From positions 21,042 to 85,041 of the forward strand of contig CACZJU010000016.1 in NCBI GenBank assembly GCA_902781515.1: a stretch of DNA of 64,000 nucleotides, given 5' to 3'. A program made the position numbers and the translations under genes. The notes beneath the pieces were generated by a model, which saw only the letters and a list, made by a program, of their open reading frames with translations, did no database searches and had not been told where the DNA came from. Shown in pieces: positions 1 to 64,000 of the stretch; positions within the stretch are counted from its first letter, which is position 1; each line of letters starts with the position of its first letter. The DNA is from an uncultured Bacteroidales bacterium. GTDB lineage: Bacteria > Bacteroidota > Bacteroidia > Bacteroidales > Bacteroidaceae.

Positions 1-27
1 ATCTGTGGACCATTAATACATCCATTG

Positions 28-666
28 TTAGGACATAAGTTTAGGGAATAAAATATTAAAATACGCAAGCATCTGTTTTTCATCATCAATGACATCACGC
101 AACTGTTCCAGTCGGGCACGATTCGGCGATTCATCAAACCATAACCTCAGATACCCATTTCTGCCATATTTCTCAATCAGATGTTCTTTCATCCTTTGAT
201 AATGCTCCTCGCGAGACAATTCAGGATAATGGTCAATACCATATTGTATGGTCCTGCGAATAATGTCCTCTGATTCGATGAATCTGTCAGCCTCTGCAAC
301 AATGCGTCCATAGATAGAGCGAGGTGGATTCTTTGAAGAAGCCCTGTGATCTTCAACAGCTTCAGCTATCATGTTAATCTCCTCATCGCTGAACCACTTC
401 GGAAACATTTTGTCCTCACGTACTATTTTTGCAGAATCAACATGATGAAACTCTCTTCCATTGATTAATCCTAAATCGTGGAATGCAGCAGTTGCATACG
501 CAATGTTCACATTCACATCCAGTTTTTCTGCAAGCTCTATACTCTGACGGATAACCATATCAGCATGTTCACGCTGATGGGCACTATCGAATTTGTCGTA
601 TTGTGGTAATATGAAGTTTACGACATATTCACGTAATTCAGGAATAATCGCTTTCCCAATCAACAT
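28..666 (-). CDS. HD-domain metal-dependent phosphohydrolase
   Basis: A protein of 212 residues from the ATG at 666; a TTG nine bases upstream would add three residues and looks less likely. The HD-superfamily metal site is visible: a His in REH near residue 34, the His-Asp pair in AAFHDLG near 63-64, an EDH near 106 and an Asp in EADRF near 127. HD proteins hydrolyse phosphate esters, often of nucleotides; the substrate cannot be told from sequence. It follows the PAP2 gene after 12 nt, so it is probably the last gene of the long Bat transcript. It is complete, with its stop codon 27 bases inside the window edge. Confidence 0.85.
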   Translation of the reverse strand: MLIGKAIIPELREYVVNFILPQYDKFDSAHQREHADMVIRQSIELAEKLDVNVNIAYATAAFHDLGLINGREFHHVDSAKIVREDKMFPKWFSDEEINMIAEAVEDHRASSKNPPRSIYGRIVAEADRFIESEDIIRRTIQYGIDHYPELSREEHYQRMKEHLIEKYGRNGYLRLWFDESPNRARLEQLRDVIDDEKQMLAYFNILFPKLMS

Positions 667-678
667 AGTACCCAAGGT

Positions 679-1368
679 TTATGAAAGTGGTATTGCCAAG
701 ATCAGTACAAAGCTATACGTCAGCAACAATGTAAATGCCAACAGGTGCATATCATTATACGGATAGCCAGTAGGAGTGTATGCTGTAGAATAGACTGATA
801 CAGTTTCGAAATACCGCTTATCAATATAATCGTAAAGGATATAAACCATGCTTCCTACTAAAAGTCCGAGCAAGGCTCCGCAGAGGATATCGCCTGGGAA
901 ATGGACACCGAGATAGATACGCGAATAAGATGATATACATGCCCAAGCAAACATACTAATCGCAACAATACGGCACCTCATAAGCAGAGATAAGAATATG
1001 AATAAAGAGAACGTATTTGCAGCATGACTGCTTACAAATCCATAATTACCTCCAGTGTATCCGAGGACTGTATCTATGGTATGAAGGAAGGTGACATCGT
1101 GAGTCGGACGCCATCTCATAACCAAAGGTTTGATAAGTCCGCTGGAAAGTCTGTCGGCAAGAGCAATCGTAATCACCATTGCGGCAACAACCAGTAGTGT
1201 ACGTCGCAGATTGCAGTTCTTCAGTATCACGTACAGTATAACAAGCATCAGCGGAATCCAAGTTGTGGTTTTTGTCACCAACCACATCACGGAATCCCAG
1301 TACACCGAATCGCTTCCATTCAGCGCTACCAATGCATTGTTGTCTATTTCTTTCAGTATCTCCAGCAT
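679..1368 (-). CDS. PAP2-family membrane phosphatase
   Basis: A multi-pass membrane protein of 229 residues carrying all three motifs of the PAP2 / lipid phosphatase family: KPLVMRWRP (residues 80-88), SSHAANTF with the catalytic His at 115, and SRIYLGVHFPGD with Arg150, His156 and Asp160. Members dephosphorylate undecaprenyl pyrophosphate, phosphatidylglycerol phosphate or lipid A; which one is not predictable here. The second motif reads SSH rather than the commoner PSGH, which is tolerated in the family. It lies 14 nt downstream of batE and 12 nt upstream of the HD gene, on the same strand, so co-transcription with the Bat operon is likely. Confidence 0.88.
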   Translation of the reverse strand: MLEILKEIDNNALVALNGSDSVYWDSVMWLVTKTTTWIPLMLVILYVILKNCNLRRTLLVVAAMVITIALADRLSSGLIKPLVMRWRPTHDVTFLHTIDTVLGYTGGNYGFVSSHAANTFSLFIFLSLLMRCRIVAISMFAWACISSYSRIYLGVHFPGDILCGALLGLLVGSMVYILYDYIDKRYFETVSVYSTAYTPTGYPYNDMHLLAFTLLLTYSFVLILAIPLS

Positions 1369-1382
1369 AAACCAGAATCAAA

Positions 1383-2141
1383 TTAAATCACTTCTATCTG
1401 TTGCTTCTCAATCCAGCCCTGTTTGCCGTCGGACAATACTATTTCACTCCATTCATTAAGCGAGTTGTCACGAATCTCTACATACGTTCCCTCGTGAAGC
1501 ACAAAGAGGTCGCTACCAGAGGCAGAAGGTGTACTCTTGACAACAGCAGACGGAGCCATCACTATAGCACCATTCCTGTTCTTCAAACGATAGTTCTGTG
1601 ACCATGCGAACACGTTCCCGACAATTGTTGCAAAGAGAAGAACTACAGCCATTGTGAATCCCGTCTTGCGCAACCATATAGGCTGGGCATAAATATATAT
1701 TGCCAAGAATATCAAACACAGTACAAAAAGTATTATTGAGCTGTATGCCCAAGCATCAGCGCTCATCCAATTAACCATTGTGTGATACCACGTTACGAAG
1801 AAGAATTCATGTTTGGGAATCACACGGTCTATTGTCTTGGAACGAGCCATATCGAGGTTGAAACGAATGTCCTCGTCACCAGGATTTAGCAAAGAAGCCC
1901 TTTCATACCAAAGTATTGCATGGGAAATATCATCGAGACGATAATAGCAGTTGCCGAGATTGTAGCAAACGGCAGAACTCTCCCCCATCTTTGCAATTCG
2001 CAGATATGTCTTCGCAGCCTTTTCAAAGTTATCCTTGGCATACGCGTTGTCTGCCATAACTTTTAGCGAATCGGCATTTGCTGCACTGGAAATGAGAAAA
2101 TGAGAGAATGCAAAAATGAGAAATATCAACAGGCGTTTCAT
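1383..2141 (-). CDS. batE: BatE: TPR and SH3-like aerotolerance protein
   Basis: A protein of 252 residues that starts with a signal peptide ending near residue 22. Two TPR units follow at about 25-95, then transmembrane helices near 132-151 and 160-180 and a C-terminal SH3-like domain from about 191 to the end. This layout matches BatE of the Bacteroides aerotolerance operon, whose products assemble in the envelope. The molecular job of BatE is not established; TPR and SH3 domains suggest protein and peptidoglycan contacts. The codons of its signal peptide are an 8-bp tandem repeat shared with batD and the gene upstream of batA. It is preceded by batD with 14 nt between them. Confidence 0.88.
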   Translation of the reverse strand: MKRLLIFLIFAFSHFLISSAANADSLKVMADNAYAKDNFEKAAKTYLRIAKMGESSAVCYNLGNCYYRLDDISHAILWYERASLLNPGDEDIRFNLDMARSKTIDRVIPKHEFFFVTWYHTMVNWMSADAWAYSSIILFVLCLIFLAIYIYAQPIWLRKTGFTMAVVLLFATIVGNVFAWSQNYRLKNRNGAIVMAPSAVVKSTPSASGSDLFVLHEGTYVEIRDNSLNEWSEIVLSDGKQGWIEKQQIEVI

Positions 2142-2155
2142 TGCACTTTTACTTT

Positions 2156-3982
2156 TTAATTTTCAATCTGGTTTATGACCTCCGATGCGTCGCTATAGAG
2201 ACGTTCCATTGTTGCAGACGGGTCGCCGGGAGCATATTGTGCAAATTCACAATCGCTAAGCACCTTCAGGAAACGATCTATTGCTTCGGCACTTACTCCA
2301 CGTTGCTCAAGCTGCTGTCCTACGTTGTCTTTCGTCAGCTCTGCTACGGGCAGGTTTAGCTTATCACCTACATAACCCCAAAGAGCACGTGTGACTTCTT
2401 CGTAGAAAGACTTAGAATTGCCTTGCTTCAATAGTTTCTTTGCCTGTTTTAGGCGCTTAGATGCCATCTTTCCAGCTTTCTTCCCACGTCGGCGTGCTAC
2501 GTTGGCATTAGCTTTTGCCTGACGATAGAATATCGCAATCGCAGAAAGGAACAACAGTATAGCACCAGCATAGCCCAACCAGTAATTGACGCTGCTGAAG
2601 AACGACATTCCCTTCGCCTTTAGATTTGCCTTCGTGGTCTTGATGTAACGTATGTCGCTATTAAGTATAGTAAGGTCTTCCTGATTTACATTCCTACGCA
2701 CATTGTGACTTGCAGTTTTGGCAACAGCAACGTGGAATGAATCTGTTCGCAGCGTTTTGTAGCTTTTACTGTTGGTGTCGAAATAGCAGAACTCGACAGG
2801 TGAAATGCTGTATTTGCCTCCATGACGAGGGACTGCAGTATAGTCATATACCACATTACCTGAAGCTCCATTAGTACCGACCTTAGATTTGTCGGTAGTC
2901 TTGGGGTCATACGACTCGAAGTCCTTTGGCCATTGCACAGTTGGAGTCTTCATCAGTTTCATATTTCCTACACCGCTCACCACCAGACGAAGAGATACTG
3001 CATCGTTGGCATCAACTTGTTCGGGTGTCAGCGACCCGCTGATGGTGAATTGAGTACCTACTGCACCAGAGAAGTTGGAGGGACGAGTTGGGAGTGGGTC
3101 AACCTGCAGTTCCACAGCTGGAGCAACAATCGTCTTCTTCACACGAACCAGCGATGAACCACCACCAAAGAATGCGTCGAACGGGTCAAGTGAACGCTCC
3201 TGCTGCACAACGTCAGCTTCGAAGTTGATGGCAGGCACAACCAGTTTCCCTATCTTCTGAGGGAAGAGCACATACTGACTCCAAACAACAGTGCCGTAGT
3301 TCTTTCCATTCACACGTTCGTATTTGAGAGTCTTCTGCTGCGGAAGTTCTATCTCCTGAGTATGGAAACCATCGAGATCAGGCATCTTGCCAACACATTG
3401 GTCGATGCTTACGAGAGTGTAAAGCTTATATGTTATCAGAACTGCCTCCTGCTCATAGAGACGGCGCTTCGATGCTGTGACGGTGATGTAGAGATCGTCC
3501 TTTGTTATACGGTCACCGGCATTCTGCGTTCTCATTCTGGTTGCTCCGGATTGGTTCGACTGGTTCTGCTGCCCTAAAGAACCGCCGCTTGAACTACCAT
3601 TGCCTTGCAGAATCTGTATGCTTGCCTGATTGCTCTTATACGTCTTTCCGTCACTTTTCACAGTAGCCACAGGCAGTTTGTATGTACCAGCCTTTTGTGC
3701 CAGCAATGTGTATGAGAAGGTTTTCTGACTGGTGTGCGATGTTTTGCCGTTGACTATGGAGAAACTGCTCGACGAGGACACGCTGGGACCAAACAGAAGT
3801 TCGAATCCTTGGAACTCGCCCACCTGTATGTCGTCAATATCTTGCGTGTTCACAATATAGCTAACACGAATACGTTGTCCTTCCTCCACTTGCGAAGGGG
3901 CCTGCACCGTCACTCGCACTTGCGCAAAGACAATGAGAGAATGAGATAATGAGAAAATGAGAAAGAATATTATTCGTTTCAT
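2156..3982 (-). CDS. batD: BatD: oxygen-tolerance membrane protein
   Basis: A 608-residue protein of the BatD family. It has a signal peptide ending at about residue 20, a long periplasmic part rich in beta structure (about 22-455), one transmembrane helix near 465-487 and a basic cytoplasmic tail of about 120 residues. A Ser/Gly/Gln-rich linker lies near 130-155. Its place between batC and batE supports the call. The signal-peptide codons (3930-3982) are four copies of an 8-bp word. No catalytic motif is seen, and the role is likely structural within the Bat complex. Confidence 0.9.
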   Translation of the reverse strand: MKRIIFFLIFSLSHSLIVFAQVRVTVQAPSQVEEGQRIRVSYIVNTQDIDDIQVGEFQGFELLFGPSVSSSSSFSIVNGKTSHTSQKTFSYTLLAQKAGTYKLPVATVKSDGKTYKSNQASIQILQGNGSSSGGSLGQQNQSNQSGATRMRTQNAGDRITKDDLYITVTASKRRLYEQEAVLITYKLYTLVSIDQCVGKMPDLDGFHTQEIELPQQKTLKYERVNGKNYGTVVWSQYVLFPQKIGKLVVPAINFEADVVQQERSLDPFDAFFGGGSSLVRVKKTIVAPAVELQVDPLPTRPSNFSGAVGTQFTISGSLTPEQVDANDAVSLRLVVSGVGNMKLMKTPTVQWPKDFESYDPKTTDKSKVGTNGASGNVVYDYTAVPRHGGKYSISPVEFCYFDTNSKSYKTLRTDSFHVAVAKTASHNVRRNVNQEDLTILNSDIRYIKTTKANLKAKGMSFFSSVNYWLGYAGAILLFLSAIAIFYRQAKANANVARRRGKKAGKMASKRLKQAKKLLKQGNSKSFYEEVTRALWGYVGDKLNLPVAELTKDNVGQQLEQRGVSAEAIDRFLKVLSDCEFAQYAPGDPSATMERLYSDASEVINQIEN

Positions 3983-3983
3983 T

Positions 3984-4024
3984 CGATTATCAATTGTCGA
4001 TTATCAATTATCAATTATCAATTG
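3984..4024. repeat. Heptamer tandem repeat between batC and batD
   Basis: Several copies of an AATTATC / AATTGTC-like 7-bp word fill the whole gap between the batC stop and the batD start. The same word family recurs at 39244-39278 and 54388-54420. Confidence 0.8.
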
Positions 4025-4029
4025 TTCTA

Positions 4030-4731
4030 TTACCATTGTTTCTGAAGGCGGCGAGGCTGAGCCTGCTGCAACTGCTTCTTCACCTTATCCTGAGTCTGAC
4101 GTTCGTTCTGCATGGCAGCGTTAAGCATCTGTTCGGCATTCTCCTTACTCATCTGGTTTTCCTGCTGCTGTTGCTGTTGTTGCTGTTCGTCCTTCTTTTG
4201 TTGCTGCTGCTTGTCTTGCTTCTGTTGTTCCTGCTTCTGTTTGTCCTGCTCGTTCTTGTCACCGTTCTGGTTGTCCTGACCACCGTTTTGCTGGTCCTGA
4301 TTCTTCAACTGTCGCTGACAAAGCACAAGGTTGTAGCGCGTCTCATTGTCCGCAGGGGCACAACGCAGAGCCTCTTTGTATGCCTCAATGGCTGGTCCGA
4401 ATTGTTTTTGACTTTGCAGAATAACCCCCATATTATGGAATATCATGTGGCGTTTCTCTTTATCGTGCTCGGTCTTCGACACCTTCTCATACAGTCGCAT
4501 TGCTTCTTTGGGCTGTCCCAGAAAGAGGAACGAATTACCCAGGTTGTAGTTTATCTCAACTCCTGTGGAATCCTTCTCGAAGCCTTTCTGATAGAGCACC
4601 TGTGATTTGTCATAAATAGAGTCGCGATACTGACGATTGCCCCTACGAATATAGTCACGCACGTTCTGCGAGAATAAATTAATAGTGAAGAGTGAAGAAT
4701 GAAGAATTATGAATATTACTAGTTTTTTCAT
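4030..4731 (-). CDS. batC: BatC: TPR protein with Gln/Lys-rich tail
   Basis: A 233-residue exported protein: signal peptide 1-21, about three TPR units between 25 and 140, then a low-complexity stretch rich in Gln, Lys and Asn (about 140-205) that includes a run of eight Gln. The TPR region and the position between batB and batD identify it as BatC. The Gln-rich tail is encoded by CAG/CAA-type repeats and may vary in length between strains. The signal peptide is encoded by a 7-bp repeat (CTTCACT-like, about 4684-4705). Confidence 0.87.
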   Translation of the reverse strand: MKKLVIFIILHSSLFTINLFSQNVRDYIRRGNRQYRDSIYDKSQVLYQKGFEKDSTGVEINYNLGNSFLFLGQPKEAMRLYEKVSKTEHDKEKRHMIFHNMGVILQSQKQFGPAIEAYKEALRCAPADNETRYNLVLCQRQLKNQDQQNGGQDNQNGDKNEQDKQKQEQQKQDKQQQQKKDEQQQQQQQQENQMSKENAEQMLNAAMQNERQTQDKVKKQLQQAQPRRLQKQW

Positions 4732-4737
4732 ATATCT

Positions 4738-4780
4738 CTTAAACTTCTTAAACCATTAAACCATTAAACCAATTAACCCT
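4738..4780. repeat. Short tandem repeat between batB and batC
   Basis: Three copies of an 8-bp word (ATTAAACC) with degenerate flanking copies lie in the batB-batC gap and run into the end of batB. Confidence 0.75.
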
Positions 4781-5798
4781 TACTAAAGAGATGAAAGTTC
4801 TGCAATATGTGGTTCTTGCGTTCGAGCAGACACATATCTACGAGCAACAGGAAGAGAGCAAGGATGATGAAGCCTTGATACTGTTCGTCGAACTCGCTGT
4901 ATATTTGACTTTCCAGCTTTGCCTTTGCAAGTTTATCTACATACTTCGAGAGTTCCTTCTGTGCCGAACTGCTATTATCTACATATATATAAGCACCGTT
5001 TCCGGCACGTGCTATTTGTCGGCACATCTCTTCGTTGAGGCACGACACAATGGGGTTGCCCTGGTCGTCGATGAAATACTGCGTGGTTCCAGGTATGGGC
5101 ACATGAGCTCCATCGGGAGAACCGACTCCGAGTATATATACTCTTATGCCTTTCTTTGCGGCTTCCTTTGCAGCCTCCACTGCCCCACCCTCGTTGTCTT
5201 CACCGTCGGTAATGAGAAAGATGGCACGCGATACATCCTTCTTCTGAGTGAAGGAGCGCGAAGCAAGGTCTATGGCTGTGGCAATGTCTGTGCCCTGTGT
5301 GGCAATCATGGACGGGTCAATGCCATCGAGGAACATCTTTGCCGAAACGTAGTCGTTGGTGATGGGGAGTTGCACGAAGGCCTGTCCTGCATACACCACC
5401 AGTCCAACCTTGTCGTCCCTCATATCGTCAACCATATTGCTTACGAGCATCTTTGCCTTATCCAGTCGCGACGGACGTACATCATTGGCAAGCATGGAGT
5501 TGGAAACGTCCATAGCTATGATGGCTTCAATACCATTGCGTTCCGAAGTGTCAATCTTCGTACCGAACTGCGGACGTGCAGCAGCAATTATGAGCGAGGT
5601 AAGAGCCAGAAGGAGAAGCCACGCCTTAGTCTGTGAACGCCACAATGAAACATCAATCATAAATTCCCTCAGCAGGTGCGGGTCGCCATATCGGCGCAGG
5701 CGTTTCTTCCTGCGATAGCTGCTGTAGTAATAAAGTAGTGCCAGCAATGGGATTATTGCTAAGGCATACAGATATATTGGATTTTCAAATCGAAACAT
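4773..5798 (-). CDS. batB: BatB: von Willebrand A membrane protein
   Basis: A 341-residue protein with two N-terminal transmembrane helices (about 8-25 and 60-77), a von Willebrand factor A domain (about 90-290) and a C-terminal helix near 308-326. The metal-binding MIDAS motif is intact (MDVSNSM, a DxSxS sequence) and is followed by the NDVRPSRL segment typical of Bat proteins. It likely works with BatA at the inner membrane, with the MoxR ATPase as a chaperone-like partner; this is family knowledge, not shown here. The last codons fall inside the repeat that separates it from batC. Confidence 0.92.
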   Translation of the reverse strand: MFRFENPIYLYALAIIPLLALLYYYSSYRRKKRLRRYGDPHLLREFMIDVSLWRSQTKAWLLLLALTSLIIAAARPQFGTKIDTSERNGIEAIIAMDVSNSMLANDVRPSRLDKAKMLVSNMVDDMRDDKVGLVVYAGQAFVQLPITNDYVSAKMFLDGIDPSMIATQGTDIATAIDLASRSFTQKKDVSRAIFLITDGEDNEGGAVEAAKEAAKKGIRVYILGVGSPDGAHVPIPGTTQYFIDDQGNPIVSCLNEEMCRQIARAGNGAYIYVDNSSSAQKELSKYVDKLAKAKLESQIYSEFDEQYQGFIILALFLLLVDMCLLERKNHILQNFHLFSKG

Positions 5799-5814
5799 CT
5801 CTATATTTTACAAT

Positions 5815-5841
5815 TTGACGATTTTACAATTTGACGATTTT
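5815..5841. repeat. Two-copy repeat between batA and batB
   Basis: A 15-16 bp word (TTTTACAATTTGACGA) occurs twice in the batA-batB gap. It ends at the batA stop codon. Confidence 0.7.
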
Positions 5842-6840
5842 TTATGGGATGCGTTTGAGGATGGTGAAGCGGAGGACGACTTCAAGCAGGAGAGACAGTA
5901 CAGCACCAAGTGCAAAGGGAAGGAATGCCTCGTAGCGTTTTGTGAACTTCTTGACGTTGAGCTTCGTCTTCTCCAGTTTGTCAATCTCGCGATACACCTC
6001 GTGCAGGCTCTTTGTGTCCTTAGCGCGATAGAACTCGCCGTCGGTCTTCTGGGCAATGCTTTCGAGGGTCTTGGCGTCAATCTCCACAGGCACCTGAATG
6101 TACTGAATGCCACCAGCCACCTGCATGGGATAGCGTGCCAGTCCGTTGGTACCAACACCGATGGTATAGACGCGAATGCCGAAGCTCTTGGCTATCTCGG
6201 CTGCTGTCAGCGGACTGATGTCGCCTCGGTTGTTAGAACCGTCGGTAAGCAGTATTATCACCTTACTCTTGGCTTTCGAGTCCTTCAGACGTGCTACGGC
6301 AGATGACAGACCCATACCGATGGCTGTTCCGTCCTCGATGAGGCCCTTTGCCGTCATGTCGCATTGCATTCCCTGCAGCATGTTTATGAGCACGGCGTGG
6401 TCAACGGTCATTGGACATTGGGTGAAAGCCTCGCCAGCAAACAGCGTCAGTCCGATGTTGTCGTTGGGACGGCCCGAAATAAACTCGATGGCGACTTCAC
6501 GGGCAGCCTTCACACGGTTTGGGCGCAGATCTTCGGCAAGCATGGATGTGGAAACGTCCATACATAGCATAATGTCTATGCCCTCTACGTCGGTCTGCTT
6601 CCAGTTGTTTGTGGTTTGCGGACGTGCAAGGGCCGTTATTGCCAACGAGATGCAAGTCAGGCGCAAGAGGAATGGAGCGTGCATGAGATACTCTTTCCAT
6701 GAGCGGCGAACGCCCTCAAAGGCATAGGTGCTGCTTACCTGCATGACAGGGTGCGAGCGTCGCCATCTAAGCACATACCATATTATATATGGCACGAGCA
6801 AAGCTAGCAGACTGAAATATATGGGATTCGCGAATTTCAT
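5842..6840 (-). CDS. batA: BatA: von Willebrand A membrane protein
   Basis: A 332-residue paralogue of BatB with two N-terminal transmembrane helices, a von Willebrand A domain with an intact MIDAS (MDVSTSM, then EDLRPNR), a threonine MIDAS residue region near TDGSNN, and a C-terminal helix near 306-326. Its ATG overlaps the end of the upstream gene by four bases, which suggests translational coupling. Together with batB, batC, batD, batE, moxR and the DUF58 gene it forms the complete Bacteroides-type aerotolerance operon. Confidence 0.93.
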   Translation of the reverse strand: MKFANPIYFSLLALLVPYIIWYVLRWRRSHPVMQVSSTYAFEGVRRSWKEYLMHAPFLLRLTCISLAITALARPQTTNNWKQTDVEGIDIMLCMDVSTSMLAEDLRPNRVKAAREVAIEFISGRPNDNIGLTLFAGEAFTQCPMTVDHAVLINMLQGMQCDMTAKGLIEDGTAIGMGLSSAVARLKDSKAKSKVIILLTDGSNNRGDISPLTAAEIAKSFGIRVYTIGVGTNGLARYPMQVAGGIQYIQVPVEIDAKTLESIAQKTDGEFYRAKDTKSLHEVYREIDKLEKTKLNVKKFTKRYEAFLPFALGAVLSLLLEVVLRFTILKRIP

Positions 6841-7913
6841 CTTAACAAGTCAATTATTCTGTAAATTATCCAACCGAGAACGACGGTGGAAGTGGCTGTG
6901 GCAACGGCAATGACTATGCGCATAGTCCAGATGCTCACACGCTGTCGCTTGGCTTCAGGTGTCACAATTATCTCCTCCTGTGGCTGGTTGGGATCTTCTT
7001 CCTGCTTTGTTTGGTTGATGTATTCGAGTGCCGTCATCAGGTTGGCATCATTCTCGTTGATGAGGGTTGTCCACTTGGCAAACTTCACGAGGTCGGCGGT
7101 CTGGAACAGTTCGCGCAGTTCCTTCAATGCCTCTTCGTCGTTTTCAGTGGTCAGGCGCTCTATAATCTCACCACTGGTCATCTCCATCGCGCTGAATCCG
7201 TAGCGTTCCTGAATATAGGTGCGCAGGGTATCGGTCAGTTGTGTGTAGTATTCCTTCGAGTCTTCCTGAGCCCATGTGCGTTCCGTCTTGATGCGTTCTA
7301 TCTCGCCCAGAGCCACTTTGTGGGCAGGTTCCTTGCGCTTGCGTCGTATGATGCGAATGAGGGGCTTGCCTGTCTTCAGCACGTGGAAGAGGTAGCCTGC
7401 GAGCACTGCCAGCAGAACAACGAGTATGGAGCACCAGATTACGGGTTTCCAGTCGTCCCACGAGAAGGGAGCATTCATCACATCCTTAGGACCGAAATAT
7501 TGGTCGAAGTGCAGGGTATCTACATCCAGCGTATATACTTTCAGAGCGAGGTTCTTGGTTTCGTATTCCTTATTATTCACGCGCACCTTCATGGGAGGTA
7601 TGTAGTAGAACGACGAATCCCATGCCGTAACGATGTATTTGCGACTCACCTGCATTCGCTTGCCGTCGTCAATCTTCGTGGTGTCGGCTGCTGTCATCTC
7701 CACCAGCTCCACACCGGGTGCCAGTTGCTGACCTTTTTGGAAAATAGGAAACTCGACGTTGGCTTTAGCGTCGCAACTGACATCTATGGTGATGCCTGTC
7801 TGCTCGCCCACCAACATCTGCAGGCTGTCGATTCTAGCCTCTACTGTGACTTGGGCAGAGAGAATGAGAAAATGAGAAAATGAGAAAATGAGAAGAAATA
7901 TCAGTCGTTTCAT
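6837..7913 (-). CDS. Bat-operon membrane protein (unnamed, DUF4381-like)
   Basis: I take the ATG at 7913 as the start (358 residues) because it opens a clear signal peptide (MKRLIFLLIF, ending before AQVTVEA). The open frame continues upstream, but only inside the DUF58 gene. The exported part (about 22-160) is followed by a transmembrane helix near 160-182, a cytoplasmic region rich in charged residues, and a last helix at the C-terminus. A membrane protein in this slot, between DUF58 and batA, is usual in Bacteroidota Bat operons; its function is unknown. The gap to the DUF58 stop is one base. The signal-peptide codons are four copies of an 8-bp word. Confidence 0.85.
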   Translation of the reverse strand: MKRLIFLLIFSFSHFLILSAQVTVEARIDSLQMLVGEQTGITIDVSCDAKANVEFPIFQKGQQLAPGVELVEMTAADTTKIDDGKRMQVSRKYIVTAWDSSFYYIPPMKVRVNNKEYETKNLALKVYTLDVDTLHFDQYFGPKDVMNAPFSWDDWKPVIWCSILVVLLAVLAGYLFHVLKTGKPLIRIIRRKRKEPAHKVALGEIERIKTERTWAQEDSKEYYTQLTDTLRTYIQERYGFSAMEMTSGEIIERLTTENDEEALKELRELFQTADLVKFAKWTTLINENDANLMTALEYINQTKQEEDPNQPQEEIIVTPEAKRQRVSIWTMRIVIAVATATSTVVLGWIIYRIIDLLR

Positions 7914-7914
7914 G

Positions 7915-8784
7915 TTACGAGCGTTTTGCAAAGAGGTTCTTGAGGGCAGAGACATAGTCTTGGTCGGTACGGACACTGACGCTGTCGATGTTGCTGCGCG
8001 AGAATGTGTCGTGCAGATAGTCTGTACGCTGTCGCCACCAACGGTGCTGTGCCTCACGCATTCTGCGGTCGCTTGTATCGATGAAGCGTTCGAAGCCCGT
8101 CTCAGCATCGCGCACCTTCATCAGTCCCACATCTGGCAGTTCCTCTATGCGGCGGTCATATACCTGAATGGCTACGACATCGTGCTTGCGGTTGGCAATG
8201 GTCAGTGGCTGACGGAAATCACGCTGGTCCATGAAGTCGCTGATGAGGAATGCCGTGCTGCGGCGTTTCAGAGCTTGTGTCAGGTACTGCGCAGCCATAC
8301 CTACATCGGTCCTTGGACTCTCACCGTGGAAGTCAAGGAGTTCGCGAATGATGTAAAGGATGTGCTTGCGTCCTTTCTTGGGCGGTATGAATTTCTCCAC
8401 GCGGTCCGAGAAGAAGATGACACCTATCTTATCGTTGTTCTGAATGGCAGAGAAAGCCAGCGTGGCTGCAATCTCCGTCACCATTTCGCGCTTCGTCTGG
8501 CATTGTGTACCGAAGTCCAGCGAGCCGCTGACATCAATGAGCAACATCACGGTGAGTTCGCGCTCTTCCTCGAACACCTTGACATAGGGCTTGTTGAAGC
8601 GTGCCGTCACGTTCCATTCAATGTCGCGGATGTCGTCGCCGTACTGGTACTCGCGTACCTCTGAAAATGCCATACCACGTCCCTTGAAGGCACTGTGGTA
8701 CTCACCTGCAAAGATGTTGTTCGACAGCCCCCTCGTCTTTATCTCAATCTGTCTAACTTTCTTTAGTATCTCAGATGTTTCCAT
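7915..8784 (-). CDS. DUF58 / von Willebrand-like protein of the Bat operon
   Basis: A 289-residue soluble protein. The DUF58 core is seen around residues 40-60 (REYQYGDDIRDIEWN) and is followed by a von Willebrand-like segment with LLIDVSGSLDFG. DUF58 proteins are almost always encoded next to MoxR-type ATPases and membrane von Willebrand proteins, as here. Role within the system is inferred: it probably links the MoxR ATPase to BatA and BatB. Confidence 0.92.
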   Translation of the reverse strand: METSEILKKVRQIEIKTRGLSNNIFAGEYHSAFKGRGMAFSEVREYQYGDDIRDIEWNVTARFNKPYVKVFEEERELTVMLLIDVSGSLDFGTQCQTKREMVTEIAATLAFSAIQNNDKIGVIFFSDRVEKFIPPKKGRKHILYIIRELLDFHGESPRTDVGMAAQYLTQALKRRSTAFLISDFMDQRDFRQPLTIANRKHDVVAIQVYDRRIEELPDVGLMKVRDAETGFERFIDTSDRRMREAQHRWWRQRTDYLHDTFSRSNIDSVSVRTDQDYVSALKNLFAKRS

Positions 8785-8785
8785 C

Positions 8786-8823
8786 CTTAATTCTTAACTC
8801 TTAATTCTTAATTCTTAATTGAA
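8786..8823. repeat. TTAAGAA-type heptamer repeat between moxR and the DUF58 gene
   Basis: Four to five copies of the 7-bp word CTTAATT fill the gap. The same word recurs at 25388-25430, 27955-27986 and 58276-58308. Confidence 0.8.
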
Positions 8824-9819
8824 TTAAGGCACTTCCACCTTATTGATGATTTGGCTGATGATTTCCTCGCTCACCACGTTGTTGGCTTCGGCCTCGTAGG
8901 TCAAGCCGATGCGATGACGCAGCACATCGTGGGCAATGGCACGCACATCCTCGGGAATCACATAACCGCGACGCTTGATAAAGGCGTAGGCACGAGCAGC
9001 CAGAGCCAGGTTGATGCTGGCACGAGGCGATGCTCCGAACTCGATGTAGTCCTTCAGTTCCTTAAGACCATACTTCTCCGGATAACGTGTAGCAAACACA
9101 ATATCAGTGATATACTGCTCAATCTTCTCGTCGATATATACCTGACGCACTACGGCACGAGCCTCCTTGATGTCCTCGGTCTTCAGCACTGGAGTAACCT
9201 TTGGCTCTTCGCCTGTGATGTTCATGCGGATAATCTTCTTCTCCTCCTCCAGTTTCGGATAGTCGATGATGACCTTCAGCATGAAACGGTCTACCTGTGC
9301 TTCGGGCAATGGGTATGTACCCTCCTGCTCGATGGGGTTCTGCGTAGCCAGTACGAGGAAGGGCTCGGGCAGCTTGTAGGTCTGCTTGCCGATAGTCACT
9401 TGACGTTCCTGCATGGCTTCCAACAATGCCGACTGCACCTTTGCAGGGGCACGGTTGATTTCGTCGGCCAGCACGAAGTTGGCAAACACGGGACCTTGCT
9501 CCACCACGAACTTCTCGTCCTTCTGCGAGTAAATCATCGTACCGATGACGTCGGCGGGCAAGAGGTCGGGAGTGAACTGTATGCGGCTGAATTTGCCGTC
9601 AACCAGTCCTGCCAACGTCTTGATGGCCTGTGTCTTAGCCAAGCCCGGCACACCTTCCAAGAGCACGTGTCCGTCGCTCAGCAAACCAATGAGCAGGCTC
9701 TCCACCAGGTGCTTCTGCCCTACTATCACTTGCGCCATTCCCGTCTGCAGGTTCGTCACAAAGGCGCTCTTCTGTTCTATCCGCTCGTTAAGTTCGCGGA
9801 TGTCAATTGCTTCTGCCAT
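8824..9819 (-). CDS. moxR: MoxR-family AAA+ ATPase
   Basis: A 331-residue AAA+ ATPase of the MoxR family. The Walker A motif is EGVPGLAKTQ (near residue 55), Walker B is LADEINRAPAK (near 115), and a sensor segment with ATQNPIEQEGTYPLPEAQ follows. MoxR proteins act as chaperones for von Willebrand A proteins, consistent with the neighbours DUF58, batA and batB downstream. First gene of the long minus-strand operon; a promoter lies at 9857-9888. Confidence 0.95.
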   Translation of the reverse strand: MAEAIDIRELNERIEQKSAFVTNLQTGMAQVIVGQKHLVESLLIGLLSDGHVLLEGVPGLAKTQAIKTLAGLVDGKFSRIQFTPDLLPADVIGTMIYSQKDEKFVVEQGPVFANFVLADEINRAPAKVQSALLEAMQERQVTIGKQTYKLPEPFLVLATQNPIEQEGTYPLPEAQVDRFMLKVIIDYPKLEEEKKIIRMNITGEEPKVTPVLKTEDIKEARAVVRQVYIDEKIEQYITDIVFATRYPEKYGLKELKDYIEFGASPRASINLALAARAYAFIKRRGYVIPEDVRAIAHDVLRHRIGLTYEAEANNVVSEEIISQIINKVEVP

Positions 9820-9856
9820 AATCTTATATTTTCTTTTGTTTTACGTTTTTCGACCG

Positions 9857-9888
9857 CGAAGATACTCATTTTCTCCCTCATTTCCAAA
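9857..9888 (-). promoter_or_regulatory. Promoter of the moxR-bat operon
   Basis: On the minus strand a TATCTTCG box (9857-9864, one mismatch to TAnnTTTG) follows TTTG (9885-9888) after 20 nt, the Bacteroidota -33/-7 layout. The expected leader is about 34 nt. Confidence 0.6.
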
Positions 9889-9902
9889 CCTTAAGTTTTA
9901 AA

Positions 9903-9931
9903 TAATGTTATATACGCGCGCAATATCGCGC
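9903..9931 (-). other. GC-rich hairpin followed by an AT-rich tail
   Basis: Read on the minus strand, GCGCG and CGCGC arms around a short AT loop are followed by GTATATAACATTAT. A similar hairpin and tail precede greA (18398-18437). No gene follows it directly here; it lies between the rplT terminator and the moxR promoter. Confidence 0.5.
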
Positions 9932-9981
9932 AATTAGATAGAAAGCCTAAAGTCTGAAGCAGAGAATATAATGAATAGACG

Positions 9982-10023
9982 AAAAATACTCCCCAAAGCC
10001 GATTGGCAATGGGGAGTTTTTTT
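9982..10023 (-). terminator. Terminator after rplT (bidirectional)
   Basis: An ACTCCCC / GGGGAGT stem with an inner GCC/GGC stem is flanked by A5 on one side and T7 on the other, so it can act in both directions. It lies about 45 nt after the rplT stop. Confidence 0.85.
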
Positions 10024-10068
10024 GCGTTACAGTAAGGTTACTTTACCTTGAGTCCTGCTCGAGGTTGC

Positions 10069-10413
10069 TTACTTCACCTTTGCAACGATAGCCTTGAAAG
10101 CTTCGGGGTAGTTGACGGCGAGGTCGGCAAGAATCTTGCGGTTGATCTCGATGCCTGCCTTGTGCAGGGCGCCCATCAACTGGCTGTAGCTCATACCTTC
10201 GAGACGTGCGGCAGCGTTGATACGCTGAATCCAAAGTGCACGGAATGTGCGCTTCTTGTTGCGACGGTCGCGGAAGGCATAGGTGAGACCCTTCTCCCAA
10301 GTGTTCTTGGCAACGGTCCAAACGTTCTTACGAGCGCCGAAATAACCGCGGGTCAACTTCAGAATCTTCTTTCTCTTAGCTCTGCTGGCTACGTGATTTA
10401 CTGATCTTGGCAT
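10069..10413 (-). CDS. rplT: 50S ribosomal protein L20
   Basis: 114 residues, the normal size, with the basic N-terminus [16 protein letters not shown] and the typical globular C-terminus. L20 binds 23S rRNA early in large-subunit assembly. It is the last gene of thrS-infC-rpmI-rplT and is followed by a strong terminator. Confidence 0.98.
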
Positions 10414-10514
10414 AGTTTTGTTCTTTTTTGAATGTCAGCGACAAGCGGGACTTGTTCTTTTGGGCTGGGCATTCGGTTAATAACTTAGTAAATTGACTCT
10501 GTTCCTAACGCGGT

Positions 10515-10712
10515 TTAACGGAGGTTCAGCAGGTCGCGGACTTGCTTCATGTTCTCGGTCACTACCAGGTCGGCATGCTGCAGGTTACGCTTCTGCTTCT
10601 TGGTCTTCTTTGTCAGGATGTGGCTGTGATAGGCGTGATGACGCTTTACCTTGCCACTGCCGGTGAGTACGAATCTCTTCTTTGCACCGGAGTTTGTCTT
10701 TACTTTTGGCAT
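10515..10712 (-). CDS. rpmI: 50S ribosomal protein L35
   Basis: 65 residues, very basic, starting [14 protein letters not shown] and containing the conserved [13 protein letters not shown] and [10 protein letters not shown] segments. It sits between infC and rplT as in most bacteria. The 102-bp gap to rplT is long for the operon and shows no clear element. Confidence 0.98.
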
Positions 10713-10786
10713 TTTTTTGTTTGTTTTGGTTTGTTATTAATATACGGTGTGGCAACGCATATACCGGGCGTTACGCACAGCTCTTT

Positions 10787-11440
10787 TTAATCATCGAAAT
10801 CTTCGCCCTCGACTTTGGGACCTGTATATTCCTTGCGAGCTTTCTGCTGAGGAGCTTTTTTCACTGGTGCCTCCTGTACTTCAGCTACTGTTTCTACGGG
10901 TTTCTTTGCAGCACCGCCTACTTTCTTGGGAGCGATGAACATAATCATACGCTTTCCTTCCAGCACGGGCATTGACTCTACTTTTCCGTATTCTTCGAGG
11001 TCGGCAGCAAAACGCAGCAGCAGTACTTCGCCCTGTTCCTTGAAAAGGATGCTACGGCCCTTGAAGAAGACATAGGCCTTTACCTTGTCTCCGTCGGACA
11101 GGAAACCGATAGCATGTTTGAGCTTGAAGTTATAATCGTGGTCGTCGGTCTGTGGTCCGAAACGGATTTCCTTCACATTGACCACCGTCTGCTTTGCCTT
11201 CATCTCCTTCTGCTTTTTCTTCTGCTGATAGATGAACTTTGAGTAGTCTATCAAGCGGCATACAGGGGGCTCGGCATTGGGTGAAATCTCCACGAGGTCC
11301 ACGCCGCGCTGCTCAGCCAGCTGAATGGCTTTGAAGGTAGGCATGACCGTAGATTCGATACCATCACCTATGATACGTACTTCGCGAACATGTATCTGTT
11401 CGTTGATGCGATACTGCTGTTTTTTGTCGTCTTTTTTCAT
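10787..11440 (-). CDS. infC: Translation initiation factor IF-3
   Basis: I choose the ATG at 11440 (217 residues, [16 protein letters not shown]). The frame is open further upstream, but only to a TTG that would lie almost on the promoter. The N-domain ([14 protein letters not shown]) and C-domain ([20 protein letters not shown]) are standard. The C-terminus carries an extra tail of about 45 residues rich in Ala, Lys, Glu and Val, common in Bacteroidota IF-3. IF-3 binds the 30S subunit and checks start codons. Confidence 0.96.
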
Positions 11441-11461
11441 TAACTGTTTAATAATCGGGCG

Positions 11462-11469
11462 CAAAGATA
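11462..11469 (-). promoter_or_regulatory. Promoter -7 box of infC
   Basis: A perfect TATCTTTG on the minus strand, 21 nt before the infC ATG. No TTTG is seen at the expected -33 distance; that stretch is taken by the heptamer repeat at 11475-11510. Confidence 0.55.
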
Positions 11470-11474
11470 CAACA

Positions 11475-11510
11475 ATTAATTGAAAATTGAAAATTGAAAA
11501 TTGAAAATTT
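11475..11510. repeat. CAATTTT heptamer repeat upstream of infC
   Basis: Four exact copies of a 7-bp word (AAAATTG on plus, CAATTTT on minus). The identical word, also four times, encodes part of the signal peptide of the large protein at 31560. Confidence 0.85.
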
Positions 11511-11545
11511 TATTTAAAAAGCATAAATATATGCAATTACGCATC

Positions 11546-11584
11546 TTCCAATGTCCAATATTCAATGTTCAATCTTCAATCTAA
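11546..11584. repeat. Degenerate TTCAATN repeat after thrS
   Basis: Five variants of a 7-8 bp word (TTCAATG, TTCAATC, CCAATAT and similar) lie directly after the thrS stop. Confidence 0.65.
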
Positions 11585-13528
11585 TCAGTATTTTTCGGTC
11601 AGTGCGCGCACTTCGTCGTTGATTTTCTTTGCAAACTGGTCGACGGTGAGCTCGCCCTGCTCTCCTCCACCCTGCTGACGGAAGTTGACAGTACCTTCGG
11701 CCTGTTCCTTCTCGCCCACGATGAGCATGTAGGGGATGCGCTTCAGCTCGTTGTCGCGAATCTTACGACCGATTTTCTCGTTGCGATCATCTACTACGGC
11801 ACGAACGTCCTGTGCCTCCAACTGCTGAGCTACCTGATAGGCATAGTCGTTGAACTTCTCAGAAATGGGAAGTACTGCAACTTGGTCAGGAGAGAGCCAG
11901 ATGGGGAAATGTCCGGCGGTGTGCTCGATGAGCACGGCTGTGAAGCGTTCCATAGAACCGAAGGGAGCACGGTGAATCATTACAGGACGATGCTTCTGGT
12001 TGTCCTCGCCGACGTATTCAAGCTGGAAGCGCTCGGGCAGATTGTAATCCACCTGAATTGTTCCCAACTGCCAGCGGCGTCCCAGAGCGTCCTTCACCAT
12101 GAAGTCGAGCTTAGGACCGTAGAATGCAGCCTCGCCCAACTCTGTGGTGGTTTTCAACCCCTTCTCAGCGCAAGCCTCGATGATGGCACGCTCGGCCTGT
12201 TCCCATACTTCGTCGGAACCGATATACTTTTCTTTATCGTTAGGATCACGCAGGCTTATCTGTGCCTCGAAGTTGTCGAAGTTCAGGGCACCGAATATAA
12301 TCTGGATGATTTCCATCACGCGGATGAACTCACCCTTAACCTGATCGGGACGGCAGAAAATATGGGCATCGTCCTGAGTGAACGAACGAACGCGAGTCAA
12401 GCCATGAAGTTCACCACTCTGCTCGTAGCGATACACCGTACCGAACTCTGCAAGACGCAGGGGGAGGTCCTTGTAGCTGCGGGGCTTCCAGGCGAAAATC
12501 TCACAGTGGTGAGGGCAGTTCATAGGCTTCAGCATGTATTCCTCACCCTCCTCTGGAGTGTGGATGGGCTGGAAGCTATCCTTGCCGTAGTGGGCATAGT
12601 GACCAGAAGTGACATAAAGATTTTTGCCACCGATATGAGGTGTCATAACCTGCTGGTAGCCATAACGTTTCTGTATCTTCTTCAAGAAGTCCTCAAGACG
12701 CAGACGGAGTGCTGTACCCTTTGGTAACCAAATGGGCAGTCCCTTACCAACACGCTCTGAGAACATGAACAGTTCCATCTCCTTACCAATCTTGCGATGG
12801 TCGCGCTTCTTGGCTTCTTCCAGCAGCACGAGATACTCGTCGAGCAGCTTCTTCTTGGGGAACGAAATGGCATAGAGACGAGTCATCTGCGGACGCTTCT
12901 CATCGCCGCGCCAGTAAGCAGCAGATACGCTGAGCACCTTCACAGCCTTGATAGGAGCCGTAGAGGTGAGGTGCGGACCGCGACAGAGGTCGGTGAAGTT
13001 ACCCTGAGTGTATGTGGTGATGTGTCCGTCTTCAAGGTCGGCAATCAGCTCATTCTTGTAAGTCTGACCGCGGTCGCCGAAGAACTTCAGAGCATCCTGC
13101 TTGGAGATGTCGCGACGAACCAGCTCTTCCTTGCGCTGGATAAGCTCCATCATCTTCTTCTCGATGGCAGCAAAGTCGTTTTCTCGAATGGTTACGCCCT
13201 CAGCAGGCATAACATCGTAGTAGAAACCATTCTCAATGGCAGGACCAATACCGAACTGGATGCCGGGATAGAGCTCCTGCAGAGCCTCTGCCATCAGGTG
13301 AGCAGAAGTGTGCCAGAAAGCGTGCTTACCCTCTTTGTCGTCCCACTTGTAGAGCTGAATGGCAGCATCGGCATTGATGGGGCGATTGAGTTCAACGGTC
13401 TCTCCGTTCACACCACAGGCAATGACATCCTGTGCCAGACGTGAAGAGATGCTTTCAGCAATTTCAAGTCCTGTTACACCTTCGTTGTACTGGCGTACAG
13501 AACCGTCAGGAAATGTAATGTTTATCAT
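11585..13528 (-). CDS. thrS: Threonyl-tRNA synthetase
   Basis: 647 residues, full length. Domains in order: TGS domain (about 1-62), editing domain with the [11 protein letters not shown] motif (near 73-83), class II catalytic core with motif 1, the zinc-binding [10 protein letters not shown] (Cys and His ligands) and motif 2 ([15 protein letters not shown]), and the anticodon-binding domain (about 545-640). It charges tRNA-Thr and clears Ser-tRNA-Thr. First gene of the thrS-infC-rpmI-rplT group; infC also has its own promoter. Confidence 0.98.
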
Positions 13529-13558
13529 CTTTTATACAGTTTATTTCAAATTCGCGTG

Positions 13559-13566
13559 CAAAGATA
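13559..13566 (-). promoter_or_regulatory. Promoter -7 box of thrS
   Basis: TATCTTTG on the minus strand, 30 nt before the ATG. The upstream stretch is an AT-rich repeat (13567-13608) without a clear -33 TTTG. Confidence 0.5.
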
Positions 13567-13608
13567 GTGAATTTAATTGAATATTGAAAATTGAATATTG
13601 AAAATTAC
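13567..13608. repeat. AATTGAA/TATTGAA repeat upstream of thrS
   Basis: Copies of a 7-8 bp word (ATTGAAA, ATTGAAT) fill the gap between the thrS promoter box and the end of the TPR gene. Confidence 0.65.
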
Positions 13609-13611
13609 ACT

Positions 13612-15612
13612 TTACTTAACTTTCGAGTAACGTTTAATGAGGTTATAGGCACCATAGAGACCATATTCGCCAGCCTGCGACAAGTCGGAAAGACCCTCTT
13701 CGGTGTGTCCGTCCATCAGTCGCACCACTCCTCGATTATAGTATGCATCAGGGAAACGGGCATCAAGCTCAAGCGCACGGGTGTATGCAGCTATCGCCTT
13801 ATCATATTCGTGAAGCTGCACATAGATGTTGCCGATATTGTAATGGGCATACACCATATCTGGAGAAAGACTGAGCACATGTTCCAAATCCTCAAGTGCC
13901 TTGCCGTATGCAATCTTGGAATCGGTGGTTGGCGACAGCGGCAACGCTGTTGTGTGGTTAGTGGCAGCTATTGCAAGTTGTTGTGCACAAACAGCCTGAG
14001 CACGCAAGAAGTAGCTGATGGTGACCAACGGCTGCAGAGCTATTGCACGGTCAAGGTCAACTATGCAGGCATCGAAGTCACGAACGTGGTAATAATCGAG
14101 GGCGCGACGCAGGTAGAGACCTGTGGTTTCAGGAGAATCGCCCAGCACTTCTGTAACGGCAGTTATATCATCGAAATGCTGTCTCATGCGCGCCTCGCTT
14201 GCATTTGTCTCTTCATTGGAGATGGACAGACGTAGCGGCAACTGCCCTGAGACATTCAGATCATCCACAACCTTGTGGAAAGTAATGTAACTATTGGTGG
14301 TACGTTCCTTGTGATAATAGGTCATCACGTAGAAGGGCTCCGGAACGAGGTCTGTCTGACGGTTCTGCACACGTCCGCGATATTCGCTGGTATATTCCTC
14401 CTTGTCGGGCTGGTTTGTGTCAGCCTCCACCAGTTTGTTATAGTCCTCCGGATTGCGGTCGCTCTTTTTTCTGGTCTTCGACTTCGACTTATATGTGCCC
14501 GTACGTTTCTCCATCTGGGCTTTCAGCACTTTGAACTCATCGCGCTCGGCACCATATACATCGCCTATCTTACGACGAATCTGGGCACGTGTCTGGTAAC
14601 CCGTCCAGAACTCAGGATATTCCTGAATCACAGCCGATATGTCACGAATGGCTCCCTTGTAGTCACCCGTCTGGTCGAGCAGCAGCGCACGATTGTAGAG
14701 AGCTATGACGTTGTCGGGCTCCTGTTCGAGCACGAAGTTGAAGTCCTCAATGGCACGATTGTCGTCGCCCACCTGTGCACGAAGCAGTCCTCGGTTGAAG
14801 TGTCCCAGATAGTTGCCCGGCTCTATTTCGAGAGCAGCATCGTAGTCGTTCATCGCTCCACGCAGGTTCTGCTGGTGGAAACGGGCAAGGGCACGATTGA
14901 CATAAAGACTTGCATTACGCGGTAACTGCAATATTGCTCGGTCGAGGTATTCCTCTCCTTCCTTGTAGTTTCCACGATTGAGTGTCACCATAGCCTTCAT
15001 GCTCCAAGCCGGTCCTTCAAAATTATTGACCTTCAAAGCCTTGTCCAACCACTCTTCTGCCTTCACCGTATCGGAAACAGCAAAGCGCACCTGAGCCTTC
15101 ATGGTGTAGCTCTCGGCATTCTTAGGCCATTGGCGTATCATCACGTCAAGACTGGAGTCGGCTCGTTCGTAGGCTTTCTGTTCCATCTGACACAGCACAA
15201 GGTTATGCCAGTTTCCCTCGTTCATGGGATTTATTTTCGTGGCTTTCACATAGTCGGCCTCCGCAAGGTCATAGGCCTTAGTGTTGATACGACAGATAGC
15301 ACGCAGCGAGAAGTTGTTCTCGATGTATGGATTCAGTTCGATGGCACTGGTGCAATCGCTTTCCGCTCCCTTGTAGTCCTCGAGATAGAACTTTGCAAGT
15401 CCTCGGAAAAAATATGGTTCTGAAAGGAAAGGCTTGGCGTTGATGACCATATTGAAACGCTGAATGGACAGCACATAGTCCTCGTAATAGAGGGCATTGC
15501 GTCCCATCAGCATCACTCGGTCGGTATTGATTTGCGCAAAGAGAAAGCCTCCTCCTAACCTCCCCCAAAGGGAGAGGAAAATAAACAGGATTGATAAAGA
15601 GGTCTTTCTCAT
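13612..15612 (-). CDS. Exported TPR-repeat protein
   Basis: A 666-residue protein with a signal peptide of about 27 residues (ending FLFAQ). A long run of TPR units covers about 30-370, then comes a basic linker (KSKSKTRKKSDR, near 370), a less regular segment, and more TPR units from about 500 to the end. TPR proteins of this kind scaffold envelope complexes in Bacteroidota; no specific role is evident. It follows def by 12 nt in the SPOR-ruvX-def group. Part of the signal peptide (LWGRLGGGF) is encoded by a purine-rich stretch that itself looks repeat-derived. Confidence 0.85.
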   Translation of the reverse strand: MRKTSLSILFIFLSLWGRLGGGFLFAQINTDRVMLMGRNALYYEDYVLSIQRFNMVINAKPFLSEPYFFRGLAKFYLEDYKGAESDCTSAIELNPYIENNFSLRAICRINTKAYDLAEADYVKATKINPMNEGNWHNLVLCQMEQKAYERADSSLDVMIRQWPKNAESYTMKAQVRFAVSDTVKAEEWLDKALKVNNFEGPAWSMKAMVTLNRGNYKEGEEYLDRAILQLPRNASLYVNRALARFHQQNLRGAMNDYDAALEIEPGNYLGHFNRGLLRAQVGDDNRAIEDFNFVLEQEPDNVIALYNRALLLDQTGDYKGAIRDISAVIQEYPEFWTGYQTRAQIRRKIGDVYGAERDEFKVLKAQMEKRTGTYKSKSKTRKKSDRNPEDYNKLVEADTNQPDKEEYTSEYRGRVQNRQTDLVPEPFYVMTYYHKERTTNSYITFHKVVDDLNVSGQLPLRLSISNEETNASEARMRQHFDDITAVTEVLGDSPETTGLYLRRALDYYHVRDFDACIVDLDRAIALQPLVTISYFLRAQAVCAQQLAIAATNHTTALPLSPTTDSKIAYGKALEDLEHVLSLSPDMVYAHYNIGNIYVQLHEYDKAIAAYTRALELDARFPDAYYNRGVVRLMDGHTEEGLSDLSQAGEYGLYGAYNLIKRYSKVK

Positions 15613-15624
15613 TCTTTCATTCTT

Positions 15625-16182
15625 TTATTTTTTCAACTTTACTTTGTAGGAGCAAGAGAAGCGACCTTTGATGATGTCGTTGAGACTCGACTTCACCATC
15701 TGCTTGCGCAAGCCCTTCAGGTGGTCGGTGAAGACCTCACCCTCAAGGTGGTCCACTTCGTGCTGTACCACACGAGCCAAGTAACCGCCAATCCACTCGT
15801 CGTGCTCCTGGAACTGCTCGTCCTGCCAAGAAAGGCGGATGCGAGTCGGACGGCGCACCTTCTCGTGAATACCGGGCAACGACAGACAGCCTTCTTCCGA
15901 AACATCAGTTTCCGTGTCGTCGTATTCCTCTATATATGGATTGATGTAAACTTGCTTGAAATCCTTGTACTCGGGCATATCCTCACTCAGCACATCGAGG
16001 TCGATTACCACAAGGCGGATGCTCAAACCCACCTGTGGTGCTGCCAACCCGATGCCTTCGCTACGAGCCAGCGTGTCCCACATGTTCTGTATGGTTTCCT
16101 TCAACTGCGGATAGTCCTCATCTATCTCCTCTGCCACCTTTCGCAGCACAGGTTGTCCGTATGTATAAATTGGAAGAATCAT
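15625..16182 (-). CDS. def: Peptide deformylase
   Basis: 185 residues with the three deformylase motifs: GIGLAAPQVG (near 41-50), EEGCLSLPG (near 95, metal-binding Cys) and QHEVDHLEG (near 138, the HExxH metal site). It removes the formyl group from new proteins using Fe2+ or a similar metal. It is encoded between ruvX and a TPR gene on the minus strand. A 62-bp gap filled with short repeats separates it from ruvX. Confidence 0.97.
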   Translation of the reverse strand: MILPIYTYGQPVLRKVAEEIDEDYPQLKETIQNMWDTLARSEGIGLAAPQVGLSIRLVVIDLDVLSEDMPEYKDFKQVYINPYIEEYDDTETDVSEEGCLSLPGIHEKVRRPTRIRLSWQDEQFQEHDEWIGGYLARVVQHEVDHLEGEVFTDHLKGLRKQMVKSSLNDIIKGRFSCSYKVKLKK

Positions 16183-16186
16183 ATCT

Positions 16187-16244
16187 AATTACGAAATAGG
16201 AAATACGAATTAGGAATTATGCATTGTGAATTGTGAATTGTGAA
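16187..16244. repeat. Short tandem repeats between ruvX and def
   Basis: Two adjoining repeats: variants of TACGAAT / AGGAAAT, then three copies of TTGTGAA. They fill nearly the whole gap. Confidence 0.7.
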
Positions 16245-16658
16245 TTAAAGGCGTCGCTCCATCCAGCCCTGCAGGATTATGCAGGCTGAAATCTCATCCA
16301 CTAAAGCTTTGTTGCGACGTGCCATCTTACCGATACCGCTGTCGAGCATTGTCTGATGAGCCATTACGCTGGTATAGCGTTCGTCCCACCAAGTTACGGG
16401 GATTGAGGGGATTGCTTTCTGCAATCGTGCCACAAATGCCTCGACATTGCGAAGATTCTCGCTGGCGGCTCCGTTCGTCTGCATTGGACGTCCGACGACA
16501 AAACGCTCCACCTGTTCGCGCTGCACATAGTCCTGCAGGAAGCGCAGCAACTGGGGTGTATCTACGGTCGTAAGCCCGTTCGCAATAATCTGCAAGGGGT
16601 CCGTCACAGCAATTCCTGTGCGACGGACCCCATAGTCTATTGCAAGTACCCTACTCAC
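16245..16658 (-). CDS. ruvX: Holliday junction resolvase-like RNase H fold protein (RuvX/YqgF)
   Basis: 137 residues, the usual length. Motifs of the RNase H fold are present: AIDYGVRRTGIAV at the N-terminus, VVGRPMQTNG near 55-65, WWDERYTS near 92-99 and a late acidic DEIS. The family acts on branched DNA and/or in pre-16S rRNA end processing; both roles are reported for relatives. It lies 10 nt after the SPOR lipoprotein gene. Confidence 0.93.
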   Translation of the reverse strand: MSRVLAIDYGVRRTGIAVTDPLQIIANGLTTVDTPQLLRFLQDYVQREQVERFVVGRPMQTNGAASENLRNVEAFVARLQKAIPSIPVTWWDERYTSVMAHQTMLDSGIGKMARRNKALVDEISACIILQGWMERRL

Positions 16659-16668
16659 AAGGTATCAT

Positions 16669-17166
16669 TTACTTCTGATAGAGCAGCCAAGCACCGGGAT
16701 AAGTGCCAATCAGGGCAGCGCGGCTCTGAGCAGCCTGTTCCTTGGTGTCGTGTGTAGAAGCAATTACACGATAGAAAAGCTTGCCGTCAACCATTGCCGA
16801 AACAATCTGTGCAGCATAACCCTTAGCAGCCAGTGTAGCCTGGAAGTTCTGAGCATTGCTCTGCAGTTGGAAAGAGTTCACAACTACGCTGAATGCCTTC
16901 AGACCAGAACCGTTAACCAATGTAACGTTCTCTGTGCGAACGCTAACACCGCTGTAGTCCTGAGCAGGAGTAGTCTGCTGTGTAGGAGTAACGGGAGTCA
17001 CCTGCACGGGAGTGTTCTGCTGTGTGCCATACTCCTGAGGAGTGGTCACAACCTGGGTTGCCTGAGCCTTTTCATAGGCCTTTTTGTAGGCACTTTCCTT
17101 ACTTTTACAACTTGTCATGGCGAGAACCATGAACACTGCTGAACCCAAAATAATGAGCTTCTTCAT
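16669..17166 (-). CDS. SPOR-domain lipoprotein
   Basis: 165 residues. The N-terminus is a lipoprotein signal with the lipobox AMTSC, so mature protein begins at Cys20. A Thr/Gln/Pro-rich linker follows (about 35-75), and the C-terminal ~80 residues form a SPOR domain, which binds denuded glycan strands of septal peptidoglycan. It is likely an outer-membrane or periplasmic cell-division factor. First gene of the SPOR-ruvX-def-TPR group; a promoter with both boxes lies at 17222-17252. Confidence 0.85.
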   Translation of the reverse strand: MKKLIILGSAVFMVLAMTSCKSKESAYKKAYEKAQATQVVTTPQEYGTQQNTPVQVTPVTPTQQTTPAQDYSGVSVRTENVTLVNGSGLKAFSVVVNSFQLQSNAQNFQATLAAKGYAAQIVSAMVDGKLFYRVIASTHDTKEQAAQSRAALIGTYPGAWLLYQK

Positions 17167-17221
17167 AGTTTTTTAATGTCGTTTTATATTTGTAAATAAA
17201 TTATTCCACTTTTTACCGCTA

Positions 17222-17252
17222 CAAATTTAGCATTTCCTATCGACATAGCAAA
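17222..17252 (-). promoter_or_regulatory. Promoter of the SPOR-ruvX-def group
   Basis: On the minus strand TAAATTTG (17222-17229) follows TTTG (17249-17252) after 19 nt. It is divergent from the YtxH promoter. Confidence 0.65.
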
Positions 17253-17326
17253 GCGTTCTTAAATAAAAAATAGTTAAAAGTTGATAAATATTGTTCTTTA
17301 ATATAATGTATATAATAAATAATGTG

Positions 17327-17334
17327 TACATTTG
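17327..17334 (+). promoter_or_regulatory. Promoter -7 box of the YtxH gene
   Basis: TACATTTG fits TAnnTTTG and lies 43 nt before the ATG. No -33 TTTG is evident. Confidence 0.5.
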
Positions 17335-17377
17335 TGGCAGACAACTATCTATTTATTAACCTAAAACACAAAAGACT

Positions 17378-17581
17378 ATGAAAGCTTTGAATTATCTTAT
17401 GGCATTCATTGGCGGTGCTGCCATCGGTGCTGCTGCAGGTTTGTTGTTAGCCCCCGAAAAGGGAAGCGAACTGCGTGAAAAGATTGCAGAGGCTCTGCGC
17501 AAGCGCGGCATCCGTCTGTCGTCGAAGGAAATGAGCAACCTCGTTGACGAGATTGCAGAAGAACTGCAACCCGAAGAATAA
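17378..17581 (+). CDS. YtxH-like small membrane protein
   Basis: 67 residues: one Gly/Ala-rich transmembrane segment (FIGGAAIGAAAGLLLAP, about 8-25) followed by an amphipathic charged tail. This is the YtxH layout, a family linked to envelope stress with no known mechanism. Its stop codon shares a base with the start of the next gene (TAATG), so the two are translationally coupled. Confidence 0.85.
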   Translation: MKALNYLMAFIGGAAIGAAAGLLLAPEKGSELREKIAEALRKRGIRLSSKEMSNLVDEIAEELQPEE

Positions 17582-18174
17582 TGCGGTTCAACCTGTTTAG
17601 CGACACGCAACGACAGATGCAAGAACTTCTTCAGGAGACCCGCTCGTATGTGGGTCTTCAGAAGGAGGTTCTGGTGTTGGAGACTCGCGACAAGCTCTCC
17701 ATCATCCTCTCGCATCTGGCTATCGCCGTAGTATGTCTGGTGCTGGGAGGCATGGTGCTGCTGTTCTTCTCTTTCTTCCTGGCATACATCATCGGTCAGG
17801 CATTGGGCAACGTGGCTCTTGGCTTTGCATGCGTCACGGCCTTCGTCATTCTGTTGCTGATAGTTTTCTGGATGAAACGTGAGGCATGGGTGGTTCGTCC
17901 CATCAACAGCCTTACCGCTTCCTTGTTCGTTGTCAACGACGAAACCCTGACAAGCGAAAACGCAACAGAGAAACTGCGTGAAAGCCGCAGTCGCATGTCG
18001 GACAGCTTCGGACTTCTGGTCAACCCGTCAGACAAAGCGGAAGGCACCAATGCTAAGAGCATCAGCAATATGGTGAGTCGCGGCTTCGCCATTTACGAAG
18101 GACTGCGACTGGGATTGTCCATCGTACGAACCATGAGCAGCATATTTGGACGTCGCAAACGCCGCCGCAGATGA
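17581..18174 (+). CDS. Holin-like inner-membrane protein
   Basis: 197 residues with an amphipathic N-terminus, two close transmembrane helices (about 42-66 and 72-93) and a long polar, basic C-terminal tail ending RRKRRRR. It resembles the phage_holin_3_6 type of chromosomal membrane protein often paired with YtxH. There is no phage context, so a lysis role is unlikely. It overlaps the next gene by four bases (ATGA). Confidence 0.75.
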   Translation: MRFNLFSDTQRQMQELLQETRSYVGLQKEVLVLETRDKLSIILSHLAIAVVCLVLGGMVLLFFSFFLAYIIGQALGNVALGFACVTAFVILLLIVFWMKREAWVVRPINSLTASLFVVNDETLTSENATEKLRESRSRMSDSFGLLVNPSDKAEGTNAKSISNMVSRGFAIYEGLRLGLSIVRTMSSIFGRRKRRRR

Positions 18175-18374
18175 GTGACGGCAATTTCAATAGGGCTCTC
18201 CTACCCCACACTCCTTATCAAAGCGGATTGAAGGCTGGTAAGGCTATGGGCAGTATGCATGCTATTGAAGCCTTCAAGGACTATCTTGCGAAATTTCATC
18301 CTGAGCTCGACAACGAAAGTTTTCTTCAAAGGCTCGAAGATTTCCGTCAATTACTTTCCAACCGACTTCGCTAA
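18171..18374 (+). CDS. Small protein in the YtxH cluster, unknown function
   Basis: 67 residues, mostly helical by eye, with no transmembrane segment (MSDGNFNRALLPHTPYQSGL at the start). I do not recognise a family. The four-base ATGA overlap with the upstream membrane-protein gene and the matching strand argue that it is translated. Confidence 0.6.
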   Translation: MSDGNFNRALLPHTPYQSGLKAGKAMGSMHAIEAFKDYLAKFHPELDNESFLQRLEDFRQLLSNRLR

Positions 18375-18397
18375 GCATCGCTGAAGAACAAAAACAT

Positions 18398-18421
18398 GCG
18401 CACGGGATTCCTCTCGCGCGC
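18398..18421 (+). other. GC-rich hairpin in the greA leader
   Basis: GCGCACGGGA and TCTCGCGCGC pair around a TTCC loop with one mismatch. The hairpin is followed by GTACAATAACATTATATATGG just before the greA start at 18439. A matching element lies at 9903-9931, and a shorter hairpin precedes the oxidoreductase gene at 28835-28852. Confidence 0.55.
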
Positions 18422-18438
18422 GTACAATAACATTATAT

Positions 18439-18903
18439 ATGGAATACATGTCACAAGAGGGCTACGACAAAATCGTAGAGGAACTGCGCTATCTGGAACA
18501 GGTGGAACTGCCACGTGTGAAGGACGCTATTGCCGAAGCACGCGACAAAGGGGACCTGAGCGAGAATTTCGAATACCATGCAGCAAAGCGCGAACAGGGG
18601 AAACTTCTGAGCCGCATACGCTTCAAGCAGCGAGTGCTGGAGTTTGCACGTGTCATAGACACGTCGCGACTCGATGCCGACAGCGTGGGGCTCCTCAGTC
18701 GTGTGGAGGTCACCAACCTCACCACCAACAGCCGCATGACCTTCACCGTTGTCAGTCCTCACGAGGCAAACATGCGCGAGAACAAGATTTCCATCAAGTC
18801 CCCCATCGGACAGGCCCTGCTCAAGCATCACGCTGGCGACACTGTCGAGGTTCAAGTCCCAGCCGGCACCATCAAGCTCCGCATCGAATCCGTCACCCTC
18901 TAA
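18439..18903 (+). CDS. greA: Transcription elongation factor GreA
   Basis: 154 residues, the normal length. The N-terminal coiled-coil hairpin carries the tip segment DKGDLSENFEY with the acidic residues that reach the RNA polymerase active site; the C-terminal FKBP-like domain runs from about 80. GreA rescues backtracked polymerase by stimulating RNA cleavage. Start chosen at the ATG giving MEYMSQEGYDKIVEELRYL, typical of the family; a second ATG three codons on is also possible. Confidence 0.96.
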   Translation: MEYMSQEGYDKIVEELRYLEQVELPRVKDAIAEARDKGDLSENFEYHAAKREQGKLLSRIRFKQRVLEFARVIDTSRLDADSVGLLSRVEVTNLTTNSRMTFTVVSPHEANMRENKISIKSPIGQALLKHHAGDTVEVQVPAGTIKLRIESVTL

Positions 18904-18917
18904 CAATTTGTAGCAAT

Positions 18918-19054
18918 GTAGCAACGTAGCAACGTCGCATTAAGGTGTTTCCATATCTGCAGAAAGCTATATATATTTCCATAACTGCCTGATATAGAAA
19001 GATCCGCGGTTTGCATATCGAAAGGTGCTTAATGCTACGTTGCGACGTTGCTAC
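18918..19054. repeat. 26-bp inverted repeat enclosing 85 bp
   Basis: The arms at 18918-18943 and 19029-19054 match at 24 of 26 positions as inverted copies (starting GTAGCAACGT). The left arm continues into further copies of a GTAGCAACG word. It follows greA by 14 nt. It could fold as a long hairpin in the greA transcript or be a small non-autonomous mobile element; no coding frame lies inside. Confidence 0.7.
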
Positions 19055-19084
19055 AAAACCACGTTTTGCCCTCGCACCCTTGTG

Positions 19085-19233
19085 CAAGCCGCCCGTCTTA
19101 CGGCAATAAGACGCCCGTCTTACGGCGATAAGGTCTAGACCTTATGGTGATAGGTTCTAGAACTTATGCCCACAGGTTAACTTAACCTTTGTCGATAAGT
19201 TAACTTAACCTTTGCCCATAGGTTGCATAACCC
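19085..19233. repeat. Phased palindrome array, seven units at 22-23 bp pitch
   Basis: Palindrome centres fall at about 92.5, 114.5, 136.5, 158.5, 181, 204 and 226.5 (add 19000). Arms differ but remain complementary: TAAGAC/GTCTTA, AAGGTC/GACCTT, GTTC/GAAC, GGTTAA/TTAACC, GGTT/AACC. The 8-nt connectors are alike (CGGCAATA, CGGCGATA, TGGTGATA, TGTCGATA, TGCCCATA). No gene lies in 18904-19332; the array, the inverted repeat before it and a short AT-rich repeat near 19297-19330 are all it holds. Confidence 0.8.
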
Positions 19234-19332
19234 TTCGGCAGGAGGGATAGTAATGCAACGAAAGAGGCGGCCAGTGGTGGTCGTCTCTTTCGTTTTAAAT
19301 GATAAATATTAAATAATAAATGATAAATAATA

Positions 19333-20850
19333 TCATTGATGCTCGGGGCGGAGGAGGTCGCAGACGGTCTTGACGGGGTTGAAGGTTTCGAGGGGAACTT
19401 CAACGAAGACGGTGGACCAGTCGCTCATGGCTCCGTTCCAGAGGCCGGGCAGTTCGAGGGCTTTGAGTTCCTTGCCGCTCTTGCTCTTGTAGGAGATGAA
19501 ACCTGTGGCAGGGTCAACGAAGCGTGGAAGGTCGAACTTCTCGCCCTTGTAGTCGCGAATGCCGCAAACAAGGTCAACGGGGTTGAAGTGAGTGCCTTCG
19601 GTGAACATCTTCATGTATTCGGGATTGTTCTTGTCAATCTGACTGCTTTCGAGGATTTGCAACGAGATGCTGCCATCGGGGTTGTAGGCAAGGAATGGAC
19701 CTCCACCTGGTTCGCCCACATTCTTAACGACACCACATACGCGCATGGGGCGGTTCAGCTTCTTGCGCAGGTAGCTGACGAGTTCGGCATCCTCCAAATC
19801 CTTCAAGCCCGGCATATCGGTGCAGAGGTCGTGACGCACGAAACGTATCATTTCCTCAATCTGAGCGTGAGAATAGGCTCCAGTATCCAAGAGACGCAGA
19901 TAAGCAAAAGCCTTCGCCTGCAGCGATACGAGCACACCAGCTATCACCTGTTTCCAAGTCACCGTTACGGGTTTCAGTCTATCAGGCACAACATTATCGA
20001 TATTCTTCACAAAGACAATATCGCTCTTGAGGTCGCTAAGATTCTGAATGAGAGCACCATGACCACCCGGACGGAAGAGCAGCGAGCCGTCGTCCTGACG
20101 GAATGGCGTATTGTCCATATTGGCAGCAACGGTGTCCGTAGAAGGTTTCTGTTCGCTGAACGATACGTGATACTTAATCTTATATTTATTCTCGTATTCA
20201 GGCAGGATGCGCTCCACAAGAGCCTCGAAGAGCTCGCGATGTTCGGTGCTGACGGTGAAATGAACGTCGGCTTCACCACGCGACTGGGCATAGAGAGCAG
20301 CCTCCACGAGATGTTCTTCGAGCGGAGTACGAACCTCCTCGTCATAAGCATGGAACTGGAGCAAGCCCTTTGGCAACTGACCGTAATTCAGTCCTTCCTC
20401 GCTGAGCATAGCGCGAACCACAGCCTTGTAGTTGCCCTCGTCAATCAAGGCATCAACACCCATTCCCTCGCATACCTCGCAGGCATCGTCTAGAGCCTGG
20501 AAGAATGCAAACTTGTGAATGCCCTCGAAATACTGCTTCTCGGCTGGTTTCGTAGGCACATCGTAGTCGGCATCCAGAAACTCGAACATATCCTTGAACA
20601 TACGGCTGGCAGCACCAGAGGCAGGCACGAACTTCGTGATGTGATGCCCCTCGGCCTTGTAATCGTCCCAAGCCTTAACGTACTGCTTCTGAGCTGCATC
20701 GTCAATAGCCAAGATGCCGTTGCCAATGGCTGCTGCACCTGCCAAACGCAGGAATGGGAAACCTGTCTGAAAATCCTTCAACTGCTGGTTGATTTGCGCC
20801 TCGCTGATACCCTTGGCTTCAAGCTGCGCACGGTCTGTTGCTGTCAACAT
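19333..20850 (-). CDS. DUF4301 family protein
   Basis: 505 residues from the ATG at 20850 (MLTATDRAQLEAKGIS); the frame runs 10 codons further up but into the promoter. It matches DUF4301, a family found almost only in Bacteroidota. Conserved-looking stretches include KFVPASGAASRMFKDMF (near 80), RPGGHGALIQNL (near 260) and FLAYNPDGSISLQI. The Gly-rich pieces hint at nucleotide or phosphate binding, but no function is known. It is alone on the minus strand, divergent from relA. Confidence 0.85.
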   Translation of the reverse strand: MLTATDRAQLEAKGISEAQINQQLKDFQTGFPFLRLAGAAAIGNGILAIDDAAQKQYVKAWDDYKAEGHHITKFVPASGAASRMFKDMFEFLDADYDVPTKPAEKQYFEGIHKFAFFQALDDACEVCEGMGVDALIDEGNYKAVVRAMLSEEGLNYGQLPKGLLQFHAYDEEVRTPLEEHLVEAALYAQSRGEADVHFTVSTEHRELFEALVERILPEYENKYKIKYHVSFSEQKPSTDTVAANMDNTPFRQDDGSLLFRPGGHGALIQNLSDLKSDIVFVKNIDNVVPDRLKPVTVTWKQVIAGVLVSLQAKAFAYLRLLDTGAYSHAQIEEMIRFVRHDLCTDMPGLKDLEDAELVSYLRKKLNRPMRVCGVVKNVGEPGGGPFLAYNPDGSISLQILESSQIDKNNPEYMKMFTEGTHFNPVDLVCGIRDYKGEKFDLPRFVDPATGFISYKSKSGKELKALELPGLWNGAMSDWSTVFVEVPLETFNPVKTVCDLLRPEHQ

Positions 20851-20877
20851 AAGAATTAGATTTATTGTTAAGTATTG

Positions 20878-20885
20878 CAAAGATA
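20878..20885 (-). promoter_or_regulatory. Promoter -7 box of the DUF4301 gene
   Basis: TATCTTTG on the minus strand, 27 nt before the ATG. Divergent from the relA promoter, with ACGAATT heptamers between. Confidence 0.5.
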
Positions 20886-20889
20886 AACA

Positions 20890-20992
20890 TAAAATACGAA
20901 TTACGAATTACGAATTACGAAATTATTTCGTATCTTTGTGGGAACTTAAAATGAAATCCGAAATCCGAATTACGAAATACGAGGATGAACGA
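20890..20992. repeat. ACGAATT repeat running into the relA start
   Basis: Four copies of a TACGAAT-type heptamer lie upstream of the relA promoter box. Related words (CGAAATC, ACGAAATACG) continue through the leader and into the first codons of relA. Confidence 0.7.
20931..20938 (+). promoter_or_regulatory. Promoter -7 box of relA
   Basis: A perfect TATCTTTG, 46 nt before the relA ATG. The region at -33 is repeat sequence without TTTG. Confidence 0.55.
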
Positions 20993-22931
20993 CGAAATAC
21001 GAGATATATTAGCAACGATGGTGGGCGGTGAAGAAACGCGCGATGCGATGTTCACAGACACCAAGATGATTGACGAGGGAGCCACTCGACTGAGCGGCCT
21101 GCTGGCAAGCGTGTCGCCGTCATCTATCGGCACCGAGAACTTCCTCTCCCTGTTCATCACCACGGCTGGCGACATACGCACGATACTATATATGATTGCC
21201 CGCTGCCTGACAGACATCCGTCGTTATGATACAGAGAATCCCAACCCTGTTCTTGTGTCGGAGGCTGCAAACCTGTATGCGCCGCTTGCCCACAAACTGG
21301 GTCTCTATATGGTGAAGACAGAACTCGAAGACCTCAGCCTGAAATATTCCGAGCACGATGTCTATTACCACATCGCACACGAACTGAATCAGAAAAAGCG
21401 TGAGCGTGAAGAGTATATTGCACGATTCGTTGAGAGCATCGACAAGCGTCTGAAACAGACAACACTGAAATATCACATCAAGCAGCGCACGAAGTCCATT
21501 CACAGCATCTGGCAGAAGATGCAGAAACAGAAGGTGGATGTGGACGGAGTGTTCGACCTCTTTGCCCTGCGTATCATTCTGGATTCGGCACCAGAGCGCG
21601 AACATGCCGACTGCTGGCAGGTGTTCTCCATAATCACCGATATGTATCAGTCGAACCCCAAACGAATGCGCGACTGGCTCAGCAGTCCCAAGTCGAACGG
21701 CTACGAGAGTCTGCACATAACCGTGCTGGGACCTGACAACCGATGGGTGGAGGTGCAGATAAGAACCGAGCGCATGGACGATATTGCCGAACACGGACTT
21801 GCTGCCCATTGGAGATACAAGGGAATAAAGAGCACAGAAGGCGGCATTGAAGCATGGATGACCAACATCCGTGCTGCGCTGGAGGCTGGCGACAAAGACT
21901 CGCTGACGGGTCTTGTGGAGGACGAAGTGTTCGTGTTTACTCCTCGTGGTGACCTCTTCCGACTGCCGATGGGTGCTACCCTACTCGACTTCGCATATGC
22001 CGTACATACACAGGTCGGCAACCATTGTACAGGAGGTTTGATTGGAGGCCGTCATGTAACCCTGAAACAGAAGCTGCAGAGCGGCGACCATGTGGAAATC
22101 CACACCTCCAACAACCAATCGCCAAAACAGGATTGGCTGAACATTGCTACTACCAGTCGTGCCCGTGCCAAGATACGCCAGAGCCTGAAGGAGGCAGAGG
22201 CAGGACGCATAACGCTGGCAAAGGAACTGCTGGAGCGTAAGATGAAGAATCGCAAGGTGGAATACAGCGAACCCACGCTCATGCACACCATCAAGCGTTT
22301 GGGCTACAAAGTGGTGACCGACTTCTACAGAGCCATTGCCGAAGAGAAGCAGGACATCAACCAAATGCTGGAGGCGTATCTTTCGCAACAGCGTCATGAA
22401 CGTGGCGAAGACGAAGTGGAAACACGCTCCGCTGCCGACTACATCATGCAACAGGACGCTGACGATGAGCGACATCATTCCAGCGGCGATGTGTTGGTGA
22501 TAGACCAGAACCTGAAGGGCGTAGATTTCCAACTTGCCAAATGCTGCCGTCCGATATACGGCGACGAGGTGTTCGGATTCATCTCCGCAACAGGAGGCAT
22601 CAAGATTCATCGTGTTGACTGTCCGAATGCCCGAGCCATGCGCGACCGTGCTCCATATCGTTTCGTAAAGGCACGCTGGGCTTCGAAGCACGGCAACCAA
22701 TACAGCATCACACTGCACATAGTCGGACAGGACGATATGGGCATTGTGAACAACATCACGAGCATCATCTCGAAGGAAGAGAAAATGCTCATGCGTAGCA
22801 TCAACATCGACTCCAACGACGGACTGTTTTCAGGTCATCTGACTGTGATGCTTGAAGATACCGACCGTCTGACAAGCCTCATAAAGAAGCTGAAGACAAT
22901 ACGCGGAGTGAAGAATGTAACCAGAGTCTGA
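20985..22931 (+). CDS. relA: (p)ppGpp synthetase, RelA/SpoT family, hydrolase half missing
   Basis: 648 residues, about 85-100 shorter at the N-terminus than usual. The synthetase domain is intact (RTKSIHSIWQKM, then SNGYESLHITVLGP and EVQIRTERMDDIAEHGLAAHW), as are TGS (about 310-370), the Cys-containing CCRPIYGDEVFGF region and a C-terminal ACT domain. The hydrolase HDxxED motif is absent, and where bifunctional enzymes have ADRLHN this protein has ARCLTD. It therefore should make but not degrade (p)ppGpp. The synthetase carries an RMRDW segment, closer to bifunctional than to gamma-proteobacterial RelA. It is followed after 20 nt by the S9 peptidase gene. Confidence 0.9.
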   Translation: MNDEIRDILATMVGGEETRDAMFTDTKMIDEGATRLSGLLASVSPSSIGTENFLSLFITTAGDIRTILYMIARCLTDIRRYDTENPNPVLVSEAANLYAPLAHKLGLYMVKTELEDLSLKYSEHDVYYHIAHELNQKKREREEYIARFVESIDKRLKQTTLKYHIKQRTKSIHSIWQKMQKQKVDVDGVFDLFALRIILDSAPEREHADCWQVFSIITDMYQSNPKRMRDWLSSPKSNGYESLHITVLGPDNRWVEVQIRTERMDDIAEHGLAAHWRYKGIKSTEGGIEAWMTNIRAALEAGDKDSLTGLVEDEVFVFTPRGDLFRLPMGATLLDFAYAVHTQVGNHCTGGLIGGRHVTLKQKLQSGDHVEIHTSNNQSPKQDWLNIATTSRARAKIRQSLKEAEAGRITLAKELLERKMKNRKVEYSEPTLMHTIKRLGYKVVTDFYRAIAEEKQDINQMLEAYLSQQRHERGEDEVETRSAADYIMQQDADDERHHSSGDVLVIDQNLKGVDFQLAKCCRPIYGDEVFGFISATGGIKIHRVDCPNARAMRDRAPYRFVKARWASKHGNQYSITLHIVGQDDMGIVNNITSIISKEEKMLMRSINIDSNDGLFSGHLTVMLEDTDRLTSLIKKLKTIRGVKNVTRV

Positions 22932-22951
22932 ACAAACAAAAAACAAGAGAT

Positions 22952-25390
22952 ATGAAACAACTTATTTTACTAACAGCAGCCATACTGACATGTGGCACAT
23001 CATTAGCTGAGAGCATTCAGGTCAAGAAGATGCGAATTTCACAGCCCTACTCCACGGTCCGTCCCTTCATGACAGACACTACGGACGTGAATGGGAAAAG
23101 CTGGGATTTGCAAAAGGACTTGATGTCGAACTCTGTAAGTCCGCTTGCTTGGCGACAGGGAACAGAAACGGAAGACTCCATCCTCGCAGCACCCGACAAC
23201 GATGCCATCCGACTGGCAGGCTTCACCGTCCAGAACCAGAACTTCGCAAAGGTGAACGTAAAGACCAGCGGAGCGAAGGAATGCCAAGTATTCATCGACG
23301 GAACAATGGGTAACAACCAGAACCTCGTACCTGGTCGGCACGATGTGGTGCTGAAGATTCGTCAGGAAGCAGGCAAGGCCGACACCCTGAGCGTAAGCAT
23401 CGACAGCGAACAGCAGATTACAGTTAATCCAGAAGGGAAACAACCCTATACCCTGCGCACTCTGATGTACGGAGAGCGTATGGGAGGCATAGGTATCAGT
23501 CCTGACGGACGTTTCCTTGTTCAGGACAAATACGTGACGAAGAACGATGCGAAAAGCGATTGGACAAAATACCTCATCGACTTGCAGACAGGCAATCGCA
23601 GCATCGTTAGCGATTTCCGCGAATGGACAAGCAGCGGTCACCGATACATTGCTGCCCGCACCCTTAGCAATATGACCACGCAGTACGAGACTGTGGACGC
23701 TCTGACTGGCAAGCGCGAACCGTTGTTCAACGACCTGCAGAATCAGTCGGGACACTTCCTGCCGGGCGAGAAGCAGATGCTCATATACAGCACTACCGAC
23801 GGTCCGAAAGAAGATGCTGAGGTATTTGAGACATTGGTGCCCGACGACCGTCAGCCAGGATGGAGAAACCGTTCGAACATCAAATTGATGGATATCCCAT
23901 CTGGTCAGATTCGTACCATAACAATGGGTCAGCACAATGTTGGAGGTGCTGTGTCACCCGACCAGAAGCGTATGTTGCTGCACATCTATGAGAACGACAT
24001 CACACGCCGCCCATTCACATTCACAACAGCCGTCATCATAGACCTCACGACTATGGAGTGCGATACTCTGTTTGCTCATGACGGTTTTGCTGGACAAGGA
24101 CAATGGAGCCCTGATGGTAAGAGCATCGTGTTCCAAGGTAGCCCTGAAGCATTCGGAGGCATCGGCAATCGTGTGCCAAAGGGAATGACACCAAGCATGA
24201 TACATCAGGGACTTTACCGCATGGACCTCGACACAAAGAAGATAACACCTCTGACGGCAGACTTCAATCCCAGCGTCACCCGTTGGATATGGGCGAAGGC
24301 CGACGGAATGATTTATGCCTTGTGCGAGAATCACGACAATCAGGATATCTTCCGCATCAATCCACAAACAGGAAAGGCAGAGCAACTGAAGCTGACTGAG
24401 CGTTATGTCATGCGATTCGACATTGCCGACGAGAAGCCTCTGCTGACTTACTACGGACAGGGACATTCCAACAGCGACCGCCTGTATGTATATGATTTGA
24501 AGAAGAATAAGGAAACGCTGGTGGAGGACCTGAATGCTGTACGAATGAAAGATATCGAACTGGGTGAGTTTGGTGATTGGAACTTCCGTGCAGAACGTGG
24601 CGACACCATCTACGGACGCTATTATCTGCCACCTCATTTTGATCCAGAGAAGAAATATCCCATGCTCGTATATTACTACGGTGGATGTTCACCAACAGGC
24701 AGATACTTGGACAGCTATTACTCTTATCACGGTTGGGCTGCAATGGGTTATGTGGTTTATGTAATCCAACCCTCTGGTTGCACAGGTTTCGGTCAGGAGT
24801 TCGCAGCCCGTCACGTGAATGCCTACGGCGACTATACTGCTGACGATATCATCCAAGGTACAAAACAATTCTGCAAGGAACATCCCTTCGTTAACGAAAA
24901 GAAGATAGGATGTCTTGGTGCTTCGTATGGCGGTTTTATGACTCAATATCTGCAGACACAGACCGACATCTTTGCAGCAGCAATGAGTCATGCCGGAATC
25001 AGCGACCCCACAAGCTACTGGGGCTACGGTTATTGGGGCTATTCCTATAGCGCAGTATCGGCTGCTAACAGCTATCCTTGGAACAATAAGGAACTGTTCA
25101 CCGACCATGCTCCCCTGACTCTTGCCGACCGTATTCACACCCCCATTCTCTTCATGCATGGAGGCGACGATACAAATGTGCCTATCAATGAAAGCATCCA
25201 GCTCTTCACGGCTCTGAAGATACTGGGACGCGAGACGGCATTCGTAACGGTGAAGGGACAGAATCATCACATTCTCGACTATTCGAAGCGTCTGAAGTGG
25301 CAAAACACCATCTACGCTTGGTTCGAGCGTTGGCTGAAGGATGACCCGACATGGTGGAACACTATGTATCCGGAGAAGAACCTTAAGTAA
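22952..25390 (+). CDS. Exported S9-family peptidase (DPP-IV-like)
   Basis: 812 residues with a signal peptide of about 19 residues, a beta-propeller region (about 150-540) and a C-terminal alpha/beta-hydrolase domain. The catalytic triad can be placed: Ser658 in GASYGGF, Asp740 in HGGDDTNVP, and the His of QNHHILDYS near 773. Such enzymes cleave short peptides in the periplasm, often after Pro or Ala, and feed amino-acid uptake. It is probably co-transcribed with relA. Confidence 0.92.
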   Translation: MKQLILLTAAILTCGTSLAESIQVKKMRISQPYSTVRPFMTDTTDVNGKSWDLQKDLMSNSVSPLAWRQGTETEDSILAAPDNDAIRLAGFTVQNQNFAKVNVKTSGAKECQVFIDGTMGNNQNLVPGRHDVVLKIRQEAGKADTLSVSIDSEQQITVNPEGKQPYTLRTLMYGERMGGIGISPDGRFLVQDKYVTKNDAKSDWTKYLIDLQTGNRSIVSDFREWTSSGHRYIAARTLSNMTTQYETVDALTGKREPLFNDLQNQSGHFLPGEKQMLIYSTTDGPKEDAEVFETLVPDDRQPGWRNRSNIKLMDIPSGQIRTITMGQHNVGGAVSPDQKRMLLHIYENDITRRPFTFTTAVIIDLTTMECDTLFAHDGFAGQGQWSPDGKSIVFQGSPEAFGGIGNRVPKGMTPSMIHQGLYRMDLDTKKITPLTADFNPSVTRWIWAKADGMIYALCENHDNQDIFRINPQTGKAEQLKLTERYVMRFDIADEKPLLTYYGQGHSNSDRLYVYDLKKNKETLVEDLNAVRMKDIELGEFGDWNFRAERGDTIYGRYYLPPHFDPEKKYPMLVYYYGGCSPTGRYLDSYYSYHGWAAMGYVVYVIQPSGCTGFGQEFAARHVNAYGDYTADDIIQGTKQFCKEHPFVNEKKIGCLGASYGGFMTQYLQTQTDIFAAAMSHAGISDPTSYWGYGYWGYSYSAVSAANSYPWNNKELFTDHAPLTLADRIHTPILFMHGGDDTNVPINESIQLFTALKILGRETAFVTVKGQNHHILDYSKRLKWQNTIYAWFERWLKDDPTWWNTMYPEKNLK

Positions 25391-25430
25391 TTAAGAATTA
25401 AGAATTAAGAGTTAAGAATTAGGAGTTGAA
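25388..25430. repeat. TTAAGAA heptamer repeat before mutS2
   Basis: Five copies or variants of AATTAAG separate the peptidase stop from the mutS2 start. The same word follows mutS2. Confidence 0.8.
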
Positions 25431-25434
25431 ATAA

Positions 25435-27960
25435 GTGACGAAAGATATAGAAAAGCGTTTGGGATTTGACGAAATACGGACGCTACTGAAAGGACACTGC
25501 ATATCGCGACTTGGTACAGAGCGAGTCGATGATATATGCTATATGACGGATGCTGAGGAGATACGCTTCCGACTGGCTGTGGTTGAGGAGATACGACAGA
25601 TACTGGATACTGAGCTGCAACTGCCGGGCGAGGATTTCTTTGACATGCGTGTTGCCATGCATCGTATAAGGGTTCAGGGAATTTATCTCGAAGAACAGGA
25701 AATGTGGGAACTGAAACGTTCTCTCGACACGCTGCATTCATGGATTGAAATGATTCACGGAGAGACGCCCTATCCCAATCTTGAACGTATGTCGGAGGGT
25801 GTATTCACATTCCACAGCGTAACTAAGCGAATTGAGAGCATTCTCGATAAATACGGACATGTAAAAGATACTGCCAGCACGGAACTGGCGCGAATACGTC
25901 GTGAACTGTCAAGAACTGAGGGAAGTGTTAGTCGCACTCTCAATTCTATTCTTGAAAGTGCTAAACAGGAAGGACTTGTGGACAGTCATGTTATGCCCAC
26001 CATCCGCGACGGACGATTGGTAATTCCTGTGGCTCCGGCTCTGAAGCGCCGCATTCGTGGTATAGTGCATGGGGAGAGTGCAACAGGAAAGACCATTTTC
26101 GTGGAACCCTCGGCAGTGGTGGAAGCCAACAACAACTTGCGTGAACTGGAAGCAGAAGAGAAGCGTGAGATAATACGCATCCTGCAAGGCTTCACCGATG
26201 AGATACGAGTGAACATCCCTGAGTTCATACGAGCTTACGAGTTCCTTGCCGACATAGAATTGGCGTTGGCTAAATATCGTCTGGCAAATCAGATAGGAGC
26301 AATATCGCCCAAGGTAGAGAACTATCCTCTGATAGACTGGACACTTGCCCGTCATCCTCTGTTGGAACTGCAACTGCATCGCCATCAGAAGAAGATAGTA
26401 CCACTCGACATAGAGCTTAAAATCAACAGTCGCATTCTCATCATAAGCGGACCTAATGCCGGAGGAAAGAGTGTGTGTCTGAAGACTGTAGGATTGTTGC
26501 AATATATGTTGCAATGCGGACTTCCTATTCCTGTTGGCGAGAACTCACGAGTGGGAATCTTCGACCAGATATTCATTGATATAGGTGACCAGCAAAGTAT
26601 CAGCGACGACCTTTCCACATACTCCAGTCACCTCATGAACATGAAGCAGATGATGCGTGGCAGTAGTGACAAGACGCTATTGCTAATCGATGAATTTGGT
26701 TCAGGTACGGAGCCTACTATCGGCGGTGCATTGGCAGAGGCTATGCTTCGCAAATTCGTAGAACGCGGAGCCTATGGAGTAATCACTACTCACTATCAGA
26801 ACCTCAAGCACTTTGCTGATGACCACGATGGTGTAATAAATGGTTCTATGCTTTACGACCGTCAGCAGATGCAACCTTTGTTCCAACTGGAGATTGGTCA
26901 TCCAGGCAGCAGTTTCGCTATAGAGATTGCACGCAAGACGGGTATTCCCGAAGATGTAATTGCAGAAGCTTCGGAAATAGTTGGTCAGGACTACATCAAT
27001 GCTGATAAATATCTGCTCGATATTGTTCGCGATAAGCGTTATTGGGAAGGGAAGCGACAGACCATTCACCAGCGTGAGAAAGATATGGAACGTACGCTGG
27101 CACGTTATGAAGAGGAAATCTCCGACCTACAGCATCGTCGCAAGGAAATCATAGCCTCTGCAAAACGTCAGGCCGAAGAGATTCTGAACGAGAGTAATGC
27201 CGTTGTAGAGAACACCATCCGCGAAATCAAGGAGGCACAGGCTGAGAGAGAACGTACGCGTGAGGTTCGTCAGGACTTGGATGCTTTCCGCACCAAGCTT
27301 ACAAAGGAAGAACAGGAAGAAAGCGATGCCATCGACCGTAAGATGCAGCAGATTCTTGCACGAAAACAACGTCAGGAGGAACGTAAACGCAAGAAGAACG
27401 AAGAGAAAAATGGTGCCGGCAATGCACAAAAGACTAATGCACCATCTCCCGACTCTAAACCCTCAACTCCTGAGCATCCTCTTTTCTCACCAGGAATGAA
27501 AGTTCACATGAAGGGACAGACAACGCAAGGAATCTTGGAGGAAATAAAGGGACGAAAGGGAGTGGTTATGTTCGGTCTTATACGTACAACCTTACCTCTC
27601 GATATGCTCGACACATCACCTGTAAAAGTTCAGAAGACTGAGGAGAAGTCTCCGGCTGGCAGCACTTACATGATTAGTAAGACCACTCTCGACCACATGC
27701 ACAATACGCAGTTGAACTTCCATCAGGAAATAGACCTTCGCGGAATGCGTGTTGATGAGGCTTTGAATACTGTGACACAATACATCGATGATGCTGTTCT
27801 AGTTGGAGCTTCGCGTGTTCGCATTCTTCACGGAACTGGAACAGGAGCCTTGCGTAGTGTCATTCGCGAATATCTGAATTCTGTACCGCAAGTGAAGTCG
27901 GCTCACGATGAACATGTGCAGTTCGGTGGTGCTGGAATAACGGTGGTGGAACTTAATTAA
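25435..27960 (+). CDS. mutS2: MutS2 with C-terminal Smr domain
   Basis: 841 residues starting at a GTG; no nearby ATG fits the frame and the N-terminus TKDIEKRLGFDEIRTLLKGH is typical. The MutS-type ATPase has Walker A GPNAGGKSV (near 345) and Walker B LLLIDEFGSGTEP (near 420), followed by a long coiled coil (about 530-680) and a C-terminal Smr domain with DLRGMRVDEAL and HGTGTGALR. MutS2 suppresses recombination and, in some bacteria, splits collided ribosomes. Confidence 0.95.
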   Translation: MTKDIEKRLGFDEIRTLLKGHCISRLGTERVDDICYMTDAEEIRFRLAVVEEIRQILDTELQLPGEDFFDMRVAMHRIRVQGIYLEEQEMWELKRSLDTLHSWIEMIHGETPYPNLERMSEGVFTFHSVTKRIESILDKYGHVKDTASTELARIRRELSRTEGSVSRTLNSILESAKQEGLVDSHVMPTIRDGRLVIPVAPALKRRIRGIVHGESATGKTIFVEPSAVVEANNNLRELEAEEKREIIRILQGFTDEIRVNIPEFIRAYEFLADIELALAKYRLANQIGAISPKVENYPLIDWTLARHPLLELQLHRHQKKIVPLDIELKINSRILIISGPNAGGKSVCLKTVGLLQYMLQCGLPIPVGENSRVGIFDQIFIDIGDQQSISDDLSTYSSHLMNMKQMMRGSSDKTLLLIDEFGSGTEPTIGGALAEAMLRKFVERGAYGVITTHYQNLKHFADDHDGVINGSMLYDRQQMQPLFQLEIGHPGSSFAIEIARKTGIPEDVIAEASEIVGQDYINADKYLLDIVRDKRYWEGKRQTIHQREKDMERTLARYEEEISDLQHRRKEIIASAKRQAEEILNESNAVVENTIREIKEAQAERERTREVRQDLDAFRTKLTKEEQEESDAIDRKMQQILARKQRQEERKRKKNEEKNGAGNAQKTNAPSPDSKPSTPEHPLFSPGMKVHMKGQTTQGILEEIKGRKGVVMFGLIRTTLPLDMLDTSPVKVQKTEEKSPAGSTYMISKTTLDHMHNTQLNFHQEIDLRGMRVDEALNTVTQYIDDAVLVGASRVRILHGTGTGALRSVIREYLNSVPQVKSAHDEHVQFGGAGITVVELN

Positions 27961-27986
27961 TTAAGAATTAAGAATTAAGAGTTAGA
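27955..27986. repeat. TTAAGAA heptamer repeat after mutS2
   Basis: Three to four copies of AATTAAG fill the gap between the convergent mutS2 and the next gene, and touch both stop codons. Confidence 0.75.
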
Positions 27987-28695
27987 GACTCATGGCACGA
28001 CTGAAGGCTTCGTAGCTATTGGCAAGACGTGCAAACTCATAGGGCTCGATGTGGAGCGAGAAAGTACCCGTTACCTCGTCGAGCCCGTAATATGCCTTAA
28101 TGAGACTCGCCAAGTTAAAACCCATAGCATCACTTCTTTGCATGAGGAAGCGCGTGGTGCGAACCAACAGTGGGCGTTCGTGTTCTATATAATGAAGGGT
28201 ACGGAACAAAGTATAGCAGGCAGGTGTGGTTTGCACACGTAGCAATACTCCCAGTCGTTCATGTCCTTCCTCTATTCCCAGTTTACCGAGCAACCATGCA
28301 ACATCTTCAGCATTATCAATCACTGGTAACAACTCTGCTAACACTTTCTTACGGTCAACATCATTGTTGCGAACCATAGCAAAGAAAGCACGCGAACCAG
28401 CACTCCTCAACGACAGAGTTCCCTGTTTGATTCTCAATACCACAGCCTTCATCATCGTTACAAGAAAAGCCTTGCTGTTGTGTTCCGTCAATTTCATTGT
28501 CAACTGCCAGACATCAGCTTCACACAAAGTGGGAATGATACGTTCGCCCATCATATATCCGGCAGTACGGAACTGAGCATTCGACAAACTGTCAATATAG
28601 ATTATCAGGCTCTGCCAGTCGTTGTCAGCAGTCAGAGACTCCAATTTCATTAAAATCCCACGATCGTAATGCTTATCCATAACATTGTTTGTCAA
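27982..28695 (-). CDS. Unknown cytoplasmic helical protein
   Basis: 237 residues (or 232 if the second Met is used), with no signal peptide or transmembrane helix. By eye it is mostly amphipathic helix, possibly of a HEAT-like or other helical-repeat fold. I do not recognise a family. A well-formed promoter with both boxes lies at 28705-28736, which supports it as a real gene. It is convergent with mutS2. Confidence 0.7.
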   Translation of the reverse strand: MTNNVMDKHYDRGILMKLESLTADNDWQSLIIYIDSLSNAQFRTAGYMMGERIIPTLCEADVWQLTMKLTEHNSKAFLVTMMKAVVLRIKQGTLSLRSAGSRAFFAMVRNNDVDRKKVLAELLPVIDNAEDVAWLLGKLGIEEGHERLGVLLRVQTTPACYTLFRTLHYIEHERPLLVRTTRFLMQRSDAMGFNLASLIKAYYGLDEVTGTFSLHIEPYEFARLANSYEAFSRAMSL

Positions 28696-28704
28696 ACAGC
28701 ACCG

Positions 28705-28736
28705 CGAAGATACAAATTAGTAATCGAAACACCAAA
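28705..28736 (-). promoter_or_regulatory. Promoter of the unknown gene at 27982
   Basis: TATCTTCG (28705-28712, one mismatch) follows TTTG (28733-28736) after 20 nt on the minus strand. Confidence 0.6.
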
Positions 28737-28794
28737 TTATACTACATCTAACAAATGGTTTTGGATATTCACGCATGGATTTCAGTAAATTAAT

Positions 28795-28825
28795 TTGGTA
28801 AATCAAGTGCTTAATCGTATCTTTG
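28795..28825 (+). promoter_or_regulatory. Promoter of the oxidoreductase-pepT-dnaG group
   Basis: TTTG (28795-28798), 19 nt, then a perfect TATCTTTG (28818-28825). The expected transcript start is near 28829. Confidence 0.7.
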
Positions 28826-28834
28826 TCAAGGAAT

Positions 28835-28852
28835 ATGCGCGTGCGGGCGCAT
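28835..28852 (+). other. GC-rich hairpin at the 5' end of the oxidoreductase mRNA
   Basis: ATGCGC and GCGCAT pair perfectly around GTGCGG, starting about six bases after the predicted transcript start. An AT-rich stretch follows up to the ATG at 28871. Confidence 0.55.
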
Positions 28853-28870
28853 GATAAATATTATAAGTAT

Positions 28871-29851
28871 ATGAAAGAGGTGAAATGGGGCTTTATAGGA
28901 TGCGGTGAGGTTACTGAACGTAAATCAGGACCTGCATTCTCACTGGTGGAAGGCTCAAGCGTTGTGGCAGTTATGAGCCGCAATGCCGAGAAGGCCAAGT
29001 CGTATGCACAGAGGCACAATATCCCGAAGTGGTACACTGATGCTCAGAAACTGGTGGACGACCCAGATGTAACCGCTGTCTATATTGCCACACCACCAAG
29101 CAGTCATGCCACTTATGCCATTATGGCTATGAAGTCGGGCAAGCCTGTCTATGTGGAGAAGCCTCTGGCTGCAAGTTATCCTGACTGTCAACGCATCAAC
29201 CGAATTTCGGAACAGACAGGAGTACCCTGCTTCGTGGCATACTACCGACGCTATCTTCCCTACTTCCAAAAAGTTAAGTCGCTGGTCGAAGATGGCGTCA
29301 TAGGAAAGGTAATGACTGTGCAGATACGCTTTGCTGTGCCTCCGCGCGACCTCGACTACAATCGCGAGAATCTGCCTTGGCGTGTACAGCGAGATATTGC
29401 AGGAGGTGGTTATTTCTACGACCTTGCTCCACACCAGATAGACCTTCTGCAGGAGATGTTTGGTCCAATACTGAGAGTTCACGGATATTGTGCCAACCGA
29501 GGCGGATTGTACAATACGGAGGATACGGTAAGCGCTGTATTCCAGTTCAACGATGGGATGCCAGGCTCTGGTTCATGGTGCTTCGTGGCAAACCAATCAG
29601 CACGTGTTGACCGCATTTCCATAGGTGGTGAACTGGGAAGCATACAGTTCTCTGTCTTCACTTATGAGCCCATTGTGGTACTCACCGAAGAAGGACGTCA
29701 GGAAATAACTGTAGAGAATCCCAAGCACGTACAGATGCCACTCATAGAGAGTGTAGTACGCCATTTGCAAGGTATGGGAGAATGCCAATGCAATAGTGTA
29801 TCGGCTACCACTGTCAACTGGGTGATGGACCGTATATTAAGAAAATATTAA
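28871..29851 (+). CDS. Gfo/Idh/MocA-family oxidoreductase
   Basis: 326 residues from the ATG at 28871 (MKEVKWGFIGCGEVTE); the frame upstream overlaps the promoter. The Rossmann fold starts with GFIGCGEVTE (GxGxxx), and the family motif EKP is at VEKPLAASYPDC near 95. Members oxidise or reduce sugars and inositols with NAD(P). The substrate is not predictable. pepT follows after 10 nt. Confidence 0.9.
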   Translation: MKEVKWGFIGCGEVTERKSGPAFSLVEGSSVVAVMSRNAEKAKSYAQRHNIPKWYTDAQKLVDDPDVTAVYIATPPSSHATYAIMAMKSGKPVYVEKPLAASYPDCQRINRISEQTGVPCFVAYYRRYLPYFQKVKSLVEDGVIGKVMTVQIRFAVPPRDLDYNRENLPWRVQRDIAGGGYFYDLAPHQIDLLQEMFGPILRVHGYCANRGGLYNTEDTVSAVFQFNDGMPGSGSWCFVANQSARVDRISIGGELGSIQFSVFTYEPIVVLTEEGRQEITVENPKHVQMPLIESVVRHLQGMGECQCNSVSATTVNWVMDRILRKY

Positions 29852-29861
29852 TAACAGATAA

Positions 29862-31094
29862 ATGGACAAACAGACATGTAAGGAATTGGTAGAACGATTC
29901 CTGAAATATGTAAAAATAGATACACAATCAAGCGAGGACGGAGCAGACCACTGTCCCAGCACTGAACGTCAGATGGACCTTTCAAAGCATCTGGCGAAGG
30001 AACTGCAGGGAATTGGTTTGGAAGACGTCGTGATGGATGAATACGGATATGTTTATGCCACACTTCCAGCTAACACCTCGCGCGACATCCCGACTATCGG
30101 ATTCATTGCACACATCGACACCAGTCCTGACTGTTCTGGCAAGAATGTGAAACCACGTATCATACCGAACTATGATGGCACAGACATTGTGCTGAATCCT
30201 GATGTTGTTACACGTGTGGATATGTTTCCTGAATTGCTCGCACATGTAGGTGAGGACCTTATAGTCACAGATGGCAACACATTGCTGGGAGCTGATGACA
30301 AAGCTGGCATAGCAGAGATTATTACCGCTATGACTTACCTGATGAGACATCCGGAAGTGGAACACGGAAAGATACGCGTTGCCTTTAATCCTGATGAGGA
30401 GATTGGCATGGGAGCACAGCGCTTCAATGTAGAACTCTTTGGTTGTCAATGGGCATACACAATGGATGGCAGCGAGGTGGGCGAACTGGAATATGAGAAC
30501 TTTAATGCCGCTGCTGCGAAAATCACAGTCAAAGGACGTAGCGTACACCCAGGATACGCCAAAGGTAAAATGGTGAATGCATCGATAGTGGCACACGAGA
30601 TTGTGGAAGCATTGAAGAACGAACGTCCGGAAACAACGGAGGGCTATGAAGGTTTCTGGCACCTGACGCAAATGACAGGAAGCGTGGAAGAAGCCACACT
30701 CTCTTATATCATACGCGACCACAACAGCACAACCTTTGAACAAAGAAAAGAACAAATTAACGAGGTGGCACGCGAACTGAACGAAGAATATGGCGAAGGA
30801 ACGGTAAGTGTCAGTATGCGCGACCAATACCATAACATGCAGGAAATGTTGGAGGACAAGCCTCACATCACAGACATTGCACGAGAGGCAATCCGCGAGG
30901 CTTGCGGTTATTGCAACGTAATTCCCATTCGTGGTGGAACCGATGGTGCACAACTGTCGTTCATGGGACTGCCCTGCCCCAACATCTTTGCAGGAGGTTT
31001 GAACTTCCATGGGCGTCACGAGTTCGTGCCAATACAGAGTATGGAGAAGGCAGTAATGACTATTGTAAACATCTGTAAGAAAGTGGCACAATGA
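29862..31094 (+). CDS. pepT: Peptidase T (tripeptidase)
   Basis: 410 residues, normal length for this M20-family aminotripeptidase. Zinc ligands and catalytic residues are visible: HIDTSPD (near 82), GADDKAG (near 145) and PDEEIGMGA (near 180), with a late His in [10 protein letters not shown] (near 380). It releases the N-terminal residue of tripeptides. Its stop overlaps the start of the next gene (ATGA). Confidence 0.96.
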
Positions 31095-31528
31095 ACAACG
31101 AGGCACGTGTGGACAAATGGCTGTGGGCAGCTCGCATCTTCAAGACACGCACCATTGCTGCTGCAGCTTGCAAGAAAGGACAAGTTTCTATGGACGGCAC
31201 CCAATTGAAACCATCGCGCATGGTAAAGGTTGGCGATACTATTGATGTCAAGAAACCTCCCATCACATACTCGTTCCGCATACTTCAGGCAATAGAACAC
31301 CGCGTAGGGGCAAAACTGATTCCCGAAGTCTTGGAAAACGTCACACGTCCCGAACAGTACGAATTGCTTGAAATGAGTAAGATAAGTGGTTTCGTTGACC
31401 GTGCCAGAGGAACAGGTCGTCCGACAAAGAAGGAACGTCGTGCGTTGGATGATTTCCGCGACGATGTGCCTGTATTCTTCGGCGACTTCGACTTTGACCT
31501 CGATGACGAAGAGAATTACGAAATTTGA
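31091..31528 (+). CDS. S4-domain RNA-binding protein (HslR-like)
   Basis: 145 residues with an N-terminal S4 domain ([16 protein letters not shown], then [11 protein letters not shown]) and an acidic C-terminus. HslR of E. coli binds stalled 50S subunits carrying peptidyl-tRNA and helps recycle them, so a ribosome-rescue role is likely. It is translationally coupled to pepT by a four-base overlap. Confidence 0.9.
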
Positions 31529-31558
31529 AATACGAATTACGAAATAAGAAATAAATAC
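31523..31558. repeat. ACGAATT-type repeat after the S4 gene
   Basis: Copies of TACGAAT / GAAATAA words start at the S4 stop codon and run to the next start. The same family is found at 16187-16225 and 20890-20992. Confidence 0.65.
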
Positions 31559-31559
31559 T

Positions 31560-34500
31560 ATGAGACGCAGCGTTTTGGCAATATTTGCCATTCTTTCAAT
31601 TTTCAATTTTCAATTTTCAATTTGTTTAGCACAGACTGATGTTACGAGTCAGTACATCAAGAACGCTTCGTTCGAAGCTAACAACGTCAGTCAACTGAGC
31701 GCCGACAATACACGCGGAGCATACGTCGTGGGCAATAATCTCACGGGCTGGACAGTTACTGGTTCATACGGAGTTAGTGACATCATGACAGCCGCAGCAA
31801 CTGCCACCGATAACAACATGGGAACACCGGGACAGGCAAGCGATGGCACACAGATGTACTACATCCGTAATGCGTGGAGCAACTCTTCGGCATCCGTAAA
31901 GCAAACCGTCACTCTTCCCGCAGCAAAGTATCGTTTTACTGTTGATAGCAAGAGTGCCCATGCAGGAACATCGAGCAGCGGTAAGCTTGTGGCAGCAGCT
32001 GAGAACACCGTTATTGCGATGAACCAAGGCAGCATCCCCTCAAATTGGAATACCGTTAGCGTTGAGTTCACCCTGACGCAAGAGCAAGACGTTACTCTCG
32101 GTTTCGAGTTTACATGGGTGCATAGCCCTGGCGCAAGTTTCCTTTTAGACAACGTGCGTCTTTATGATATTACAAACGAAACTGTACAACCAGACCTAAC
32201 TGAGAAAGATGTGAAATCGCCCACAGAAGGAGTTATAGACAATACTTTCGTAGGCGAAGAGGAAATGATGAACGACCTGCTGAGGATGCTTGCAAAGTTC
32301 GGTACATATCTCAGCAACGACTATCAGGCATGTGTTGCTCCCAATAGCGAGAACGAGGACTGCGGATGCTTCAAGGGTGAGAGTACTATGGCAAGCAACG
32401 AAGCAGGTGTGCGCACCAATGCCGACCTTTCTATGATATGTGCTTTCCTCGTGAAGTATGCTAAGCCTGCAGGCATTGAACTGCCGACAGGAGTTACATG
32501 GGAACGCATCGAAGACATTGCTATGAAGTCGCTCGTATTTGCCTACAGTACCCATAAAGCCAATAAGTTGAAGGTGTGCTCAGGTGGCGACTATTGGGGC
32601 AGTACCAGTGGAAGCGACCATGTGTGGGAATCATCGCTTTGGGCGATGAGTGTTGCCTACTCTGCATATTTCCAGTGGGACAAACTTTCAGACAAACAGA
32701 AAGGATACATCTACAACCTGCTGAAGGCTGAATGCAACTACGAGTTGAATCGCACTATCCCCACAGGTTATGCAGGTGACACAAAGGCTGAGGAGAACGG
32801 ATGGGAAGCCGACGTTCTGGCAGCAGCACTTGGTTTGTTCCCCAACGACGCTCTGGCTCCACAGTGGTTCGAACGCATGCGTCTGTTTGCAGCCAACAGT
32901 TATTCACACGGCAGCGATGCCAATAATTCTGGTATAGTTGACCCATCGTACAACAATACTATGTGGAGCGACTTATACAAGGGCAACAACCTCTATAGCG
33001 ACTGGACTCTGCAGAATCACAACCTCTTCCACACCTCATATCAGAATGTAGTTATGCAGGAACTCGGCGAGGCTGCTCTGGCTCTAAAGATGTTCCAAGG
33101 ACCTGATGAGAAATGGAAGTCAAATGCTTTGATGCACGGCAATCAGGAAGTGATGGACAATGTGCTCAATTGGTTAGCTCTTGCCGATGGTGAACTGGCA
33201 ATGCCAAACGGTAACGACTGGAGCCTTTTCCTCTACGACCAGATAACATCATACAGCACTCAGGCTTGCTTCCAGCGCGACCCGAATGCCCTGCTGTTAG
33301 AGAATCTCGCCTACAAACAGATAAAAGCCCGTCAGGCTACCACCACAGACGGTTCGTGGCTGTTGCGTCCCGATGTACAGGCCCGTCGTATGGGTGTTGA
33401 GGCACATCGTGTGATGATGACCTATCTCATGCACAAGATGATGTCCACAGCCGACCTCCAACCAACCTCATGGGACGAGTTCCGCTACAATTACTCTGAG
33501 GCAAAGATATTCCCTTGCCAGAACATCGTTCGCGGCTACACCTCGTTCCGCTTCACCTGCTTCTCGTGGAGCACTGGGCTGAAAAGCTACACAGGTTATT
33601 TCGCACCTGACAAGGCCGACAAGAACAAGATTGTGGTTCCCTATCGTGCCAACAATTCAGGTAATATCACAGGATGGTACGAGGTAAGCGGTAAGGGTAC
33701 GAACGCCACACCTGTTGTTTCGGGCATTTATCAGCTCGACGGCGATGCTTGGGTGATGAACGGTGAGTTGTCTGTCAACGACGCTGCCCTTAACAATCGC
33801 TTTGCCCTCTACTCCACTCCTGGCAACGCATTCATCTATCTCGACCATGTGAAAGCCAACACCGGTTGTACCATCACGGCTGAGAAAGGCGGTCTGCTGG
33901 CAATCTCCACCGATGAACTCACAAAGCTTCAGCGTACACTCTACTATGGTGATGGCGACAATATTACGTGGAAGCAAAAGGACGGCAGCTCGCAGTTTAC
34001 CTTTAACTCGAATTGGGTGAACATCGACAACGAAATCGCCGTTATAGGAAACAATGGCAAGCGTATATCATTTGCCGACCGTGGTGCCAACAACAGCATC
34101 TACACCTCGAAGCTCTATCCCATGTACTCAAATGAGAGTCGCACGGTGAAGGCTGGCGATGTGGTTGATGCACGTCATCTGGTATATTACAGCTATATCA
34201 ACGCCGAGGATACAAAGGCTACTGCCGAGAATATACAAAGTCTAAAGAACATAGTTCCTGATGGATGGAACGGAGTGATAGCTCCAGACCCCAGCGGTGC
34301 CTATTACATCCTGATATCCAACTTCCGCGGTACATCAAATGCCACCATCAACGGTATTTCTATCATGGACTTCGCAGCACCCATCTTCAAGACAGAAACA
34401 ACCATCGAGGACAATAAGGCGAAGATTTCTTTGAACCTTCAGGAGAACAATAGCTTTGCAACGCAGATGAAGCTGTTCGTAGCAGGCTCGAAGGTGAAGG

Positions 34501-35399
34501 CTATTCTTGAAGACGAAAATACTGCCTACATCACAGTTACGGAAGCTACCAATATTACAGTTTATGCTATGCCTGGCAACTACCACAAATTCAGTAAGGA
34601 GGTTACGCTGAAGGCTGGTGAAACTGTGAAGGCTGTACTTGCTGATAATAAACTGACATTGGAGGCCTCTGCTCCTTATAATCCTGAACTGACTGTTGGA
34701 ACAGATATGACCAGTTACATCGTGAATCCACGCTTCGAGGGCAACACTCGTGCTGGTTGGACTATGAAGAAAGCCGACCAGAACGAAGCCACAAACTATA
34801 CCGAACAGGAATTCTACAACAACAGCAGTTTCTCGCTGAAGCAGACGATAAAAGGACTTCCTGCAGGCAACTATCGTCTCTCGTGTCAAGGATACTATCG
34901 TGCAGGCAACAGCACTACCGCAGCCTCGGCTCATAGCGCAGGAACTGAAGCACTCAATGCCAAACTCTATGCTCAGCCCAACGGTTCTGACAAATGCTCG
35001 CAACCAATGTTAAGCATTATGACTGAGGCTGGCAAAATGGGAAATCTTGGAGAAAGTACCAATCTCGGTTACATTCCCAACACTATGGAACAGGCTTGGC
35101 AATACTTCAGCACCGGTCTTTATAGCGACAACAGCGTAGAGTTCAGCGTAGAGGAAGGTAAGGATGTGGAAATAGGTGTTGAGAAGTCAAGCAAAATCAA
35201 CGAGGATTGGACCATCTTCACAAACTTCCGTCTCACCTATCTTGGTAAAGGAGGTGGAGAGGATAACATCTCTTCCGTCAAGAACAGCCCTTTCGTCACA
35301 AGCGGCACGTACACAATGGGCGGCGTGCGCGTCGCTGACAACAAGCCGCTTCCCCGTGGTCTCTACATCCACAACGGAAAAATAACCGCAAAGCCTTAA
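31560..35399 (+). CDS. Very large secreted protein, possible carbohydrate-active enzyme
   Basis: 1279 residues with a signal peptide (about 1-24, ending CLAQ). From N to C: a carbohydrate-binding-like beta domain (about 30-205, with a jelly-roll look: NASFEANN, GWTV, FLLDNVRLYD); an all-helical domain (about 235-660) that recalls the alpha/alpha toroids of polysaccharide lyases and heparinases (NGWEADVLAAALG, HNLFHTSYQNVVMQE); a beta-rich region (about 690-1060); a second binding-like domain (about 1080-1240, FEGNTRAGWTM); and a short tail with GTYTMGGVRV and LPRGLYIHNGK that looks like a secretion-sorting tail. I cannot name a family. It sits between S4 and dnaG genes with gaps of 31 and 32 nt. 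Confidence 0.75.
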   Translation: MRRSVLAIFAILSIFNFQFSICLAQTDVTSQYIKNASFEANNVSQLSADNTRGAYVVGNNLTGWTVTGSYGVSDIMTAAATATDNNMGTPGQASDGTQMYYIRNAWSNSSASVKQTVTLPAAKYRFTVDSKSAHAGTSSSGKLVAAAENTVIAMNQGSIPSNWNTVSVEFTLTQEQDVTLGFEFTWVHSPGASFLLDNVRLYDITNETVQPDLTEKDVKSPTEGVIDNTFVGEEEMMNDLLRMLAKFGTYLSNDYQACVAPNSENEDCGCFKGESTMASNEAGVRTNADLSMICAFLVKYAKPAGIELPTGVTWERIEDIAMKSLVFAYSTHKANKLKVCSGGDYWGSTSGSDHVWESSLWAMSVAYSAYFQWDKLSDKQKGYIYNLLKAECNYELNRTIPTGYAGDTKAEENGWEADVLAAALGLFPNDALAPQWFERMRLFAANSYSHGSDANNSGIVDPSYNNTMWSDLYKGNNLYSDWTLQNHNLFHTSYQNVVMQELGEAALALKMFQGPDEKWKSNALMHGNQEVMDNVLNWLALADGELAMPNGNDWSLFLYDQITSYSTQACFQRDPNALLLENLAYKQIKARQATTTDGSWLLRPDVQARRMGVEAHRVMMTYLMHKMMSTADLQPTSWDEFRYNYSEAKIFPCQNIVRGYTSFRFTCFSWSTGLKSYTGYFAPDKADKNKIVVPYRANNSGNITGWYEVSGKGTNATPVVSGIYQLDGDAWVMNGELSVNDAALNNRFALYSTPGNAFIYLDHVKANTGCTITAEKGGLLAISTDELTKLQRTLYYGDGDNITWKQKDGSSQFTFNSNWVNIDNEIAVIGNNGKRISFADRGANNSIYTSKLYPMYSNESRTVKAGDVVDARHLVYYSYINAEDTKATAENIQSLKNIVPDGWNGVIAPDPSGAYYILISNFRGTSNATINGISIMDFAAPIFKTETTIEDNKAKISLNLQENNSFATQMKLFVAGSKVKAILEDENTAYITVTEATNITVYAMPGNYHKFSKEVTLKAGETVKAVLADNKLTLEASAPYNPELTVGTDMTSYIVNPRFEGNTRAGWTMKKADQNEATNYTEQEFYNNSSFSLKQTIKGLPAGNYRLSCQGYYRAGNSTTAASAHSAGTEALNAKLYAQPNGSDKCSQPMLSIMTEAGKMGNLGESTNLGYIPNTMEQAWQYFSTGLYSDNSVEFSVEEGKDVEIGVEKSSKINEDWTIFTNFRLTYLGKGGGEDNISSVKNSPFVTSGTYTMGGVRVADNKPLPRGLYIHNGKITAKP
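31591..31623. repeat. CAATTTT repeat inside the signal-peptide codons
   Basis: Four copies of the 7-bp word CAATTTT encode part of the hydrophobic core (FNFQFSI). The identical word occurs upstream of infC. Confidence 0.85.
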
Positions 35400-35401
35400 T
35401 C

Positions 35402-35431
35402 CCTCATAACCGTATAACCGCATAACCGCAC
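35402..35431. repeat. ATAACCGC repeat before dnaG
   Basis: Three copies of a 9-bp word (CATAACCGT/C) fill the gap to dnaG. Confidence 0.75.
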
Positions 35432-37564
35432 ATGATAGACAGGGCAACTATAGATAAGATAATGGATGCGGCGAACATCGTCGATGTTGTATCCGACTTT
35501 GTTACGCTGAAACGTGCAGGAGCAAACCTAAAGGGTCTGTGCCCCTTCCACGACGACCGCACCCCTTCGTTCATGGTGAGTCCGGCTAAGAACTACTGCA
35601 AGTGTTTCGCCTGTGGCAAGGGAGGCAACCCTGTGGGCTTCATCATGGAGCACGAGCAGATAACTTATCCCGAAGCACTTCGCTATCTGGCAAAGAAATA
35701 CGGCATCACCATCGAAGAGAAGGAGATGACACAGGAAGACATTCAGCGACAGGACGACCGTGAGTCGATGTTCATTGTCAACGAATGGGCAAACAAATGG
35801 TTCCAGGACCAGATGAACGAAACCGAAGACGGACGTGCCATCGGACTGGCTTACTTCCGTCAGCGTGGTTTCCGCGATGATATCATCAAGAAGTTCCAAC
35901 TGGGATTCTGTCCTGACAAGAACGTGGAAGTGGAAGTACCAGAGGGAAACACCGCTATGCGACGAGTGCGAATGGGCGTTATGAGCGACGCTGCCCTGAA
36001 AGCAGGTTACAAGGAGAAATATCTTATCAACGACCCTGAAACTGGAATGGGAACTGGACTCTCGCTGAAGAACGACAAGGGAGCCCTTCGCGATCGATTC
36101 TGGGGACGTGTCATCTTCCCCATCTTCACCATGAGTGGTAAGGTTGTGGGCTTTGGCGGACGTGTGCTCGCTGCTGCTACGAAGGGAGTCAATATCAAGT
36201 ACCAGAACTCGCCCGAAAGTATCATCTACTCGAAGAAGAAAGAGCTCTACGGACTGTTCCAAGCCAAGCAGGCAATACGCAAGCAGGACCTCTGTTTCCT
36301 TGTTGAGGGCTACACCGATGTGATGGCAATGCATCAAAGCGGTATAGAGAATGTAGTGGCTTCATCCGGCACAGCACTCACCGACGACCAGATACGTCTT
36401 ATCCATCGTCTCACCGACAACATTACAGTCATCTACGACGGCGATGCAGCAGGCATCAAGGCTTCGCAGCGAGGTATTGATATGCTGTTGGCACAGGGCA
36501 TGAACGTACGCCTCCTACTACTTCCCGATGGCGACGACCCCGACTCCTTTGCTCGTAAGCACAATGCCGAGGAATATCAGAAGTATCTGGAAGAACATCA
36601 AGTTGACTTCATCAAGTTCAAGACCGACCTTCTAATGGAAGAGGCACAGGGCGACCCGATAAAGAAGAGCCAGCTTGTGAACAATATCGTTCAGAGTATC
36701 GCATGCATTCCTAATGAAATAACGCGTAGTGTCTATGTGCAGGAGACAGCCCTTTCTATGCAGATGCAGGAGAGACTGATAGCCACCGCTGTCGCCAAAC
36801 AGGTTGAGAAAAATCGTGAGGAAGTCCTCAAACAACGTCAGCACCACCCCGCTCCCGATCAGCCCCTCGATTCCCTTGAGCCCATTCAGCCCATTGAAAC
36901 TCTTAAACCTCTTGAATCTCTTGAACCCTCCGACTCTTTAGAGGCGGAGAAATCCCCCTATACCCCACTTGTACAGGGCATTCGCAGTCGCGACCAGCAA
37001 CGGCTCGAAAAGAAGGAGCGCGAGATAGTGCGTCTTGTTGTCCGTCACGGTCAACAGATTATTGGTGAGATGCCCGACGAGAATGGCAAGAACCATCCCG
37101 TCAATATTGCGCAGTTCATACAGGCATCCTTCGAACAAGACGAACTGAAACTGGTGCTGCCAATCCACCAACGCATGATTGACATAGCACTTGAGGAGAA
37201 CAACGGACGGCCCACAGAACAGGTGTTGCTCAACTACCCCGATGCAAAGATAAATGCGCTGGCATTCGAGTTAGCCACCGACAGCGAACAGCTCAGCAAC
37301 CTCTACACCCAGAAGGAATCCACGATATACAAGCGAAACGCGGAGCAAGAAGCAGCAGAACTTTATGCACTTGTTCAGCACGTCATCACCGACTACAAAC
37401 TGGAACTTGTCGGCGCACAAGTGAAACAGATAATGCGCGAGATGCAAGATCCAGAACTGATGCGCGACAAAGAGCGTTATATGCATGTGATGACACAATA
37501 CCGCGACCTGAAAGACGTAGAGAAACGTCTCTCACAGGCCCACGGCGGTCGTGTTATGATGTAA
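35432..37564 (+). CDS. dnaG: DNA primase
   Basis: 710 residues. N-terminal CHC2 zinc finger with Cys37, His40, Cys58 and Cys61; RNA polymerase core with a Toprim fold (FLVEGYTDVMAMHQSG near 288, VIYDGDAAG near 332); and a C-terminal helicase-interaction region from about 520. Between core and C-domain, near residues 475-510, there is a Leu/Glu/Pro/Ser-rich stretch (LDSLEPIQPIETLKP) encoded by an imperfect short repeat, 36865-36955. The protein makes RNA primers at the replication fork. Confidence 0.95.
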   Translation: MIDRATIDKIMDAANIVDVVSDFVTLKRAGANLKGLCPFHDDRTPSFMVSPAKNYCKCFACGKGGNPVGFIMEHEQITYPEALRYLAKKYGITIEEKEMTQEDIQRQDDRESMFIVNEWANKWFQDQMNETEDGRAIGLAYFRQRGFRDDIIKKFQLGFCPDKNVEVEVPEGNTAMRRVRMGVMSDAALKAGYKEKYLINDPETGMGTGLSLKNDKGALRDRFWGRVIFPIFTMSGKVVGFGGRVLAAATKGVNIKYQNSPESIIYSKKKELYGLFQAKQAIRKQDLCFLVEGYTDVMAMHQSGIENVVASSGTALTDDQIRLIHRLTDNITVIYDGDAAGIKASQRGIDMLLAQGMNVRLLLLPDGDDPDSFARKHNAEEYQKYLEEHQVDFIKFKTDLLMEEAQGDPIKKSQLVNNIVQSIACIPNEITRSVYVQETALSMQMQERLIATAVAKQVEKNREEVLKQRQHHPAPDQPLDSLEPIQPIETLKPLESLEPSDSLEAEKSPYTPLVQGIRSRDQQRLEKKEREIVRLVVRHGQQIIGEMPDENGKNHPVNIAQFIQASFEQDELKLVLPIHQRMIDIALEENNGRPTEQVLLNYPDAKINALAFELATDSEQLSNLYTQKESTIYKRNAEQEAAELYALVQHVITDYKLELVGAQVKQIMREMQDPELMRDKERYMHVMTQYRDLKDVEKRLSQAHGGRVMM
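36865..36955. repeat. In-frame short repeat in the dnaG linker
   Basis: Variants of a CTTGAACCC / CTTGAATCT word repeat in frame and encode Leu-Glu-Pro/Ser units. They resemble the intergenic words of this genome. Confidence 0.6.
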
Positions 37565-37569
37565 GTGTA

Positions 37570-38313
37570 TTAGGAAAGGAATCCCTGACGGCGCAGAGTA
37601 TCGAGAAGCACTTGTGACAGAGCCTCGTTGTCGCGACGTGTGTAGCGCAAGTCTGTAAACACCTGAGCAAGGGTTTCCTTATTATTTATCTCCACGAAGT
37701 GCTTATTCTCTAGCAACTGTTCTTTTGGAGAATAGAATCTGTCAATATCGTCGGCAGAATAGTCGCGATAGGTTTCGTTGTGCACTATCGCCTCTATCGG
37801 CAAACGGTCGCTAAGGGCAGGTGTCTCGTCGGGCCAGCCAACAGTCAGCGTTGCCACAGGCATCACCAGTTTGGGCAGTTCCAGTATTTCCACTAATTGC
37901 TGCGGTTGATATACTGTGGTACCAAGATAGCAGATACCCAGCCCTGCGTCCTCAGCTAAATTGCAGAAAGTCTGTGTAAACAACAGAGCATCGGAAGCGG
38001 CGTTTATGAAACTCAGCAGATTGTCGTAGCCTGGGTCTGCCTTACGTTCCTCACACCAGCGCGTGGTTCTGCGGAAGTCGGCACAGATGGTCAGCACCAC
38101 AGGAGCACCAGTCACCATAGGCTGTCCGAAATGTGCAGGAGCAAGGCGTTGCTTCATCTTCTCGTCACGTGTCACCACCACGCTGTAGAGCTGCAGATTG
38201 CCCATCGTCTGTGTTCGCATAGCAGCAGAAAGCAGTTCGTTCAACAATTCCGGAGCAACATCCTCTTGCTTGTATTTGCGCACGGTTGCACGCTTCAATA
38301 TCGATTGCATCAT
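37570..38313 (-). CDS. NAD(P)H-dependent nitroreductase-family protein
   Basis: 247 residues from the ATG at 38313 (MMQSILKRATVRKY; the adjoining second ATG is equally possible). The N-terminal RATVRKY and the GLGICYLGTTVYQP segment (near 120) are typical FMN-binding parts of the nitroreductase fold, closest by layout to NfsA-type enzymes. Physiological substrate unknown. It is convergent with dnaG (5 nt between stops) and divergent from the next gene with closely packed promoters. Confidence 0.88.
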   Translation of the reverse strand: MMQSILKRATVRKYKQEDVAPELLNELLSAAMRTQTMGNLQLYSVVVTRDEKMKQRLAPAHFGQPMVTGAPVVLTICADFRRTTRWCEERKADPGYDNLLSFINAASDALLFTQTFCNLAEDAGLGICYLGTTVYQPQQLVEILELPKLVMPVATLTVGWPDETPALSDRLPIEAIVHNETYRDYSADDIDRFYSPKEQLLENKHFVEINNKETLAQVFTDLRYTRRDNEALSQVLLDTLRRQGFLS

Positions 38314-38342
38314 ATTCGTTATCAGGCTTAAATGGTTTACTT

Positions 38343-38374
38343 TTTGCAAAATTAAGAAATTATTTTTAATTTTG
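38343..38374 (+). promoter_or_regulatory. Promoter of the reductase-tail / folB / ettA group
   Basis: TTTG (38343-38346), 20 nt, TAATTTTG (38367-38374). The -33 box abuts the -7 box of the divergent nitroreductase promoter. Confidence 0.6.
38347..38354 (-). promoter_or_regulatory. Promoter -7 box of the nitroreductase gene
   Basis: TAATTTTG on the minus strand, 33 nt before the ATG at 38313. It overlaps the divergent promoter, so the two may exclude each other. Confidence 0.5.
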
Positions 38375-38404
38375 TGGCTTAAAAACTATACATATAATAT
38401 ATAT

Positions 38405-38923
38405 ATGGTAAATATGGAACAACAGAACAGCGAATGTCAGGCCCCTGTGGTGATGGAGAAACGTCCTGAAGTGCTTGAGTGCGACGTCGTTCGCTTTCAG
38501 AACAGCAAGGAGAAATGGGTAGCCTTTGTAGGTCTGCTCGACGAACATCCCTACGAGATTTTCACCGGTCTGATGGATGACGACGAAGGCATACTGCTGC
38601 CCAAGAGCGTCAATCGAGGACGCATCATAAAGGTGGTAACTCCCAGCGGAGCCAAGCGCTACGACTTTCAGTTCGAGAACAAGCGCGGCTACAAGATAAC
38701 TGTGGAGGGACTCAACGAGAAATTCAATCAGGAATACTGGAACTACGCCAAGCTCATAAGCGGAATGCTTCGCTACCGTATGCCCATCGAGAATGTTGTA
38801 AAGCTTGTCAGCTCTATGTCGTTGGAAGGCGATGCCATCAACACTTGGAAGGCAGGTGTGGCACGAGCTCTGAAGAAGTACATACCCGGACAAAGCGACG
38901 TCGATGAAGATATTCCTGAATGA
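38405..38923 (+). CDS. Stand-alone ribonucleotide-reductase C-terminal-like protein
   Basis: 172 residues from the ATG at 38405 (an ATG three codons later is possible). The whole protein resembles, from memory, the segment that follows the catalytic barrel in long B12-dependent (class II) ribonucleotide reductases of Bacteroidota: RPEVLECDVVRFQN, VAFVGLLDEHPYEIFTGL, YDFQFENKRGYK, NYAKLISGMLRYRMP and WKAGVARALKKYIPG. The catalytic domain and the final Cys-rich zinc part are absent. It has a promoter and overlaps folB by 20 bp, so it is a real gene and not an obvious fragment. Function is unknown; regulatory or chaperone-like action on a reductase is one idea. Confidence 0.75.
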   Translation: MVNMEQQNSECQAPVVMEKRPEVLECDVVRFQNSKEKWVAFVGLLDEHPYEIFTGLMDDDEGILLPKSVNRGRIIKVVTPSGAKRYDFQFENKRGYKITVEGLNEKFNQEYWNYAKLISGMLRYRMPIENVVKLVSSMSLEGDAINTWKAGVARALKKYIPGQSDVDEDIPE

Positions 38924-39266
38924 TATGCTGGTGCACGCCCGTCATGGTGTGCTCGAACAGGAGACAACGGTAGGCAACGATTTCCTCGTTACTGTGGAGC
39001 TCGATGCCGATGTGGAGCGTGCTGGCGAGACAGACTGCCTGAACGACACCATAAGCTATGCCGATATGGCAGAGGTGGTACGCAAGGAAATGCAGATACC
39101 AAGCAAACTGGTGGAACACGTAGCCACACGAATCGCCAAGCGTATGTTGACAGAGTTCACCGCTGCACGTAGCGCCCGTGTCCGCATCACCAAACTCGCT
39201 CCACCCATCCCCGGTCTCCTCTCCTCCGGCGCTGGCGTCGAGGTGAAATTGACAATTGATAATTGA
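38904..39266 (+). CDS. folB: Dihydroneopterin aldolase
   Basis: 120 residues, the normal length for FolB. Family features: HARHGVLEQE near the N-terminus, the central DTISYADMAEVV, and the late Lys-containing ITKLAPPIPG. It converts dihydroneopterin to hydroxymethyl-dihydropterin in folate synthesis. Its start lies 20 bases inside the preceding gene in another frame, which implies coupled translation. Confidence 0.92.
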   Translation: MKIFLNDMLVHARHGVLEQETTVGNDFLVTVELDADVERAGETDCLNDTISYADMAEVVRKEMQIPSKLVEHVATRIAKRMLTEFTAARSARVRITKLAPPIPGLLSSGAGVEVKLTIDN

Positions 39267-39312
39267 TAATTGACAATTTAACTCCCCTATAACTCCCTTT
39301 TAACTCCCCTTC
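39244..39312. repeat. AATTGATA and AACTCCCC repeats before ettA
   Basis: Four copies of an AATTGAT/C heptamer are followed by three copies of a TAACTCCC word. The first overlaps the end of folB and supplies its last codons and stop. Confidence 0.75.
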
Positions 39313-39315
39313 AAA

Positions 39316-41001
39316 ATGGACGACAAAAAGATTATCTTCTCGATGGTAGGCGTTAGCAAGACCATCCAACAAAACCAGAAACAAGTACTCAAGAATATCT
39401 ATCTCTCCTTCTTCTATGGAGCCAAGATAGGCATCATCGGTCTCAATGGTGCAGGTAAGTCAACGTTGATGAAAATCATCGCTGGACTCGACCAGCAGTA
39501 TCAGGGACAGGTGGTATTTGCCCCAGGCTATTCTGTGGGTTATCTGCCACAGGAACCACAGCTCGACGACAAGAAAACCGTCATCGATGTCATTAAAGAA
39601 GGAGTTCAGCAAATAGTAGATACACTCGCTGAGTATGAGGAGATTAACCAAAAGTTTGGTTTGCCCGAATACTATGAAGACGAGGACAAGATGAACCAGC
39701 TCTTCGCACGTCAGGGCGAGCTTCAGGACATCATAGATGCCACCGATGCTTGGAACCTCGACAGCCGACTGGAGCGTGCTATGGATGCTCTGCGCTGCCC
39801 TCCTGCCGACCAGCTTTGCGAACACCTCTCAGGTGGTGAACGCCGTCGTGTTGCCCTGTGTCGTCTGCTTCTTCAAAAGCCCGATGTTCTGTTGCTCGAC
39901 GAGCCCACCAACCACCTTGATGCGGAGTCTATCGACTGGCTCGAACAGCATCTGCAACAATATGAAGGAACTGTCATCTGCGTCACTCACGACCGCTACT
40001 TCCTCGACGATGTGGCAGGATGGATTCTTGAACTCGACCGTGGTGAGGGCATTCCTTGGAAGGGCAACTACTCTTCGTGGTTGGAACAGAAGACCAAGCG
40101 CATGGAGCAGGAGGAGAAGGTGGCATCCAAGCGTCGCAAGACTCTGGAGCGCGAGCTGGAATGGGTACGAATGGCTCCCAAAGCCCGTCAGGCAAAGGGA
40201 AAGGCCCGTCTGAACTCCTACGACAAGATGCTGAACGAGGAACAGAAGGAGCGCGAGGAGAAGCTGGAAATCTTCATCCCCAACGGTCCCCGTCTTGGCA
40301 ACAAGGTCATCGAAGCCCACGGAGTATCGAAGGCGTACGGCGACAAGGTGCTTATCAAGAATCTCGACTTCATGCTTCCCCCCAACGGCATAGTAGGCGT
40401 CATCGGTCCCAACGGAGCCGGCAAGACTACCCTCTTCCGTATGATTATGGGATTGGAGAAACCCGATAGCGGCACATTCGAAGTGGGCGAAACGGTGAAG
40501 CTCGCCTACGTTGATCAAAGTCACCACGACATCAAGGCCGACCAGAGTGTCTATCAGGTAATCAGTCAGGGCAACGAACTCATCCGTATGGGAGGTCGCG
40601 ACATCAATGTCCGTGCCTATCTTTCTCGCTTCAACTTCTCTGGAGCCGACCAGGAAAAGAAATGCGGCGTGCTCTCAGGTGGTGAACGCAACCGTTTGCA
40701 TTTAGCAATGGCGCTGAAACAGGAAGACAACGTGCTCTTGCTCGACGAGCCCACCAACGACATCGATGTGAACACCCTGCGTGCCCTTGAGGAAGGTCTG
40801 GAGTCGTTCGCCGGCTGTGCCGTAATCATCAGTCACGACCGCTGGTTCCTCGACCGCATCTGCACCCACATCCTTGCCTACGAGGGCAACGGACAGGTGT
40901 TCTTTTTCGAAGGTTCCTACTCCGAATACGAAGCCAACAAGTGCCGCCGTCTTGGCATCGAAGAACCCAGGCGTGCCCGCTATAGAAAGCTCACGGAGTA
41001 A
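39316..41001 (+). CDS. ettA: ABC-F ATPase EttA (energy-dependent translational throttle)
   Basis: 561 residues with two ABC domains and no membrane part. First site: GLNGAGKST, LSGGERRRVA, LLLDEPTNHLD; second: GPNGAGKTT, LSGGERNRLH, LLLDEPTNDID. A short arm insertion and the inter-domain linker (ELEWVRMAPKARQAKGKARL) match EttA. EttA binds the ribosomal E site and gates the first peptide bond according to the ATP/ADP ratio. Confidence 0.95.
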   Translation: MDDKKIIFSMVGVSKTIQQNQKQVLKNIYLSFFYGAKIGIIGLNGAGKSTLMKIIAGLDQQYQGQVVFAPGYSVGYLPQEPQLDDKKTVIDVIKEGVQQIVDTLAEYEEINQKFGLPEYYEDEDKMNQLFARQGELQDIIDATDAWNLDSRLERAMDALRCPPADQLCEHLSGGERRRVALCRLLLQKPDVLLLDEPTNHLDAESIDWLEQHLQQYEGTVICVTHDRYFLDDVAGWILELDRGEGIPWKGNYSSWLEQKTKRMEQEEKVASKRRKTLERELEWVRMAPKARQAKGKARLNSYDKMLNEEQKEREEKLEIFIPNGPRLGNKVIEAHGVSKAYGDKVLIKNLDFMLPPNGIVGVIGPNGAGKTTLFRMIMGLEKPDSGTFEVGETVKLAYVDQSHHDIKADQSVYQVISQGNELIRMGGRDINVRAYLSRFNFSGADQEKKCGVLSGGERNRLHLAMALKQEDNVLLLDEPTNDIDVNTLRALEEGLESFAGCAVIISHDRWFLDRICTHILAYEGNGQVFFFEGSYSEYEANKCRRLGIEEPRRARYRKLTE

Positions 41002-41050
41002 TTCAAAAGCTATAATCAGATATAAATTGGAAATATAAAGGAAAAGAATT

Positions 41051-41368
41051 ATGATTCTATCAACAACCCCATCAATTGAAGGTCACACCATCCGCGAGTA
41101 CAAGGGAGTTGTGACAGGCGAGACGATTATCGGAGCAAACTTTGTGAAGGATATTTTTGCAAGTATCCGCGACTTCGTAGGCGGTCGCTCCGGCAGTTAC
41201 GAAAAGGTTTTACAAGAGGGTAAGGACATTTCCATGAAGGAAATGATGGAACGCGCCCAGGCTCTCGGAGCCAACGCCATCGTCGGCATCGATATCGACT
41301 ACGAGACCATCGGTTCCAACGGCTCGATGCTCATGGTAGCCACCAGCGGCACCGCCGTAGTGATATAA
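41051..41368 (+). CDS. YbjQ / UPF0145 family protein
   Basis: 105 residues with the family signature [16 protein letters not shown]-like start ([18 protein letters not shown]), the central GGRSGSYEK and the [15 protein letters not shown] segment. Proteins of this family form ring-like pentamers and are sometimes called heavy-metal-binding; the function is not settled. It lies 49 nt after ettA and is followed by a terminator. Confidence 0.92.
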
Positions 41369-41452
41369 ATCCTCCCCCTCCCCATCACGCAATCCCAACA
41401 ATGGTTTTTAGTTTTCTTTTACTTTTTCATCAGCCGCCTGACAGGTCTCCAG

Positions 41453-41473
41453 AGCCGTCCAGACGGCTGTTTT
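41453..41473 (+). terminator. Terminator after the YbjQ gene
   Basis: AGCCGTC and GACGGCT pair around two bases and are followed by GTTTT. It lies about 85 nt after the stop codon. Confidence 0.55.
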
Positions 41474-41660
41474 CGTGATTCCGTTTTAGTTTTTTATGGG
41501 TAAATGTCCTAAACTCTCTATATCTTTATTCTATAAAACTTTTTTTTAGGGGAAATACATTGAAAAGAAAAAATCGAGCATGTTTTTCCCTGATATACAA
41601 TATATTAAGCAGCTCTACATCGAATCCAAAATCTAGAAACTTCGTAAAAAAACCTTCGTT

Positions 41661-41762
41661 ACATTACTAATCTTTCGCCTCATGCATTAGTAATGTTTGA
41701 GGGGGCGCATTAGTAATGTTTGGGGGCTCGCATTAGTAATGTTTTGGCAGAAGATTAGTGGT
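41661..41762. repeat. Phased palindrome array, five units at 22-23 bp pitch
   Basis: Cores of the type CATTAGTAATG (arms CATTA/TAATG) are centred at about 41667, 41690, 41713, 41736 and 41758. The first is in inverted orientation and the last is degenerate. Connectors between units 2-4 are TTTG followed by a G-run. Apart from the terminator at 41453 and the promoter at 41913, no other feature was seen in the gene-free stretch 41369-41938. Confidence 0.8.
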
Positions 41763-41912
41763 GTTCCAGTCTTCTATGGAAAAGACTCCTTCTCCCATCA
41801 TCATGGTCATTTCTACGGTGTCAAATGTACGATAGACGTTGGTGTCTGTTTCGTCGTCATCATTTCAATCGCAAAGGTATAGAATAATTATCTATATTTC
41901 AACATAATTTTA

Positions 41913-41920
41913 TATCTTTG
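41913..41920 (+). promoter_or_regulatory. Promoter -7 box of the TSCPD gene
   Basis: A perfect TATCTTTG, 18 nt before the ATG, giving a leader of only about 15 nt. Confidence 0.55.
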
Positions 41921-41938
41921 TAGCGAAAATTTAAGTAT

Positions 41939-42193
41939 ATGAAGCACATACAGTATCAGACACAAGGAACGTGTTCAAAAGTCATTGATGTGACGGCGGA
42001 CGACAACGGCGTCATTCAGCAGGTGTTCTTTGTCGGAGGTTGCAACGGTAACCTTCAGGGTATAAGCAAACTGGTCGTTGGTCAGAAGATTGATGATGTC
42101 ATCGCTCGTCTCAACGGCATTCGCTGTGGCAACAAGCCCACATCGTGCCCCGACCAGCTCTGCCGTGCTCTGGAACGACTGAAGATGGAGTGA
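41939..42193 (+). CDS. TSCPD-domain protein (TIGR03905 type)
   Basis: 84 residues. The whole protein is the TSCPD domain, with conserved Cys in GTCSKVIDV, GGCNGNL, IRCG and the name-giving TSCPDQLC. The same domain forms the C-terminus of B12-dependent ribonucleotide reductases; stand-alone copies occur in many anaerobes and have no proven role. Cys spacing suggests zinc binding. A ribonucleotide-reductase tail gene lies 3 kb upstream. Confidence 0.9.
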   Translation: MKHIQYQTQGTCSKVIDVTADDNGVIQQVFFVGGCNGNLQGISKLVVGQKIDDVIARLNGIRCGNKPTSCPDQLCRALERLKME

Positions 42194-42207
42194 AATGTAA
42201 CGATGAA

Positions 42208-42228
42208 ACTTCTGGAAGTATCAATAAT
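42208..42228. repeat. 21-bp copy of the 3' end of the gene at 42892
   Basis: ACTTCTGGAAGTATCAATAA plus one base is identical to 43058-43078, where it encodes the last residues (DFWKYQ) and stop of a 61-residue protein. The two copies flank about 830 bp. Confidence 0.75.
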
Positions 42229-42319
42229 CCAAATCTAATAAGACATAGGGTATGAATCCAGTCAAAAATGTATTGATAGCAATGACATTAACCTGCAAGA
42301 TTTAGGAGGAATATGAAAT

Positions 42320-42850
42320 ATGTGGACACCATTTGAAAAGAACATACAGCAGGACCTACACCAGTATCTGCTTTCCATGAAGGAGGTGGACGAGCACCTG
42401 CCAGACTGCCCCGATGTGGAGGAAAAATGGGAACAGATAGCAAAGGCGTATCTGCCTGACGGCATACGGGAGTTCCGCGATTATCCCACATCGTCCCTTG
42501 GCTGGATGATGTATATCGGTATGGCTGTGGCTGCCTACTGGGATGATGAGTGGGAAGTCTATGGGAAGAATGAGGACTTGTATGCCTACATCCGCGACAA
42601 ACGGGGTTATGATGCTCTTGATGAGTATGTGCGCGAGGAAATACTAATGTTGAAAGACAACGACTTTGACGCGTTGGAGAAGCTTGTCGGAGAATGTGCT
42701 TCGCGCACGAATAACAACCTGCGCCGCCAAGGTTTCGAACCCGGCACCAAAGCAGCCTTCGATGGCTACCTCTCATGCCTCCACCAACTTTACCTAATGG
42801 GTATGTCCGTCCAACTCCATCGCATGGGCTACCACATGGAAAAAATGTAA
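42320..42850 (+). CDS. Unknown cytoplasmic protein, 176 residues
   Basis: A soluble, acidic, mostly helical protein by eye, with many Trp and Tyr (GWMMYIGMAVAAYWDDEWE near 57). I do not recognise the family. AGGAGG at 42304-42309 is a clear ribosome site; an ATG closer to it (42313) is out of frame and soon stops, so 42320 is kept. It lies within the 830-bp segment bounded by 21-bp direct repeats. Confidence 0.75.
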   Translation: MWTPFEKNIQQDLHQYLLSMKEVDEHLPDCPDVEEKWEQIAKAYLPDGIREFRDYPTSSLGWMMYIGMAVAAYWDDEWEVYGKNEDLYAYIRDKRGYDALDEYVREEILMLKDNDFDALEKLVGECASRTNNNLRRQGFEPGTKAAFDGYLSCLHQLYLMGMSVQLHRMGYHMEKM

Positions 42851-42891
42851 CTATGGTAAAGAGTGAATACTACGAATAAAAAATATATATT

Positions 42892-43077
42892 ATGAAGTAC
42901 CCATGTGAAAACTGCAAGCTACGTGCTGCGTATGACAAGAATCCGAAGTCTCTCGTTGGACGCTTCTGGCGTTGGCAGATAAATTTCTGCCCAAGCTGGC
43001 GAGGCTATTTCAAGTCGCTGCCTCCTGAGAAGCAGGAAGAGATTCGCAAGAAGTATGACTTCTGGAAGTATCAATAA
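42892..43077 (+). CDS. Small Cys-containing protein, unknown function
   Basis: 61 residues, basic, with CENC at the N-terminus and a third Cys at NFCPSW, and many aromatic residues. A half-zinc-ribbon is possible. It is not a recognised family. Same strand and close spacing (41 nt after the previous gene, 17 nt before DoxX) support translation. Confidence 0.6.
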   Translation: MKYPCENCKLRAAYDKNPKSLVGRFWRWQINFCPSWRGYFKSLPPEKQEEIRKKYDFWKYQ

Positions 43078-43094
43078 TTTTAATCTGATGGAAT

Positions 43095-43532
43095 ATGAGT
43101 TATTTAAAGACATTTTTCCGCCTATTGTTGGGCCTGTTTATGACCTATGCAGGTTTCAGTCATCTGACCTTCAATCGTCAGGAGTTTGTTGCACAGGTGC
43201 CCACATGGCTACAGTTCAGTGAAGGCTTCACCGATTTCGTGGTGCTGGCATCGGGCGTAGTGGAGATCGCTCTTGGCCTTGGCATGCTGTTGTTATGGAA
43301 GAAAAAGGCAGTGGTAGGTGTATTACTAGCCCTCTTCTATGTCGCCATCTTCCCTGGTAACATCAACCAGTACGTCAATCACATTGATGCCTTTGGTCTC
43401 AACACCGACAATCTGCGTCTTATCCGTCTGTTCATCCAGCCAGTCCTTATTTTCCTTGCTCTTTGGAGTACAGGCGGCTGGCAGCAGCTGAAAGAATGGT
43501 GGCAGTGCCTCACGAAGTCAAAGAAGGCATAA
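43095..43532 (+). CDS. DoxX-family membrane protein
   Basis: 145 residues with four transmembrane helices (about 5-22, 48-66, 72-90 and 110-128) and the DoxX-like N-terminal pattern FRLLLGLFMTYAGFSHL. DoxX-type proteins are small quinol- or thiol-linked membrane proteins; the exact role here is unknown. The next gene follows after 3 nt. Confidence 0.85.
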   Translation: MSYLKTFFRLLLGLFMTYAGFSHLTFNRQEFVAQVPTWLQFSEGFTDFVVLASGVVEIALGLGMLLLWKKKAVVGVLLALFYVAIFPGNINQYVNHIDAFGLNTDNLRLIRLFIQPVLIFLALWSTGGWQQLKEWWQCLTKSKKA

Positions 43533-43535
43533 GGT

Positions 43536-43889
43536 ATGAGCACACTCACAACTGTTCTGGCAATATTGGTAGCCTTGGAACATCTATATATCATGTTCCT
43601 TGAAACCATTGCTACGAGTTCTAAAAGCACGTCAAGGGTGTTTGGCATTAGTATTGACCAACTGAAAAGCAAAACCATAGCAACACTACTGAAGAATCAA
43701 GGCGTGTATAACGGTCTGATAGCCGTTTTACTGCTGGTTGCTGTCTGGCAGCAGGATTTACTATGGACGCATCTGCTACTTGGCTATGTCGTATTGGTGG
43801 CACTCTACGGTAGCCTGACCAGCAAGCCCAGTATCATCCTGAAACAAGGCGGTATGGCAATACTGGGGTTAATCTGTAGTTTTATCTAA
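43536..43889 (+). CDS. DUF1304 membrane protein
   Basis: 117 residues with four predicted transmembrane helices. The DUF1304 signature LVALEHLYIMFLET is at residues 12-25. Function unknown. It is packed between the DoxX gene (3 nt) and the next gene (4 nt), so all are likely one operon. Confidence 0.88.
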   Translation: MSTLTTVLAILVALEHLYIMFLETIATSSKSTSRVFGISIDQLKSKTIATLLKNQGVYNGLIAVLLLVAVWQQDLLWTHLLLGYVVLVALYGSLTSKPSIILKQGGMAILGLICSFI

Positions 43890-43893
43890 GCGT

Positions 43894-44355
43894 ATGGAAA
43901 CAAGGAAATTCATAGCAGCTGAGAAGAAGAGGTGCGGAAGTCACAACTGCGCCCAGGCTATTCTTCACACATACGCAGACGTAGCTGGTATTGATGAAGA
44001 ACTGGCCATGAACATTGCAAACGCCTTTGGTGCCGGTATGGGCAACATGGAAGGCACTTGTGGTGGTCTTGTTGGTGCTGGCCTCGTCTTGGGAAAGGTT
44101 AATAAGGACAAGGCTGCGAGTAAGCGAGAGCAGAGTGATGCTTGCATCGACTATGCCGAGCGTGAGCAGGCTCGGCTTAAAGCCAAGACAAAGTCCATGA
44201 AACAGATGCGCCAGATTATGACCAAGTTTCAGGAGAGGAACGGAGCCACACAATGCAAGTTGTTAAAGGGAGTGGGAACAGGGAAAGTACTCCGTGAATG
44301 CCCGGATTGCGTGGCCGATGCAGCAGAGTTCCTGGAAGAAGAATTATCTCAATAG
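43894..44355 (+). CDS. C_GCAxxG_C_C family protein
   Basis: 153 residues with the family's Cys pattern: CGSHNCAQAIL near 16, FGAGMGNMEGTCGGLVGAG near 48-66, CKLLKG near 117 and CPDCVADAA near 134. Such proteins are thought to be redox or metal proteins, often found in anaerobes next to transporters or oxidoreductases. Function is unproven. Confidence 0.88.
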   Translation: METRKFIAAEKKRCGSHNCAQAILHTYADVAGIDEELAMNIANAFGAGMGNMEGTCGGLVGAGLVLGKVNKDKAASKREQSDACIDYAEREQARLKAKTKSMKQMRQIMTKFQERNGATQCKLLKGVGTGKVLRECPDCVADAAEFLEEELSQ

Positions 44356-44381
44356 TATGCTGACCATTGACACGAAAAAAT

Positions 44382-45083
44382 ATGTACAGCTTAAAATATA
44401 AGGTAACGACAAGCACCTGCGACAGCGAGGGAAAGCTGAAACTTTATTCCGCTCTCCAGATGATGCAGGATTGCTCGGAGATGTGGATTGACAGCGAGCC
44501 GGAAGTCAAGGACTACTTCTTGCAGCAGAATATGGCTCAGCTCTTGGCCACACGTCAGGTTGAGATTATACGTGTGCCGGACTACAAAGAGGAGTTGACG
44601 GTGACAACTTCCGTCTATGACATGAAGCCAATGTTCGGATTCCGCAACACGTTCATCTATGACGCACAGGGAAATCCTTGCTATAAGACGTGGAGTATGG
44701 GAGCGTTCGTTGACAAGGTGGCCGGAAAACTGAAACGTGTGGACGATGCGACCATACAATCAATGAAGCTGGATTCACAGCTGGAGATGAATTACAAAGA
44801 CCGCCGAATTATCCTGCCCAATACGGAAGGTGAAGTGCTGGAGCCTATCAAGGTGCTTCGTGCCGACATCGACTACAACAAGCATCTGAACAATGCCAAC
44901 TATATCCGTATGGCGATGGAACTGTTGCCGGAGGATTTCGTTGTAAACGGTCTTCGCGTAGAATATCGTGTAGCAGTCAAGCTTGGCGAATACCTAACTC
45001 CTACTATTTACAAAATAACAGACGGCATCATCGTCTCCCTGTCTATAGGGAGTGAGGTGAGTGCCATCATTGAGTTTACATAG
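44382..45083 (+). CDS. Acyl-ACP thioesterase
   Basis: 233 residues from the ATG at 44382 (MYSLKYKVTTSTCDSEGKL); an upstream TTG is unlikely. Two hot-dog folds in tandem, with the second containing DIDYNKHLNNANYIRMAME, the catalytic Asn-His region of FatA/FatB-like enzymes. It releases fatty acids from acyl carrier protein. Encoded in a close row with a PaaI-type thioesterase (4 nt gap) and a NUDIX protein. Confidence 0.88.
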   Translation: MYSLKYKVTTSTCDSEGKLKLYSALQMMQDCSEMWIDSEPEVKDYFLQQNMAQLLATRQVEIIRVPDYKEELTVTTSVYDMKPMFGFRNTFIYDAQGNPCYKTWSMGAFVDKVAGKLKRVDDATIQSMKLDSQLEMNYKDRRIILPNTEGEVLEPIKVLRADIDYNKHLNNANYIRMAMELLPEDFVVNGLRVEYRVAVKLGEYLTPTIYKITDGIIVSLSIGSEVSAIIEFT

Positions 45084-45087
45084 AAAT

Positions 45088-45588
45088 ATGATTGACCAGA
45101 AAAATGATATTCACCCAAAGGGGAAAAAGATTATAAACCCTTGGCTCGACCGTGAGGGATATAATTGTTTCGGCTGCTGTCCTGACAATCCTGTAGGACT
45201 TCACATGGAGTTTTACGAAGATGGCGACTATATCGTGAGCACCTGGCATCCTGAGCACAACTATCAGGGCTGGATAGATACCATGCATGGCGGCATCCTG
45301 AGCACACTGATAGATGAAGTGTGCGGTTGGGTAGTCACTCGAAAACTACAGACAAGCGGCTATACCGTGCAACTGAATGTGAAGTTCCGCAAGGCAATTC
45401 CCACCACAGAACCTGAACTGACCATTCGTGCCAAAGTCTCAAAACAAGTTCGGAATCTGGCCTACATCAGTGCAGAGATAACAAACTCCAAGGGTGAACT
45501 CTGCAACGAGGGCGAAGCCATTTACTTCCTTATGAACGAAGAGAAAGCCAAGGAAATGGGCTTCCTCCATTGCGACGTGGAAGAATAA
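45088..45588 (+). CDS. PaaI-type hot-dog thioesterase
   Basis: 166 residues from the ATG at 45088. The single hot-dog domain contains MHGGILSTLIDEVCGW, the PaaI-type active-site segment with the conserved HGG and Asp. An N-terminal CFGCCPDNPVG precedes it. It likely hydrolyses acyl-CoA thioesters. Position directly after an acyl-ACP thioesterase suggests a shared lipid-related task. Confidence 0.88.
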   Translation: MIDQKNDIHPKGKKIINPWLDREGYNCFGCCPDNPVGLHMEFYEDGDYIVSTWHPEHNYQGWIDTMHGGILSTLIDEVCGWVVTRKLQTSGYTVQLNVKFRKAIPTTEPELTIRAKVSKQVRNLAYISAEITNSKGELCNEGEAIYFLMNEEKAKEMGFLHCDVEE

Positions 45589-45601
45589 CTCAAACAAATA
45601 A

Positions 45602-46099
45602 ATGGACAATCAGCAAGAGGTATTTCCGATAGTGGACGAGGAGGGACGCGTGATAGGCTCTGCCACACGTGGAGAATGTCATAGCGGCTCATTCCTTCTT
45701 CATCCTGTAGTACATCTGCATGTCTTCAATTCTGCTGGTGACATCTATCTGCAGAAGCGTCCTGAATGGAAGGACATACAGCCTGGCAAGTGGGACACGG
45801 CAGTTGGTGGGCACATCGACTTTGGCGAGAGTCCTGACGATGCTCTCCGGCGTGAGGTGAGAGAGGAACTTGGCATCATGGACTTCACGGCTGAGTTTGT
45901 GGATAAATATGTATTCAAGAGCAAACGTGAGCGCGAACTGGTTTATGTGCACCGTTGCATTTATGACGGACCTATTCAGCCATCTGCCTCAGAACTTGAT
46001 GGTGGACGCTTCTGGTCCCTGCAGGAAATCCGTGATGCTATGGGCCACGACATCCTCACCCCCAACTTCGAAAGCGAGTTCAAGCGCTGCTTCCTATAA
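45602..46099 (+). CDS. NUDIX hydrolase
   Basis: 165 residues with a complete Nudix box, GHIDFGESPDDALRREVREE followed by LGI (near 70-92). The N-terminal layout (VDEEGRVIGSATRGECH) and LQKRPEWKDIQPGKWD resemble the isopentenyl-diphosphate isomerase / YfcD branch, but the substrate cannot be fixed. It ends the plus-strand row; a bidirectional hairpin follows. Confidence 0.9.
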   Translation: MDNQQEVFPIVDEEGRVIGSATRGECHSGSFLLHPVVHLHVFNSAGDIYLQKRPEWKDIQPGKWDTAVGGHIDFGESPDDALRREVREELGIMDFTAEFVDKYVFKSKRERELVYVHRCIYDGPIQPSASELDGGRFWSLQEIRDAMGHDILTPNFESEFKRCFL

Positions 46100-46101
46100 A
46101 C

Positions 46102-46130
46102 AAAAAAACGTAACTTCATTTGAAGTTACG
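46102..46130 (-). terminator. Terminator of the tRNA-Ser/tRNA-Glu transcript
   Basis: CGTAACTTCA and TGAAGTTACG form a perfect 10-bp stem. Seven A on the plus strand give a T7 tract for minus-strand transcripts. It may also end the NUDIX transcript. Confidence 0.8.
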
Positions 46131-46141
46131 TTCTTGGGTTG

Positions 46142-46213
46142 TAGCGCCTACGGGAATCGAACCCGTGTTCCATGCGTGAGAGGCATGTGTCCTAGCCGCT
46201 AGACGAAAGCGCC
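46142..46213 (-). tRNA. tRNA-Glu (anticodon CTC)
   Basis: Acceptor GGCGCTT pairs with AGGCGCT; T arm ACGGG-TTCGATT-CCCGT; anticodon stem CATGC/GCATG around CTCTCAC, giving CTC. The 3' CCA is not encoded. Transcribed together with tRNA-Ser from the promoter at 46383-46414. Confidence 0.93.
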
Positions 46214-46242
46214 AGATTTGCATCTGAGTTTCAAAACCCTTG

Positions 46243-46329
46243 CGGAAGCTGGGGGATTCGAACCCCCGGTACGGTAACCCGCACGTCAGTTTAGCAAACT
46301 GGTGGTTTCAGCCACTCACCCAAACTTCC
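46243..46329 (-). tRNA. tRNA-Ser (anticodon GCT)
   Basis: 87 nt with a long variable arm, acceptor GGAAGTT/AGCTTCC, anticodon loop TTGCTAA giving GCT. CCA is not encoded. First gene of the tRNA pair. Confidence 0.93.
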
Positions 46330-46382
46330 TTTTCGCATCCGCTGATGCATGCTTCTTGGGGGGCGTTTTCTCAAATGCGTTG

Positions 46383-46414
46383 CAAAGGTACGATATTTCT
46401 CCGAACCAGCCAAA
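46383..46414 (-). promoter_or_regulatory. Promoter of the tRNA-Ser/tRNA-Glu pair
   Basis: TACCTTTG (46383-46390) follows TTTG (46411-46414) after 20 nt on the minus strand, 54 nt before tRNA-Ser. Confidence 0.7.
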
Positions 46415-46453
46415 TCTTTAGCTTACTTTTTTTGAAATAAATGTTGGGAAGCC

Positions 46454-47701
46454 TTACTCGAAGCGAATGGAGCGTGCCGGATGGATGTTGGAAACCACCA
46501 AACTGGGTAGTAGCAGAGCAAAGACGGCGATGATGAATGTGGCAATGTTCACCACAACAACCCAAGGCCATTCCACAAGTACGGGGACAAAGTTGACATA
46601 GTATGTGGCAGCATCGAGACGTACGAGATGGAACTGGTTTTGCAGCCAGCACAGCACAAGTCCAAGCACATTACCGATTAGCATTCCACGACCTACGATG
46701 AAGACAGCCCAATATAGGAAAAGGTGGCGAAGAGATGAATTGGTGGCTCCGAGGGCTTTCATGATGCCGATGAACTGGGTGCGCTCGAGGATGATGATGA
46801 GCAGACCGCTGATGGTGGTGAAACCTGCTACAGCAACCATCAGCAGCAGTATGACAACGACATTAAGGTCGAGAAGGTCGAGCCAAGCGAAGATGTGAGG
46901 GAAGGTTTCACGAATGGTGGGAGCAGTGAAATATGCTCCATAAGGGTCTTGACGACCTGCCAGCAGTTCGGAAATGCGGGATGAGACAGCAGGCAGTTCG
47001 TCCATAGAATGAACTACCACCTCTGCCCCACTCGACTGATTATCCTCATAGCCAAGCAGTTGGTGAACGGTGCGATAATCACAAAATACGAGACGCGAAT
47101 CGTACTCGCTGATGTGTGTGGCATAGATGGCAGAAACGGTGAAACGACGTGCACGCAGACGTTCATCGAAGAAATAGGCATAGACCTTGTCGCCAACGCT
47201 AAGATGGAGTTGGTCGGCAATAGTCTTCGACAGCATCAACCTACCGCTTTGCTTGCTTTTGGAGAAGGGAGTGTCAATCTCTCCGTCCGTCAGGCAACTG
47301 CGCAGGAAGGCGAGGTCGTAATCTTCATCGATGCCACGAAAGGCTACACCCTGAAAGCCGTCCTCCGTCTTCAGCATTCCCATCTTCTGACAGAAACGCT
47401 GGGCGTGGTCAACTTCTGGCATACGGCGAATGGCACGCATGATGTTAGGACCGACAGCAAGGGGCTGGTATTCAGCCGTGTAAAGTGACTGGTAGTTGAG
47501 AATCTGAACATGTGAACCGATGCCTGTGACCTTGTCCTGTACCTCGCGCTTGAAACCAAGAACTACGGATACGGCAATCACCATAACGGCTATGCCCAAG
47601 GCGACACCGGCTGTGGCTATGGCAATGGCAGAACGGGAGGCACGGCGAACCGAACCTTTCTCGCCATATAGGCGACGTGCCATATACCAAGCAACATTCA
47701 T
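46454..47701 (-). CDS. FtsX/LolE-type ABC transporter permease
   Basis: 415 residues: an N-terminal transmembrane helix (about 25-48), a large periplasmic domain (about 50-270) and three C-terminal helices, the MacB/FtsX/LolCE layout. LolE-type permeases release lipoproteins from the inner membrane; the FLGIMKALGA-like segment (QFIGIMKALGATNSSLR) is typical. No ATPase gene adjoins it. Its ATG overlaps the stop of the aminotransferase gene (ATGA). Confidence 0.88.
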   Translation of the reverse strand: MNVAWYMARRLYGEKGSVRRASRSAIAIATAGVALGIAVMVIAVSVVLGFKREVQDKVTGIGSHVQILNYQSLYTAEYQPLAVGPNIMRAIRRMPEVDHAQRFCQKMGMLKTEDGFQGVAFRGIDEDYDLAFLRSCLTDGEIDTPFSKSKQSGRLMLSKTIADQLHLSVGDKVYAYFFDERLRARRFTVSAIYATHISEYDSRLVFCDYRTVHQLLGYEDNQSSGAEVVVHSMDELPAVSSRISELLAGRQDPYGAYFTAPTIRETFPHIFAWLDLLDLNVVVILLLMVAVAGFTTISGLLIIILERTQFIGIMKALGATNSSLRHLFLYWAVFIVGRGMLIGNVLGLVLCWLQNQFHLVRLDAATYYVNFVPVLVEWPWVVVVNIATFIIAVFALLLPSLVVSNIHPARSIRFE

Positions 47702-48897
47702 CGCTTAGTGCCGGGGTATGCTTCGAGGGCTTTATGGAGGACGAAAAGTGCGCGATTGAGGTCTTTCTTCTTTAGCACATAGGCCAGACGAACCTGATCG
47801 CGACCGGCTCCGGGAGTCGTGTAGAAACCTGCAGCAGGAGCCATCATAACGGTCTCGCCCTCGTACTGGAAATCGCTCAAGCACCATGCACAGAACTTCT
47901 CGGCATCATCGACGGGAAGCTTTGCCACAGTATAAAAGGCTCCCATAGGAATGGGACTATAGACTCCGGGAATGCGATTGAGTCCGTCAATCAGGCACTT
48001 ACGGCGCTCTACATATTCATCATAAACCTCACGTCCGTATTCTTCGGGTTCGTCCAAAGAAGCCTCTGCTGCTATCTGTCCGATAAGTGGTGGACTGAGG
48101 CGTGCCTGACAGAATTTCATCACGGCCTTACGCACTTCCTTATTCTTGGTTATGAGAGCTCCAATGCGTATTCCGCACTCAGAATAACGTTTTGATACTG
48201 AGTCGATAAGCACCACGTTGTTCTCTATTCCCTCTAAGTGACAAGCAGAGATATAAGGACTGCCTGTGTAGATGAATTCGCGATAGACCTCGTCGCTGAA
48301 AAGATAGAGGTCGTACTTCTTCACGAGGTCGCGAATCTGATTCATCTCACGACGTGTATAGAGGTAGCCCGTGGGGTTGTTGGGGTTGCAAATCAGGATT
48401 GCACGCGTACGTTCATTTATGAGTTCCTCGAACTTCTCTACCTTCGGCAGTGAGAAACCTTCCTCGATGGTTGTGGCAATGGTGCGAATGACAGCTCCGG
48501 CAGAAATGGCAAATGCCATATAGTTGGCGTAAGCAGGTTCTGGAACGATGATTTCGTCACCGGGATTCAGACACGCCAGAAACGAGAACAGCACAGCCTC
48601 TGAACCTCCGGAGGTGATGATGATGTCGTCGGGAGTTACATCGATGTTGTACTTCTTGTAATAATCGACCAGTTTCTCGCGATAACTCAGATAGCCCTGC
48701 GAAGGACTGTACTCCAGAATCTTACGGTCAATGTTGCGAATGGCATCAAGAGCCGACTGAGGTGTTGGAAGGTCGGGCTGACCAATGTTCAGGTGATATA
48801 CGTGTACTCCACGTTGTTTGGCAGCATAGGCCAATGGAGCAAGTTTACGGATTGGCGATTCGGGCATCTCGTGTCCGCGCGTGGAAATCTTCGGCAT
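47698..48897 (-). CDS. PLP-dependent aminotransferase, class I/II
   Basis: 399 residues of the aspartate-aminotransferase fold. The PLP lysine is in DSVSKRYSECGIRIG (near 235), with NPNNPTGYLY near 170 and YRD/LSPP-type substrate segments. Likely an aspartate or broad-range amino-acid aminotransferase; exact substrates are uncertain. It is translationally coupled to the FtsX-type permease gene downstream. Confidence 0.92.
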   Translation of the reverse strand: MPKISTRGHEMPESPIRKLAPLAYAAKQRGVHVYHLNIGQPDLPTPQSALDAIRNIDRKILEYSPSQGYLSYREKLVDYYKKYNIDVTPDDIIITSGGSEAVLFSFLACLNPGDEIIVPEPAYANYMAFAISAGAVIRTIATTIEEGFSLPKVEKFEELINERTRAILICNPNNPTGYLYTRREMNQIRDLVKKYDLYLFSDEVYREFIYTGSPYISACHLEGIENNVVLIDSVSKRYSECGIRIGALITKNKEVRKAVMKFCQARLSPPLIGQIAAEASLDEPEEYGREVYDEYVERRKCLIDGLNRIPGVYSPIPMGAFYTVAKLPVDDAEKFCAWCLSDFQYEGETVMMAPAAGFYTTPGAGRDQVRLAYVLKKKDLNRALFVLHKALEAYPGTKR

Positions 48898-48916
48898 ATT
48901 TTCTTAATTTGCTGGG

Positions 48917-48947
48917 CAAAGGTACGAAAAATCGGTGTAAATACAAA
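48917..48947 (-). promoter_or_regulatory. Promoter of the aminotransferase-permease pair
   Basis: TACCTTTG (48917-48924) follows TTTG (48944-48947) after 19 nt. The -33 box is also the T-tract of the rubrerythrin terminator. Confidence 0.65.
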
Positions 48948-48979
48948 AGGAGATGCCCGAATAATTGCGGACATCCCCT
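48944..48979 (-). terminator. Terminator of the rubrerythrin gene
   Basis: On the minus strand AGGGGATGTCCG and CGGGCATCTCCT pair over 12 bp (with G-T pairs) and are followed by TTTT. It lies 27 nt after the stop. Confidence 0.75.
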
Positions 48980-49005
48980 TATTTATATATGTATATATGT
49001 AACAG

Positions 49006-49560
49006 TTACTTGAAGTAGCGCTTCAGAAGACCAGCAAAGCCGGCACCATGACGTGCTTCGTCCTTAGCCATTTCGTGAACGGTGTCGTGAATGGCATCGA
49101 AACCTGCAGCCTTAGCGTTCTTAGCAATACGGAACTTATCCTCGCAAGCACCAGCTTCGGCAGCAGCGCGCTTCTCCAGGTTTGTCTTGGTGTCCCATAC
49201 GCACTCGCCCAGCAACTCAGCGAAACGAGAAGCATGGTCAGCCTCCTCGAAAGCATAGCGCTTGAAAGCCTCTGCAATTTCGGGATAACCCTCGCGGTCG
49301 GCCTGACGAGCCATTGCCAGATACATACCAACCTCGCCACACTCGCCGTTGAAGTGATTGCGAAGGTCATTGATCATCTCCTTGCTAACGCCTTCGGGCT
49401 TGCCATCACCAATACGGTGAACAGTTGCATAAGTGGTCTCACCATCGTCCTTCAGTTCTGAAAACTTTGAAGCAGGAGCCTTACAGATTGGGCACTTTTC
49501 GGGGGCTTCGGTTCCTTCGTGGATATATCCACAAACGGCACAAATGAATTTCTTTCTCAT
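49006..49560 (-). CDS. Rubrerythrin with N-terminal rubredoxin domain (reverse type)
   Basis: 184 residues. A rubredoxin-like iron site comes first ([10 protein letters not shown] and CPICKAPAS, residues 7-27) and is followed by the di-iron four-helix domain ([49 protein letters not shown]). This order is that of reverse rubrerythrins, which reduce hydrogen peroxide in anaerobes. It has its own promoter and terminator. Useful partner for the Bat operon in oxygen tolerance, though that link is only inferred. Confidence 0.93.
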
Positions 49561-49601
49561 AGTGTTAAATGATTAAGTTAATGAAAAAATCAGTTTGGGA
49601 A

Positions 49602-49609
49602 CAAAGGTA
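49602..49609 (-). promoter_or_regulatory. Promoter -7 box of the rubrerythrin gene
   Basis: TACCTTTG on the minus strand, 41 nt before the ATG; no clear -33 TTTG. Confidence 0.55.
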
Positions 49610-49677
49610 CAAAATAAATTGAAATTAGAAAAATAAAAAGTGAAAAAATATCAAGGGAAGTGAAAAGTGCAGAAAAG

Positions 49678-49709
49678 TTTGCAGGAAAAGCATTTTTGTG
49701 TTAACTTTG
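49678..49709 (+). promoter_or_regulatory. Promoter of tRNA-Gly
   Basis: TTTG (49678-49681), 20 nt, TAACTTTG (49702-49709); the tRNA begins 11 nt later. Confidence 0.65.
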
Positions 49710-49720
49710 TAGTTGCATTT

Positions 49721-49793
49721 GCGATAGTAGCTCAGTTGGTAGAGCATTGGCTTCCCAAGCCGAGGGTCGCGGGTTCGAGTCCCGTCTGTCGCT
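49721..49793 (+). tRNA. tRNA-Gly (anticodon CCC)
   Basis: Acceptor GCGATAG/CTGTCGC, T arm GCGGG-TTCGAGT-CCCGT, anticodon loop TTCCCAA giving CCC. No encoded CCA. nadE starts 21 nt downstream without an own promoter box, so it may be read from the same transcript. Confidence 0.93.
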
Positions 49794-49814
49794 CATAAGA
49801 TATGTTCATTAACC

Positions 49815-51746
49815 ATGAATTACAACTTCGTAAAGGTGGCAGCGGCCGTGCCTGCAGTAAAAGTCGGTAATTGCAAATTCAACACCGAACAGATAGAATC
49901 ACAAATTATTCAGGCCAACAATCAAGGAGTAGAAATAATCGTTTTCCCTGAGCTTTCGATTACAGCATACACATGTGGCGACTTGTTCTTCCAGCAAATG
50001 CTAATGGACGAGGCAGAGATGTCGTTGATAGGACTTCTCAACTTCACACGTTCCATGAATATCATCAGCATCGTAGGAATGCCGGTACACATGCGCAACG
50101 GTATTGCCAACTGCGCCGCTGTTATCCAGAAGGGAAAGATTCTGGGACTGGTTCCTAAGATACTGCTTCCCAACTATGCTGAATTCAACGAAAAGAGATG
50201 GTTCGTGGGAGCAAACGCTATCGGTGAATCATCGGTTCTGATATGCGGTCAGCAGGTTCAGGTGTCGGCAAATCAATTGTTCCACACCCCCTCGTGCACA
50301 TTCGGAATTGAGATTTGCGAGGATTTGTGGGCACCAATTCCACCCTCCTCTACCTTAGCCCTACAGGGAGCCGACATCATCTTCAACCTGAGTGCATCTT
50401 CCAGCAGCACAGGCAAGTACGATTACATACGACAAATGGTGGCAAATCAGAGTGCCCGCCTGTTTGCCGGATACGTATATGTCAGCAGTGGGTTCGGCGA
50501 AAGCAGTACCGACCTCGTGTTCAACGGCAAAGTATTTATTTACGAGAACGGCAAATCGCTGGTTACCAAACAGCAGGAAGGCATTGACGAGATGCTGGAG
50601 GTTACGGACATCGATGTTGAATACCTGAGAGCAGAACGTTTCCGCAATACCACATTCCACAGTTGTGCAGCTTTGTTGCCCAAAACTGAGATTCATCATG
50701 TGGAAACTGCCGGCCTAATAAATAATGAAGAAATGGAGCTGACCCGCACAGTTGCGCCTTATCCATTCATTCCACAGAACGACGAGCAGCGTGAAAAACG
50801 ATGCAACGAGATATTCGACATTCAATGCAAGGGTTTGGCTAAGCGTGTTGTACACACCAATTGTGAGACGCTCGTGGTAGGAATATCAGGAGGACTTGAC
50901 TCTACACTTGCCCTCTTGGTTTGCGTACGCACGTTCGACCTTCTTGGCAAGAGTCGCAGAGGTATCGTAGGTATAACAATGCCGGGCTTTGGAACTACCG
51001 ACCGTACATACACCAATGCCATCCGACTGATGCAACAACTGGGAATCACCATTCGCGAAATCAGCATCAAGGAGGCTTGCCTACAACATTTCAGCGACAT
51101 CGGTCACAACCCAGATATACACGACACGACATACGAAAACAGTCAGGCACGCGAACGTACACAGATTCTGATGGACGCTGCGAACCAGATGAACGGACTG
51201 GTAGTCGGTACTGGTGACCTGTCGGAACTGGCTCTTGGATGGGCTACATACAACGGCGACCACATGAGCATGTATGGTGTGAATGCCTCTATACCCAAAA
51301 CTCTGGTAAAGTATCTTGTGGAATGGGTTGCAATGAGCATTGATGACAAAGCCACACGCGACACATTGCTCGACATTGTCAACACACCTATTTCTCCCGA
51401 ACTCATACCTGCCGACGAAAACGGAAACATTAAGCAGAAAACGGAAGACCTCGTAGGTCCGTACGAACTTCACGACTTCTTCCTTTACCATATGCTCAGA
51501 AGCGGCTACCATCCACGAAAGATATACGCACTAGCTTGCAAGGCGTTCAAGGACAAATATGACGAAGAGACTATAAAGAAATGGCTAACTACCTTCTACC
51601 GTAGATTCTTCACACAGCAGTTTAAGCGCTCATGTATGCCCGATGGACCAAAAGTGGGTAGCATAGCACTTAGTCCACGAGGCGATTGGCGTATGCCCAG
51701 CGATGCCTGTGCAGATGCATGGTTGGAAGAGTGTAAGAGCCTATAA
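49815..51746 (+). CDS. nadE: Glutamine-dependent NAD+ synthetase
   Basis: 643 residues: an N-terminal nitrilase-like glutaminase domain with its Glu (FPELSITAY), Lys (PKILLPNYAEF) and Cys (GIEICEDLW) triad, and a C-terminal NAD synthetase domain with the ATP pyrophosphatase motif GISGGLDSTLALL (near 357). It amidates deamido-NAD in the last step of NAD synthesis. Starts 21 nt after tRNA-Gly. Confidence 0.96.
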   Translation: MNYNFVKVAAAVPAVKVGNCKFNTEQIESQIIQANNQGVEIIVFPELSITAYTCGDLFFQQMLMDEAEMSLIGLLNFTRSMNIISIVGMPVHMRNGIANCAAVIQKGKILGLVPKILLPNYAEFNEKRWFVGANAIGESSVLICGQQVQVSANQLFHTPSCTFGIEICEDLWAPIPPSSTLALQGADIIFNLSASSSSTGKYDYIRQMVANQSARLFAGYVYVSSGFGESSTDLVFNGKVFIYENGKSLVTKQQEGIDEMLEVTDIDVEYLRAERFRNTTFHSCAALLPKTEIHHVETAGLINNEEMELTRTVAPYPFIPQNDEQREKRCNEIFDIQCKGLAKRVVHTNCETLVVGISGGLDSTLALLVCVRTFDLLGKSRRGIVGITMPGFGTTDRTYTNAIRLMQQLGITIREISIKEACLQHFSDIGHNPDIHDTTYENSQARERTQILMDAANQMNGLVVGTGDLSELALGWATYNGDHMSMYGVNASIPKTLVKYLVEWVAMSIDDKATRDTLLDIVNTPISPELIPADENGNIKQKTEDLVGPYELHDFFLYHMLRSGYHPRKIYALACKAFKDKYDEETIKKWLTTFYRRFFTQQFKRSCMPDGPKVGSIALSPRGDWRMPSDACADAWLEECKSL

Positions 51747-51810
51747 ATTGTTTATAAAGGTAGTATTCTTGTTTATTATCCACTACTAAGTACTTTTTTT
51801 GTACAAAAAC

Positions 51811-51841
51811 TTGACAGTAATAGAAAAAATGACTATTTTTG
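51811..51841 (+). promoter_or_regulatory. Promoter of the HU gene
   Basis: TTGACAG (51811-51817) and TATTTTTG (51834-51841) fit a -33/-7 pair; the leader is about 35 nt. Confidence 0.55.
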
Positions 51842-51879
51842 CCTAAAATTAATAAAAATATCCCTAATACTATAAAACA

Positions 51880-52155
51880 ATGACAAAGCAAGAGTTAGCT
51901 AAAGAGATTTCAATTAGGACTGGTGTTGATCAGCCTACAGTAATGGCATGTGTAGAGGGACTTATGGCTTCTATTAAGGACACTCTATCCAATGGTGAGC
52001 CTGTTTTTCTGCGTGGATTTGGAAGCTTTATTCTTAAACAGCGTGCAGAAAAGACCGCTCGCAACATTTCCAAGAATACGACACTGGTTATCCCTGCTCA
52101 CAACATTCCTGCTTTTAAGCCTTGCAAGGAATTCATGGCACAGGTGAAGAAGTAA
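51880..52155 (+). CDS. HU/IHF-family DNA-binding protein
   Basis: 91 residues of the histone-like HU/IHF fold: MTKQELAKEISIRTGVD at the start, FLRGFGSFILKQRAEKTARN in the middle, then the beta-arm and IPAHNIPAFKPCKEF. It bends DNA and organises the nucleoid. A hairpin with a short T-tract follows 20 nt after the stop. Confidence 0.95.
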   Translation: MTKQELAKEISIRTGVDQPTVMACVEGLMASIKDTLSNGEPVFLRGFGSFILKQRAEKTARNISKNTTLVIPAHNIPAFKPCKEFMAQVKK

Positions 52156-52175
52156 AGAATCTCTTTTTCAAGATT

Positions 52176-52207
52176 ATGGCCGGAATTCATAGAATTTTGG
52201 CCATTTT
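52176..52207 (+). terminator. Hairpin after the HU gene, probable terminator
   Basis: ATGGCC / GGCCAT with an inner AATTC / GAATT stem, followed by TTTT. It lies upstream of the epimerase start at 52227 and could attenuate read-through. Confidence 0.5.
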
Positions 52208-52226
52208 CTATTATAAGCAACCGACT

Positions 52227-53102
52227 ATGAAACACGTCATCGAGAATCAACACTTAAGCGTCACGATCAACGAACTTGGAGGCGAATTGACAAGTATCGT
52301 CCGAAAGTCCGACGGTATGCAAATGTTGTGGCAAGGTAATGCTGAATACTGGCACGGGCAATCCCCGATATTGTTCCCGGCAATCGGGAACAGCGCGAAC
52401 CAGACAGCACACTTCTTCGGAAAGGAATATCCAATGACCAAGCACGGGTTAATAAGGACTATGCAATTCGCTCTTCGTGAGAAGAATGCCGATTCCATAA
52501 CGCTTGAGGTAACGGACAACGAGTCCACACGTCAGCACTATCCATACGCTTTCAGTTTTGCTGTACGCTACGCTCTTTACGGCAATACTCTTGGCGTCTC
52601 ATTCATAGTGAGCGGAAAGGACAAACTGCTTCCATTCCACGTCGGAGCACATCCTGCATTCAATCTTCCTGACTTCAAAGAAACGGATGACGTGCATGGT
52701 TTCCTGAAACTTGATGTTTCCGGTTACTTGCTGAGCGACGGACTTAAGCCTGGAGGACTGCGATGGAAGGAAGGAGCCTTTCAAGTTCCATTAAAAAATG
52801 GTATGCTGGAACTTGGCAATCACACCTTCGACTGCGACACAATTCTCGACACACGCGGGCTCGCGCACACATGCGAATTATATAATAAGGAAAAGAAACG
52901 CATTGTCAAGGTGACTTTCGATGCTCCTGTCCTCGCGCTATGGGCTCCTAAGAAAGGCTGCTGTCCGTTTGTCTGCATCGAACCTTGGTGGGGCTGTTGC
53001 GACGATTATGGTTTCAATGACGAATTCTCGAAGCGCCATTGGATAAACACAGCACAGCCCGGCGAAAAGAAAACGATAAGTTACTCTATAACTATTTCTT
53101 GA
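52227..53102 (+). CDS. Aldose 1-epimerase family protein
   Basis: 291 residues from the ATG at 52227 (MKHVIENQHLSVTINELGGE); in-frame codons further up lie across the hairpin after the HU gene. The catalytic His is probably in HVGAHPAFNLP (near 141) and the Glu in CIEPWWG (near 252). Mutarotases interconvert alpha and beta sugars. Its 3' end overlaps that of the convergent rarA by 11 bp. Confidence 0.88.
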   Translation: MKHVIENQHLSVTINELGGELTSIVRKSDGMQMLWQGNAEYWHGQSPILFPAIGNSANQTAHFFGKEYPMTKHGLIRTMQFALREKNADSITLEVTDNESTRQHYPYAFSFAVRYALYGNTLGVSFIVSGKDKLLPFHVGAHPAFNLPDFKETDDVHGFLKLDVSGYLLSDGLKPGGLRWKEGAFQVPLKNGMLELGNHTFDCDTILDTRGLAHTCELYNKEKKRIVKVTFDAPVLALWAPKKGCCPFVCIEPWWGCCDDYGFNDEFSKRHWINTAQPGEKKTISYSITIS

Positions 53103-54366
53103 AACGCTCTCCCCAAAGCATCTGCATACGTTCGGAAAGTTTTGCCTCCGAAGCATTATTCTGTGGATGCCAGAAACGAACGTCCTTGAGAGCATCGGGC
53201 AGGAACTGCTGATTCACGAAGTTCCCTTCATAGTCGTGGGCATATTTATAGCCCTTGCTGTATCCCAAATCCTTCATCAATGAGGTAGGTGCATTGCGCA
53301 GATGAAGCGGAACAGGCTGATTGCCACTCTTTCTCACTTCTTCCAACGCATCATTGATGCCCATGTATGCAGAGTTGCTCTTCGGACTTGTAGCCAGATA
53401 AACTGTTGCTTCCGCCAGAGGAATGCGTCCCTCGGGCCAGCCAATCTTCATCACAGTGTCGAAAGCAGCATTCGCCAGCAGCAAAGCATTTGGATTTGCC
53501 AATCCGATATCTTCTGAGGCACTGATTACCAAACGGCGTGCAATAAAAGCAGGGTCTTCCCCACCCTCAATCATCCTTGCCAACCAATAGAGGGCTCCAT
53601 CGGGGTCACTACCGCGAATCGACTTAATGAATGCCGAAATGATATCATAGTGCATTTCTCCATCCTTGTCGTATGCAAGCGGATTTTGTTGCAGACGGTC
53701 TGTTACAAGTTCATCAGTAACTACCAGAACCTTGTCCTTTGAAGCGGACTCTGAAAGCAAATCCAGAATATTGAGCAACTTACGGGCATCACCACCGCTG
53801 AACCGGAGCAAAGCGTCTGTTTCCTTCATTTCGAACTGAAGTTCTCGCAACACTATATCCTTCGTTAGTGCACGGTTGGCAAGCTCAAGCAAATCGTCCT
53901 TCTCAAGACTCTTCAACACATACACCTGACAACGGCTGAGCAAAGGACGAATGACTTCGAAGGAAGGATTCTCTGTAGTGGCTCCAATCAAAGTAATAAC
54001 ACCTTGTTCCACAGCACCGAGCAAACTGTCCTGTTGCGACTTGGAGAAGCGATGGATTTCATCAATAAAGAGAATCGGACTGGAATTATTGAAGAAACGG
54101 TTTTGCTTTGCCTTCTCCACAATATCGCGAACATCCTTTACACCGCTGGTAACAGCCGAAAGCGTGTAGAAAGGTGTCTGCAACTGATGTGCGATAATAC
54201 TTGCCAAAGTAGTCTTGCCCACACCCGGAGGCCCCCAGAGAATGAAGCTCGACACCTTGCCCGACTCTATCATCCTACGTAGCACAGCTCCTTCACCAAC
54301 CAGATGCTTCTGGCCGATGTATTCGTCGAGCGACGTTGGACGTAGTCTTTCTGCTAATGGTTGCAT
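53092..54366 (-). CDS. rarA: Replication-associated recombination ATPase RarA
   Basis: 424 residues from the ATG at 54366 ([19 protein letters not shown]); an upstream TTG is inside the promoter. AAA+ motifs: GPPGVGKTT (near 51), [16 protein letters not shown] (near 107), [10 protein letters not shown], and a C-terminal tetramer domain with [14 protein letters not shown]. RarA acts at stalled forks. The predicted transcript start is about five bases before the ATG, so the message is almost leaderless. Confidence 0.94.
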
Positions 54367-54374
54367 AACAACCG

Positions 54375-54382
54375 CAAAGATA
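54375..54382 (-). promoter_or_regulatory. Promoter -7 box of rarA
   Basis: TATCTTTG on the minus strand, 8 nt from the ATG. A TTG (54402-54404 on minus) 19 nt upstream may be the -33 element; it is half of a CAATTG shared with the divergent gene. Confidence 0.55.
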
Positions 54383-54387
54383 CAAAA

Positions 54388-54422
54388 CAATTGATAATTG
54401 ACAATTGATAATTGATAATTAT
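54388..54422. repeat. AATTGAT heptamer repeat between rarA and the glycosyltransferase gene
   Basis: Four copies of AATTGAT/C fill the space between the two divergent -7 boxes. Confidence 0.8.
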
Positions 54423-54434
54423 TTTATAACTTTG
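54405..54434 (+). promoter_or_regulatory. Promoter of the glycosyltransferase gene
   Basis: TTG (54405-54407), 19 nt, TAACTTTG (54427-54434). The ATG at 54439 lies only four bases after the box, which predicts a leaderless mRNA. Confidence 0.5.
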
Positions 54435-54438
54435 CATC

Positions 54439-55365
54439 ATGAAGTTGTCAATACTGATTCCCACCTACAATCAGGAATGTGTTTCACTGGTGCAGACTCT
54501 TCTCCACCAGTTGCCCAGCGACTGCGAAATCATCGTAGCCGACGATTGTAGTCCCGACAAGTACGTCTTGAAGGAAAACCGCAAGCTATCCGAACTGCCG
54601 CAGGTGGTCTATTGGGAATCTGATGCAAATCTCGGACGTTCGCGCATCCGCAATCGACTTAGAGATATTTCCAAAGGAGAGTACCTCCTGTTTATCGACA
54701 GCGATATGCAAGTCGAGAGGGAAAAATTCATTGAACGTTACCTGTCCTGCATGCCGACAAAAGATGTTATTTGCGGAGGATATTACACCGATTCCAACCT
54801 GCCCTCACCACTCGTTTCACTCAGATGGCGTTACGAAAAATCGTGCGAACACAAGTTCACAGCCGAACAAAGGAACAAGCGTCCACACCAGAACATAGCC
54901 ACAGCAAACATCATGATACCGCGAAATGTGGCTCAATCCCACCCTTTTGACGAAAGTATCTCCCGCTATGGATACGAGGATACGCTATTAGGACAAGAAT
55001 TGGAAAGCGCAGGTATTAGAATCAGACATATCGATAATCCTCTTGTTCATTTAGGTTTGGAACCAAACGAAGCATTTCTTCACAAGACAGAGGAAGCAAT
55101 GCAAACTTTGTATGATATAAGAAATCAGATTGGAGACAAGTCTTACATTCTGGAGATTCACCACCGATTGGAGAACTGGCACATTGCAGGACTTATAGCA
55201 TACATCTTTCGCAAGTTCAAGACTCAGATTACACGTAATCTGCTTAGCGTACATCCTTCAGTCAGATTGTTCAATTTCTACAAACTTGGCTACCTTTGCG
55301 ACTTGTACGTACAAAAAAATAAAAAGGCCCGAATCTCACGACTCAGCCTTTTCAATAGGTATTAG
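54439..55365 (+). CDS. Family 2 glycosyltransferase
   Basis: 308 residues of the GT-A fold: MKLSILIPTYNQECV at the start, EIIVADDCSPD near 32 and the metal-binding LFIDSDMQ near 91. The sugar and acceptor are unknown. The start is firm because the family motif begins at the first residue. Its last codons overlap a weak hairpin (AAAAGGC/GCCTTTT, about 55321-55351) that may serve as terminator. Confidence 0.9.
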   Translation: MKLSILIPTYNQECVSLVQTLLHQLPSDCEIIVADDCSPDKYVLKENRKLSELPQVVYWESDANLGRSRIRNRLRDISKGEYLLFIDSDMQVEREKFIERYLSCMPTKDVICGGYYTDSNLPSPLVSLRWRYEKSCEHKFTAEQRNKRPHQNIATANIMIPRNVAQSHPFDESISRYGYEDTLLGQELESAGIRIRHIDNPLVHLGLEPNEAFLHKTEEAMQTLYDIRNQIGDKSYILEIHHRLENWHIAGLIAYIFRKFKTQITRNLLSVHPSVRLFNFYKLGYLCDLYVQKNKKARISRLSLFNRY

Positions 55366-55512
55366 TTTTTAAGGTAAAAAGATTGTTTTAGAATAACTGC
55401 TGCAAAATTAGTCCTTTTTAACAACCCCTCCAAATAAAATTACATGTTAAAAAACATATTCTTAATTTCCTTGTCACATTTAACACTATACATAGCGAAA
55501 ACAGGGAGATAA

Positions 55513-55544
55513 TTTGGCATTCTTCACAAATTGCACTATCTTTG
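55513..55544 (+). promoter_or_regulatory. Promoter of glnS
   Basis: TTTG (55513-55516), 20 nt, a perfect TATCTTTG (55537-55544); leader about 34 nt. Confidence 0.7.
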
Positions 55545-55581
55545 CACACATAATAATATAACATATATAGTATATAAAAAT

Positions 55582-57339
55582 ATGGCATTAACAGAACAGA
55601 CGGAAAACGCTGAAAAGCGTTCACTGAATTTCATTGAGCAGAAGATTGAAGCCGACTTGGCTGCAGGTAAGAACGGAGGAAAAGTTCAGACCCGTTTTCC
55701 GCCTGAACCAAATGGCTATCTGCATATTGGACACGCCAAAGCTATTGCTATGGACTTTGGTGTAGCAAAGCGATATGGCGGCATTTGCAACCTGCGTTTT
55801 GATGATACAAATCCTCAAAAAGAAGACACTGAGTATATCGAGAGCATAGAGCAGGACATTAAGTGGCTGGGCTACGAATGGGCTAATGTTTATTACGCCA
55901 GTGACTACTTCCAGCAGTTATGGGACTTTGCAGTATGGTTGATAAAGCAAGGCCGTGCATATGTTGATGAGCAAAGTGCTGAAGTGATTGCCCAGCAGAA
56001 GGGAACAACCACGAGCCCAGGTACTAACAGTCCATATCGCGACCGTCCCATTGAGGAGAACCTTCGTCTGTTCGAATACATGAATAGTGGAGAATGTGAG
56101 CCCGGAACTCTGGTACTACGTGCCAAGATTGATATGGCTCACCCCAATATGCTGTTCCGCGACCCGCTAATTTATCGTGTGCTCAACATTCCTCATATCC
56201 GCACAGGCAACAAGTGGAACGCCTACCCCATGTACGATTTCACACACGGACAGAGCGACTATCTTGAAGGAGTCACCCACTCTCTCTGCACACTTGAGTT
56301 TGTGGAGCATCGTCCCCTCTACGACCTATTCGTAACATGGATGAAGGAATGGCGCGGTGAGACAGACAATATCGAGGACAATCGTCCGCGTCAGACAGAG
56401 TTCAACAAGCTGAACCTCTCATACACACTGATGTCGAAGCGCAACCTGCTGGCTCTCGTCAACGAAGGTATGGTCTCAGGATGGGACGACCCCCGTATGC
56501 CGACTATCTGCGGATTCCGTCGTCGTGGCTACAGTCCTGAATCCATACAGAAGTTCATCGATAAGATTGGTTACACCACTTACGATGCACTCAACGAAAT
56601 GGCTCTTCTGGAAAGTGCCGTTCGCGAGGACCTTAACACTCGTGCCACACGCGTAAGCGCTGTGCTCGACCCAGTGAAGGTCATCATAACGAACTATCCT
56701 GAAGGAAAAACTGAACAACTGACTGCCGTGAACAATCCTGAATGCGAGGCTGAGGGAACACACACTATTGAATTCAGTCGTGAGTTGTGGATTGAGCGCG
56801 ACGACTTCCAGCAGGAGGCCGAAAAGAAATTCATGCGTCTGGCTCCCGGCAAGGAAGTTCGCCTGAAGAATGCCTACATCATACAATGCTCTGAGGAGCA
56901 TCCATGCGATGTTGACCAGAATGGCAAGGTAACTTGCATCTACTGCACCTACGATCCTGAAACACGTAGCGGATTGCCTGGTGCTGATCGTAAGATTAAG
57001 GGTAAGACTCTTCACTGGGTAAGTTGCCACGATGCAGTACCTGCCGAAGTACGTCTCTACGACCGTCTGTGGAAAGTGGAGAACCCTCGCGACGAGATGG
57101 CTGCTATCCGCGATGCACAGCAATGCGATGCTGTTACTGCAATGAAGCAGATGATTAACCCAGACAGTCTGACGGTTCTCAACAACTGCTATGTAGAGCC
57201 TTATGCTGCAAAGATGGCACCACTCTCCTATCTGCAGTTCCAGCGCATCGGTTACTTTAATGTAGATACAACCAGCACAGCCTCGCATCTTGTATTCAAC
57301 AAGACTGTAGGACTGAAGGATACTTGGAAAAAAAATTAA
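55582..57339 (+). CDS. glnS: Glutaminyl-tRNA synthetase
   Basis: 585 residues from the ATG at 55582 (MALTEQTENAEKRSLNFIEQ). Class I motifs: PPEPNGYLHIGHAKAI (HIGH) near 50 and LMSKRNLL (KMSKS-like) near 288; the C-terminal anticodon-binding beta barrels follow. It charges tRNA-Gln directly, so the organism need not rely on transamidation for Gln. A heptamer repeat and a TPR gene follow. Confidence 0.96.
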   Translation: MALTEQTENAEKRSLNFIEQKIEADLAAGKNGGKVQTRFPPEPNGYLHIGHAKAIAMDFGVAKRYGGICNLRFDDTNPQKEDTEYIESIEQDIKWLGYEWANVYYASDYFQQLWDFAVWLIKQGRAYVDEQSAEVIAQQKGTTTSPGTNSPYRDRPIEENLRLFEYMNSGECEPGTLVLRAKIDMAHPNMLFRDPLIYRVLNIPHIRTGNKWNAYPMYDFTHGQSDYLEGVTHSLCTLEFVEHRPLYDLFVTWMKEWRGETDNIEDNRPRQTEFNKLNLSYTLMSKRNLLALVNEGMVSGWDDPRMPTICGFRRRGYSPESIQKFIDKIGYTTYDALNEMALLESAVREDLNTRATRVSAVLDPVKVIITNYPEGKTEQLTAVNNPECEAEGTHTIEFSRELWIERDDFQQEAEKKFMRLAPGKEVRLKNAYIIQCSEEHPCDVDQNGKVTCIYCTYDPETRSGLPGADRKIKGKTLHWVSCHDAVPAEVRLYDRLWKVENPRDEMAAIRDAQQCDAVTAMKQMINPDSLTVLNNCYVEPYAAKMAPLSYLQFQRIGYFNVDTTSTASHLVFNKTVGLKDTWKKN

Positions 57340-57378
57340 GAGTTTAGAGTTTAGAGTTTAGAGTTTAGAGTTTAGAGG
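57338..57378. repeat. GAGTTTA heptamer repeat between glnS and the TPR gene
   Basis: Five exact copies of GAGTTTA, touching the glnS stop and ending at the TPR ATG. Confidence 0.85.
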
Positions 57379-58275
57379 ATGAACGAAGATTATAGCTATT
57401 TCCAAAGCAACGAGTTCCGTAGTTCGCTTGAGGCGTACGAACGAATGATTGGCAGTGGAGAATCTGTAGAATTGGATTCTGAGACACTGGTCGACATTGC
57501 TGAGTACTACGCTATGGAACAGCGTATGGACGATGCAAACCGTTGCATCCAATACGCTACCTCGTTCTATCCCGACAGCATAGACCCACAGATTTTTCTC
57601 TCCCGTCAGCAGATGTTTGAAGGAAATGAAGAGGAGGCTTGGAAGATTTGCAAAAGCATCACTGACCAAGATGACCGTGAGGTGACATTCCTCAAGGCAG
57701 AGCTCTTCCTGAATTTCGAAAGAAAGGAAAAGGCCCTCCCCCTTCTGCTGTATAAATACAAAGAAATATCCGACCGTACGGAGGCAGCAGATTTCCTCTA
57801 CGACAGCATCTCTCTGCTCAATGACTATGGATTGGGCAAAGAGGCACTCGAATGGGTATTCATCCTGCGAAGGAATCATCCTAATTATGAGGACACCATT
57901 GTGCTTGAGGCCGAAGTCCGTAACCTCAGAGGGGAATATGCCTTAGCAATAGAACTTGCCGAACAATACATCGAAATGCACCCCTACGACACGCGTGCTT
58001 GGATGCAACTGGCCGAGGCAAACGGTAGTCTTCAACATTACGACGAGGCAGTAGATGCTCTTGATTATGCATTAGCCATTGAGCCCGACAACGCCGAAAT
58101 GCTTATGCTCAAAGGCAATCTGCTCCACGATAGCGGATATATCGCCGATGCACACGAATGCTATGCTCGTTTTTTGGAATATTTTCCAAACGACGAGCAT
58201 GCACGTATGTTAGATGCAGAATGTCTTATGGATTTGGGAGAAGTTGATGCAGCAATCCGCCTAATCACCACCTAA
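57379..58275 (+). CDS. Cytoplasmic TPR-repeat protein
   Basis: 298 residues, acidic, no signal peptide. TPR units are clear in the C-terminal half (EYALAIELAEQYIEMHPYDT, then HYDEAVDALDYALAIEPDN and the ADAHECYARFLEYFPND unit) and weaker in the first half. Such proteins serve as adaptors; no specific partner is evident. It is convergent with ribH. Confidence 0.82.
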   Translation: MNEDYSYFQSNEFRSSLEAYERMIGSGESVELDSETLVDIAEYYAMEQRMDDANRCIQYATSFYPDSIDPQIFLSRQQMFEGNEEEAWKICKSITDQDDREVTFLKAELFLNFERKEKALPLLLYKYKEISDRTEAADFLYDSISLLNDYGLGKEALEWVFILRRNHPNYEDTIVLEAEVRNLRGEYALAIELAEQYIEMHPYDTRAWMQLAEANGSLQHYDEAVDALDYALAIEPDNAEMLMLKGNLLHDSGYIADAHECYARFLEYFPNDEHARMLDAECLMDLGEVDAAIRLITT

Positions 58276-58308
58276 TCCCCAATTCTTAATTCTTAATTCT
58301 TAATTAGC
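58276..58308. repeat. TTAAGAA heptamer repeat at the 3' end of ribH
   Basis: Three copies of TTCTTAA lie in the convergent gap. The repeat reaches into ribH and encodes its last residues (IKN) and stop. Confidence 0.8.
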
Positions 58309-58790
58309 CTACGGCTAAAGTCCACCATCTTAATGGCTGTGACAGCACATTCATCGCCCTTATTTCCGAGCATTCCACCCGAGCGCATCTCAGCTTGCTC
58401 CATATCGTTACAAGTGAGCAAACCATAGATGACGGGCACGCGTGCTTCACGATTCAGTTCTGCCAGACCTTGAGTAGCGCCCTGACAGATATAGTCGAAG
58501 TGAGGAGTATCGCCACGAATAACACAACCGATGGCTATAACAGCATCGAAACGCTCTGTCTGAACCATACGTGCTGCACCATACACCAATTCAAAACTTC
58601 CTGGAACTGTAAGCATCTCAATGTCCTGCTCGCGAGCACCATTCTTTATCAATGTATCGAAAGCACCCTGTGCCAAAGCACCAGTGATTTCGTTGTTCCA
58701 CTCACTCACAACAATGCCAAAGCGCATACCCTCGGCTGAAGGTACGCGCTCTGCATCATAATCAGAAAGATTGTGTAAAGCCGTAGCCAT
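58293..58790 (-). CDS. ribH: 6,7-dimethyl-8-ribityllumazine synthase
   Basis: 165 residues with the lumazine synthase segments [13 protein letters not shown] (near 28), [11 protein letters not shown] (near 62), [17 protein letters not shown] (near 86, catalytic His) and [11 protein letters not shown]. It makes the direct precursor of riboflavin. It follows the TPR membrane-protein gene with no spacing and lacks an own promoter. Confidence 0.95.
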
Positions 58791-59459
58791 TTACTTTGCG
58801 GCCTTAATACGTTCGATATACTTGTCAATCTCCTGGCCCTGCTGGCTGCCGCGATAGTTGTTGCGAACCTGCTCGTAGAGTTTCAAAGCCTCGTCTGCCT
58901 TACCCTGACTTTCCAGAATCTCACCAGCCTGCACCAGATAGATGGGAGACAATACTGAGTTGTCGGCCTTCTTGGCAGCCTTCTTCAAAGTCTCCACAGC
59001 CTTATCCAACTGACCCAGTTCTGCCTGAACATTACCCAGAGCACCAAGAGCAGCAGGACTTACCATCTCGTCACCACGACCAGAGAAGTCGCTGAGCATC
59101 TTTTCAGCCTCTTCCATCTTACCGGTCTGAGCATAAGCCAAACCAGCATACAGCTTAGCCAGATTACCAGACTTGGTAGAGCTATACTGCTTGGCAACCT
59201 CAATAAGTCCAATCACCTGCTGACCGTCACCATTCAGTGCCTTCTCGTAGTCGCCGTTCTGAAACAACTGTTCGCAGGGGAACAGAGCTTCAGCAGCCTT
59301 CTGGTTACGGCTGTCGGTATAGTAGTTGAAACCGATACATGCCAACACGATTACCAACAGAGCTACTACAGCAATGCCAATCTTCTTAATGTTTTTCTCG
59401 ACAAAAGTCTGTTCGAGAGCGGCCTCCATATTCTGGGCCGTTGTTTTGTTTTCTGCCAT
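58791..59459 (-). CDS. Membrane-anchored TPR protein (YfgM-like layout)
   Basis: 222 residues from the ATG at 59459 (MAENKTTAQNMEAALEQ). One transmembrane helix (about 27-49) is followed by a periplasmic TPR domain. The arrangement recalls YfgM, an ancillary SecYEG protein, but the resemblance is architectural only. First gene of a two-gene unit with ribH. Confidence 0.85.
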   Translation of the reverse strand: MAENKTTAQNMEAALEQTFVEKNIKKIGIAVVALLVIVLACIGFNYYTDSRNQKAAEALFPCEQLFQNGDYEKALNGDGQQVIGLIEVAKQYSSTKSGNLAKLYAGLAYAQTGKMEEAEKMLSDFSGRGDEMVSPAALGALGNVQAELGQLDKAVETLKKAAKKADNSVLSPIYLVQAGEILESQGKADEALKLYEQVRNNYRGSQQGQEIDKYIERIKAAK

Positions 59460-59498
59460 TTTATATACTTTTTTATTGTTTATACGCATAAAATCGTG

Positions 59499-59530
59499 CA
59501 AAGATACGATTAAGTGAGCGAAATACCAAA
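59499..59530 (-). promoter_or_regulatory. Promoter of the TPR-ribH unit
   Basis: TATCTTTG (59499-59506) follows TTTG (59527-59530) after 20 nt on the minus strand. Confidence 0.7.
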
Positions 59531-59613
59531 TTTATTTGAGTATTTCCGAACGTGAGTATCTAAAACCGTAGGTTAAAGTTAATAAATACTATGCGGAAAT
59601 GCAAATTTATTCG

Positions 59614-59621
59614 TACCTTTG
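59614..59621 (+). promoter_or_regulatory. Promoter -7 box of the thioesterase gene
   Basis: TACCTTTG, 26 nt before the ATG at 59648. No clear -33 TTTG. Confidence 0.5.
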
Positions 59622-59647
59622 CAGCCAAATTACAATGATTTAACGAA

Positions 59648-60073
59648 ATGACAGACGAAAAAGACAACGTATTTCACCATGTTATGCCCCTTCAGATACG
59701 TTTCAACGACGTTGACAAATTCGGGCATGTAAACAACACGATATACTTTCAATTCTACGACACTACGAAGACCGACTATTTTGCCAGCGTGTGCAAAGGA
59801 GTAAATTGGGAGAAAATTGCAATCGTGGTGGTGAAAATCGAGGCAGAATTTCTTGCTCAGATTAGGGGCGACAGCCACATCGCAGGCAGAACACGCGTTG
59901 TCAAAATCGGCAACAAGAGTTTCCATCTCGAACAAGACGTCATAGACATCGATACAAATGAAATAAAGAGTAAATGCATGTCCGTGATGGTGCTCTACGA
60001 TTTGCAACAGCAACAAACCATTCCATTCCCCGACGAATGGCGTCGCGACATCATCGCTTACGAAGGCCTCTAA
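59648..60073 (+). CDS. Acyl-CoA thioesterase (4HBT hot-dog fold)
   Basis: 141 residues of the YbgC/4-hydroxybenzoyl-CoA thioesterase type, with the active-site segment NDVDKFGHVNNTIYF near 20-34. It hydrolyses acyl-CoA. Its stop codon directly abuts the stop of the convergent leucine-rich-repeat gene. A second copy of its last ~57 bases is found at 63431-63487. Confidence 0.9.
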   Translation: MTDEKDNVFHHVMPLQIRFNDVDKFGHVNNTIYFQFYDTTKTDYFASVCKGVNWEKIAIVVVKIEAEFLAQIRGDSHIAGRTRVVKIGNKSFHLEQDVIDIDTNEIKSKCMSVMVLYDLQQQQTIPFPDEWRRDIIAYEGL

Positions 60074-62404
60074 TTATTGAACTCGACCAGTGCCTCTGCA
60101 GGCATTGCACGACAATTTTCCACTTCCTGCACAGCGATTACAGTTTGTTCTAGTTGTTTTCTTTCCTGCCGACGTTGCTGCTATGCCGGAAAAGAATCCG
60201 ACTCCCTTACAGGAAGAGCATTCAACTCGTCCCGTACCATTGCAGCGATTGCATTTTTGAGGGGTGGCTGATTTTTGTGGGTTATTGTTCGAGCGAGATG
60301 AGGTTGTTGTGCTGCTGCGGGAACTGCTTCGTGCGGTGGTCTGTGAAGCGGAACTTGTTGTTGTCTCCCCCCTGGAGGTTGTTGTCGTTTGTCTGGGAGT
60401 CGTTCTCGCTGTTTGTGTTACAGGTGTTCTCTGAGAAGAATTTCTGTTGGAATGGGTATTGTATGTTGGAGCATTGATAATAACAACTGGTTGGTAGTTT
60501 TGCCTCGTCGTGCCAGTGTTTGTGCTTGCGCTGGCAGGTCTATTGGGATTATTCTGTTGCGCAGGACATTTTTCAGGCAGGTAGGCATAGATGTACGAAG
60601 GATTCGTACCTCTGTTGGTGCTTATGTTTTGAAGATAATACAAATCACTGAGAGATAAATTATTAAGCTTAACAGGATTGTCTGGTATTACCAATTCTAT
60701 TAAGTTATCGCAGTCCCCAAAAATAAAATTGCCCAAAGAGGATACAGAATTGGGGATGACAACCTGCTTCAATGCCTTGGAACCATGGAACGCAAAACTA
60801 TTGATATGGGTAACACTTGAAGGTATATTATAGTATATGCTGGCTTTGGCAGGCGGATATACCAACAGTGTGTCGGCATTCTTCGTAAACAGCACTCCGT
60901 CAATCGATTTATACCATTTGTTATTTTCATTCACGTCAACTGCTGTCAGATTATAACACATATAGAAAGAACCATCCACAATTTTTTCCACAGTCTCAGG
61001 TATATCCACGCGTTGCAAGTTCTTGCAGTTACTAAAGGCATTACTCTCAATAGTTTTTAGTCCATTGGGTAAAGTTATGGCTGCCAAGGCATTGCACTCA
61101 TTGAAAGCACGATCTCCTATAGTCGTCAGACCATTGGAAAGCGTGACACTCGTCAGACCCGTACAACCTCGGAACACATAACCATCTAATAATTTCACAC
61201 CTCCGGGAATGGTAATTTCTTTCAGCCTTTTGCAGTATTCAAAAGCATTGTTCCCAATGGATGTCACACTGGAAGGAATCGATATTCTTTCGAGGCTACT
61301 GCAACTGCTGAAGGCATTTTTTCCGATACTAGTAACGGTATTGGGGATGACGACACCCGTCAATCTGCTACAGCCTTTGAAACAGGCTTCGTCGATAGCA
61401 GTTGTACCCTCTTTGATGCGACATGATGTGATGTCCTCTGACACTGCTTTATGTGCCACAGTCCCTACATAAACAATGTTTTCTGTGTTGTCGTTGTTTG
61501 CATCCCACCAAGGAGATCCTTCAAAGGCATCTTTTTCAATATTAGCAACAGGTGCTTCCATATTCACCTCACTCAAGTTCTTGCACCCCTTGAAAGCCGC
61601 ATTGCCTATGTGAGTGACAGACTTGGGTATTTTGATACTCTTTAGATTCATTCCTATGAACGCATACTTTCCTATTGCTGTGACTGAAGTGGGCACTATC
61701 GTAGTTTGACATCCAGCAATTATGGTGTTTGTAGCCGTTTCGATGATAGCGTTGCAGTTCTCCCTGCTGTCATAGACTCTGTTGCCGCTCTCCACCACGA
61801 TTCTTGTCAGTCCCCTACAGCCGAAAAATGGATGTGTTCCTATCTTCGTTACAGCGCTGGGTATATACATAGAAGTTAGGCTGGAGCAGCCGTAGAACGC
61901 ACTATTGCCAATCGAAGTCACGGAATTGGGGATAGTGATGTTAGTCAGGCCAGTACACTCATAAAATGTATAATTTTCAATGACAGTCACGGAATTTGGA
62001 ATAGTGATTTTCGTAAGGCCCGTACAACCCGAAAACGCAGAACTCCCGATCTCTGTCACGGAATTAGGGATGACGACCTCTTTTAGGTTCACACAGTTTT
62101 TGAAAGCATCCCTTCCTATCCTTGTGACTCTGTAAGTCTTTCCTTTATGCTTTATTGTTTCCGGTATCCTGATAAAGCCAGAATACGAGTCCGATGAAAT
62201 ATTATTGCTCGAACTACGTACACTACTATTGGTAACTACCACCTCATCCGTTTCCTTCATCTTCTTTCCATTCTTCTCCTTTTTGATATAATACTCTATC
62301 AATTTCGAGCCACACCACTCGTAGAAACTTTGGGCATAAGTCTCACTGCCACAAAAAGCCAGCAGCACAAGAAGAATAATGAAGGCTCTGAGTCTTGTTT
62401 TCAT
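60074..62404 (-). CDS. Secreted BspA-like leucine-rich-repeat protein with DnaJ-type zinc motifs
   Basis: 776 residues from the ATG at 62404 (an ATG 12 bases upstream is possible). Signal peptide about 1-25 (ending ETYAQ). About 20 LRR_5 units of Treponema/BspA type run from about 70 to 590 (FSGCTGLTKITIPNSVTVI and similar). A Ser/Thr-rich low-complexity linker follows (about 630-700), then four CxxCxGxG motifs at the C-terminus (CNRCNGTG, CSSCKGVG, CNRCAGSG, CNACRGTG), as in the DnaJ zinc domain. BspA-like proteins bind host matrix or other bacteria; a zinc part at the end of a secreted one is unusual. Confidence 0.88.
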   Translation of the reverse strand: MKTRLRAFIILLVLLAFCGSETYAQSFYEWCGSKLIEYYIKKEKNGKKMKETDEVVVTNSSVRSSSNNISSDSYSGFIRIPETIKHKGKTYRVTRIGRDAFKNCVNLKEVVIPNSVTEIGSSAFSGCTGLTKITIPNSVTVIENYTFYECTGLTNITIPNSVTSIGNSAFYGCSSLTSMYIPSAVTKIGTHPFFGCRGLTRIVVESGNRVYDSRENCNAIIETATNTIIAGCQTTIVPTSVTAIGKYAFIGMNLKSIKIPKSVTHIGNAAFKGCKNLSEVNMEAPVANIEKDAFEGSPWWDANNDNTENIVYVGTVAHKAVSEDITSCRIKEGTTAIDEACFKGCSRLTGVVIPNTVTSIGKNAFSSCSSLERISIPSSVTSIGNNAFEYCKRLKEITIPGGVKLLDGYVFRGCTGLTSVTLSNGLTTIGDRAFNECNALAAITLPNGLKTIESNAFSNCKNLQRVDIPETVEKIVDGSFYMCYNLTAVDVNENNKWYKSIDGVLFTKNADTLLVYPPAKASIYYNIPSSVTHINSFAFHGSKALKQVVIPNSVSSLGNFIFGDCDNLIELVIPDNPVKLNNLSLSDLYYLQNISTNRGTNPSYIYAYLPEKCPAQQNNPNRPASASTNTGTTRQNYQPVVIINAPTYNTHSNRNSSQRTPVTQTARTTPRQTTTTSRGETTTSSASQTTARSSSRSSTTTSSRSNNNPQKSATPQKCNRCNGTGRVECSSCKGVGFFSGIAATSAGKKTTRTNCNRCAGSGKLSCNACRGTGRVQ

Positions 62405-62434
62405 AATTCCATGCATTTCAGATGTTTATGCCGA

Positions 62435-62465
62435 CAAATATACATATTTATATTTAACGCGCAAA
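62435..62465 (-). promoter_or_regulatory. Promoter of the leucine-rich-repeat gene
   Basis: TATATTTG (62435-62442) follows TTTG (62462-62465) after 19 nt on the minus strand. Confidence 0.65.
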
Positions 62466-62522
62466 AAAATAGCCACAAAGTTTAAGGGTATTCCACCACA
62501 CCTCTCCTCCTCTCCCCCGAAG

Positions 62523-62630
62523 CCTTACTATCCCTCCGCCGCTAAGGTCTATACCTTATTGGCGTAAGACCTGCGTCTTGTTGCGCTAAGGTCTAGGTCT
62601 TGTATGAATTGTTCTTAACCCTGAAAAAAC
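62523..62630. repeat. Direct repeat copy 1 with three phased palindromes
   Basis: About 107 bp nearly identical to 63504-63610. Inside, palindromes are centred at about 62550.5, 62572.5 and 62594.5, exactly 22 bp apart (TAAGGT/ACCTTA, AAGAC/GTCTT and a degenerate AAGG-CTAG unit), with connectors TTGGCGTA and TTGCGCTA. Confidence 0.85.
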
Positions 62631-62725
62631 TTGTCTTCATATAAACCCTAACATACTAACATCGTTTATCTCCAATGCCGATGAATAAAGGACTGAGGAC
62701 ATGCTGCCCAAAAGTCAAATCCTAA

Positions 62726-62766
62726 CATGAACTATAACACAAACTCTAACACAAACTCTAACAAGC
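62726..62766. repeat. CTAACACAAA repeat
   Basis: Words of the type AACTCTAACACA repeat about three times at a 14-bp spacing in the non-coding stretch 62405-62953. Besides this, the direct repeat at 62523 and the possible frame at 62795, I see nothing there. Confidence 0.6.
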
Positions 62767-62794
62767 CGAAGGTTGCAGAATATATCGTCATAGA

Positions 62795-62953
62795 TTATCC
62801 TTTATTCATTTTTGCAGGCAGAATCCTATCCACTATGACAAAAGGATAGTCCGTATGATAAACATATATCCATTTTCGGTTGTGCGAAATCATACGACGA
62901 GCCTCCGGATGAATCTTACGCAAGGTTCTGGAGGTCGTGCGACCATAACAACC
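62795..62953 (-). pseudogene. Possible small coding remnant after the gene at 62954
   Basis: Directly after the TGA of the 66-residue gene, the same frame stays open for 52 more codons. It ends in a plausible protein-like stretch (WIYVYHTDYPFVIVDRILPA) with no start codon near its beginning; the first ATG leaves only 32 residues. It may be the worn-down end of a partner gene or of a longer protein. Family not recognised. Confidence 0.25.
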
Positions 62954-63154
62954 TCATAGATTTGCATAATCCGCGTGTACCTGAGATATCAACTCGTCGA
63001 AATACTCGTCAACGGAAACCGTGCTCGCCATCACGCGCTCCCTCGTAGACGTGTCCTTAGCTGGTACACGATAAACATCTTGTGCAGCGTATGAAACAGC
63101 AGGCTCTGCCACCACTGTGTTTTCATCCTGCACCTTTGGATACTTTTTACTCAT
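62954..63154 (-). CDS. Small acidic protein, unknown function
   Basis: 66 residues, no membrane segment. The C-terminal half (TRERVMASTVSVDEYFDELI) looks like a folded helix pair; the first half is low in structure. From memory, similar short proteins are frequent in Prevotella, but I cannot name a family. A promoter with both boxes at 63180-63210 supports expression. Confidence 0.6.
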   Translation of the reverse strand: MSKKYPKVQDENTVVAEPAVSYAAQDVYRVPAKDTSTRERVMASTVSVDEYFDELISQVHADYANL

Positions 63155-63179
63155 ACCTCTTTATTGTTATTTCACGTTG

Positions 63180-63210
63180 CAAAGATACGATTAAGTGAAA
63201 ACAGAACAAA
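63180..63210 (-). promoter_or_regulatory. Promoter of the small gene at 62954
   Basis: A perfect TATCTTTG (63180-63187) follows TTTG (63207-63210) after 19 nt on the minus strand. Confidence 0.65.
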
Positions 63211-63333
63211 ATAAATCTCGTTTATTTTTTATGTCGAACGCCAGTATTTTCGACCGAAAGTCAGATATACAAATATGTGAGAATAAAAACAAGATAAAGG
63301 CAAAAACATGTTTGATACGAAAACAAATACAAA

Positions 63334-63366
63334 GACAGACCCGCTGGGAAGTGGGCCTGTCCTTTT
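63334..63366. terminator. Hairpin, possible terminator
   Basis: GACAG-A-CCCGC pairs with GTGGG-C-CTGTC (one mismatch) and is followed by CTTTTATATT. No gene ends close to it on either strand, so its role is unclear. Confidence 0.35.
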
Positions 63367-63430
63367 ATATTGTGATTATATGGAGTGGGAGGTGTTAGAA
63401 CTTAAAGAGGATGTGGTCGGCACTCAATTG

Positions 63431-63487
63431 CAATTCCTTTCCCCGACAAATGGCGTCGCGACATCAACGCTTACGAAGGCCTCTAAT
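63431..63487 (+). pseudogene. Remnant of the thioesterase 3' end
   Basis: In frame this reads IPFPDKWRRDINAYEGL and a stop, against IPFPDEWRRDIIAYEGL and a stop at the end of the thioesterase gene at 59648. Only the last ~57 bases are present; no upstream coding part is recognisable. Confidence 0.75.
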
Positions 63488-63503
63488 CTTCCCCCACTCC
63501 AAT

Positions 63504-63610
63504 CCTTACTATTCCTCCGCCGCTAAGGTCTATACCTTATTGGCGTAAGACCTGCGTCTTGTTGCGATAAGGTCTAGGTCTTGTGAGGATTGTTCTTAAC
63601 CATGAAAAAC
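63504..63610. repeat. Direct repeat copy 2 with three phased palindromes
   Basis: Second copy of the 107-bp unit of 62523-62630, starting 17 bp after the thioesterase remnant. The palindromes and the 22-bp pitch are conserved. Confidence 0.85.
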
Positions 63611-63684
63611 ACGCATTGCGAAGAAACAGGTAACTTACTACCTTAACAGGCGTTGAGCCCAGTATTCATCGGGCTTGGAATGGA

Positions 63685-63842
63685 GGTACCTGTATCTGCA
63701 ACAGGTACCTGACAGGTACCTCAAACCTCACACACCAAGTTACCTGATAAGGTACCTGTTAGTGACCTGTTAGGCAAACAGGTACCTCGCAACGAGGCCT
63801 TTATTCATCGTGGCTCAAAAGCGGTTGGGGTACCTGGGTACC
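63685..63842. repeat. Cluster of AGGTACCTG palindromes
   Basis: GGTACC occurs seven times in 158 bp (63685, 63704, 63715, 63751, 63781, 63829 and 63837), mostly inside CAGGTACCTG-like words. Spacing is irregular (8-48 bp). No open frame is supported in 63155-64000; this stretch holds the promoter at 63180, the hairpin at 63334, the thioesterase remnant and repeats. Confidence 0.8.
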
Positions 63843-63887
63843 TGTTTTTACATATTCTTTTATTTTCAGGCATAACAGATAAATATC

Positions 63888-64000
63888 GCTCCAGCTTGCT
63901 GGCTTGCGTAATATAATGGAGCAAGTAATCGGCTTGCCGCTTGCGTCGCTCGAACTTGTTCGCTTGCGTAGCTTGTCGGAGCAAGAATATAATGGAGCAA
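63888..64000. repeat. CTTGC/GCAAG repeat cluster running off the window
   Basis: Words GCTTGCG and AATATAATGGAGCAA recur (the latter at about 63910 and 63986), with short palindromes CCAGCTTGCTGG (63891-63902) and CGAACTTGTTCG (63951-63962). The cluster is cut by the window end. Confidence 0.65.

What the first reader, a model, noticed from the sequence alone, without database searches (positions are those of the whole stretch)
19085..19233. Seven-unit palindrome array with changing but complementary arms
Palindromes 14-16 bp long recur every 22-23 bp. From unit to unit the arm sequence changes, yet both arms change together and stay complementary, while the 8-nt connectors are kept similar (CGGCGATA-like). 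This is the opposite of a CRISPR, where the repeat is constant and the spacer varies. Paired changes suggest selection for hairpins or for binding of symmetric proteins. I know of no named element with this design.
Basis: seen in the sequence. Interest (0 to 1): 0.75.

Follow-up and report, generated by a model that had tools for sequence, protein, structure and literature searches.

The report
Palindrome arrays on a 22-base grid
Uncultured bacteria of the order Bacteroidales, many from the rumen, carry short arrays of small mirror-image DNA units set at an almost exact 22-base step; the units differ between species, their two halves tend to stay complementary, and arrays at one chromosomal place can be rewritten wholesale.

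Summary
In detail: window 19086-19233 holds seven units at pitches 22,22,22,22,23,23; 100 shuffled windows gave no chain of five. It belongs to a large family: 56 BLAST matches in the own genome; a covariance model hits 52 of 139 genus, 12 of 301 family and 2 of 393 order genomes, own included. Of 35 tandem arrays found at lags 14-40, 29 have lag 22. The general unit is connector ATYGCCAW, 5-nt arm, 4-nt core (often CACG), 5-nt complementary arm. Between the genes I call murE and mraY, 18 of 30 loci carry a lag-22 array; over 13 unit types arms pair in 51 of 78 cells, 24.1 after column shuffling. Two genomes with flanks about 98% identical have different units there. Arrays resemble others of their own genome more than those at the matching place elsewhere. 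Pairing is loose in some species and no strand bias was seen. Best reading: DNA-level hairpin minisatellites that spread and homogenise within genomes. That mechanism is inferred; no copying enzyme was found.

The parts
19086..19099 (.). unit 1, AAGCCGCCCGTCTT, 4 of 5 arm pairs
19108..19121 (.). unit 2, AAGACGCCCGTCTT, 5 of 5 arm pairs
19130..19143 (.). unit 3, AAGGTCTAGACCTT, 5 of 5 arm pairs
19152..19165 (.). unit 4, AGGTTCTAGAACTT, 4 of 5 arm pairs
19174..19188 (.). unit 5, AGGTTAACTTAACCT, 5 of 5 arm pairs
19197..19211 (.). unit 6, AAGTTAACTTAACCT, 4 of 5 arm pairs
19220..19233 (.). unit 7, AGGTTGCATAACCC, 4 of 5 arm pairs
19100..19219 (-). span of the six 8-nt connectors between the units (19100-19107, 19122-19129, 19144-19151, 19166-19173, 19189-19196, 19212-19219); the family form ATYGCCAW is read mainly on the minus strand here
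   Evidence: model match on the minus strand
18904..19333 (+). composite intergenic repeat containing the array; a second copy lies on another contig (L010), 85.5% identical over 442 alignment columns, with two array units fewer
63525..63582 (.). second array of the same family in the window: AAGGTCTATACCTT / AAGACCTGCGTCTT / AAGGTCTAGGTCTT
   Evidence: (match G000:C16:84566-84623)

Best explanation
The array is a member of a family of dispersed DNA minisatellites. A unit is a conserved 8-nt connector (ATYGCCAW) followed by a small hairpin-capable palindrome: a 5-nt arm, a 4-5-nt core and a complementary 5-nt arm, 22 bp in all (23 with a longer core). Shown: the family, the near-fixed pitch, conserved connector and core, paired change of arms, likeness of arrays within a genome, and replacement of units at a fixed place. 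Inferred: whole units are copied between arrays of one genome through a step in which a single strand folds into the hairpin (replication slippage, annealing or an unknown enzyme), so that units able to fold are copied best and each species ends up with its own arm sequences. The element is probably selfish or neutral for the host and sits mainly between genes, where it does little harm.
For: Dispersal: 56 matches in the own genome, 36 loci read. Distribution: 52 of 139 genus genomes at E<=1e-3, 12 of 301 family and 2 of 393 order genomes at E<=1e-4, own included; the AAG-type connector pattern had no hit in IMG/VR. Pitch: 29 of 35 arrays found at lags 14-40 in 406 kb have lag 22. Pairing with arms left free: own genome; murE-mraY place, exact copies of 13 types, 51 of 78 pairs, column shuffles 24.1 sd 3.6, max 37, 0 of 5000 as high; pattern CACG-N5-ATYGCCAW-N5-CACG, 368 matches in 20 of 139 genomes and 0 for the reversed control, and each of the five arm pairs in 57 distinct units from 30 loci exceeds the highest of 2000 shuffles. 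Homogenisation: best 22-mer identity, median 17 of 22 within genomes (44 pairs), 14 between genomes (334), 13 at the murE-mraY place (21) and 15 at or near the M16 place (28). Replacement: G085 and G088 flanks 1311 of 1332 and 2603 of 2661 identical, units different except for the shared start AACG. DNA rather than RNA: connector strand sense 22, antisense 19 in co-directional gaps. As single strands the window array folds better than shuffles (DNA z -4.3, RNA z -3.9).
Against: No mobilising or copying enzyme was identified; Y1 transposases are absent from the own genome as held and not associated with arrays. Pairing is loose in several species. Without a fixed register few arrays stand out as palindromes (3 of 30 at P 0.05 or less; combined P 0.17 at the murE-mraY place). 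When near-duplicates and units whose register I had to judge are dropped, seven types remain with 22 of 42 pairs (shuffled 11.6, max 21), but another centre scores nearly as well and 11 of 2000 shuffles reach the best centre. Copying alone does not explain why the pitch is held at 22. Retention of arrays at one place in many species may point to host function.
Confidence: 0.42

Rival explanations
1. Binding arrays for a symmetric (dimeric) DNA-binding protein that lines up every two helical turns. The protein's specificity changes between species and the sites follow; homodimer symmetry keeps the two arms complementary.
For: The pitch of 22 bp, about two turns, hardly varies; arms differ by genome; no strand bias; a lag-22 array at one place in 18 of 30 loci.
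Against: Several arm types coexist in one genome and even in one array, while connector and core are what is conserved; this is the reverse of a fixed half-site. Many arrays would have to follow each change.
Confidence: 0.24
2. A neutral minisatellite whose palindromes are a mutational product: template switching at quasi-palindromes during replication copies one arm onto the other, and slippage multiplies the units.
For: Template switching is known to turn quasi-palindromes into better palindromes (PMC7202029, passages seen). Pairing is partial and varies between species. Most arrays with a called context lie between genes.
Against: It does not explain the 22-bp pitch with conserved connector and core, nor replacement of units between nearly identical flanks.
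Confidence: 0.2
3. An RNA element: tandem hairpins in transcripts that act on termination, stability or translation of neighbouring genes.
For: Variable complementary stems with conserved core and linker is the usual RNA pattern; the RNA strand folds better than shuffles; the murE-mraY array would be co-transcribed, and by a loose motif count the GCC form of the connector is commoner on the sense strand in 12 of its 18 arrays, with 6 ties.
Against: No strand bias over 41 oriented co-directional arrays of other places, 22 to 19; G-T mismatches are not favoured over A-C in the own genome, 7 to 13; no terminator-like site in 18900-19340; no Rfam match over the array.
Confidence: 0.1

Closest known systems
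BrickBuilt minisatellite/MITE of Porphyromonas gingivalis (PMC4596501; abstract, sections 5, 8, part 1 of section 7 and passages read)
   Same: 23-nt tandem units without spacers, dispersed, intergenic, in Bacteroidales, imperfect copies that vary between loci, predicted to fold.
   Different: BrickBuilt has leader, tail and IS5-like terminal inverted repeats and is described from P. gingivalis and P. gulae; the main text has no word beginning with palindrom, and no paired arm change is described in what I read. I did not compare the unit sequences.
REP / BIME mosaics (recalled)
   Same: Intergenic palindromic units joined by conserved linkers, mosaic order, many copies per genome.
   Different: Units here are 14-15 bp on a 22-23-bp grid, arms are not conserved, and Y1 (RAYT-type) transposases show no association.
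Rickettsia palindromic elements (passages of review PMC10969869)
   Same: Palindromic repeats also found in frame inside protein genes (two genes here).
   Different: Reported RPEs are about 150 bp; these are arrays of 22-bp units, mostly intergenic.
CRISPR arrays
   Same: Regular short repeat units.
   Different: No constant repeat with unique spacers; the variable part is palindromic and often shared within an array.

Membership tests
REP/RAYT system | dispersed intergenic palindromic units | tested here: met
REP/RAYT system | cognate Y1 (RAYT) transposase in the genome | tested here: not met
   0 in the own genome, 86% complete; E<=1e-6 in 12 of 52 model-positive and 21 of 87 other genomes, Fisher P 1.0 (the E<=1e-6 list was drawn up by me)
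REP/RAYT system | conserved tetranucleotide at the foot of the hairpin (recalled) | not tested
   no call
BIME | mosaic of palindromic units and linkers between genes | tested here: met
BIME | binding of gyrase, IHF or Pol I (recalled) | not testable with these tools
   needs protein-DNA assays
BrickBuilt MITE | tandem units of 23 nt between genes | tested here: met
   22-23 bp; exceptions inside genes
BrickBuilt MITE | terminal inverted repeats flanking leader, array and tail | tested here: not met
   inverted-repeat search of 18700-19600 lists no pair that brackets the array; the 28-nt pair 18917-18944/19028-19055 lies wholly to its left. Only this locus was tested.
CRISPR | near-constant repeats separated by unique spacers | tested here: not met
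CRISPR | adjacent cas genes | not tested
   flanks are GreA and DUF4301 by Pfam; no search for cas genes
Rickettsia palindromic element | in-frame copies inside protein genes | tested here: met
   M16 peptidase and CobB/CobQ-like genes
Rickettsia palindromic element | element of about 150 bp (review passage) | tested here: not met
   unit is 22-23 bp
intrinsic terminator | GC-rich hairpin followed by a T run | tested here: not met
   0 sites in 18900-19340 under the scan's rules; 19257-19294 is an inverted repeat beside the array

The most novel reading that the evidence does not exclude
A genome-wide self-rewriting DNA element: an unidentified enzyme or recombination route recognises the conserved connector and pitch, copies one hairpin unit into the arrays of a genome, and so replaces the arms at fixed chromosomal places in blocks. 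Each species then carries its own arm sequence at the same sites, which could serve as a self mark or as a drive-like element.
Probability: 0.15. Interest if true: 0.92.

Novelty: new variant of a known kind. Interest (0 to 1): 0.74.

Why it matters
Repeats with conserved linker and core but freely changing, complementary arms are unusual for DNA. The same place in related genomes shows arrays rewritten while flanks barely change, so the speed and mechanism of concerted evolution of bacterial repeats becomes directly measurable. The family is large, sits even between cell-wall genes and inside protein genes, and offers a clean test of hairpin-dependent copying against protein-driven site turnover.

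Tried and rejected
CRISPR was rejected because the variable part is the palindrome and is often shared within arrays. A REP/RAYT system was rejected because no Y1 transposase is linked. A viral origin has no support: one pattern of the AAG type had no hit in IMG/VR. Rfam gave only three tRNAs.

Is this array's own place conserved? Mostly not. In 30 loci of the DUF4301 gene, greA lies beside it only in the own genome; one locus (G019) ends at the gene. In seven relatives (G110, G044, G118, G025, G059, G103, G008) the small ORF that is at 18171-18374 here begins within 240 bp of the DUF4301 end. Of these, G118 has a lag-22 array with other units in that gap (0.86), G025 a weak one (0.64), five none.

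Results against or weak: palindromy per array without register (3 of 30; combined P 0.17); strict pairing in every species; 15-bp units of the own genome; within other single genomes little or no excess, since each has few types; nine units with connectors on both sides give only a small excess; strand bias.

Caveats: model R1 was trained with pairs imposed, so its hits cannot test pairing. The 13 types are related by descent. Five of the 13 units (G052, G091, G024, G037, G031) were mixtures of two neighbouring copies; one search repeats the test with exact copies (51 against 50 of 78). Register was a judgement where the connector lacks GCC; one search gives the test without G058, G037, G052, G091, G031 and G085. 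The genomes overlap with those, and some of its 57 units may be chance CACG sites. In one search G054 counts as without array because its contig ends there, and G007 (lag 27) as with. The scan drops arrays of short period and uses stretches chosen around one gene that holds an array in one genome. Contexts come from loci chosen for holding an array and may overlap. No structure prediction was run.

Full report
The array at 19086-19233 lies between greA (18439-18903, plus strand) and a DUF4301 gene (19333-20880, minus strand), named by Pfam, so in a gap between converging genes. Seven units start 22, 22, 22, 22, 23 and 23 bp apart. Of 35 arm cells 31 are complementary. The same search on 100 shuffled windows gave 21 chains of three and one of four; the real window has this chain of seven and two of three.

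It is not alone. BLAST with the array gave 56 matches in the own genome, and I read 36 loci. The window holds a second array at 63525-63582. The whole gap 18904-19333 has a second copy on another contig, 85.5% identical, whose array has the same order of unit types and two units fewer.

Do arms really change together? I extracted units of the own genome by connectors only. Among 61 of 14 bp, distinct in unit plus connectors, arm position 4 is paired in 47 (shuffled mean 21.2, maximum 33) and position 5 in 46 (27.6, maximum 41). Among 35 of 15 bp there is no excess. Of 26 neighbouring pairs with different arms, the inner dinucleotides match within the palindrome in 19 and 18, across the connector in 4. 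Collapsed to 38 distinct units, positions 4 and 5 pair in 22 and 23, shuffled means 13.1 and 16.2. Mismatches are 13 A-C, 7 G-T and 6 other among 84 cells, so there is no sign of RNA wobble.

Other genomes. DNA search found matches in 10 of 139 genomes of the genus, own included; several have other arms. A scan of named genomes with the inner eight bases left free gave at least 107 stretches; all 80 listed carry titles of uncultured Bacteroidales or families within it, most from two MAGs, RUG837 and RGIG6885. Here pairing is uneven: of 33 distinct inner 8-mers, the four position pairs match in 23, 9, 29 and 3. In RGIG6885 one arm position is mostly unpaired. This is the clearest result against strict complementarity.

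A covariance model of three units, with pairs imposed, hits 52 of 139 genus genomes (E<=1e-3), 12 of 301 family genomes in 6 of 30 genera and 2 of 393 order genomes (E<=1e-4), own included each time. The other order genome (G245) has a different connector. Loci read show many arm types between AAG and CTT. On the training alignment 86.4% of cells pair, 71.6% after shuffling and 30-45% when slid.

A scan that assumes nothing about palindromes, over lags 14-40 in 406 kb (stretches around one gene in several genomes plus the window; short-period arrays dropped), found 29 arrays at lag 22, one at 23, one at 21 and four at 14, 15 and 18. Tested without register, 3 of its 30 lag-22/23 arrays are palindromic at P 0.05 or less.

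Same place, different units. In an M16 peptidase gene G124 carries an array in frame. Of nine close relatives fetched around it, six (G050, G024, G092, G039, G016, G052) have a lag-22 array in the same linker with other units; by eye G085 has none and G112 and G007 have longer inverted repeats there. A second in-frame array lies in a CobB/CobQ-like gene; one search also flags L259, a GC-rich stretch that I did not count. Between a Mur ligase gene and a GT4-family gene, which with ftsA nearby I read as murE and mraY, 18 of 30 loci have a lag-22 array, one has lag 27, ten have none and one lacks the sequence. Those 30 are the best-scoring of 130 genomes with the gene. None of twenty further genomes, the own among them, shows a lag-22 array there.

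With register set by the connector, 13 unit types give a consensus AA-N5-CACG-N5-ATTGCC. With exact copies the centre between bases 9 and 10 scores 3.92 of 6 pairs; the highest of 2000 shuffles at any centre is 2.85. Pairs are 51 of 78 against 24.1 sd 3.6 when 3' columns are shuffled, maximum 37 of 5000. Without near-duplicates it is 41 of 66 (19.4, maximum 31). Dropping also the units whose register I judged leaves 22 of 42 (11.6, maximum 21), with centre 20.5 nearly as high and 11 of 2000 shuffles reaching the best centre. Without register the units are not significant (P 0.17). A tree of the mraY protein needs six changes of array presence, shuffled mean 9.1, 17 of 500 shuffles as low.

A second sample: the pattern CACG-N5-ATYGCCAW-N5-CACG, taken from that consensus, matches 368 times in 20 of 139 genomes (not in the own), the reversed pattern never. 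Model and pattern together mark 61 of 139 genomes. In 57 distinct units read from 30 loci the five arm pairs match in 38, 35, 36, 31 and 31, each above the highest of 2000 shuffles (33, 30, 27, 24, 30). In the subset with connectors on both sides only nine units remain and the excess is small.

Rewriting. G085 and G088 are 1311 of 1332 and 2603 of 2661 identical on the two flanks of the murE-mraY array, yet their units differ apart from the shared start AACG. Over 28 arrays in nine genomes, best 22-mer identity has median 17 of 22 within genomes (44 pairs), 14 between (334), 13 at the murE-mraY place (21 pairs of 28 possible, as an array under the scan's threshold drops out) and 15 at or near the M16 place (28 pairs). 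This is the mark of concerted evolution.

This array's own place is mostly not shared. In seven relatives the gap between DUF4301 and the next small ORF lacks greA; G118 has a lag-22 array there with other units, G025 a weak one, five none.

Strand and context. In 41 oriented co-directional gaps the connector strand is sense 22 times and antisense 19 (P 0.76). Contexts were 42 co-directional, 27 converging, 16 diverging and 14 at edges. At the murE-mraY place a loose motif count favours the sense strand in 12 of 18 with 6 ties. Y1 transposases show no association. No terminator-like site was found in 18900-19340. As single strands the window array folds better than shuffles as DNA (z -4.3) and RNA (z -3.9), as palindromes tend to.

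Literature. Ten searches found no description of this family. The nearest is BrickBuilt (PMC4596501: abstract, sections 5, 8, part 1 of 7, and passages). Of PMC10969869, PMC8040213 and PMC7202029 I saw passages; in PMC2267715 the terms sought did not occur.

Reading. The conserved parts are the connector, the core and the 22-bp step; the arms vary and tend to stay complementary. This looks like a hairpin-capable unit without general strand preference, so I place it at the DNA level. Replacement of units and likeness within genomes suggest that units are copied between arrays. What does the copying, and whether the host gains, is unknown. A dimeric binding protein remains a serious rival because it would explain the pitch.

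Noticed in passing
window 41660-41759: Another tandem array with palindromic units (GCATTAGTAATG) at about 23-24 bp pitch but a different connector; similar TACTA-centred palindromes flank several arrays of the family.
   Followed up: partly
window 18917-18944 and 19028-19055: 28-nt inverted repeat (93% complementary, 83-nt loop) containing 8-nt repeats, left of the array, inside the duplicated composite 18904-19333.
   Followed up: partly
window 19257-19294: 17-nt inverted repeat with 4-nt loop just right of the array, possibly a shared terminator of the two converging genes, though the terminator scan did not list it.
   Followed up: no
L025, L028, L053: By eye, some units have a longer hairpin sequence lodged in the centre of the palindrome, with similar inserts in two genomes of the genus; the centre may be an insertion target.
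   Followed up: no
L236, L240 (G245): A genome of another family in the order has arrays AAGTACCCGTACTT with a TTCCCG-like connector: a possible parallel or distant relative.
   Followed up: no
L300, L301 (G085); L302, L303 (G092): One genome can hold two or more dissimilar 22-bp unit types in different arrays, for example CCCTATAGGG and GGGACGTGTCCC types in G085.
   Followed up: partly
L337 (G007): At the murE-mraY place this genome has a repeat of lag 27 built of 9-nt steps (CCTATAAGA-like) in place of a 22-bp array.
   Followed up: no
L181 (G118) and L201 (G026), downstream of the DUF4301 gene: Lag-22 arrays with further unit types (around CCGTCGACG and CGCCAGTGGCG) in two genomes that the model R1 does not list among its matches, so the family is wider than R1 shows.
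   Followed up: partly
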